Source of the DNA: Bacteroidales bacterium | GTDB lineage: Bacteria; Bacteroidota; Bacteroidia; Bacteroidales; UBA12077 | Assembly (NCBI GenBank): GCA_019038645.1 | Contig: JAHOYT010000048.1 | Location: 1 to 35,820, forward strand | Reading direction: 5' to 3' | Length of the DNA: 35,820 bases | In this document: positions 1 to 35,820 of the stretch, in pieces | How positions within the stretch are numbered: position 1 is the stretch's first letter | How the letters are laid out: each line of letters begins with the position of its first letter | Position numbers and translations under genes: made by a program | Notes under the pieces: generated by a model | Seen by the model: only the letters and a program-made list of their open reading frames with translations | Told to the model about the DNA's origin: nothing | The model's database searches: none

Positions 1-488
1 AAGTAATAAAAAACGTAGTTGCTTTTGCGAACAAAAATAATATACCAACGCTTGTAGATCCTAAGAAACGTAATTTCATGGAATATAAGAATGTAACACT
101 TTTTAAACCCAACTTTAAAGAATTGGTTGAAGGATCAAAAATTGATATTAAAAAAGGGGACCTCAAAGGAGTATTTGAAGCATCTCAAAAACTACATTCC
201 GAACTATCGGCAAAATATTTTTTAATTACACTTTCAGAACTGGGCGTATTTATAAGTTATAATAATTCGTACAAAACAATTCCGGCTGAAATTCGTGATA
301 TTGCTGATGTTTCAGGAGCCGGAGATACATTAATCGGAACTGCTGGTTTATGTCTGGCAGCTGGATTAGAACCCGAACTAATTGCAGGAATATCAAATCT
401 GGCTGGTGGTCTGGTTTGCGAAAAAGTAGGTGTAGTTCCTATTAATAAAGAACAATTATTACAGGAATGCATTAAAAAATATTCTTAA
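1..488 (+). CDS. rfaE1: PfkB-family sugar kinase, RfaE1/HldE-like, 5' truncated
   Basis: The reading frame is open from base 3, so the gene begins left of the window and only about 160 C-terminal residues are visible. The segment VDPKKRNF followed by TLFKPNFKEL matches the nucleotide-binding half of D-glycero-beta-D-manno-heptose-7-phosphate kinase (RfaE domain I), which feeds the ADP-heptose branch of lipopolysaccharide core synthesis. The PfkB signature DVSGAGDT follows; its Asp is the catalytic base in this family. The C terminus ends soon after the last helix, so there is no fused nucleotidyltransferase domain; in Bacteroidota the two activities are often on separate genes. Another PfkB sugar kinase is possible because the substrate-binding N-terminal half is missing. 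An internal ATG at 78 is not the true start, since the conserved VDPK motif lies upstream of it. Confidence 0.8.
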   Translation, partial: VIKNVVAFANKNNIPTLVDPKKRNFMEYKNVTLFKPNFKELVEGSKIDIKKGDLKGVFEASQKLHSELSAKYFLITLSELGVFISYNNSYKTIPAEIRDIADVSGAGDTLIGTAGLCLAAGLEPELIAGISNLAGGLVCEKVGVVPINKEQLLQECIKKYS

Positions 489-525
489 ATCAAACACTGT
501 TTTTAGCATATATCAATGTTGATTT
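487..525 (+). terminator. Weak imperfect hairpin after the kinase gene
   Basis: AAATCAA at the stop codon pairs with TTGATTT about 30 bases later, extended by CA/TG after one bulged A. There is no clear T run, so this is at best a weak terminator for the kinase transcript. Confidence 0.25.
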
Positions 526-655
526 AAAACTTAGTATTCGGGAGTTAATGTTTGTAATATTTTATTTGAATATTAAAATCATTTCACTTTAGCATTCAAT
601 AATTTGGTTTAACTACCAGGATAATTTGTTAATAATTTGTTCATAACTCCAAAAA

Positions 656-669
656 AATTGTTCACAATT
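656..669. promoter_or_regulatory. Candidate operator dyad upstream of parA
   Basis: AATTGT-TC-ACAATT is a 14-base dyad with 6-base arms, about 35 bases upstream of the candidate -7 box of parA. Just before it the 10-mer ATAATTTGTT occurs twice (621-630 and 632-641). Symmetry alone suggests a protein-binding site; the binder is unknown. Confidence 0.25.
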
Positions 670-705
670 CTTATCTTAGTGAAATAGAAAAACGCGATAA
701 AATTG

Positions 706-713
706 TACTTTTG
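706..713 (+). promoter_or_regulatory. Candidate Bacteroidota -7 box for parA-parB
   Basis: TACTTTTG is an exact match to the Bacteroidota sigma-ABfr -7 consensus TAnnTTTG and leaves a leader of about 50 bases before parA. No good TTG -33 element lies 19-21 bases upstream, so support is partial. Confidence 0.4.
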
Positions 714-768
714 AATTCCTGTTTTTGGTAAAATCCCATAAACAGGTTTATTTCTAAAAATTATCTCT

Positions 769-1569
769 ATGGCAAAAGTAATTGCATTAGCAAACCAAAA
801 GGGTGGAGTCGGAAAAACCACAACAGCGATTAATTTAGCAGCCAGTTTGGCTGTTCTTGAAAAAAAAGTTTTAATACTTGATGCCGATCCCCAGGCTAAT
901 GCAACGTCCGGTACTGGTTTTGATATTAGAGCTATTAAAACAAGCATTTACGAATGTTTAGTAGATGATCAGGATCCTAAAAACATTATCTTAAACAGTG
1001 ATATAGAAGGCTTAGACTTAATTCCTTCGCACATTGATTTAGTTGGAGCTGAAATTGAAATGCTTAATAAGCAAAACAGAGAATACGTACTTAAAAATGT
1101 AATTGAAAAAATTAAGGACGATTACGATTATATTCTTATTGACTGTTCTCCATCGTTGGGATTAATAACTGTAAATGCACTTACTGCAGCGGACTCTGTT
1201 TTGATTCCTGTACAATGCGAATATTTTGCTCTTGAAGGATTGGGAAAACTATTGAATACAATTAAAATTATTCAGTCAAGATTAAATAAAGAACTTGAAA
1301 TTGAAGGATTTCTTTTAACCATGTACGACCCGAGACTTAGATTGTCGAATCAGGTTGTTGATGAAGTAAAAAAACACTTTCAGGATATGGTTTTTGAAAC
1401 AATCATTCAAAGAAATATAAAATTAAGTGAATCTCCCAGCTACGGGAAACCAGTTGTATTGTATGATGCATCATCAAAAGGATCGGTTAATTACCTGAAT
1501 CTGGCACGTGAGGTATTACAAAAAAATGACGAAACCAAAATTGCAAACGCAGAAAAAGTAGTAGAATAA
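769..1569 (+). CDS. parA: ParA/Soj chromosome-partitioning ATPase
   Basis: This is a 266-residue deviant Walker-A ATPase that binds DNA non-specifically in its ATP dimer form and moves ParB-bound origin DNA during chromosome segregation. The deviant P-loop KGGVGKTT lies at residues 11-18, giving the signature lysine at the start of the motif. LILDADPQ (about 35-42) and ILIDCSPSLGL (about 125) are the switch regions typical of Soj. Length is normal and there is no N-terminal DNA-binding extension, so it is the chromosomal type rather than the larger plasmid type. It lies 20 bases upstream of parB and the two are clearly co-transcribed. Confidence 0.95.
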   Translation: MAKVIALANQKGGVGKTTTAINLAASLAVLEKKVLILDADPQANATSGTGFDIRAIKTSIYECLVDDQDPKNIILNSDIEGLDLIPSHIDLVGAEIEMLNKQNREYVLKNVIEKIKDDYDYILIDCSPSLGLITVNALTAADSVLIPVQCEYFALEGLGKLLNTIKIIQSRLNKELEIEGFLLTMYDPRLRLSNQVVDEVKKHFQDMVFETIIQRNIKLSESPSYGKPVVLYDASSKGSVNYLNLAREVLQKNDETKIANAEKVVE

Positions 1570-1589
1570 AATATAATAATACAGGAAAA

Positions 1590-2456
1590 ATGGCAAAACG
1601 AAACGCATTAGGCAGAGGGTTAGGAGCATTAATTGATGATACAGGCATGGAACATATTGTAACCGCTGATGCCGTTAACGAAATAGATATTGACAGAATT
1701 GAAGCAAATCCTTTTCAGCCCCGTTCAATCTTTAATGAGGAATCTCTGGAAGAATTAGCAAGCTCAATTAAAGAACTGGGAATTATTCAGCCAATCACTG
1801 TCAGAAAACTTGACGACAGAAAATTTCAGCTAATTTCAGGTGAAAGAAGATTAAGAGCAGCACAGCTTGCCGGCCTTAAAAAAATTCCCACATTTATCCG
1901 TTTTGCAGACGATCAGGGAATGCTTGAAATGGCATTGGTCGAGAATATTCAGCGCGAAGATCTGGATGCCATTGAAATCGCAATTAGTTACCAGCGTTTA
2001 ATAGAAGAGTGTAAACTTACACAGGAAAGTATGAGCGAAAGAGTTGGAAAAAAACGATCAACAGTTTCCAATTATTTACGTTTATTAAAACTTCCGGCAG
2101 AAATTCAGTTAGGAATCCGCGACAAGCAAATTTCTATGGGCCATGCAAGAGCACTGGTTAATATTGATAATGAAAAAACCCAGCTTAAATACTATTATAA
2201 AATTATCGATGACGGATTATCTGTTCGAAAAACTGAAGATATTATACGTGATATAAATACTCCTAAATCAAATAATTCTAAAGATAAAGTCAGATTACCT
2301 GAAGAATATGATCAACTTCAAAAACACTTAAACGAGCACTTTCAGGCTACTGTAGATTTTAAACGCAACAATAAAGGTAGCGGAAAGATCGTAATTCCTT
2401 TTAAATCTGATGAAGATTTAGAAAGAATAATGGGAATTATAGACAAAATGAAATAA
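1590..2456 (+). CDS. parB: ParB/Spo0J centromere-binding CTPase
   Basis: 288-residue chromosomal ParB, which loads at parS sites, uses CTP to form a sliding clamp and stimulates ParA. Visible features in order: a short basic N terminus with ALGRGLGALI, the ParA-interaction peptide of Spo0J/ParB proteins; the EANPFQPR box; the CTP-binding GERRLRAA box (about 84-91); ENIQREDL (about 113-120); and a helix-turn-helix around TQESMSERVGKKRSTVSNYL. A low-complexity linker (about 228-238) leads to the C-terminal dimerisation domain. I did not find a convincing parS site in the window; two bare CACGTG cores (1504-1509 and 21034-21039) lack the flanking arms. Confidence 0.95.
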   Translation: MAKRNALGRGLGALIDDTGMEHIVTADAVNEIDIDRIEANPFQPRSIFNEESLEELASSIKELGIIQPITVRKLDDRKFQLISGERRLRAAQLAGLKKIPTFIRFADDQGMLEMALVENIQREDLDAIEIAISYQRLIEECKLTQESMSERVGKKRSTVSNYLRLLKLPAEIQLGIRDKQISMGHARALVNIDNEKTQLKYYYKIIDDGLSVRKTEDIIRDINTPKSNNSKDKVRLPEEYDQLQKHLNEHFQATVDFKRNNKGSGKIVIPFKSDEDLERIMGIIDKMK

Positions 2457-2486
2457 TTTTACACCCGGTAACAATAAGAATATAAT

Positions 2487-3065
2487 ATGCCGGGAAATTG
2501 GAAGAGTACAAACATCTCAAAGTATATAATCATAATAGTGTTGGTTTGTTCAGGAACCTTTGTAAATGGACAAAACCCTTCTGTGGAGAATAATACATAT
2601 TCTTTAAACGACAGTATTGTAAAAATTCATTCTCCCCATAAAGCAACCATGTATTCTGCGCTGGTGCCAGGACTTGGCCAGATTTATAATAAAAAATACT
2701 GGAAGTTACCTGTTATTTATGGTTTAACCGGAGCATTTATTTATGCTTTCGATTTAAATAACGACATGTATAATAAATATAAAAATGCTTATGCAGAAAT
2801 GGAAGCAGGTAATATTACAATTTTTGAAGGATATACAGACAAAGCCATTATGTTAAGACTTAAAGATGGTTATCAGCGTAACCGGGATCTTAATGTTATT
2901 GTACTTGCAGCAATATATATGTTAAATATTGTTGATGCCACGGTGGATGCGCATTTATATGAATATAAAATTACTGAAGATGTTTCTCTTAACGTTCAGC
3001 CTTCATTAATAAAAACTTCTGAGTATCAAAACTCCTACGGTCTTTCATTAAAATTTACTTTTTGA
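2487..3065 (+). CDS. DUF5683 family membrane-associated protein
   Basis: 192-residue protein starting 30 bases after parB, in the position where Bacteroidota genomes commonly carry a DUF5683 gene. An N-terminal hydrophobic stretch (about 13-28, YIIIIVLVCSGTFVNG) looks like a signal peptide ending near GQ. The family core is the segment KATMYSALVPGLGQIYNKKY, then WKLPVIYGLTGAFIYAF, a glycine-rich hydrophobic hairpin. A second hydrophobic segment lies near LNVIVLAAIYMLNIVDATVDAHL. The biochemical role of the family is unknown to me. Conserved linkage to parAB and a lytic transglycosylase suggests a cell-envelope role around division, which is inference. Confidence 0.8.
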   Translation: MPGNWKSTNISKYIIIIVLVCSGTFVNGQNPSVENNTYSLNDSIVKIHSPHKATMYSALVPGLGQIYNKKYWKLPVIYGLTGAFIYAFDLNNDMYNKYKNAYAEMEAGNITIFEGYTDKAIMLRLKDGYQRNRDLNVIVLAAIYMLNIVDATVDAHLYEYKITEDVSLNVQPSLIKTSEYQNSYGLSLKFTF

Positions 3066-3107
3066 TTTAACATTTTATAACTATAAATGTTATCTTTTTT
3101 ACTTGAA

Positions 3108-3139
3108 TTGAACTTATTTAGGGCTTTTAACTAACTTTG
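3108..3139 (+). promoter_or_regulatory. Bacteroidota-type promoter of the transglycosylase gene
   Basis: TTG at 3108-3110 is followed after 21 bases by TAACTTTG at 3132-3139, an exact TAnnTTTG -7 box. The start codon lies about 20 bases further on, so the leader is short. This gives the transglycosylase its own promoter, separate from parAB. Confidence 0.65.
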
Positions 3140-3158
3140 AGATATTAAAATAACAGTT

Positions 3159-4706
3159 ATGTACAGAAAAATATTTATTTCAATTATAATAATCACCCAA
3201 TTATCAGTAATAAGAAGCTTTTGTAACAATCCTGGTAAAGACAGCCTTTTGTATATAAAGAATTTTAGTGCTGGTCTAAATACGAATCTGGATAGCCTTA
3301 TAAATTTATGGTATTTACAAAATGCCATTAAAACTGATTATTCTTCAAATTCCGGGGATTCAGTTTCGAATATACCCGAATTTCATGATTCTGTTTACAT
3401 TGATAGACTTCAAAGGATTCCTTCAGTTGTAGAATTATCTTATAATAAAATCGTTCGCAACTATATTCACGTTTACACAAAAAAACAAAGAGAAGGCGTG
3501 GAAAACATGATTGGTTTATCAGATTACTATTTTCCTAAAATTGAAGAAATATTTGAGGGCTACGGACTGCCAACTGAATTAAAATATATGGCCGTGATCG
3601 AATCGGCGTTAAATCCCAGAGCTGTTTCGCGGGTGGGTGCAACAGGAATGTGGCAATTTATGTATGGTACTGCACGAATGTACGATCTTACAGTAAATTC
3701 ATTTGTTGATGAACGTCGGGATCCAATAAAATCTGCTCATGCAGCAGCACTATTCATGAAAGATTTGTATGCTATGTTTAACGACTGGACTTTGGTTATT
3801 GCTGCTTACAATTGCGGACCCGGAAATGTAAATAAGGCTATTCGAAGAACCGGAGGAAAAAGAGATTTTTGGCAAATTTATTATCATCTGCCGCGCGAAA
3901 CACGAGGTTATGTTCCGGCTTATATAGCGGCAACTTATACATTTAATTACTACAAAGAACATAATTTAACTCCGGAGTTTCCTGAAATACCTATTGCAAC
4001 AGATACAATATTGATTTCGGACAACTTGCACTTAAAACAGGTTTCAGAAGTTTTGAATATTCCATTGAAAGCATTAAGAGATTTGAATCCTCAGTACAAG
4101 CAAAATATTATTCCGGCTAAAGAATCTAGCTTCCCCTTAACCATACCATTAGAATATATTGGTAGTTTTATTGATTTACAGGATTCCGTTTTTAATTACA
4201 AAAAATCTGTTTATTTCAATGCAGATAATACAATAAAAAATCCTCAAAAATCATATTATGTACCTCAAGCGCCTACGAATAGAAATAAATTAATTTACAC
4301 AGTAAAATCAGGAGATAATTTAGGATTTATTTCAAGCTGGTACAATGTAAGAGCCTCTGATATAAGATACTGGAATAATATTCGTGGAAATATGATTCGT
4401 GTTGGTCAAAAATTAAATATTTATGTACCGAAAGGATCATCAGCTAAATATGCCAGCGTAAATTCTCTTTCTTTTGAAGAAAAACAAAAAAGAATTGGAA
4501 AAAACACTTCAAGACCAGAGGAAATCAATACACAACCTCAGGATAACAACTATGTTTATTATAAAGTACGTTATGGAGATACACTTTGGGAAATTGCAAA
4601 AAAATATTCAGATGTTACCGAAAATGATATCATGAAACTGAATAATATCAGAAGTGGAAAATCACTTAAGGCTGGTCAATATATTAAGATAAAACCAAAA
4701 GGATAA
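3159..4706 (+). CDS. mltD: MltD-like membrane-bound lytic murein transglycosylase with LysM repeats
   Basis: 515-residue exported protein that should cleave peptidoglycan glycan strands to form 1,6-anhydro-muramyl ends. A hydrophobic N-terminal signal spans about residues 4-20. The SLT domain covers about 135-250: MAVIESALNP carries the catalytic Glu148, GATGMWQFM is the second family motif, and IAAYNCGPGNV the third. A divergent LysM-like stretch follows near 293-335, then two clear LysM peptidoglycan-binding modules at about 379-424 (TVKSGDNL) and 467-513 (KVRYGDTLWEIA). This layout is that of MltD. It follows the DUF5683 gene after a 93-base gap containing its own promoter and ends 22 bases from a convergent gene. 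Confidence 0.92.
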   Translation: MYRKIFISIIIITQLSVIRSFCNNPGKDSLLYIKNFSAGLNTNLDSLINLWYLQNAIKTDYSSNSGDSVSNIPEFHDSVYIDRLQRIPSVVELSYNKIVRNYIHVYTKKQREGVENMIGLSDYYFPKIEEIFEGYGLPTELKYMAVIESALNPRAVSRVGATGMWQFMYGTARMYDLTVNSFVDERRDPIKSAHAAALFMKDLYAMFNDWTLVIAAYNCGPGNVNKAIRRTGGKRDFWQIYYHLPRETRGYVPAYIAATYTFNYYKEHNLTPEFPEIPIATDTILISDNLHLKQVSEVLNIPLKALRDLNPQYKQNIIPAKESSFPLTIPLEYIGSFIDLQDSVFNYKKSVYFNADNTIKNPQKSYYVPQAPTNRNKLIYTVKSGDNLGFISSWYNVRASDIRYWNNIRGNMIRVGQKLNIYVPKGSSAKYASVNSLSFEEKQKRIGKNTSRPEEINTQPQDNNYVYYKVRYGDTLWEIAKKYSDVTENDIMKLNNIRSGKSLKAGQYIKIKPKG

Positions 4707-4728
4707 CTATTTAAAAAGAATTTCGTTC

Positions 4729-7449
4729 CTATTTTATGTAAATCATTTGCCTAACAGCTATTTGCCTTCCGTTAACGACATATTTATAAAAATAAACCCC
4801 ATCTTCTACCTGGCTCCCTGAATTGTTGGTTCCATTCCATTTAACCGAATACTGACCTGAGTTTTTTGTTTCATCAACAAGCACTTTTGTTTGCTGACCT
4901 GTTGAATTATATACGTATAATTTTACGTCGGCTTTGTTTTCAAGTTCAAAATCAATTTGTGTGTTTTGTTGGAATGGGTTTGGATAATTTTGCTTAAGGT
5001 TCTTTTCAGATTCAAATATACCTTCAACTGATGCAGGAGAATTATTCTTTTTTATACTAACTGTAATTTCACTATTGGCAGCCAGATTCACATTTACATA
5101 ACAGATACTATTCCCTTCTGAGTTAATAATTTGTTCAAGCGTCCCGTTTGTAACCGAATATTCATATTCACTTTCAGGCATAATAAATTTAACTAAAGTA
5201 TTGCTAAAAGGCTGATTATGGTTATTGGAAATTGTAGCAGCCAAACTATCGGCACTTCCATTATTTACTGAACTAAAAGATATGTCGAGATTCTCGCCTG
5301 TTGAATAAGTATAAGTGGTGTTTTCCGGCTGTAAACTTCCTCCATTAACCCTTATTACACGATATGCTTTTTCACCATCACAAACATTGTCAGTTCTTAA
5401 ATAATATGGATGTGTATTAATATCACCATCGTTGGAATGAGCATGTCCCCACAATGCCATATCAACTCCTAACGCCGGAAGATCCAATTCTCCTTTAAAA
5501 TCAAAATGATAAAATAGCACTTTCGTTTTTGATCCTGCATTTGCCAGATCATTTTCTAACCAGGTAATTTGTGAAGGAATAAAACTTTCACGTCCATAAA
5601 CATCGTACATATAGCTATCGTAATTATCGTAAGATTCTAACCCCACATAATGCACATCTCCATAATCAAAACTATAATCGTGAACATAAAACTCTTCTTT
5701 TACCGGAGGTATTACGCTTTGTCTCCATCCAAAAAACTTCCACCATTCTTGTCTTGCTGTTCCCTGTGGAGGTGGTGTAGCATCCCATCCACCTAAATCA
5801 TGATTTCCAGGAACTATAAAAACCGGAACTTCAAATTTCTCTAACAATTCAACCGTTAGACTATGATGTCTCAAACATTCAAAATCTTCCAGTTCTCCTT
5901 CATTTATCAAATCGCCTGTTAAAAGAACAAACTCAGGGTTAATCAAATTAATGTCTTTTATCACTTCATACAAATCGTCCAGCTCCGATTCGTCTGTTTC
6001 ATATCCTTCATCTCCATAAAATGAGTGCCCCGGAAGGTGCGTATCGGTAATATGTACAAAATAATAATCATCTTTATACTGATCAATTATTTTCACAGAA
6101 TTACTTACATCATCTAATATGCCACCCGATGCTGTTACTCTTAAATCGTATAATTCATAGGAATCAACTTCTGGAATCGTAGCTTGCAATGTCCATTTTT
6201 GTAAGTCACTATTGTAATCAGATTGAGAAATACTAAGTGATACAGCAATATCTTCAAATCGCAATTCAGCATCCCAATCTGTTGTAGTTTCTGCAGCAAA
6301 ACATTCAATTGTGAGAATCTCTCCTGGTATTACGATAGAAGGAATATTTAGTAATGGTCTTTGAACAACTGTTACAGTATCTCCTATTGGTTTGTCACAT
6401 TCTGTTAAGTATGACGTAAGAGTTCCTTCTGAAAGATAAGTAACTTCGCTTCCATTTATCTTAGGTGATGAAAACTGTAAATTTCCAACTCCTTCGGAAA
6501 CTGCTGTAAATTGTAATTTTATAAGAGTTAAAATATCATCACATGTGATGTTTCCGCTAAATACCAGACTTATATTTCCTTCAGTAGTATTATCAATTAC
6601 AGTTCCGGGTTCCGATAAAGTTGTTGTTTTATCATATCCGACATATGTAAATACAGATACATTGTAGGTCATATTCAACTCATAACTCGTTATGTTTTCG
6701 GATTGATTTAAGATGGCAACTCTAACCGGCATATCAAAACTAAAATCTCCAATAACATTTTTATCCTCAGTAGCCAGAATAAGATCACCAACATCAGACT
6801 GTATATCTTCAATAAATCTTGGTTGAACAGACATTGATCCATAATTAAGTCCAATAACACCAATTATTCCTGAAAAAGGATAGTCAATAACCAGGGGGAA
6901 TCCTTCATCCTGTAAATCATAAATACCTGAACGAATCTCATTTTCACCACTGCCATCATTAACTTTCCAGTTTCCAGAATTGTCAAACTCTCCACTCACT
7001 GAACAGTCATTTACTTCAACAAGGACTCCTTCGTATGCTTCATCGGTTATTTGAGCTGTAGATATTTTTACTGTTTCAGGAACAGGGTTCGATGTGCTTT
7101 TTACTTCAAACGAGCTCAGATTCTTTAATTCAGTAAATCCATTATATTCGTATACATATCCTGTAATTATAATACTGTCGCCAATTTCAGGAGAATAATT
7201 AAAATCGTAAATAAAAATTCCATTCCATGCTCCACTTGTCGAAGATGAAATAAAATAATTCCCTCCTATAAAATCAATTGCAGTAACAATACCCCCGGTA
7301 GTTACTTCCTGCCCGTTATATAAAGAGGGATATGTTCCATCATCAGCAGTAGTTGTATATTGTATGTCGTAAATACTTGTTTGAGCAAATAAAGTATTAG
7401 AAATTACTATGCTTAATACTATTGACATTATATATTTTTTCATCATCAT
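4729..7449 (-). CDS. T9SS-exported multidomain metallophosphoesterase
   Basis: A 906-residue secreted protein. Order of parts: signal peptide (about 1-22, ending LFAQ); an OB-fold-like domain (about 27-215) of the kind seen beside secreted nucleases and phosphatases; a beta-rich segment at about 222-350 that resembles a cohesin domain; another beta domain (about 365-455); the calcineurin-like phosphoesterase at about 462-705; a beta domain (about 718-800); and a type A T9SS sorting domain at about 820-906 with NYPNPF, a FlgD-like Ig fold and GVYFYKYVV. Metal-site motifs are DTH (469-471), GDLINEG (512-518), GNHD (548-551), YHFD (647-650) and GHAH (668-671). The third and fourth positions of GDxxxxG lack the usual Asp, as in some subfamilies. 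Substrate unknown: phosphodiesters, nucleotides and phospholipids are all possible. Three in-frame ATGs lie at the start; MKKY at 7443 is equally likely. Confidence 0.85.
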   Translation of the reverse strand: MMMKKYIMSIVLSIVISNTLFAQTSIYDIQYTTTADDGTYPSLYNGQEVTTGGIVTAIDFIGGNYFISSSTSGAWNGIFIYDFNYSPEIGDSIIITGYVYEYNGFTELKNLSSFEVKSTSNPVPETVKISTAQITDEAYEGVLVEVNDCSVSGEFDNSGNWKVNDGSGENEIRSGIYDLQDEGFPLVIDYPFSGIIGVIGLNYGSMSVQPRFIEDIQSDVGDLILATEDKNVIGDFSFDMPVRVAILNQSENITSYELNMTYNVSVFTYVGYDKTTTLSEPGTVIDNTTEGNISLVFSGNITCDDILTLIKLQFTAVSEGVGNLQFSSPKINGSEVTYLSEGTLTSYLTECDKPIGDTVTVVQRPLLNIPSIVIPGEILTIECFAAETTTDWDAELRFEDIAVSLSISQSDYNSDLQKWTLQATIPEVDSYELYDLRVTASGGILDDVSNSVKIIDQYKDDYYFVHITDTHLPGHSFYGDEGYETDESELDDLYEVIKDINLINPEFVLLTGDLINEGELEDFECLRHHSLTVELLEKFEVPVFIVPGNHDLGGWDATPPPQGTARQEWWKFFGWRQSVIPPVKEEFYVHDYSFDYGDVHYVGLESYDNYDSYMYDVYGRESFIPSQITWLENDLANAGSKTKVLFYHFDFKGELDLPALGVDMALWGHAHSNDGDINTHPYYLRTDNVCDGEKAYRVIRVNGGSLQPENTTYTYSTGENLDISFSSVNNGSADSLAATISNNHNQPFSNTLVKFIMPESEYEYSVTNGTLEQIINSEGNSICYVNVNLAANSEITVSIKKNNSPASVEGIFESEKNLKQNYPNPFQQNTQIDFELENKADVKLYVYNSTGQQTKVLVDETKNSGQYSVKWNGTNNSGSQVEDGVYFYKYVVNGRQIAVRQMIYIK

Positions 7450-7654
7450 AAAGTGTTGAATGAATATTATTATACAATAATAAGAAATTCATTTGCAAGT
7501 TAATCCAGAATATATAAATCTCGTTATCAAATGAAATAATTTGAACTAATTTTCTGATTTAGTTTCATTAAACATGTTTTTTTTCTGTTCTAAATACCTA
7601 TATATATATAATCCGCAACTGACACATGATTAATTATACATAATTCTTTATATA

Positions 7655-7686
7655 AAAAAACATCCACTATAAAGCAGATGTTTTTC
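7655..7686 (-). terminator. Hairpin terminator of the GG-leader peptide gene
   Basis: AAAAACATC (7656-7664) pairs with GATGTTTTT (7677-7685) around a 12-base loop. Read on the minus strand the stem is followed by a T run, so it would end transcription about 20 bases after the stop codon of the small gene at 7706. It shares the 10-mer AAAAACATCC with the terminator at 32108-32140. Confidence 0.6.
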
Positions 7687-7705
7687 AGATATAATTTACC
7701 TGCGA

Positions 7706-7825
7706 TTATGGATCGAGAAAATCTGGTGGTATTTTACCAGGATCCTTTGTTGCGCTCCTTCCTCCTTTAATTTTAATCAACTCTTGCTTAGGTAGTTCAT
7801 TAAATGAACGTAGTTTCTTTTTCAT
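7706..7825 (-). CDS. 39-residue double-glycine-leader peptide precursor
   Basis: A 40-codon open frame, ATG at 7825-7823 and TAA at 7708-7706. The N-terminal half begins MKKKLRSFNELP and continues KQELIKIKGG. A basic start, LxxxELxxI spacing and a Gly-Gly at 21-22 are the hallmarks of leaders cut by C39-peptidase ABC transporters, and resemble the GG-type natural-product precursor leaders of Bacteroidota (TIGR04149-like). The predicted mature part is 17 residues, RSATKDPGKI then PPDFLDP: Pro- and Asp-rich, with no Cys, so no disulfide or thioether ring is possible. The gene has a TATTTTTG -7 box upstream (7866-7873, minus strand) and a terminator downstream, so it looks like its own transcription unit. 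No C39 transporter or radical SAM maturase is visible in the window; the ABC exporter at 13321 lacks a peptidase domain. Function (bacteriocin, signal peptide) is inference. Confidence 0.6.
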   Translation of the reverse strand: MKKKLRSFNELPKQELIKIKGGRSATKDPGKIPPDFLDP

Positions 7826-7865
7826 AAGGAAAGTTTTAAGGTTAATAAAATAATTGATTAAATTA

Positions 7866-7873
7866 CAAAAATA
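7866..7873 (-). promoter_or_regulatory. Candidate -7 box for the GG-leader peptide gene
   Basis: On the minus strand this reads TATTTTTG, an exact TAnnTTTG match about 40 bases before the start codon. No TTG -33 element is found at the right distance, and the surroundings are very AT-rich, so chance matches are likely. Confidence 0.35.
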
Positions 7874-7965
7874 TATTGCAATATAAAATTTTGTAAAATT
7901 CTAAATCGCTTTTATTTCAAAGAAATATTGATATATTTAGGAGTCCAATTGAAAGTTCAAACTGA

Positions 7966-9498
7966 ATGAAACCGCACAAAACCCTACTCTTTCTAATTAG
8001 TGTTTTTCTTGTACTTTCGTTTCTGTCATTTGTTTTTCCAAAAGAAGGTTTTCAAATTGGTAGTAAGCTTCTTTTACAATTTCCCGATATTAAAAGCTTA
8101 TTTACTCCACAAGAGTCAAAATATGCCGATATTAATGAAATACTCGCATATCATCAATCCGATATTATTGAAAATATTGATGATTTAGTTACTGATACTA
8201 TTATAGAAGTATATGACAGCCTACAGATAATGCCGGATTCACTAAAAGCAGATATCGCAACGGATACTTTGGGTTTTGTAGATTCCTCCAAAATAATAAA
8301 ACAAGAAAAACAACCAGGTACAATCCGGCAATACCTGGAATATCAGGACAACAACAAATCTGTTTTATATCCATTTTTCAATCATCTGAAAAACCTAAAA
8401 ACTTCGAATGAATTAATACGAATATTACATTATGGCGATTCCCAGATTGAGGGAGATCGCATAACTTCTTATATCAGGAATGAGTTACAAAAGCAATTTG
8501 GAGGATCAGGTATTGGCTTGTTTACACCAGTTCTTATAAAAGGAACAAATATATCAATGCAACATAAGCTTAACGGAACATGGAATCGTTACACTATTCA
8601 AAGTATAAAAAACGGGAATATTTTTCATAAGCGGTTAGGTGCTTTAATGAATTTCGGGCGATTTGCTCCTATAAATTCGGTTAATAACAAAATGTATTAT
8701 GGAGAAATTAATCTTCGAAAATCAAATATTACTTATCAAAGAACCAGAAAGTTCAAACAATGCCGGGTTTTTTACGGATTTAACAATGGTCCTTTTATAG
8801 CAGAAATAAAATACAAAGATCAAACTTTAGATGCTGAACTAATTCCGATTTCCAGACAATTAAACACAATTTCATGGGATATTGATGGCGCCCTGGATGA
8901 GATTACCATTAGCTTTAAAGGTGAAGACAGTCCGGATATTTATGGTATTGCTCTGGACGATCATTCAGGAGTTGCTGTTGATAATATTCCTTTACGAGGA
9001 AGTAGCGGAACTGATTTTACAAGAACAGATCTTGCATTTCTTCGCTCTATGTATCAGAAGTTAAATACTAAATTAATTATCCTGCAGTTTGGTGTTAATC
9101 TCGTTCCATACATTACCAAAGATTACTCTTATTACGAAAAGCAATTTTATAAACAATTAAAAACACTAAAAGGACTTAGGCCAGATATAAGTATTATAGT
9201 TATTGGTGTTTCGGATATGTCTCAGAATAAAAACGGACAATATGTCTCATATCCTAATATCGAAAAAATACGCAATGCTCAAAAAAATGCTGCTTTTAAA
9301 GCCGACTGTGCATTTTGGGACATGTACGAAGCTATGGGCGGAAAAAATTCCATGCCAGCATGGGTAAATGCAAATCCCGCTTTAGCAAGGCCTGATTTTA
9401 CACATTTTTCCTGGAAAGGATCAATAGTAATTTCTAAAATGTTTTACGAGGCACTAATGAATGATTATAACGAATATCTTAAAAAAGCAAAACCATAA
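7966..9498 (+). CDS. SGNH/GDSL hydrolase-fold protein, membrane-anchored (first of pair)
   Basis: 510-residue protein with an N-terminal hydrophobic segment (about 6-24) acting as signal or membrane anchor, then an acidic, probably flexible stretch (about 45-115). The SGNH core starts near 150. The GDS block is HYGDSQ with Ser159, the Asn block is LQFGVN, and the C-terminal catalytic pair is in DFTH (PDFTHFSWKG). All catalytic positions are kept, so it should be an active esterase or O-acyltransferase on the periplasmic side. It stands first in a three-gene run with a second SGNH protein and an MBOAT protein. By analogy with AlgI/AlgJ/AlgX and PatA/PatB, it probably accepts an acyl group handed across the membrane and places it on a glycan. 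The glycan is unknown. Confidence 0.8.
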   Translation: MKPHKTLLFLISVFLVLSFLSFVFPKEGFQIGSKLLLQFPDIKSLFTPQESKYADINEILAYHQSDIIENIDDLVTDTIIEVYDSLQIMPDSLKADIATDTLGFVDSSKIIKQEKQPGTIRQYLEYQDNNKSVLYPFFNHLKNLKTSNELIRILHYGDSQIEGDRITSYIRNELQKQFGGSGIGLFTPVLIKGTNISMQHKLNGTWNRYTIQSIKNGNIFHKRLGALMNFGRFAPINSVNNKMYYGEINLRKSNITYQRTRKFKQCRVFYGFNNGPFIAEIKYKDQTLDAELIPISRQLNTISWDIDGALDEITISFKGEDSPDIYGIALDDHSGVAVDNIPLRGSSGTDFTRTDLAFLRSMYQKLNTKLIILQFGVNLVPYITKDYSYYEKQFYKQLKTLKGLRPDISIIVIGVSDMSQNKNGQYVSYPNIEKIRNAQKNAAFKADCAFWDMYEAMGGKNSMPAWVNANPALARPDFTHFSWKGSIVISKMFYEALMNDYNEYLKKAKP

Positions 9499-9500
9499 GA

Positions 9501-10754
9501 ATGCAGCAATTAAAAAGTAAATTATTAATAATAATATTTTTGAGTCTGGCATTATCAGTAAAAAGCCAGACTATATGCGATACATTACCTTTTATAAATT
9601 GTGATGCAAATGAAATTATTAGATTCAAAAATGACTCTAACACAAATAACTTAATACAAAAACTTACAAACTTAAAATCAGGTAAAAATGAATCTGTTCA
9701 AATTGTTCATATTGGAGATTCACATTTACAAGCAGGTTTTTTAACCGAAAAAATTAAACAACAATTATTTCAATATTACTCAAATTCAGATACTATTGCT
9801 GCACCAGGATTTATATTTCCATATGCTATTGCCAAAACAAACAACCCATTCTTTTTTAAGGTTGATTATACAGGAACCTGGGATTGGTGTAAAAATACAG
9901 ATCAGGAAAAAAATTGCAGTTTAGGATTATCAGGAATAACGGTCAGAACGAAAGATTCCATTGCTTCAATATGCATAAAAATGCAGAATCAGAAATATAA
10001 TGATCCTTTGAAGTACTATTTTAACCACATAAAAATTTTACATAACACAATTAATCATCCCGGAATCAAAATTAATGGCAAAAATGTCAAAACTTTCGAC
10101 GGATATTCTTCTATTGAATTGCAAAACTTAACTGACTCCTTTTGTATTGAAATAAGCCAGCAAAATGAAAATCATTTTGAATTATATGGTATTATTTTAG
10201 GAAATAGCATTTCAAAAATTAATTACCATTCCATAGGAGTAAATGGTGCTACTGCTCAATCCTATTTACAATGTGATTATTTCTCGGGTCATCTTCAGAA
10301 TATAAATCCCGATTTAGTTATCATATCCCTTGGAACAAATGAAGCCTATGATGATGATTTTTCAAAACTGGAACATGAATATATTTTAAAAGATTTAATC
10401 TATCAGATTCAGGATGTTTCTCATAATGCAGCAATTTTGATTATAAGTGCTAATGATCATTTAAAAAACCGGGAGTTTGCTAATCTTAACATTCAAAAAG
10501 TAAATGACAATATTGTTAATATATGTAAAGAGCTGAATTTAAACTATTGGGATTTTTACAACATAATGGGAGGCGAAAACTCAATCATAGATTGGTACGA
10601 AAAAGGATTAACCAGCGAAGATAAATTACATTTAAAAAGGTCAGGCTATGAAATTCAGGGCGAGCTATTTTTTAAGGCGTTTATAAATATGATAGAGAAT
10701 AATAATATGAATGTCGTTTCTGGTCCTAATAAGGAATATAAACCTGTAAAATAG
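9501..10754 (+). CDS. SGNH/GDSL hydrolase-fold protein, secreted (second of pair)
   Basis: 417-residue exported protein whose ATG lies 2 bases after the previous stop codon, so translation is probably coupled. Signal peptide about 1-22, ending VKSQ. Core blocks: HIGDSH with Ser74, ISLGTNEAY as the Asn block, and DKLH near residue 377 as the Asp/His pair. Catalytic residues are complete. It is a divergent paralogue of its upstream neighbour, shorter because it lacks the long acidic N-terminal linker. Between the Ser and Asn blocks sits an inserted beta-rich region (about 90-235) that could bind carbohydrate. Together with the neighbour and the MBOAT protein it forms a presumed glycan O-acylation system; which of the two SGNH proteins transfers and which hydrolyses cannot be told from sequence. 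Confidence 0.8.
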   Translation: MQQLKSKLLIIIFLSLALSVKSQTICDTLPFINCDANEIIRFKNDSNTNNLIQKLTNLKSGKNESVQIVHIGDSHLQAGFLTEKIKQQLFQYYSNSDTIAAPGFIFPYAIAKTNNPFFFKVDYTGTWDWCKNTDQEKNCSLGLSGITVRTKDSIASICIKMQNQKYNDPLKYYFNHIKILHNTINHPGIKINGKNVKTFDGYSSIELQNLTDSFCIEISQQNENHFELYGIILGNSISKINYHSIGVNGATAQSYLQCDYFSGHLQNINPDLVIISLGTNEAYDDDFSKLEHEYILKDLIYQIQDVSHNAAILIISANDHLKNREFANLNIQKVNDNIVNICKELNLNYWDFYNIMGGENSIIDWYEKGLTSEDKLHLKRSGYEIQGELFFKAFINMIENNNMNVVSGPNKEYKPVK

Positions 10755-10790
10755 ATTCCTGATCATCGCGATGCTTCGTCAGGAATGACA
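10755..10790. repeat. REP-like palindromic element A
   Basis: ATTCCTGA (10755-10762) and TCAGGAAT (10779-10786) form a perfect 8-base inverted repeat around CATCGCGATG (10764-10773), itself a perfect palindrome. Read on the minus strand it starts TGTCATTCC, as does the element at 25750. It sits between two genes of one operon, so it may be a dispersed repeat that landed there, forming an RNA hairpin that could lower expression of the MBOAT gene. Confidence 0.5.
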
Positions 10791-10803
10791 TATAAAAAGT
10801 AAA

Positions 10804-12339
10804 ATGGATATTTTAAAAGACATATTACTCTATTCTGAAGCTAAACCGTTGTTGTTTACAAGGTTTTTCTTCTGGGGATTTTATGCCTTTATATTAATAT
10901 TCTATTCTATCCTTTACAAAAAAAATCATCTTCGTCATGCCTGGTTATTTTTTATGAGTTTGTTTTTTTATTATAAATCGGGCGGTTACTTCTTTACTTT
11001 ATTGATTTTCTCGACGATAGCAGACTTTACACTTGGACAATTAATATATTCGGCTAAAACAAATTTAAAAAAGAAATTATTTGTAGCGTGCAGCGTTTTA
11101 ATCAACCTGGGTTTATTAGGATATTTTAAATACACTTATTTTTTTACAGACATTATAAATTCAACTTTCCATACTAATTTCGAAGTAATTAATCACCTGG
11201 CAAACTGGACAAACAATTTAACAGGCTCATCTTTTGATATTTCCCGCATTATTTTACCTGTAGGGATTTCATTTTATACTTTTCAGACTATTAGTTACAC
11301 TGTTGATGTTTATCGTAAAAAACTTAAACCTGTTAAAAATATTATTGACTTTGGTTTTTATGTTTCATTTTTCCCACAATTAGTAGCCGGTCCAATTGTT
11401 CGTGCAGCAGAATTTATTCCACAATTATATCAGAAATTCAAATTATCCCGGCAGGAATTCGGACATGCCACATTCTTAATTCTTAATGGGTTAGTTAAAA
11501 AGATGCTGATTTCTGATTATATTTCAATAAATTTTGTTGACAGGATTTTTGATTCACCAGGCTCGTTTACTGGTTTTGAAAATCTGATGGCTGTTTATGG
11601 ATATTCTATACAGATATACTGCGATTTTTCGGGTTACACCGATATTGCTATTGGAGTTGCTCTTTTGCTTGGATTCAGGCTTCCCGTAAATTTTAATTCT
11701 CCGTACAAAGCGATAAATATTACCGATTTCTGGAGAAGGTGGCACATTTCATTATCATCATGGCTAAGGGATTATTTATACATTCCCCTCGGAGGTAACA
11801 AAAAAGGGAAATCCAGAATGTATGTTAATATTATGATAACAATGCTGCTTGGAGGTTTGTGGCACGGAGCCAACCTGCGCTTTATTATTTGGGGAGGAAT
11901 ACATGGTCTGGGGCTTGTAATTCATAAGCTTTGGGTTAAGCTAAATTTATCATTAAGTAAGTATTATACTTCAAAATCAAGCAAAAATGTTTTTCTGAGG
12001 TTTATCTCAGTTTTTACAACATTTCATCTGGTAACTTTTGCATGGATATTTTTCAGAGCAGAATCATTGGAAATAGCAACAGGTATGATCAGGCAGATAT
12101 TCACTAATTTCCAACCCGGACTTGTTCCAATAATGATTTCATCGTATTACAAAACCCTGTTACTAATTTTTGTCGGACTCGGAATTCACTGGCTACCATC
12201 ATCCTTTAAAGAGAACTATCGTGGTTGGTATATAAAATCTCATATTGCCATTAAAGTTCTGCTTGTAGTTTTTGTAATTTTTATCCTGTATCAGATAAAA
12301 TCATCTGAAATACAGCCTTTTATTTATTTCCAGTTTTAA
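10804..12339 (+). CDS. MBOAT-family membrane O-acyltransferase (AlgI/DltB/PatA type)
   Basis: 511-residue polytopic membrane protein with about ten hydrophobic segments. The MBOAT core shows FWRRWHISLSSWLRDYLYIP, a conserved stretch of AlgI-type proteins, then the segment LLGGLWHGAN whose His is the invariant MBOAT residue. This class takes acyl groups from cytosolic acyl-CoA and passes them through the membrane to an outer partner. Here the partners are the two SGNH proteins encoded just upstream; the 49-base gap carries a palindromic repeat. The likely product is an O-acetylated surface or secreted polysaccharide. The gene converges with the FkbM methyltransferase gene, 29 bases apart. Assignment to the family is firm; the substrate is open. 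Confidence 0.9.
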   Translation: MDILKDILLYSEAKPLLFTRFFFWGFYAFILIFYSILYKKNHLRHAWLFFMSLFFYYKSGGYFFTLLIFSTIADFTLGQLIYSAKTNLKKKLFVACSVLINLGLLGYFKYTYFFTDIINSTFHTNFEVINHLANWTNNLTGSSFDISRIILPVGISFYTFQTISYTVDVYRKKLKPVKNIIDFGFYVSFFPQLVAGPIVRAAEFIPQLYQKFKLSRQEFGHATFLILNGLVKKMLISDYISINFVDRIFDSPGSFTGFENLMAVYGYSIQIYCDFSGYTDIAIGVALLLGFRLPVNFNSPYKAINITDFWRRWHISLSSWLRDYLYIPLGGNKKGKSRMYVNIMITMLLGGLWHGANLRFIIWGGIHGLGLVIHKLWVKLNLSLSKYYTSKSSKNVFLRFISVFTTFHLVTFAWIFFRAESLEIATGMIRQIFTNFQPGLVPIMISSYYKTLLLIFVGLGIHWLPSSFKENYRGWYIKSHIAIKVLLVVFVIFILYQIKSSEIQPFIYFQF

Positions 12340-12368
12340 ACAATCAAACTCTGCTAACTCATTATTCT

Positions 12369-13169
12369 TTATTTGGACAATAAATTTTTTAATTCATTGT
12401 CTGATTTATGAATTGCCACAAAATTAGTGCCTATAAAATCCTCATGATAGAAAGAGTAATCTCTGAACTTAACTTTTTTCGGATAAATTTTGCCTATTAT
12501 ATAATCATACTTATCGAAAAAATCATAATAATCTACTAATAAGCTCTTTGTAGTAATATTAATATAACCATACTCAAATTGAATCAACCTTATCGTTTTG
12601 TTTTTTAAAGCATTTTCTACTCCGTTTAAAACATCCATTTCTGCTCCTTCAACATCAAGTTTAAGAAAATCAATATATTCGATATTGTTATCCTTAATAA
12701 AATTATCTCCGGAAATAAGATCAATTTCTACTGTTTCCTTGACAGAATTATTTATTCCTTTAATATCAAATAATGATGAGTGTGTATGCGCCGGATAAAG
12801 ATTAATTTGCTTTTTTATATTCTCTTTATAAAGACCTTTGTTAATAAGATTTATAGTTTTATCAGAAATATGCACTGTATTTTCTTTTAAAAGATTAAAC
12901 GTATCTAAAACTGGTTCAAAAGAGTAAATTGTTGCATTCTTTAAAAATTTATGAGCAATTAGGCTATATCCGCCAATATTTGCACCTACATCCAAGACAA
13001 TTTTAGGATTTATTTTACTGGTTTGTTTTAATAACCGGGCTTCACCATTACTATACACGTCATGATTCCTGTTTTCATAAAATCTGTTCATCGATCTGCC
13101 AAATCCGGCTAATCCACTAAATACTAAATTGTGTGTATTTCTTTTAAATACCCTCTTTAAAGTTTTCAT
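12369..13169 (-). CDS. FkbM-family SAM-dependent methyltransferase
   Basis: 266-residue cytosolic protein with the FkbM layout: VLDVGANIGGYS (about 58-69) is the SAM-binding motif I, IYSFEP (about 81-86) motif II, and FLKLDVEGAEMDVL (about 158-171) the characteristic FkbM block. The family O-methylates sugars, lipids and other small molecules. The open frame extends upstream to a TTG at 13211, but the ATG at 13169 gives a normal N terminus and is preferred. It lies between an MBOAT acylation cassette and an ABC exporter, which fits a role in modifying a surface glycan or lipid; this is inference from position only. It is divergent from the exporter. Confidence 0.8.
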   Translation of the reverse strand: MKTLKRVFKRNTHNLVFSGLAGFGRSMNRFYENRNHDVYSNGEARLLKQTSKINPKIVLDVGANIGGYSLIAHKFLKNATIYSFEPVLDTFNLLKENTVHISDKTINLINKGLYKENIKKQINLYPAHTHSSLFDIKGINNSVKETVEIDLISGDNFIKDNNIEYIDFLKLDVEGAEMDVLNGVENALKNKTIRLIQFEYGYINITTKSLLVDYYDFFDKYDYIIGKIYPKKVKFRDYSFYHEDFIGTNFVAIHKSDNELKNLLSK

Positions 13170-13289
13170 ATATATTTTAAAATAATATCGTTTACTGAGT
13201 AGTTGGCCCAAAAGTATATAAAAGTAGCAAATATTACTAATATATATAAGCGCCCTGAGTTTATACTCGAGAATGTTGTATTTTTTAAA

Positions 13290-13297
13290 TACATTTG
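13290..13297 (+). promoter_or_regulatory. Candidate -7 box of the ABC exporter gene
   Basis: TACATTTG is an exact TAnnTTTG match, leaving about 23 bases to the start codon. The nearest TTG (13276-13278) is only 11 bases upstream, so the -33 element is unclear. Confidence 0.4.
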
Positions 13298-13320
13298 CAT
13301 CTTAATTAAGGCGTTTTTTT

Positions 13321-15144
13321 ATGAAAATAATTGCACGAATTTATACTTTAATAAAATCTTATTCATTAAAAGTAATTCTAAGCATACTCTTTGCACTTCT
13401 GGGAACAATATTTTCGCTTGGATCATTTGTAATGATTACCCCGTTTTTGCAAATTCTGTTCAAAATACAACCCGTTGTTAATGATGTCGTAGCCGTTGAT
13501 GTTGGTAATTTTGAAACGATTAAGCATAATTTTAATTATTTTTTAAGTCAGTTAATGGTCACAAACGGTGAGAAGGTTGCCCTTCTTGTGGTTAGTCTGG
13601 CTCTGGCCTTTTTAGTTCTTCTTAAGACTTTCTTTTTATATTCAAGCAGGCTGGCCATGATTCCAATAAGAACAGGTGTTGTGCGGGACTTAAGAAATAA
13701 ACTTAATACCAAAATTCTTAATATTCAGATTTCATATTTTACTGAAGAAAGAAAAGGAGATATTATTTCGAGAATGACCAGTGATGTACAGGAAATAGAA
13801 AATACAGTTGTTATGTCTCTTTTCGGAGCAATTAAAGCACCAATCACAATAATAATATATTTGGTTTCTTTATTTGTAATAAGCTTCAAGCTTACATTAT
13901 TTGTACTTGTATTATTACCTGCGACAGGTTTTGTAATTGGTAAAATCGGGAAATCCCTAAGAAAGAAATCTGCAAAAAGTCAACAAAAACTGGGCTTGCT
14001 TCTGTCATATATCGAAGAATCGTTATTTGGATTACGAATTATTAAAGCTTTTAATTCAGAAGATAAAATTAATGATCGTTTTCAGCAGGAAAACAGTTCT
14101 TATACTAAATTAATGAACAGAATCTGGCGTAGGAAAGATCTTGCAGGTCCTCTTAGCGAGTTTCTTTCTACATTTGTGATTGTTATCCTGCTTTGGTACG
14201 GAGGTAATATGGTGCTAGGTAATACTTCAACCCTTAATCCTGCTGATTTTATTCTATATCTTGTTATTTTTTCACAAATAATTGTTCCCGCAAAAGACTT
14301 ATCTTCTGTGCATTACAATATACAAAAAGGGATGGCATCTATGGACCGGATAGATCATGTGCTTGATGCAGATATTTCTATTAAGGAAAAGCCAAATGCC
14401 GAACCAATAACAGATTTTACACAAACAGTCGAATACAAAAATCTGAGCTTTAAATACATTGAAGACTACGTACTTAAAAATATAAATATCAAAATTGAAA
14501 AAGGAAAAACGATTGCTTTAGTTGGTCAGTCCGGTTCAGGAAAATCAACATTAGTAGATTTACTTCCCCGGTTTTATGATGTTAAAGAAGGGGAAATTTT
14601 AATTGACGGGTATAATGTTCAGGATTTGAAAATAAAAGATCTTCGAAATTTAATGGGAATAGTTAGCCAGGAATCAATATTATTTAATGATTCAATTTAT
14701 AATAATATTGCTTTCGGAATGGAAAATGCTGATGAAGATCAAATAATAGCGGCAGCTAAAGTAGCAAATGCACATGAGTTTATTTTACAAACCGAAGATG
14801 GCTATCAAACAAATATTGGCGACAGGGGAACTAAACTTTCAGGTGGACAACGACAAAGAATAAGCATTGCAAGGGCTGTGTTGAAAAATCCGCCTATTCT
14901 TATTCTTGATGAAGCAACTTCATCTTTAGATACTGAATCTGAAAAACTGGTCCAGGACGCACTGTTTAAATTAATGAAAAACAGAACTTCAATAGTTATT
15001 GCTCACAGGCTATCGACAGTTCGTAATGCCAATGAAATTTGCGTGCTGCACGAAGGAGAAATAGTGGAAAGAGGGAAGCATGATGAGCTGATTAAAAAAC
15101 AAGGAGTATACAAAAAACTACACGATTTGCAAATATTTGCTTAA
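13321..15144 (+). CDS. MsbA-like ABC exporter, permease-ATPase half transporter
   Basis: 607-residue half transporter that should work as a homodimer in the inner membrane. Residues 1-330 form the six-helix exporter domain. The ATPase domain shows Walker A GQSGSGKST (402-410), the signature LSGGQRQR (506-513), Walker B ILILDEATSSLD (526-537) and the H-loop AHRLST (His562), all intact. The layout and length are those of MsbA lipid A flippases and of the wider family of lipid and peptide exporters. There is no N-terminal C39 peptidase, so it is not the processing transporter for the GG-leader peptide at 7706-7825. The gene stands alone with its own promoter candidate and a strong terminator. 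Confidence 0.88.
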   Translation: MKIIARIYTLIKSYSLKVILSILFALLGTIFSLGSFVMITPFLQILFKIQPVVNDVVAVDVGNFETIKHNFNYFLSQLMVTNGEKVALLVVSLALAFLVLLKTFFLYSSRLAMIPIRTGVVRDLRNKLNTKILNIQISYFTEERKGDIISRMTSDVQEIENTVVMSLFGAIKAPITIIIYLVSLFVISFKLTLFVLVLLPATGFVIGKIGKSLRKKSAKSQQKLGLLLSYIEESLFGLRIIKAFNSEDKINDRFQQENSSYTKLMNRIWRRKDLAGPLSEFLSTFVIVILLWYGGNMVLGNTSTLNPADFILYLVIFSQIIVPAKDLSSVHYNIQKGMASMDRIDHVLDADISIKEKPNAEPITDFTQTVEYKNLSFKYIEDYVLKNINIKIEKGKTIALVGQSGSGKSTLVDLLPRFYDVKEGEILIDGYNVQDLKIKDLRNLMGIVSQESILFNDSIYNNIAFGMENADEDQIIAAAKVANAHEFILQTEDGYQTNIGDRGTKLSGGQRQRISIARAVLKNPPILILDEATSSLDTESEKLVQDALFKLMKNRTSIVIAHRLSTVRNANEICVLHEGEIVERGKHDELIKKQGVYKKLHDLQIFA

Positions 15145-15149
15145 CAGAT

Positions 15150-15180
15150 AAAAGGAGAAACACACGGTTTCTCCTTTTTT
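15150..15180 (+). terminator. Rho-independent terminator of the ABC exporter gene
   Basis: AAAAGGAGAAAC (15150-15161) pairs perfectly with GTTTCTCCTTTT (15167-15178) over a 5-base loop, ending in a T run and starting 5 bases after the stop codon. The 12-base stem makes this one of the two clearest terminators in the window. Confidence 0.9.
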
Positions 15181-15226
15181 AATGTTTTAAAACCCTAATA
15201 AACGAATCCTTTTTCCATTTTTTTCG

Positions 15227-15234
15227 TAACTTTA
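15227..15234 (+). promoter_or_regulatory. Possible -7 box of the SpoIIE-phosphatase gene
   Basis: TAACTTTA matches TAnnTTTG at all but the last base and lies about 43 bases before the chosen ATG. No -33 TTG at the right spacing is seen. Confidence 0.25.
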
Positions 15235-15276
15235 AAAATTACGATCATTTTTTATAAAAAATTGTTTTTTGCTGAT

Positions 15277-17217
15277 ATGAAAAATCGATTACCAGCTTTT
15301 TTAATTTTACTTTTCCTGTTTAATACTTATGCCGGTATATTTAAAGTTTATTCACAAAACTATAATATTGACTCACTGGAGTTTTTATTGGAAAAATCGG
15401 AGGATATCAGGAAAATACCATATTATTATGCCTTAACTGATTATTATATATATAATGCCACAGACAAAGCAATAAGACTTGCCAACGAATTTTTAGTTCT
15501 TGGAGAAAAACACGACAGTATCAGAATTATTGAATACTGTTATCAGATATTAGGTGAAGCTTATTTTTTTCAGGAAAAATACGATAACTCACTTGATTAT
15601 TTTAAAAGATACCTTGACACTCAGATTGAGACTGAAAATGAACGTGGTATTAGTAGAGCCTATAATAATATGGGTATTGTTTACAGAGCTCTGGATGATT
15701 ATCCCAAGGCAATATCATGCTATGAAAAATCACTGGGAATAAATAAGAAACTTAACGATAAAAATGGACTGAGCAGTTCATATAACAATCTGGGTGTATT
15801 ACACGAGTACCTGAATTTATTTGCACAGGCAAGAGATCTTTATCAGCAATCGTTGGATATTGAAATTGAACTTATGGATCAGGAAGGGATCTCAACTTCA
15901 TTGCTTAATCTGGGAGGAGTACATTTAAAACTAAAAAACTATTATACTGCAATAGAATATTGTAATAAAAGTATTTCTATTTGTGATTCACTTAATTACA
16001 ACCATACTCTTGAAATTAACTATGAAATTCTTTACAAGATTTATAAAGAGACTAATGACGTTACAAATGCACTTCGATATTTTGAGAAATTTCAGAAATT
16101 ACGAAATAATCGTATAAACGAAGAAGCTAATGCTCAGATCGCGGAACTGGAAATCAAGTATCAGTCAGATAAAAAACAGCAGAAGATTGAGTTGTTAAGT
16201 AAACAAAAAAGACAAAAACATATTTTAAACATAATTGGGTTATTAGGTTTAGCAGTCTTTTTTATATTATTAATTATTCTTTTCATTGTTAATAAACTAA
16301 GAAGAAAAAACAATAAGGTTCTTCGCTTAAGTAATATTGAAGTTTTACAGCAGAAAGAGGAAATTGAAGCACAGCGTGATGAGATTGAAGCTCAGCGGGA
16401 TGAAATTAAACGCCAGGTTGATTTGTCTGAATTACAAACGAATAAAATTTTAAAACAAAACAAAGATATTACCGATAGCATTGAATATGCAAAACATATT
16501 CAGATTGCACTTTTTCCTGATAAAATCACTTTGCAAAAGGTTATGAAAAAAGGATTCTGCCTGTTTAAACCAAAAGATATTGTAAGCGGTGATTTTTATT
16601 GGGTTGCTGAAATAGGTAAAAAGTCAATTATTGCAGTTACAGATTGTACAGGACATGGTGTTCCGGGCGCATTCATGAGTATTATCGGGATTAATTTTCT
16701 TAACGAAATTATTTTTGATGAACTTGTATTAAAACCATCTGAGATCCTTTCCTTATTAAGGAAAAAAATAATTAAAACTATGGTTCATACTGATCGTATT
16801 GATGAATCGAAAGATGGTATGGACATGGCTCTGGTTATAATAGATTATGATAATATGACTCTTGAATATGCCGGAGCATACAACCATTTATATTATATAC
16901 GGGATCACATGTTAAATGTAATAAAGGCAGATCGAATGCCAGTGGGAGTTTCTGAAAAGGCTATTGCTCCTTTCACTAATCACACACTTGAAATTCAAAA
17001 AGAAGATTTGTTTTATATGTTTACCGACGGTTATGCCGATCAGTTTGGTGGTCCTCATAAAAAGAAATTCCGGATTGGTAATTTACGTGAATTACTTCTT
17101 GATATTCATGAAAAGGAAATGCCTGAACAAAAAAGAATTCTGCATGAAACATTTATTAACTGGAAAGGGAAAGAATCGCAAGTTGACGATGTACTTTCAG
17201 TTGGAATAAAAATTTAA
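15277..17217 (+). CDS. TPR-transmembrane-SpoIIE serine phosphatase
   Basis: 646-residue sensor-type PP2C phosphatase. From the ATG at 15277 it has a clean signal peptide (about 1-26, ending VYSQ); the TTG at 15262 would add five residues and is less likely. Periplasmic TPR repeats fill about 45-275, with NNMGIVYRALDDYPKAI and NNLGVLHEYLNLFAQAR as clear copies. One transmembrane helix lies at about 316-340. A coiled coil with heptads EIEAQRD repeated (about 360-400) leads to the SpoIIE domain (about 425-646), whose metal-site motifs are SGDFYW, TDCTGHGVPG and GMDMAL, and FTDGYADQFGG near the end. Family knowledge says such proteins dephosphorylate anti-anti-sigma or similar STAS proteins in response to an outer signal; no STAS or anti-sigma gene is nearby, so the target is unknown. 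It converges with aroK, 10 bases apart. Confidence 0.88.
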   Translation: MKNRLPAFLILLFLFNTYAGIFKVYSQNYNIDSLEFLLEKSEDIRKIPYYYALTDYYIYNATDKAIRLANEFLVLGEKHDSIRIIEYCYQILGEAYFFQEKYDNSLDYFKRYLDTQIETENERGISRAYNNMGIVYRALDDYPKAISCYEKSLGINKKLNDKNGLSSSYNNLGVLHEYLNLFAQARDLYQQSLDIEIELMDQEGISTSLLNLGGVHLKLKNYYTAIEYCNKSISICDSLNYNHTLEINYEILYKIYKETNDVTNALRYFEKFQKLRNNRINEEANAQIAELEIKYQSDKKQQKIELLSKQKRQKHILNIIGLLGLAVFFILLIILFIVNKLRRKNNKVLRLSNIEVLQQKEEIEAQRDEIEAQRDEIKRQVDLSELQTNKILKQNKDITDSIEYAKHIQIALFPDKITLQKVMKKGFCLFKPKDIVSGDFYWVAEIGKKSIIAVTDCTGHGVPGAFMSIIGINFLNEIIFDELVLKPSEILSLLRKKIIKTMVHTDRIDESKDGMDMALVIIDYDNMTLEYAGAYNHLYYIRDHMLNVIKADRMPVGVSEKAIAPFTNHTLEIQKEDLFYMFTDGYADQFGGPHKKKFRIGNLRELLLDIHEKEMPEQKRILHETFINWKGKESQVDDVLSVGIKI

Positions 17218-17227
17218 ATGATTCAAC

Positions 17228-17731
17228 TTATTTTTCAAGAATATTAACCAGGGATTCAATTTTAAGATTTTTACCGTTTACGGCATGCTGAGCCTGTAGA
17301 TAATACTCCTGTCTCTTGCCTAATAATTCAGTTGCATAAACCGTCAAATCTTCCCTTGATTTCCCCCATATTAAAGGCCTGTCTTGTTTTGCATGCATTA
17401 AGCGGTCAACCAAAGTAGGAATATCAACCTCAAGGTAAATAGTAACACCTGTATCATTCATTAACTTCATATTATTAAAATGGCATGAAGTACCTCCACC
17501 AGTGGAAACTAACACATTGGTATTTTTACTTATTATGGTCTCTAAAGATTGTTTTTCAATTTTTCTGAATTCATCCATTCCCTTATCATAAATAAGTAAA
17601 CGAATGGTGATGTTATATTTCTCTTCAATATAATTATCCAAATCGATAAATGGCAATCCAATTATTTTAGCGAGTTTTTTTCCCGCTGAAGATTTGCCGC
17701 TTGCCATAAAACCAATCAGAAAAACTCTCAT
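17228..17731 (-). CDS. aroK: Shikimate kinase
   Basis: 167-residue kinase of the aromatic amino-acid pathway, phosphorylating the 3-hydroxyl of shikimate with ATP. The P-loop is GFMASGKSSAG near the N terminus (usual form GxxGxGKST), DLD (about 31-33) binds shikimate, FRKIE carries the shikimate-binding Arg, and STGGGTSC holds the GGG shikimate-binding loop. The lid Arg is in KQDRPLI. Length is standard for AroK. It is last in a minus-strand run after parE and parC, 55 bases below parC, and probably shares that transcript. Confidence 0.92.
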   Translation of the reverse strand: MRVFLIGFMASGKSSAGKKLAKIIGLPFIDLDNYIEEKYNITIRLLIYDKGMDEFRKIEKQSLETIISKNTNVLVSTGGGTSCHFNNMKLMNDTGVTIYLEVDIPTLVDRLMHAKQDRPLIWGKSREDLTVYATELLGKRQEYYLQAQHAVNGKNLKIESLVNILEK

Positions 17732-17786
17732 AAGCCTCAGTTTTGATTACTAAATATACAAAAAATACAATTGAAATAAAAATTCA

Positions 17787-20423
17787 TTATTTTTTACCAT
17801 TTTCAAATAAACTCATTTGGGATGTATCTTCATCTTTAATTTCCACTTCAGTTTCTGGTATTTCGGGCTCTTCTTCCTTAATAATTATTGGTTCAAGTTC
17901 TTTAACCACCTTTACCTCATAATTTGATAGTCGCTTCCCTCTTGCCTTATAACTTTTAACACCTATAAACTCAGCAACTTCAATAATATCGCTTTCGCGA
18001 TTTTTATGTTTGCCACCAAATGAAACTTCCAGTCTTGGATATTCAACTTCGGTTAATTTAATTAAGCGTGACTCTTCATTATCGCCAATAAAACTTGTTG
18101 GTTTATCTATAGGATCAATTGTGAATCGTTTTACGTAATAGTATTCCGAATCGGCATCGTAGTATACTGCTGAAAAGATTTTTTCTTGTCTGAATTTTTC
18201 AACAATCATAACATCATCTTCAAAATGATTCATTAAATCATAACTTGATAATCTATAATTTCCCGATTTAGTGACAACAAGAATTTTATCATCAGCATGG
18301 AATTCTCCTAAATAATTTCCTCTGCCATCAGCATTTAAGCGCAAAATTTCTTCCTCGAACCAGATCTTTCTGTCTCCGAGAGTGGAAACTCCTTCGTCCT
18401 TTAATACAATTTTATGAACTGCATATTTTGTAAGGATATTTCCCATTGATTGCCGACCTTTAATTGCCAATTCGCTGAATTCAAATTCAAAAACAGGCTT
18501 TTTCAATCTTGGTCGTGGACGAAGATATATCTTAACAACTTCTGCTTCACCATTAGGATTAACTGTCATATAAAGAACCTTAGATCCTTTAGTACCTTTC
18601 GTAACAGTATAATCTTTATCACGCGTTATTCCTTTAATAGCACAACGTTTAATCATAATAGCTCCATTCAGGCCATCACGATAGATTACATTATAAATTG
18701 TACGGTTATCGTTTCGTTTAAATACAGCAACGTGAATAATGGCTTTACCAACAAACACTTTATCGTCAGCTTTGGTAATTATATATTTCCCATCCCGTAG
18801 AAAAACAATCACCTCATCAATATCGGAACACTCGCTCACGTATTCATCCTTTTTAAGGCCTGTCCCAATAAATCCCTCTTCACGGTTTACATATAGTTTT
18901 TCATTAGCAACAACTACTTGTGTTGCGGCTATTGAGTCAAGGTTTCTTATTTCAGTTTTTCGATCACGTCCGTCACCATGTTTTTTGCGAATCTGTTTAT
19001 AATAATTAATCGCATAATCGATAATATTATCCAAATGATTCTGAACCTCTTTTATTCCTTCTTCAACTCCACGAATATATTCATCTGCTTTTTTAACATC
19101 GAACTTTGTAATACGCTTAATTTTAATCTCAGTAAGCTTTACAATATCCTCTTCGGTTACTACGCGCAACAACTTCTTTTTAAATGGCTCAAGCCCTTTA
19201 TCAATAGTTGTAATTACAGATTCCCATGTTTCACACTCTTCGATATCGTGGTATATTCTGTTTTCGATAAATATTTTTTCTAAAGATGAAAGATGCCATG
19301 CTTCCTGCAGCTCATTCTTTTTTATCTGAAGCTCTTTCTTAAGTAATTCAACAGTGTTATCTGCCGAGTTTCTTAGCATTTCAGAAACTCCAATAAATAC
19401 AGGTTTTGAATTTTCAATAACACACGAATTTGGTGATATTGGAATTTCGCAATCAGTAAAGGCGTATAGTGCATCAATGGTTTGGTCAGGTGAAGTTCCC
19501 GCCGGCAGATGAATTAATATTTCTACATTTTCAGCAGTGTTATCATCAATTTTCCTGATCTTGATTTTTCCCTTATCATTTGCCTTTAAGATAGAATCGA
19601 TAAGACTTTGTGTTGTTTTACCAAATGGAAGTTCTATAATTTTAAGCGTTTTCTTATCTTCCTTTTCTATTTTAGCACGAATTTTTATCGATCCGCCTCG
19701 TATTCCATCATTATATTTGCTAAAATCAGCGATACCTCCTGTTAGAAAATCCGGATAAAGTTCGAAACTCTTACCTTTTAAATATGCTATAGCGGCATCA
19801 ATTAATTCGTTAAAATTATGCGGTAAAATCTTTGATGCAAGACCAACAGCAATACCCTCAACACCCTGTGCTAAAAGCAAAGGAAACTTAACAGGTAAGG
19901 TTACCGGCTCATCATTTCGTCCATCGTATGACTTTTTCCATTCTGTAGTTTTAGGATTAAAAACTACATCTAATGCAAATTTAGATAATCTGGCTTCAAT
20001 ATATCTGGCAGCAGCAGCACTATCACCGGTTAAAATATTCCCCCAGTTACCCTGGGCATCAATTAATAAATCTTTCTGACCAAGCTGTACAAGAGCATCA
20101 CCAATTGATGCATCTCCATGCGGGTGATACTGCATTGTATAACCAATTATATTGGCAACTTTATTATATCTTCCATCATCCAGCCTTTTCATTGCTTGTA
20201 AAATTCTACGCTGAACAGGCTTTAAACCATCATACAAATGAGGAACTGCCCTTTCCAATATTACATAAGAGGCATAATCAAGAAACCAATCTTTGTACAT
20301 TCCCGACAGATGCACAATTTTATGCAGTTCTTCTTTATTTTTTCCTTTATCAGGCATTTCTGAATTCAGTTCCAGTTCTTCTTTATTTTGCTGATCTGTA
20401 TTTTCCTTTTTCTCGTTACTCAT
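17787..20423 (-). CDS. parC: DNA topoisomerase IV subunit A
   Basis: 878-residue type IIA topoisomerase subunit that breaks and rejoins DNA; with ParE it unlinks sister chromosomes. The breakage region shows DGLKPVQRRIL (about 65-75), YHPHGDASIGDALV (about 99-112), and AAAARYIEARLSKFA with catalytic Tyr141. A coiled-coil/tower region follows (about 340-480), and the C-terminal part is a degenerate beta-pinwheel lacking a clear GyrA box, which favours ParC over GyrA. The acidic tail is rich in Glu. Its position directly downstream of parE, with a 44-base gap, supports topoisomerase IV. The N-terminal 35 residues are charged and probably disordered. Confidence 0.9.
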   Translation of the reverse strand: MSNEKKENTDQQNKEELELNSEMPDKGKNKEELHKIVHLSGMYKDWFLDYASYVILERAVPHLYDGLKPVQRRILQAMKRLDDGRYNKVANIIGYTMQYHPHGDASIGDALVQLGQKDLLIDAQGNWGNILTGDSAAAARYIEARLSKFALDVVFNPKTTEWKKSYDGRNDEPVTLPVKFPLLLAQGVEGIAVGLASKILPHNFNELIDAAIAYLKGKSFELYPDFLTGGIADFSKYNDGIRGGSIKIRAKIEKEDKKTLKIIELPFGKTTQSLIDSILKANDKGKIKIRKIDDNTAENVEILIHLPAGTSPDQTIDALYAFTDCEIPISPNSCVIENSKPVFIGVSEMLRNSADNTVELLKKELQIKKNELQEAWHLSSLEKIFIENRIYHDIEECETWESVITTIDKGLEPFKKKLLRVVTEEDIVKLTEIKIKRITKFDVKKADEYIRGVEEGIKEVQNHLDNIIDYAINYYKQIRKKHGDGRDRKTEIRNLDSIAATQVVVANEKLYVNREEGFIGTGLKKDEYVSECSDIDEVIVFLRDGKYIITKADDKVFVGKAIIHVAVFKRNDNRTIYNVIYRDGLNGAIMIKRCAIKGITRDKDYTVTKGTKGSKVLYMTVNPNGEAEVVKIYLRPRPRLKKPVFEFEFSELAIKGRQSMGNILTKYAVHKIVLKDEGVSTLGDRKIWFEEEILRLNADGRGNYLGEFHADDKILVVTKSGNYRLSSYDLMNHFEDDVMIVEKFRQEKIFSAVYYDADSEYYYVKRFTIDPIDKPTSFIGDNEESRLIKLTEVEYPRLEVSFGGKHKNRESDIIEVAEFIGVKSYKARGKRLSNYEVKVVKELEPIIIKEEEPEIPETEVEIKDEDTSQMSLFENGKK

Positions 20424-20467
20424 TCTAACTACAATATCTTTTAATTGATCGATCTATATTTAGTGTT

Positions 20468-22297
20468 TTAATCTGAAACTTCGACTTTCAGGTTCTCAAC
20501 AATAAAATCCTGTCTTTCAGGTGTGTTTTTTCCCATATAAAATTCTAATAAATCTTTTACAACATCATCCTTTCGTAAACGTAGCGGATCTAAGCGAATA
20601 TCTTTACCTATAAAGTGTTTAAATTCATCCGGCGATATTTCACCAAGTCCTTTAAACCTTGTAATTTCAGGATTGTTTTTTAATTTATTAATGGCTTTTG
20701 TCTTTTCCTCTTCGCTGTAACAGTAAACGGTATCCTTTTTATTCCGAACCCTAAACAAAGGAGTTTGTAAAATAAAAAGATGTCCGTTTTTAACCAGATC
20801 AGGGAAAAATTGCAGAAAAAATGTTATTAACAATAATCTAATATGCATACCATCAACATCGGCATCTGTTGCAATAACTACATTCTTATATCTTAGATTT
20901 TCAATTCCCTCCTCGATATCAAGAGCTGCCTGTAATAAATTAAATTCTTCGTTTTCGTAAACGATTTTTTTAGTTAAGCCGTACGTATTTAAAGGCTTGC
21001 CTTTTAAACTGAAAACAGCCTGAGTATTTACATCACGTGATTTTGTTATAGATCCACTGGCCGAATCACCCTCTGTAATAAAAATCATTGTTTCGTTTTT
21101 GCGTTCATCATTCGTGTTATAATGCATACGACAATCACGTAACTTTTTATTATGAAGACCCGCTTTTTTAGCTCTTTGCTTAGCTAATTTTTTAATTCCA
21201 GAAATTGCTTTTCGCTCTTTTTCCGCTTCGATAATTTTTCTGTGAAGTGCTTCGGAAATCTCATCGTTTCTGTGAAGGAAATTATCAAGCTCTTTTTTCA
21301 GAAAATCTCCGATGAAATTTCTGATAGAAGGGCCGTTAGGAGCCATATTTTTTGAGCCAAGTTTTGTTTTTGTTTGTGACTCAAAAACGGGTTCTTCAAC
21401 TTTAATGCTTATAGCAGCCACAATAGATGTTTTTATATCCGAAGGATCAAAATCCTTTTTATAAAACTCACGAATTGTTTTAACATAAGCTTCCCGAAAA
21501 GCTACTAAATGTAATCCTCCTTGTGTTGTATGCTGACCATTAACAAAACTGTAATATTCTTCGCCATACTGATTTCCATGTGTAATGGCTACTTCAATAT
21601 CTTCACCCTTTAAATGAATAATCGGATATAATCCCTCGGAACTCATATTCTGATCTAAAAGATCACGAAGTCCGTTATCAGAATAATACTTGTTACCGTT
21701 AAGCTTTACTGTTAATCCTGAATTTAAAAAAACATAATTCTGAATAAGAACAACAACATACTCCTCAATGTAGTGGTAATCGCCAAATATTTCCCGATCG
21801 GGAACAAAAGTGGTTAAAGTACCATTTTTTTCTTTAGTTTTTTGAACATCTTCATCGCTAATTACTTCGCCATTAGCAAATTCGATACATTTTCTTTCGC
21901 CATCACGAAAGGCTTCAATCTTAAAACTTGTTGATAAAGCATTAACGGCTTTAATACCAACACCATTCAATCCAACCGATTTTTTAAACGCTTTGGAGTC
22001 ATATTTAGCTCCTGTATTCATTTTTGAAGCAACATCCTTTAGTTTTCCTAAAGGTATTCCACGACCAAAATCCCTTACTTTAACGTAATTGTCGGTCATC
22101 TCAATATCTATGGTTTTTCCAAATCCCATCATATATTCATCGATGGAATTATCCATAACTTCTTTTAATAATACATAAATTCCATCATCCTGCGAAGAAC
22201 CATCACCTAATTTCCCTATGTACATTCCCGGTCGCTTCCTGATGTGCTCTTTCCAATCGAGTGTACGAATACTATCTTCTGTATATATTGCCGTCAT
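20468..22297 (-). CDS. parE: DNA topoisomerase IV subunit B
   Basis: 609-residue ATPase subunit of topoisomerase IV. The GHKL ATPase fold shows [13 protein letters not shown] (about 46-58), the ATP-lid region [12 protein letters not shown] (about 111-122) and, near 252-261, [10 protein letters not shown]. The TOPRIM domain starts with ITEGDSASG (EGDSA 409-413) and has the metal-binding DADVD (478-482). Length near 610, without the long GyrB insert, points to ParE. The ATG at 22297 fits the known N terminus RKRPGMYIG. It leads the parE-parC-aroK run. The 152-base gap upstream contains a long hairpin (22350-22384). Confidence 0.92.
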
Positions 22298-22349
22298 TTA
22301 ACCTAATTTTTCGTAAATATAATTAAAAGAAAAATCCCTGCGGAAATTG

Positions 22350-22384
22350 TTTATCAACAGGTATAGTGTAAAGCTGTTGATAAA
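22350..22384. repeat. 11-bp inverted repeat with near-DnaA-box arms
   Basis: TTTATCAACAG (22350-22360) and CTGTTGATAAA (22374-22384) are perfect complements around a 13-base spacer. Each arm contains TTATCAACA, one base from the DnaA box TTATCCACA. It lies between the end of the MutS-like gene and the start of parE on the minus strand. It may be a terminator without a T run or a binding site for a dimeric protein. Confidence 0.5.
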
Positions 22385-22449
22385 TTAATAAATCATGCAA
22401 ATTAAATAAAAACCAGAAAATAATACTGCATCAGGATGTTGAAAAAATG

Positions 22450-24252
22450 TTATTTGGAAAAAATTCCCATCTGCTCCATTAACAATGATGCATTCATGTT
22501 TTTAGTTACGCCGGAACGGAGTTTATAATCAAAATTTATCTTGTTCTTATCAATTTCAACTTCGAAACATTTATTTGTTATATTGTTGGGATATTTATTT
22601 TCAAGATCACATAAGGTTAAGTCGTGCGTTGCAATAATTCCAGTTGCTTTTAAGTCTGTAAGATGTTCAACAAACTTCCATGATCCTTTTGCTTTGTCAA
22701 TTGAATTTGTTCCTTTTAAAATTTCATCGAGCAAAATAAAAGCTGACTTGCCCTGAAGTAATTTTTCTATAATATGTTTCAATCTTTTCAGCTCAGCATA
22801 AAAATATGATTCATTTTCTTTTAACGAATCTGCTGTTCGCATTCCTGAATATATATCTGTTATTCTGAATTTAAAATCAGTAGCACAAACAGATATCCCA
22901 TTCATTGCCAGTATGAGGTTAATTCCTATGGTTCTTAAAAAAGTACTCTTGCCGGCCATATTAGCTCCTGTAATAATTGCAATTTCCCCTGCCTTATTTA
23001 TGACAAAGTCGTTATTAATCCTTTCATTAACCGGGATTAACGGATGTCCAAGCTCCGAGCTCCGAAGAATAGTATTATCTGATATTTCAGGGAAAACAAA
23101 ATCAGGATTATTATAACTAAAGTTGGCCATACTACAGAATAAATCAAATTCAGCAATTACTTTTATCCAGTTCCTTACATTTTTGCCATAGTTTTTTTTC
23201 CAACACTCCAATCGAATCATGGAATATAAATCCCACAATAAAGTTGCATTTAAGATTACGCCAAGAAATATATTTAGTCTGGTATCAAAAGCATCAATAA
23301 TTCTTATTAATTTTTTAAACGCCATTCCTGCATTTATGCTATTTGTCTTTATGCTGTTCTTCAAGTCATTGAGTATGACTGAATCAAACGATTTCTCTTC
23401 AATATATTTTAAAATTTTTGAGTAATTTTTTAAAATCCGAAGCTCTTCAGTTACTATCCGCTGCTCTTTATTCGTTCTTCGTAATAATATACTTGCAACG
23501 AATAATTGTAACAGCGCACATAACACAAACCATGAATAATGTGAAACACCTAAGATTAAAAGTGCTAAAAAAATGATGGTTACTAATGGCAAAATAATTA
23601 ATAGTGTTTTATAAAAAATACTTTTAAGAAAATATAGTGGTTCATCGATCCAATATTCTATTTTTTTATTATCACCAGTTGTAACAGGACATGAATATCC
23701 TGTAGCCATAATGTTTTGTCTCCAGTCGATTTCAGGAGTTAATTCCTTAACAGCATCCTGCCTGTTTATTATTTCCTTTTCCGTTGTTTCTAAATTTAAC
23801 AATTGATGGGCTAATAAATCTCTTCCAACAAATGTAAAAGTTCTGTTCAAATACTGAAATAAAGAACCTTCACCAAAAATATCTAAATCATAGGAATACG
23901 GATGATCCCTTTTTATATAATCTGAACCATCGTTAAAAAAAGAATAATTATTATTTATTACTTCCAGTTCTTCTTTATTTATTTTAATGAGATTTCGGTA
24001 ATGATTTAATAAATCTGTTTGCCTGAAATAATATAGAACAAACATTATAAATAATGAGAAAAACACAAGCCCTCCGATTAGTTTCAGTATTGAAAAATCC
24101 TTAAAAAGAAAAATGAATAATGTAACCGCAAAAACAAACGAGAAAAATCTTAAAAAACTTAACAAAGTTAATCTATTCTTAATTACAGACTCCCGGTTGT
24201 TGAAAGAATCAATTCTTTTGGCATATGTTTTTTTTATCTTAGCAGTATCCAT
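22450..24252 (-). CDS. Membrane-anchored MutS-like ATPase
   Basis: 600-residue protein whose C-terminal third is a MutS ATPase domain: Walker A TGANMAGKST (428-437), the stretch SGMRTADSLKENESYFYAEL (about 469-488), Walker B FILLDEILKGT (505-515) and IATHD (540-544). Upstream is a MutS lever-like helical region (about 260-400). There is no mismatch-recognition domain with the Phe-x-Glu motif and no Smr endonuclease. Hydrophobic segments at about 31-50, 56-76, 216-236 and 240-258 predict four membrane helices. Such proteins are annotated as MutS-related in Bacteroidota; their role is not known to me, and mismatch repair is unlikely. The start codon lies one base after the plsC stop, so the two are translationally coupled. 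Confidence 0.8.
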   Translation of the reverse strand: MDTAKIKKTYAKRIDSFNNRESVIKNRLTLLSFLRFFSFVFAVTLFIFLFKDFSILKLIGGLVFFSLFIMFVLYYFRQTDLLNHYRNLIKINKEELEVINNNYSFFNDGSDYIKRDHPYSYDLDIFGEGSLFQYLNRTFTFVGRDLLAHQLLNLETTEKEIINRQDAVKELTPEIDWRQNIMATGYSCPVTTGDNKKIEYWIDEPLYFLKSIFYKTLLIILPLVTIIFLALLILGVSHYSWFVLCALLQLFVASILLRRTNKEQRIVTEELRILKNYSKILKYIEEKSFDSVILNDLKNSIKTNSINAGMAFKKLIRIIDAFDTRLNIFLGVILNATLLWDLYSMIRLECWKKNYGKNVRNWIKVIAEFDLFCSMANFSYNNPDFVFPEISDNTILRSSELGHPLIPVNERINNDFVINKAGEIAIITGANMAGKSTFLRTIGINLILAMNGISVCATDFKFRITDIYSGMRTADSLKENESYFYAELKRLKHIIEKLLQGKSAFILLDEILKGTNSIDKAKGSWKFVEHLTDLKATGIIATHDLTLCDLENKYPNNITNKCFEVEIDKNKINFDYKLRSGVTKNMNASLLMEQMGIFSK

Positions 24253-24253
24253 A

Positions 24254-24991
24254 TTAAGTTAATTTCAATTGATCAAGTTCGGTTTTAATTTGTTCTCTCA
24301 CTTTATTGGCCAATTCTCTGGTTTCCATGTACTCAAATTCCTTGAACGGTATTTCATCAAGAATCTTTATTGTTACTTTATGTTTTCCCTTAAAGAAAAA
24401 ATTTGAAGAAAAAAATTTGTTTCCTGTTCCATAAATTACCACCGGAACCAGTGATGTTTTTGCTTTTTGTGCCAGCAAAAAAGCACCCTCCTTAAATTTT
24501 CCTAATTCATTTGTTTTTGATCTGGTTCCTTCCGGGAAAATTGTAATTGAGCATCCTTTGCTTAAGACTTTCTCAGAATCTATCATCATTTTTATAATAC
24601 TCGACTTACTCGATCTTTTAAGTTTGATATCACCTTTAAGATGCATTAACCAACCATATACAGGTATTCTAAAAACTTCTGCTTTTGAAACCCATCTAAA
24701 CGGAACTCCAAGTCTGTACATTAATAGAATGTCTTCCTGTGACTGATGATTAGCCACAATAATATTAGAATTATTTATCTTCAATTTTTCCTTGCCAATA
24801 ACTTCTATTTTCCAGCCCGGAACTAAAACGGTAAATTCGCTTCCCCAGAAATTTGCAAAGTAATTAAGAATATGCAGTTTTTTATCGAACAATACGGTTA
24901 ATAGCCATATTACCACAAATAACGGGGCATTTATTAGTGTCACAACAATTATCAACAACCAAACGTAAACAGAAAAAAGAACTCGTAACAT
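24254..24991 (-). CDS. plsC: 1-acyl-sn-glycerol-3-phosphate acyltransferase
   Basis: 245-residue membrane-associated acyltransferase that adds the second acyl chain to lysophosphatidate to make phosphatidate. A hydrophobic N-terminal segment (about 8-33) anchors it. The catalytic NHQSQED motif (HX4D, about 81-87) and the substrate-binding FPEGTRSK motif (about 152-159) are intact, with VPVVIYGTG as motif IV. Length is typical. It is first in a two-gene unit with the MutS-like ATPase. A lysophospholipid or ornithine-lipid acyltransferase of the same family is possible, since many Bacteroidota carry several. Confidence 0.88.
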   Translation of the reverse strand: MLRVLFSVYVWLLIIVVTLINAPLFVVIWLLTVLFDKKLHILNYFANFWGSEFTVLVPGWKIEVIGKEKLKINNSNIIVANHQSQEDILLMYRLGVPFRWVSKAEVFRIPVYGWLMHLKGDIKLKRSSKSSIIKMMIDSEKVLSKGCSITIFPEGTRSKTNELGKFKEGAFLLAQKAKTSLVPVVIYGTGNKFFSSNFFFKGKHKVTIKILDEIPFKEFEYMETRELANKVREQIKTELDQLKLT

Positions 24992-25164
24992 TCAGATATT
25001 TTTAAGTTAACAAAATGCTTGTTACAAAAATATCGTTTTAATTTAATTATTTGTTTTCACTATAAATTATTTTCAAAGTTGGTATATTTTTTGAATATTA
25101 GTATTTTACTTATTAATTTCACAGCAAAATTGGAATAAGCTGTTTGAATTTTAAAACACGAATT

Positions 25165-25719
25165 ATGAAGATAAAAAATATAATTATCGGGACGATGGCA
25201 TTACTTATGAGTTTGCCACTGATCGCACAGGAAGAAACTACAAAACTTGATACCATTTATATGTTAGGCAGAAGGAAGCTTGTAGTTGAGGTTCGAAATA
25301 TTTCCTCAATGTCTGTTAGATATTCCGAATTAGGATCTGATGAAACAATAACCCTTGAAAGAAAACAAATACAAAAAATAATATTCAGTAACGGCAGGAA
25401 AGAAGTTTTCAATAAACCTGTAATGATGATGGTTGAAGAGGGAGATTGGAAAACTGTAATAATTACTGACCGTAAAAACGATGTTGAAGGTTTATATGAA
25501 ATGGGGAAAGTTGAAGCCAAATCATCAGCCGGAAGTCGTAGTGCAAAATCTGCCAAAAAAAGTGCAAGGATACGACTCCAGAAGAAAGCAGCAAATGTGG
25601 GAGGAATGATTGTTCTTATAACTAAGGAGGAATCTGTTGGAGGATTTGGGGAGCCTCCTACTTATGTAGTTTCCGGAATTGCATACGGATATGAGCCACC
25701 TAAAAAAGAAGATAATTAA
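25165..25719 (+). CDS. Small exported protein of unknown function
   Basis: 184 residues from the ATG at 25165; a TTG at 25144 would spoil the signal peptide and is rejected. The signal peptide covers about 1-22 (LMSLPLIAQ). The mature part starts DTIYMLGRRKLVVEV and has a beta-rich fold in which an outside signal or repeated strand pattern is suggested (VRYSELGSDETITLERKQI, then IQKIIFSNGRKEVF). The pattern resembles the many Bacteroidota secreted proteins that start DTIxxxxG and describe a strand-turn-strand unit. A Lys/Ser/Ala-rich basic stretch lies at about 119-143 (SRSAKSAKKSARIRLQKK), followed by GGMIVLITKEE. No family name or function is recognised. It stands alone on the plus strand between two minus-strand units. 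Confidence 0.65.
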   Translation: MKIKNIIIGTMALLMSLPLIAQEETTKLDTIYMLGRRKLVVEVRNISSMSVRYSELGSDETITLERKQIQKIIFSNGRKEVFNKPVMMMVEEGDWKTVIITDRKNDVEGLYEMGKVEAKSSAGSRSAKSAKKSARIRLQKKAANVGGMIVLITKEESVGGFGEPPTYVVSGIAYGYEPPKKEDN

Positions 25720-25749
25720 AAAAGAAGCTGTCTCAAAAGTAACAATATT

Positions 25750-25799
25750 GTCATTCCCTTGAACTTTTCTCATTAGTGAAGCGAGTAAAAAGGGAATCA
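25750..25799. repeat. REP-like palindromic element B
   Basis: ATTCCCTT (25753-25760) and AAGGGAAT (25790-25797) are perfect 8-base complements, with further pairing of CTC and GAG nearer the loop. The element begins TGTCATTCC and ends GGAATC, like element A at 10755-10790 read on the other strand. It lies in the 136-base gap between convergent genes, where it could also act as a bidirectional terminator. Confidence 0.5.
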
Positions 25800-25855
25800 T
25801 ACTAAGTATTATACGATTACGAATGAAAGGATTTTAAAATATCCTCTTTAAATTT

Positions 25856-27502
25856 TTACAAACCTATTTCTTTCAGCCCCTGAACAAATACAACATCCTT
25901 AGGAATTCTTTCCTTTTGAATTTTATACAAATCATTTAATAATTCATCTCTGATAAATCCTTTTTCGTCGATAAGTTTTTTTGCTGCGTTATAATTTCCA
26001 TCTCCCTGTATTACAAGAATTTCCTCTGAAAATTTTAACATAGCTTCTTTCATCTTGTCAAAATCAATTTCATACTTTCCACTCTTTTTATTACGTGAAA
26101 AAGCTCCCATTTCTTCGAAATAATAAAATCTAATCATGTTAGCTACACCCTGATCATTAGATATTCCAAATCGTACAGATCTGAAAACATCAGCCATATA
26201 AGTAACATAATTATCCATTAAATCGTCGCCATTCATTTCACCCATTTCATAAAGCTTTGTTACGAAATACAAACTAAGTATGTCATTTTTACATTCTTCT
26301 ATTACGTTGTAATGATCCTGAAGAGCATCATTTACCTCTCCTTTATTATTAACTGTTTTTTTAATTCCAAGAGCACTACCAACTTCATAAAACATTGTGT
26401 TTTCAAAAAACGCTTTTGATTTAATATGTTTTAACTGATCTTCAATAATCATCAACTCACTAATTGGTTTTAAAATTTTATCAAATTTTGCTTCCAAAAC
26501 ATTTTTAAACTGTAATTTCCTGCTACCTACCTGTAACTGAACCTGACCGTCGATTGGTAAAGTAATTGCAATTTTTTTACTACCTGCATTCCAGTATCCT
26601 GAACAGTAAATTACATCATACACCATAATATCGGATAATTTGCCTGGCATTTCTTTTTTATATTCAGGATCAACAGGGAGATTTTGCTGTAAATATGGCA
26701 GTAATAGTGAATACTTCTCCAGATCTTTACTTGATTGTTTGTGCTTAATTAAAACCATTGACTGATAAGAGGCTTTTGTATAGTACAAACGATCTTCCAG
26801 ATCCTCAATTGGCCCCACAATAAAATCTACCAGATTGTCTTTCATTTCCATCCATGCAATATTGCTTTTATAATATTTATCTGTTAAAAGAGCGTTTGCA
26901 CGTAATTCGAGGTATTTTTTGAGATCCTTATCTTCAGATAAAGTTGCTGCTTTATTCAATAACTCAGCTATATTAACTAAGATATCATGATAAGCCTCGT
27001 GATATGATATTGTTAAAAGGCCTCCTAGCTCATTTCTACGAATTAATGTATATGAACTGTATTTGTCAAGATCTGTGAACTCATCAAATTCTTGGTACGA
27101 CATATTTACAGGATAAAAATTAGCTCCGTCAAAGCGTTCATTAACTCCTTCAACAAATGGCTCCATTCCTCCTAATCTATCCCAAGGGCCGTAATTAATT
27201 TTAAAATACTTTAAAATATTTTCATCGCTTATAGATTCCTTTATTTCATCTTTCATTGCACATGTCTGAACCCAGTATAGTTCATCAATCAATTGAGCAG
27301 CTTCTATCAAAAGAGGTATCATTTTCTTCTGATTTTCGCTTAAAATACTTAAATCAGTTTCCAGTTTTACTTCAGCATAATTGGTCAAAAGCCTTTCAAT
27401 CTTCGATTGTGGCTTTGAATCATCTTGTTTATCAGTTTTCGAGCACTGAATAAATAGAAATGAAAATAAAATAATGCTGATAATTATTACTTTTTTCTTC
27501 AT
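25856..27502 (-). CDS. M49 (dipeptidyl-peptidase III)-like lipoprotein lacking zinc histidines
   Basis: 548-residue lipoprotein with a signal peptide and lipobox ending FIQC (Cys20). Segments GPWDRLGG, YEDxL-like IEDLEDRLYYTKASYQ (about 232-247), WNAGSKKIAITLP (304-316) and NVLEAKFDKILKPIS (334-348) fit the Bacteroidota Zn-hydrolase family related to dipeptidyl peptidase III (peptidase M49), as I remember it. In that family a HExxH-type helix is followed by an EEAKAD-type helix. Here the first reads YEVGSALG (372-379), with Tyr and Ser where zinc-binding His are expected, while the second is kept as EECKND (402-407). It is therefore probably not a zinc peptidase. An unrelated HEAYH occurs at 168-172. 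The role could be binding or scaffolding. Confidence 0.7.
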   Translation of the reverse strand: MKKKVIIISIILFSFLFIQCSKTDKQDDSKPQSKIERLLTNYAEVKLETDLSILSENQKKMIPLLIEAAQLIDELYWVQTCAMKDEIKESISDENILKYFKINYGPWDRLGGMEPFVEGVNERFDGANFYPVNMSYQEFDEFTDLDKYSSYTLIRRNELGGLLTISYHEAYHDILVNIAELLNKAATLSEDKDLKKYLELRANALLTDKYYKSNIAWMEMKDNLVDFIVGPIEDLEDRLYYTKASYQSMVLIKHKQSSKDLEKYSLLLPYLQQNLPVDPEYKKEMPGKLSDIMVYDVIYCSGYWNAGSKKIAITLPIDGQVQLQVGSRKLQFKNVLEAKFDKILKPISELMIIEDQLKHIKSKAFFENTMFYEVGSALGIKKTVNNKGEVNDALQDHYNVIEECKNDILSLYFVTKLYEMGEMNGDDLMDNYVTYMADVFRSVRFGISNDQGVANMIRFYYFEEMGAFSRNKKSGKYEIDFDKMKEAMLKFSEEILVIQGDGNYNAAKKLIDEKGFIRDELLNDLYKIQKERIPKDVVFVQGLKEIGL

Positions 27503-27660
27503 AATCAGGAATTTACAGGTTAAATTAAGATGTTAGTCGTATATAGAGAGAGGGAGATAATCCAATTAAAATTACAAAAAAAACCTTTTGTAGTCAATTA
27601 TTATCTGTTATATGTCAGAAAATACTTGAAATATAGCTGCTGAAAATATGGTTTAACTGC

Positions 27661-28632
27661 TTAAAAAAAGGCGGAGAAGATCTCGGTTATTCCGGTGTTT
27701 TTTAAAGATGAATTCTGTAACTCTTTATGAACTGATGATGCTTCATGCCTTATTCCCTTTAATTTACTTTCAATTTCAGATATAATTTGTTTATCAATAA
27801 AATTACTGGCTATTTTTACATCTTTCATTAATCCTTTTTCCACATATATCTGAACTTCAACATTACCTTTCGTTGTTATGTGAGTTTTTTCGAAATTATA
27901 TTTTGGTGAGTATGCAAAATTCCATTCCCAGGATTTATATTTTTCGTCAGCCAAACGTTTAATTTGTACAATATCCTCATCAGAAAATTCATAAATTCTT
28001 GCGTCTTTCCCGGTTGAAAAAATATAGTTAAGAATTTTATCGTAAAATTCCATTACAGATATTTTTTCTTCTAAATGATCTCTGATATTGGTAACACGAC
28101 TTCTGACAGATTTTACCCCTTTATCCTGATATTTTAAAGGATTTACTTTTAAAGCTTTTGACAGGTCTGAAATTTCGGACGAAAACAATAATGTTCCATG
28201 ATGCATGACACGTTTTTTGAAAACATGTTCAGCGTTTCCTGAAATCTTTTTTCCGTTGATCATTATATCATTTCTGCCTTCAAATTTCGCGTCTACTCCC
28301 AGTTGATTCAGAACATCTATTATTGGTCTGGTATATTTTCTAAAATCAACAAGACTTTCGTTATTCTCAACATTTTGAATAAAAGTAAAATTCAGATTTC
28401 CCGGATCTTGAAAAACAGCTCCGCCACCAGACAATCGTCTTACCACGTCAATATTTTTTTCCTTTACAAAATCCAGATTGATTTCTGCCAAAGTATTCTG
28501 GTGCTTTCCTACAATAATTGAAGGCCTGTTTCTCCAGAGAATAAAACAATTATCAGTAAAGTTTCTTAAGACGTACTCTTCGGCTGCAAGGTTAAAATAT
28601 GGATCAGTATTATAATTCCGAATGCAAAGCAT
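27661..28632 (-). CDS. lplA: Lipoate-protein ligase A
   Basis: 323-residue ligase that activates free lipoate with ATP and attaches it to lysines of 2-oxoacid dehydrogenase E2 subunits and GcvH. The motif RRLSGGGAVF (65-74) is the lipoyl-AMP binding block; DPGNLNFTF follows, and GKKISGNA (about 127-134) carries the catalytic Lys. The C-terminal accessory domain (about 245-323) is present, as in full-length LplA of E. coli. It lies 25 bases downstream of the PAP2 gene on the minus strand. Confidence 0.9.
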   Translation of the reverse strand: MLCIRNYNTDPYFNLAAEEYVLRNFTDNCFILWRNRPSIIVGKHQNTLAEINLDFVKEKNIDVVRRLSGGGAVFQDPGNLNFTFIQNVENNESLVDFRKYTRPIIDVLNQLGVDAKFEGRNDIMINGKKISGNAEHVFKKRVMHHGTLLFSSEISDLSKALKVNPLKYQDKGVKSVRSRVTNIRDHLEEKISVMEFYDKILNYIFSTGKDARIYEFSDEDIVQIKRLADEKYKSWEWNFAYSPKYNFEKTHITTKGNVEVQIYVEKGLMKDVKIASNFIDKQIISEIESKLKGIRHEASSVHKELQNSSLKNTGITEIFSAFF

Positions 28633-28657
28633 ATTAATAAATTATCCAATAATAATT

Positions 28658-29233
28658 TTATTTTTTAAAATAATCTGATATTTTTTGATTGGTAAAATAA
28701 TATAATTTGTAAGTCAGGTATCCGATAAAAACTCCCAGAAAAGCACCTCCTAAAACATCGAAAGGATAATGAACACCCAGATAAATTCTACTATAGGAAA
28801 CTATTATTGCCCAGGTAAAAATGAATATCGAAAAATACTTGTGCTTAATTAAATTTGATAAAAAATACGCTACTGCAAAAGTATTTGCTGCATGTGAAGA
28901 TACAAACCCAAATTTACCGCCGCATTTATTATTTACTATATGAACCAGATCCTGTAATCCGGGGTTGTGACAAGGACGTAAGCGCTGAAAGACTTCTTTA
29001 AATCCATGAACAGAAATCTGATCGGCAAGGGTAACTAAAAGTGCAATAAATATTAATGTAACTATTGATTTCCAACGTTGCTTGTAAATAATATATGCAA
29101 CAATAACTGCATACATTGGTATCCATGATTTTGATCCGGATATCCACCACATTATTTTATCCCAGAATGGCGAATAAATTCCATTTAAGAAAATAAATAA
29201 ATTCGTATCCAGGTTGTTTAAGATTTCAAGCAT
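28658..29233 (-). CDS. PAP2-family membrane phosphatase
   Basis: 191-residue polytopic membrane protein with about five to six helices. It has the three acid-phosphatase motifs: KEVFQRLRPCH (KxxxxxxRP), SSHAANTFA (PSGH-type, here SSHA) and SRIYLGVHYPFDV (SRxxxxxHxxxD). The family removes phosphate from lipid substrates such as undecaprenyl pyrophosphate, phosphatidate or phosphatidylglycerophosphate. The Cys and long PCHNPGLQ loop after motif one are as in many Bacteroidota copies. Substrate cannot be assigned. The start lies 10 bases after the obgE stop. Confidence 0.88.
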   Translation of the reverse strand: MLEILNNLDTNLFIFLNGIYSPFWDKIMWWISGSKSWIPMYAVIVAYIIYKQRWKSIVTLIFIALLVTLADQISVHGFKEVFQRLRPCHNPGLQDLVHIVNNKCGGKFGFVSSHAANTFAVAYFLSNLIKHKYFSIFIFTWAIIVSYSRIYLGVHYPFDVLGGAFLGVFIGYLTYKLYYFTNQKISDYFKK

Positions 29234-29243
29234 CTTTATAAAA

Positions 29244-30230
29244 TTAACGTAATTGTTTCCAGATTATATCCTTTAATTCCTGAAGACCAAATTGTGCAAC
29301 TGATGAGATAAATATATATGGAATATCAGGCAAATCCTTCTTAATCTCATGAATCAGTTCATCATCAAGCATATCAGATTTTGTAACTGCCAGTATTCTG
29401 TTCTTATCCAGAAGTTCGGGATTATACTTCTCCAGTTCATTAAGCAATGTTTTGTACTCTTTATGAATATCATCACTATCACAAGGTATCATAAAAAGTA
29501 AAATAGAATTTCTTTCAATATGTCTTAAAAATCTCAATCCCAAGCCCTTACCCTCATGCGCTCCTTCAATAATTCCAGGAATATCCGCCATAACAAAGGA
29601 TTGCATATCACGATACTGAACAATTCCTAAATTCGGCACCAATGTCGTAAATGCATAATCGGCTATTTTAGGTTTAGCCGCCGAAACAACAGATAAAAGT
29701 GTTGATTTTCCGGCATTTGGAAATCCCACAAGTCCCACATCGGCAAGAAGTTTTAGCTCCAGAATAAACCATCCTTCTTTTCCTTCTTCTCCCGGCTGAG
29801 CATAACGTGGAGTTTGATTGGTTGAAGTCTTAAAATGTGTATTTCCCTGTCCTCCTCTTCCTCCGTAAAGTATAACTTCCTCCTGATTATCTTCTGTAAT
29901 TTCAAAAAGCACTTCATTGGTTTCTGAGTCTTTAACCACAGTACCCACCGGAACTTCCACAACAATATCCTTTCCGTCTGCTCCGGTTCGTTCAGAACTA
30001 CCACCGGCCATACCACTTGTAGCAAAAATATGCTTTCTGAATTTTAAATGTAGTAAAGTCCATAGCTGAGCACTTCCTTTAAGAATTATGTGCCCTCCAC
30101 GTCCACCATCACCACCGTCAGGACCACCTCTGGAAATAAATTTTTCGCGATGTAAATGTGGAGACCCGGCTCCTCCTTTACCTGATCTTAAAAAAATCTT
30201 TACGTAATCAACAAAATTCGATCCTGCCAT
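29244..30230 (-). CDS. obgE: Obg/CgtA ribosome-associated GTPase
   Basis: 328-residue GTPase in ribosome assembly and stringent-response control. The N-terminal glycine-rich Obg domain (about 1-158) includes [12 protein letters not shown] and [12 protein letters not shown]. The G domain (about 160-328) shows G1 GFPNAGKST, the TTLVPNLG switch region, G3 [10 protein letters not shown]4 TKSD and G5 SSV. There is no C-terminal OCT domain, typical of Bacteroidota. Its ATG directly abuts the adk stop, so adk and obgE are coupled; an order adk-obgE is common in this phylum. Confidence 0.95.
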
Positions 30231-30806
30231 TTAACTGTATTTTTCTATTATAGCGCAAATTTTATCAAATATAACATCAATTTCGCCAATTCCATTAACA
30301 GACTCATATTTTCCTAATGATTTATAATAATCCTTTATTTGAACTGTTGTTTGATTATAAATTTCAATTCGCTTCCAAATAATTTCCTCTTTGCTGTCAT
30401 CTGGTCTGCCCGATTCTTTTGAACGATTCTTTAGGCGCTCAACCAAATCATTTTCTTCAAGTTCCAACGAAATCATAACATTAACATCACCACTGTATTT
30501 TGATAATATTCCGGAAAATTTTTGTGCCTGAAATGTGGTTCTTGGGAAGCCATCGAAAATAAATCCATTTGAATTTTTATGATTATCCAATTCCTCTTTA
30601 ATTATCTCAATGGCCATATCATCGGACACATAATTACCATCGTCAATATACTTTTGAGCTTCTATTCCCAATGATGTTTGTGCTTCAATTGCTTTACGTA
30701 AAACTTCGCCGGTTGAAATATGAACGAGCTTGTACTTATCAATTATCTTTTGTGACTGCGTACCTTTCCCTGCACCAGGAGGTCCAAACAAAATAATATT
30801 CAACAT
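30231..30806 (-). CDS. adk: Adenylate kinase
   Basis: 191-residue kinase that equilibrates ATP, AMP and ADP. P-loop GPPGAGKGT near the N terminus; AMP-site segments STGEVLR and GFPRTTFQAQ; a short LID (SGRPDDS) without the zinc-binding insert, as is usual for the approximately 190-residue Bacteroidota form. It sits between hpt and obgE with small spacing (22 bases below hpt), so purine salvage and GTPase genes share a transcript. Confidence 0.95.
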   Translation of the reverse strand: MLNIILFGPPGAGKGTQSQKIIDKYKLVHISTGEVLRKAIEAQTSLGIEAQKYIDDGNYVSDDMAIEIIKEELDNHKNSNGFIFDGFPRTTFQAQKFSGILSKYSGDVNVMISLELEENDLVERLKNRSKESGRPDDSKEEIIWKRIEIYNQTTVQIKDYYKSLGKYESVNGIGEIDVIFDKICAIIEKYS

Positions 30807-30828
30807 TAAAAATTCCGGGTTTAAAGAC

Positions 30829-31368
30829 TTAACTTATTAGAGTGTAAATATCAGCCAGATTGCGACCCAAACCGTCGTAGTCTAAACCATATCCTACAAT
30901 AAAATCATTGGGAATTTCCATACCAGTATAATCGATTTCAAAATCTTTTTGGTAAGCTTCCGGTTTAAATAATAATGAAGCAACTTTTACACTTGCAGGC
31001 TCAAAACTTTTTAACTGACCAAGAATCTGCTCAATCGTAATCCCTGTATCAACAATATCCTCAAGCACAATCACATCCCTGCCGGCAATAGCTTCATTTA
31101 CACCTATTAGTTGTCGAACAGAACCAGTTGTAGAAGTTCCTTTGTACGATGTTAATTTAAGAAAAGTTACTTCACAAATAAAATCAATATGCTTAAAAAG
31201 ATCGGCGGTAAACATAAAAGATCCATTTAAAATACTAATAAATAAAGGAACATCTTTACCAGCATAATCCGCATTAATTTTATTTGCCATTTGCAAAACA
31301 GTTTCCTGTATTTTTTCTGCCGGAATTGACACCCTGAATTCCTTATCTTTTAGTCTGACCTGCTTCAT
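30829..31368 (-). CDS. hpt: Hypoxanthine phosphoribosyltransferase
   Basis: 179-residue purine-salvage enzyme that joins hypoxanthine or guanine to PRPP. The PRPP loop VIVLEDIVDTGITIEQI (about 95-111) is the type I phosphoribosyltransferase signature, LFISILNGSFMFTADL the N-terminal substrate region, and DFIVGYGLDYDGLGRNL the C-terminal hypoxanthine-binding region. Length is standard. It opens the hpt-adk-obgE-PAP2-lplA run and is divergent from purE, 195 bases apart. Confidence 0.93.
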   Translation of the reverse strand: MKQVRLKDKEFRVSIPAEKIQETVLQMANKINADYAGKDVPLFISILNGSFMFTADLFKHIDFICEVTFLKLTSYKGTSTTGSVRQLIGVNEAIAGRDVIVLEDIVDTGITIEQILGQLKSFEPASVKVASLLFKPEAYQKDFEIDYTGMEIPNDFIVGYGLDYDGLGRNLADIYTLIS

Positions 31369-31418
31369 TATATATCGATTTTATTTTTCTACAATGTTAA
31401 CCAACTACACTATATTGG

Positions 31419-31451
31419 TTTGGGCAATCTTAAATTATAATATTACCTTTG
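31419..31451 (+). promoter_or_regulatory. Bacteroidota-type promoter of purE
   Basis: TTTG at 31419-31422 is followed after 21 bases by TACCTTTG at 31444-31451, matching both halves of the -33/-7 consensus. Transcription would start near 31458 and leave a leader of about 105 bases, in which no riboswitch or hairpin is recognised. Confidence 0.7.
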
Positions 31452-31563
31452 TAAAATCTATTTATAAAGGTATGTTTACAGATATTAAAATATAAATATT
31501 TGGCGAAAATACGAATTAATGCTTTAAATATTATTTTATTACCTAAAAAACTTAAGATCTAAA

Positions 31564-32070
31564 ATGAAAGCAAAAGTTAGTATCATCATGGGCAGCACAT
31601 CAGACCTGCCGGTAATGGAAAAAGCAGCAAAAATACTGGATGAATTTAAAATCCCTTTTGAAATAAATGCATTATCAGCTCATCGTACACCCGAAGAAGT
31701 TGAAAAATTTGCAAAATCGGCAAAAGACAGAGGAATTGAAGTTATTATAGCCGGGGCAGGTATGGCAGCTCATTTACCTGGTGTAATTGCCTCTATGACA
31801 AGCCTACCTATTATAGGTGTTCCAATAAATGCAACTTTAGACGGAATGGATGCTTTACTGGCAATTGTTCAGATGCCTCCTGGAATTCCGGTTGCAACTG
31901 TAGGAATTAATGGTGCGCAAAATGCCGGAATTCTGGCAACACAGATATTGGCTACCGGAGATGAAAATTTAAAGAAAGTTTTGATTGATTACAAAGAAAA
32001 CCTGAAATCGAAAATTGTTAAAGCAAACGAAGAATTAGCAAAAATTAAATATCAGTATAAAACGAATTAA
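31564..32070 (+). CDS. purE: N5-carboxyaminoimidazole ribonucleotide mutase
   Basis: 168-residue class I PurE that moves the carboxyl group of N5-CAIR to give CAIR in purine synthesis. Motifs: MGSTSDLPVM near the N terminus (phosphate-binding loop), LSAHRTPE (with the conserved His), AGMAAHLPGV and NAGILATQIL. Length and motifs are standard, so it acts as an octamer in the cytosol. The gene is divergent from hpt, with a good promoter of its own. No purK lies in the window. Confidence 0.95.
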   Translation: MKAKVSIIMGSTSDLPVMEKAAKILDEFKIPFEINALSAHRTPEEVEKFAKSAKDRGIEVIIAGAGMAAHLPGVIASMTSLPIIGVPINATLDGMDALLAIVQMPPGIPVATVGINGAQNAGILATQILATGDENLKKVLIDYKENLKSKIVKANEELAKIKYQYKTN

Positions 32071-32073
32071 AAT

Positions 32074-32095
32074 CAATACTTAATAATAAGTATTG
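32074..32095. repeat. 9-bp perfect hairpin after purE
   Basis: CAATACTTA (32074-32082) pairs with TAAGTATTG (32087-32095) over a 4-base loop, 3 bases after the purE stop codon. With no T run, it is more likely a transcript-end stabiliser than a terminator. Confidence 0.5.
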
Positions 32096-32107
32096 AAATG
32101 CAAACAA

Positions 32108-32140
32108 AAACATCCGAAGTTTCTAAGACTACGGATGTTT
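32108..32140. terminator. Bidirectional terminator between purE and the protease gene
   Basis: AAACATCCG (32108-32116) pairs with CGGATGTTT (32132-32140); after one A-A mismatch AGT/ACT extend the stem. A and T runs lie on both sides, so it can serve both convergent genes. Confidence 0.75.
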
Positions 32141-32161
32141 AGTAATTTGAATAAATACCAC

Positions 32162-34270
32162 TTAATGCTCAATTAATACGTGCTCGCTGTATTTCTCTCC
32201 TTTATATATTACCTGTAAAAGATACAATCCATTTGAAACCTTGCTTACATCAATATTAAATTCATTGTTATTAAAATTGTTAATATAAACAGGTATTGAT
32301 TGGTTGTTAAATAAAGCAACTTTTATATTCTGCTTATTATCAAAGTTTAAACTTTCATCTTGTATTTTAACTTCAATATAGTTATTTGCCGGGTTAGGTG
32401 AAATTAATAATACGGGCTCTTCAACAGAGCGCGGAACTGTTCCTCCTCCATCATCTGTTACCACAATTGATTTCAAAATATTTTGAGAACCACATGTGTT
32501 GGTTGTTGTTAAATAAAGATAAAATGTTCCCAAATTTCCTCTTGATTCTATTTCATATGACTGGTTAGTATTCGGGAAATATGAAAAAGCATATAAGGGA
32601 GAAGAAATCCTCCACAAATAAGAATCTATTGGGCAATTGTAATAATGGCTGGCAGTATATGTTGTTGATGAATACGGTGCCAATTCAGTAAGACCTAATA
32701 TTTGTGCGGCAGGTTGACCTATCCAGACATTTTTCGAAACAGTAACTGCATCGCAACCAGTACGGGAAATTTCAGCTTGCACCCAACCCCATTCTTTTAT
32801 AGTAGAACTTGCTGGTTCTACAGTATAATTATCTGTTCCCTGTCCACTTACATAAGACAAGTTGCTGCTTCTTGTCCAGTTTACATTTGTGCCAGACGGG
32901 CGGTTGTTAAGTGTAAACGTTGAGTTGGATATACAGACAGCGGTAGAACCAGAGATGGTAGGAATATCAATAGTATTTGTTGTCATTGCTCCTGTGTTGT
33001 TTGGGTCAAGAAAGTCAGATAATAGGTACCATGATACATCAAAACTTCCATACCAAAAATTAAGATTTGAAGTGCATCCAGGATTGCCACCATGTAATTG
33101 TCCAATTATTCTATGATTTGGGTCATATAATGGTCCCCCAGAAGAACCTCCTTCAGCCGTTCCTTCATCAAATATTACCTGCCAGTGATTATCTCCTGAA
33201 AAACCAGGATAATTAGTTTTTATTGGTGAGTTATTCTCAAAAGAAATTTTCATCACATCACCTGTTGGGTGATGTAAACTAACTGCGGAACTTGGTGCTG
33301 CAGAACTTCTAGACCAACCTGAATAGGTAATTCCTGTATAACCTGCCGGACGTTGATTGAGCTCCAAAAGAGCAAAATCACTTACAGAATTATGTGCTTC
33401 TAAAGATGCACCATAATAAGAATAATACGAATAATCATCACCACCTCCACATGTAGAGCTCTTATATTGAAACCGAAATGTCCAAGTTCCTACATTTTCA
33501 CCTTGTACACAATGATTAGCAGTTAGGAAATACGGAATAAAATCTTGACATGTGTTATTTATTAAAGCTCCTGAACATATACGGTTATCTCCAACTAAAA
33601 TCATAGCAACAGAATTGCTTTCATCTTCCCAGTCTTGTCCCTCTGGGCAATTTACATCTATATTACAGCTATCTGATTGTCCAAAAACTCCTGTTGTTTC
33701 GCTGAATAAATTTTTATAACCATGGACAACTTTTGAGATTCTTATTTTCCCTTTTTCTTTAACACCGTAAGGTTCATAATATTCAAGAATTATGGATTCT
33801 CCTTGTATTAAATCAGTTGCAAAATTTCCATTGTGTGTATTATATTCTGATGTAATTGGACCTTGTAATACTGTTTTGTCCATGTTATAAATATATAATT
33901 GTCCGCCTTCAGGTATATAGAATTCATCATATGCAAGATTTATCGAATATGCTCCTTTCGAAACGATATTAAGTGTCCATATCCGGTTACTATCTTCAAA
34001 TTCAGTCCAATTTCCGGAATTTCGCATATTTAAATTTACTTGCATTGAATAACCAAATCGGAACGGTAAACCTAATTTTATTTCTTCTTCATCTTCTGCT
34101 AATAATGCCTCTACATCAATTGATGGCATTTTAACTATTTTAATTGAAGAATATTTTTTATAATTATTCCTGTTTTCGATTATGCCTTTTGAAACGTGCT
34201 TTGTTATAACCTGTGCATTAATATTAACCATTGAAATAAAGGCAAATAATAATATAATACATTTTTTCAT
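32162..34270 (-). CDS. T9SS-exported trypsin-like serine protease (lysyl-endopeptidase-like)
   Basis: 702-residue secreted protease. Signal peptide about 1-20 (NINAQ), a propeptide/beta domain (about 20-180), the chymotrypsin-fold domain about 195-420, an Ig/PKD-like region (about 436-620) and a T9SS type A sorting domain (about 625-702, with SPNPANNYIEV and VSNGLYLLQV). The catalytic triad is visible: His253 in TANHC, Asp298 in SDFALLEL, Ser377 in GSSGGPL. The CSGALINN block precedes the His, and many Cys suggest disulfides. The layout recalls Achromobacter protease I / lysyl endopeptidase, but specificity is not proved. Its start follows the upstream lipoprotein stop by 4 bases, so the two are co-expressed. 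Confidence 0.88.
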   Translation of the reverse strand: MKKCIILLFAFISMVNINAQVITKHVSKGIIENRNNYKKYSSIKIVKMPSIDVEALLAEDEEEIKLGLPFRFGYSMQVNLNMRNSGNWTEFEDSNRIWTLNIVSKGAYSINLAYDEFYIPEGGQLYIYNMDKTVLQGPITSEYNTHNGNFATDLIQGESIILEYYEPYGVKEKGKIRISKVVHGYKNLFSETTGVFGQSDSCNIDVNCPEGQDWEDESNSVAMILVGDNRICSGALINNTCQDFIPYFLTANHCVQGENVGTWTFRFQYKSSTCGGGDDYSYYSYYGASLEAHNSVSDFALLELNQRPAGYTGITYSGWSRSSAAPSSAVSLHHPTGDVMKISFENNSPIKTNYPGFSGDNHWQVIFDEGTAEGGSSGGPLYDPNHRIIGQLHGGNPGCTSNLNFWYGSFDVSWYLLSDFLDPNNTGAMTTNTIDIPTISGSTAVCISNSTFTLNNRPSGTNVNWTRSSNLSYVSGQGTDNYTVEPASSTIKEWGWVQAEISRTGCDAVTVSKNVWIGQPAAQILGLTELAPYSSTTYTASHYYNCPIDSYLWRISSPLYAFSYFPNTNQSYEIESRGNLGTFYLYLTTTNTCGSQNILKSIVVTDDGGGTVPRSVEEPVLLISPNPANNYIEVKIQDESLNFDNKQNIKVALFNNQSIPVYINNFNNNEFNIDVSKVSNGLYLLQVIYKGEKYSEHVLIEH

Positions 34271-34274
34271 AATT

Positions 34275-34802
34275 TTAATTTATAGTAAAATTAAACTCAA
34301 AATATTTTTCTTCGGTTTGAATGTTTCCTATTTTAAAAGTTTGTGTGAAATATGTAATGTAATCACCACGCGACAGCCTAGGATTCTCCTTTTCTCCTGA
34401 TAATATCGGATATTCATAAGGATCAATATCCGCATTATTCCATGGGTATTCTATTTTTAATGTATCCTGAACTAGAATATTAAAACTACCTACTAGAATA
34501 ACTGATTCATATGGAATTCCATGATTAATAGAATCATTATCTGCCATATATTGATACACTCTAAAAAAATCTTCGTTCGGAAAAAAATTTTCTACAAATA
34601 TCGTTTCTGTACTTTTATTAATAACTAAAAAGCTAAATATAATATTTTCACCTTCATTAAATGTCTTATTTTCTATGCCTTGCTCATTGAGTACTCGTAA
34701 TTTAAACTCAACAGGAATCGAATCATTATCATTTTTCTCACAGCTAAAAGCCATAAAAACAATTATCCCACACAGGAAAAAAATTTTACATGCGTTTTTC
34801 AT
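34275..34802 (-). CDS. Lipoprotein with BsuPI-like beta domain
   Basis: 175-residue lipoprotein; signal peptide with lipobox MAFSC (Cys21) and an acidic, Asn/Asp-rich start after it, as in Bacteroidota lipoproteins. The rest is a beta-sandwich type sequence: a strand FKLRVLN, then GENIIFSFLVINKSTETI, which resembles the intracellular proteinase inhibitor BsuPI fold, and a C-terminal strand pattern YFTQTFKIGN. I recognise this only as a fold-level likeness. It directly precedes the secreted serine protease gene (4-base gap), so it may anchor, guard or inhibit that enzyme; this is inference from position and fold. Confidence 0.6.
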   Translation of the reverse strand: MKNACKIFFLCGIIVFMAFSCEKNDNDSIPVEFKLRVLNEQGIENKTFNEGENIIFSFLVINKSTETIFVENFFPNEDFFRVYQYMADNDSINHGIPYESVILVGSFNILVQDTLKIEYPWNNADIDPYEYPILSGEKENPRLSRGDYITYFTQTFKIGNIQTEEKYFEFNFTIN

Positions 34803-35084
34803 ATTCTAATTTTTAGGGTTCATACATTATTAAATAAATTTAAGCATAATTCTAAAAAGAACTATGCCTCTACCTATTAATTCCTAAAAACAGGAAAAGG
34901 TGACCCCCTGTTTTAAAGTTTTTTTTGCACTTCAGCATAAATACCTGATTATCTGAAGACTATTTGTCATTTCTAAAATCATTATAGCATTTTTATAATG
35001 CAATTTATAAAATCTCAGAATTTTTAATTTTACATTATAGATTTATTGTATCTTCATAGCCTCTTTTTTATAAACCGTTTTAAC
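34803..35084. other. Divergent intergenic region with three hairpins, no gene seen
   Basis: This 282-base gap separates the minus-strand lipoprotein gene from the plus-strand PorV/PorQ-like gene. It holds AAAACAGG/CCTGTTTT (34887-34914) followed by a T8 run; CTTCAG/CTGAAG (34930-34958); and CATTATA/TATAATG (34980-35000). No open frame is credible and no clear promoter consensus is found. Confidence 0.5.
34887..34929 (+). terminator. Terminator-like hairpin with no gene feeding into it
   Basis: AAAACAGG (34887-34894) pairs with CCTGTTTT (34907-34914), loop of 12, followed after AAAG by eight T. On the plus strand this is a good terminator shape, yet the gene to its left runs the other way. 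Confidence 0.45.
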
Positions 35085-35820
35085 ATGAAAATTAGCTCCT
35101 TAAACAAAAGGTTTTTATTCATCTTTTCAATGTACTTTTTAAGTGTCAGTCAGGCATTTTCAATTCACAATCAAGGAATTGAAGAGGGAAGAGCTGCTGC
35201 GATGGCAAACACTTCGATAACTTTAATTGATATCTGGTCTATTTATCATAACCAGGCAGGTTTGGGATATTTAAAAAATATGACAGTAGCTGCTTTTCAT
35301 CAATCAGGTTATATAAAAGAACAAAACCTACAAGGAATTGCTTTTGCATTACCAACGAAAACAGGAACTATTGGTGCATCCTATTCCTATTACGGATTTT
35401 CGGAATATAACGAGATGCAGGCAGGACTGGCTTTCGGAAGAAGTTTTTCTAAATATTTTTCAGTTGGATTACAATTGAACTACTTACACACACAAATTGC
35501 GGGTAATTATGGTTCGGCAAGTTCAGTTAATTTTGAAATAGGAATTCTTTCGCAACCCATCGAGAACTTATTTATTGGTGCGCATGTTTATAACCCTTCC
35601 AGAAGTAAATTAGGCGATGAAGAAATTCCAACCATTTTTAATTTGGGAGTTAGTTATTTATTTTCCGACAAAGTTTTGTTCGCTGTGGGAACTGAAAAAG
35701 ATTTAAACCAGGATGCTATTTTTAAAGCCGGGTTCGATTATAAACTAATTGATTTTGTTTCACTGCAGGCAGGTATTTCGACTAATCCTGCCCAATATTC
35801 CTTTGGAGTTGGGTTTCATT
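35085..35820 (+). CDS. PorV/PorQ-like outer-membrane beta-barrel protein, 3' truncated
   Basis: An open frame from ATG at 35085 that runs off the window after 245 codons. N terminus MKISSLNKRFLFIFSMYF followed by LSVSQAFS is a signal peptide (about 1-26). The mature start GIEEGRAAAMANTSITLIDI, then WSIYHNQAGLGYL, matches the conserved start of PorV/PorQ and related FadL-type barrels (usual form GGRAAGMGNA...W...NPAGLA). Alternating strands follow (TVAAFHQSGY, GIAFALP, GTIGASYSYYGF, FSVGLQLNYLHT), as for a beta-barrel. PorV itself binds T9SS cargo at the outer membrane, and two T9SS substrates occur in this window, but close paralogues with other roles are numerous, so I give no symbol. Confidence 0.7.
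   Translation, partial: MKISSLNKRFLFIFSMYFLSVSQAFSIHNQGIEEGRAAAMANTSITLIDIWSIYHNQAGLGYLKNMTVAAFHQSGYIKEQNLQGIAFALPTKTGTIGASYSYYGFSEYNEMQAGLAFGRSFSKYFSVGLQLNYLHTQIAGNYGSASSVNFEIGILSQPIENLFIGAHVYNPSRSKLGDEEIPTIFNLGVSYLFSDKVLFAVGTEKDLNQDAIFKAGFDYKLIDFVSLQAGISTNPAQYSFGVGFH

Follow-up and report, generated by a model that had tools for sequence, protein, structure and literature searches.

A single-gene double-glycine-leader peptide of an uncultured Bacteroidales bacterium, its candidate exporter on another contig, and a family of similar peptides linked to CHAT proteins

In a 35,820-nucleotide stretch of DNA from an uncultured Bacteroidales bacterium (hereafter the window), we take the minus-strand frame at 7706-7825 as a real gene that forms a single-gene unit and encodes a precursor with a double-glycine (GG) leader. 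Our preferred reading, to which we give a probability of about 0.62, is that this peptide is exported in trans by the peptidase-C39 exporter (PCAT) encoded on contig 4 of the same genome and that its linear tail works as a signal or effector outside the cell. Secretion of the 17-residue tail is probable, because the genome encodes one PCAT and the leader is of the classic type. The window peptide is a testable candidate for a secreted peptide, and following it exposed a conserved family of GG peptides paired with CHAT proteins, which is a more surprising lead than the window peptide itself. The features of the gene and its surroundings are as follows.

7706-7825, minus strand: GG-leader precursor gene, ATG at 7825 and TAA at 7708-7706, 39 amino acids plus stop
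7760-7825, minus strand: leader of 22 residues with F-15, L-12, E-8, L-7, I-4, G-2, and G-1
7709-7759, minus strand: predicted 17-residue product, RSATKDPGKIPPDFLDP, released by a cut that would fall after GG
7866-7873, minus strand: promoter-like box TATTTTTG, matching TAnnTTTG, the consensus of the Bacteroidota -7 box
7656-7685, minus strand: terminator-like hairpin of 13 pairs, 3' of the stop
4729-7449, minus strand: left neighbour, 906 aa, which we take to be metallophosphoesterase-like (named by eye)
7966-9498, plus strand: right neighbour, 510 aa, presumably SGNH-like (named by eye)

The translated precursor is MKKKLRSFNELPKQELIKIKGG followed by RSATKDPGKIPPDFLDP, with the GG at residues 21-22. 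The frame of the initial annotation stands, and its length is corrected to 39 residues (40 codons including the stop). The 17-residue tail contains four Pro and three Asp, has a net charge of 0, and is free of Cys, as had been stated. In the accessible text of two reports, the leader consensus of PCATs is L-12 xxx E-8 L-7 xxxx G-2 G-1 (PMC6959990), and the recognised positions are -4, -7, -12, and -15 (PMC7018657). The window leader has the GG end, L-12, E-8, L-7, and hydrophobic residues at -4 and -15 that mark PCAT substrates; the series F-15/L-12/E-8/L-7/I-4/G-2/G-1 thus agrees with the published consensus and bears out the proposal of a GG-leader precursor.

Genes for peptides this small are easily missed by gene callers. 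The exact consensus LxxxELxxxxGG was found once in a short ATG frame of the real window and twice in 2000 dinucleotide shuffles, in which a relaxed form had 103 matches; in 80 loci totalling 686 kb, the exact consensus had no match and the relaxed form two. A strict leader pattern, composed after the peptide had been seen, had no match in 800 window shuffles, and a loose pattern had 338 in 800. Codon usage, a test independent of the leader motif, gave the peptide frame a score of 7.55 bits, compared with a mean of 7.73 for segments of window genes (n = 245, 48% scoring no higher), the model having been trained on the same genes that supply these segments. This score was reached by 0.14% of 5000 random frames, and the other five frames of the same stretch scored -11.5 to 1.4. 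The G+C content was 0.36 in the frame versus 0.19 and 0.22 in its flanks. It is because the exact leader motif is rare by chance, and because of the gene-like codon usage and the G+C content, that the gene is taken as real.

The gene lies alone in a 516-bp gap between the two larger genes. In line with the initial annotation, it has a promoter-like box and a terminator-like hairpin of its own, namely TATTTTTG at 7873-7866 on the minus strand and a hairpin after the stop: the 60-nt stretch 7705-7646 has a folding energy of -17.6 kcal/mol (z -5.3), and none of 200 shuffles was as good. The -33 element upstream of the gene is poor by eye, and the U run of the hairpin belongs largely to the 3' arm. 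The hairpin (7685-7656) was not listed by a simple terminator scan, both matches of which lay inside the peptide frame. Two other candidates for the gap were dropped: an Rfam RNA, as no family matched there at the gathering threshold, and a DltX-like partner of the adjoining SGNH/MBOAT genes, as the peptide has no membrane segment and its gene is divergent (judged by eye).

One peptidase-C39 domain was found in the genome (96.9% complete, 102 contigs), on contig 4 (117.7 bits); hence an exporter and protease exists elsewhere in the genome, and the C39-ABC exporter predicted outside the window turned out to be exactly one. The domain belongs to a 733-aa C39-ABC protein with an HlyD-type fusion protein encoded next to it. 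This protein matches PCAT1 (4ry2, E 3e-18) and ComA (3k8u, E 3.6e-17), and its Q8, C14, H88, and D109 align to the active-site residues of PCAT1 (correspondence by eye). A separate ABC exporter in the window (13321-15144) has no C39 domain and is MsbA-like by eye. Searching the genome with a leader profile gave three GG peptides (window, contig 4, and contig 19), all of which are rows of the profile itself. The contig-19 precursor has two Cys, starts with MKKKL, and is followed by a radical SAM/SPASM-like gene (24.5 bits, below the family cut-off of 27). Since this GG peptide is also unlinked and the genome has a single C39 gene, it too seems to depend in trans on the exporter of contig 4.

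In the route that we propose for the window peptide, transcription would start from the TATTTTTG box, the leader would dock on the peptidase domain of the contig-4 PCAT and be cut after GG, and export would follow the ABC/HlyD path, with the PCAT acting in trans. The linear, Cys-free product of 17 residues would then most likely serve outside the cell as a signal or effector, together with the acidic GG peptide that the PCAT operon encodes. The leader type, the gene-like codon usage, the hairpin, the single C39 domain, the second unlinked GG peptide, and the likeness of the docking positions to those of CHAT-linked peptides (below) speak for this reading; the lack of a counterpart in other genomes, the neutral core, the MKKKL start, and family scores under the curated cut-offs speak against it.

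The refuting conditions of the initial annotation gave a split outcome: a C39 gene exists, but conservation of the frame was not found in the 19 congeners searched. Protein searches with the peptide as the query gave no counterpart, the best E values being 0.28 in 58 relatives and 0.05 in 392 other genomes of the order, two sets that overlap in part. Twelve distinct non-own loci matched weakly: two hold GG peptides that are alike in the leader (L003 and L004), and ten were rejected as counterparts, having been read as unrelated gene stretches or as lacking a GG leader (L005-L009 and L101-L105). The SGNH neighbour gene is present in 17 of the 20 genus genomes, and its 13 named records (at least 65% identity) all come from metagenome-assembled Bacteroidales/Bacteroidetes, one labelled Marinilabiliales. 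Among 16 other SGNH loci, checked over no more than 1.5 kb upstream (L018 over 443 bases), the left neighbour is the same only at L015, in the genome G008. This nearest relative with the same flanking genes has no GG frame in the gap, and its gap aligns convincingly to that of the window over 57 bp only, at the SGNH end. Because the searches gave no counterpart and the gene is absent from the G008 gap, it appears either to be confined to this species or close relatives or to evolve too fast for detection.

The window peptide scored below the curated cut-off of every family that it matched. It resembles the ComC/BlpC-type GG peptides of streptococci (PF03047; 19.5 bits, E 8e-4, cut-off 20.4) in the hydrophobic residues at -15, -12, -7, and -4, in E-8, in the GG, and in the short linear product, whereas its host is Gram-negative and its gene lies beside neither its exporter nor a receptor kinase. 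The GG/radical SAM precursors of Bacteroidota (TIGR04149; 12.4 bits, cut-off 25) share its leader style, MKKKL...IKGG; in contrast to them, the window peptide has no Cys, and no adjoining maturase was recognised. A TIGR04149 search of its own genome found the contig-19 peptide and not the window peptide. Graspetide precursors of Bacteroidetes are described, in the accessible part of PMC8939145, as fast-evolving in branch 5, with GG motifs and C39 exporters among graspetide loci; those are ATP-grasp loci, however, and no ATP-grasp gene was recognised by eye in the window.

The peptide family that came to light through the window peptide is centred on the following cassette.

L010 (G000:C4:97000-115988), 900-11460: contig-4 cassette, kept in much of the genus and in part in the order

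The gene order on contig 4 is ECF-type sigma factor, TPR/anti-sigma-like, TPR-CHAT (opposite strand), GG peptide (core EGDNDDDLWPPTTIPPGND), TPR, HisKA, two LytTR, C39-ABC, and HlyD. The GG peptides of this operon form a genus-wide family, mostly Cys-free and acidic with a core of about DGDDDDLWPP, and are encoded divergently from the TPR-CHAT genes; the CHAT proteins of the operon are caspase-like. Of the 20 genus genomes, 18 have a C39 domain, 16 encode an ABC protein with 85% identity or more to the contig-4 PCAT, and 14 carry a contig-4-type GG peptide, several of the loci being cut by contig ends. When eleven of the peptides were aligned, M1, K2, E12, F20, G34, G35, and P46 were invariant. 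Compared with NCBIfam and Pfam, these eleven had no confident match, the weak ones being to TIGR03893 (3/11, best E 0.0067) and PF16934 (1/11, E 0.039). In congeners, at the loci L011, L088, and L093, Cys-containing GG peptides and radical SAM-like genes (by eye) lie between LytTR and C39-ABC, as if the exporter served modified cargo too.

A profile of the family matched 42 of 393 genomes of the order at E 0.1 or better, part of them by chance. When 26 of these order-level loci were read, a GG frame was seen by pattern in 14 (L201 being doubtful) and on closer reading in two more. The peptide directly adjoins a recognisable CHAT gene in 18 of 21 GG-peptide loci that were read deeper (including L013); L248 has two genes between, and L253 and L261 have the TPR part only, at a contig end. 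In aligned CHAT domains, a Cys and a His are kept in 28/28 and a second His in 27/28, and most of the CHAT proteins begin, by eye, with what resembles a signal peptide. CHAT matches occurred in 35 of 60 genomes of the order. In the reverse test, which took 20 CHAT loci, one per genome, from high-scoring rows away from contig ends (seven re-read), one had a GG peptide that could be recognised next to its CHAT gene (L311, with a C39-ABC gene too). A CHAT gene thus does not imply a peptide, and the association holds in one direction, from peptide to CHAT, a direction favoured by the profile having been built from CHAT-linked members. Similar peptide-CHAT pairs recur in the order, and most of the sampled CHAT genes have no peptide.

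Among the open-licence literature, searched as full text with looser matches judged by title or start of abstract, no description of the pairing was found. Parts of the gene company of the PCAT are not new, since PMC10352776, in its accessible portions, already describes Bacteroidales clusters with PCATs, among them BGC2 and 9, which include tetratricopeptide-like genes, and BGC5, which includes a histidine kinase with a response regulator. These RiPP clusters have PCAT exporters and GG leaders in common with the present genes; they were found, in contrast, around modification enzymes, and the same portions mention no CHAT protein.

We consider it unlikely that the window peptide belongs to the CHAT-linked class as a displaced member. 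It would then bind, outside the inner membrane, the TPR part of a secreted TPR-CHAT partner and switch the protease. GG peptides found with the family profile do adjoin TPR-CHAT genes, and the window peptide resembles them in being Cys-free and Pro-rich, with the same exporter available; its docking quartet F/L/L/I is that of three CHAT-linked peptides from the congeners G009 and G011. Its last 16 leader residues scored 31.4 bits under the CHAT-linked class versus 23.0 under the Cys/rSAM class, and its last 20 scored 30.8 versus 25.4, the class sizes of 28 (one with Cys) and 9 favouring the larger. With 16 residues and leave-one-out, the CHAT-linked side took 27 of its 28 members and one of the nine others. 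The class table excludes second copies or near-duplicates in L096, L199, L200, L207, L221, L223, L227, L232, L244, and L260, as well as L202/L261, the Cys-bearing frame of L211/L255, L236, other GG frames seen in L080, L085, L087, L092, L201, L243, and L256, and three loci read or found later (L249, L250, and L311).

The start and the core of the window peptide point away from that class, however. Its MKKKL start fits the Cys/rSAM class (an MKK start in 6/9 versus 0/28 CHAT-linked members), and its core is neutral with Arg directly after GG, whereas CHAT-linked cores have a mean charge of -4.4 (-14 to -1) and D or E first in 24 of 28. Both the acidic core and the CHAT neighbour of the class are thus absent; the two CHAT genes of the genome are on contigs 4 and 20, none being in the window. 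The contig-20 gene is as follows.

L265 (G000:C20), 6640-10077: second TPR-CHAT gene

No GG frame was seen beside this gene, of which the window peptide might be the displaced partner, but no sigma-factor relative was seen among its neighbours either, and it is 29% identical to the CHAT part of the contig-4 operon. The single peptide among the 20 sampled CHAT loci also speaks against a displaced partner.

A broader proposal, which we regard as improbable, would make the window peptide a solitary, species-restricted member of an undescribed Bacteroidales network, in which linear GG peptides exit via one PCAT and act on secreted, caspase-like TPR-CHAT proteases while sigma-factor, HisKA, and LytTR genes read the outcome, a ComC-like signalling in Gram-negatives. 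Little is known of ComC-type peptide signalling in Bacteroidota. If the peptide-CHAT pairing holds, a concrete peptide, an exporter, and a candidate receptor are available to test.

A GG leader is a typical feature of class II bacteriocins, and the bacteriocin_sig and Bacteriocin_IIc models matched the window peptide below their cut-offs. Nevertheless, a small bacteriocin that leaves unmodified through the PCAT seems quite unlikely, as the product is a neutral, Pro-rich stretch of 17 residues with no Cys and no immunity-like gene was recognised by eye beside the peptide. Furthermore, the bacteroidetocins of PMC6671954, as far as its accessible text describes them, have leaders of 15-16 residues, a linked transporter, and products of about 42 residues that contain two or more Cys, whereas here the sole C39 gene is on contig 4.

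The initial annotation also proposed a maturase elsewhere in the genome. We hold it very unlikely that the contig-19 radical SAM/SPASM-like enzyme, or some other unlinked enzyme, modifies the precursor in trans. The contig-19 precursor, which the SPASM-like gene (below its cut-off) follows, does share the MKKKL start, and the two leaders are 45% identical; that enzyme, however, adjoins a Cys-containing precursor of its own, the window core has no Cys, and the whole-peptide identity of 26% is the lowest of nine compared. As for a chance frame in a non-coding transcript or a decaying gene, we give it very little credence despite the lack of detected conservation, given that the gap has no Rfam family and that codon usage, G+C content, and the exact leader motif combine in one frame.

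Several of the loci read showed arrangements of their own. In L243, L245, L249, and L250, the CHAT-linked GG peptides have runs of 8-9 prolines after an acidic start. In L299, a short frame rich in Pro and Asp (...RLPDPPPNDPIPNPDEPPKK) and lacking a GG leader lies just upstream of a TPR-CHAT gene and divergent from it. Beside another C39-ABC gene, L087 has three GG-leader frames in tandem (4686-5217), whose cores are hydrophobic and bacteriocin-like.
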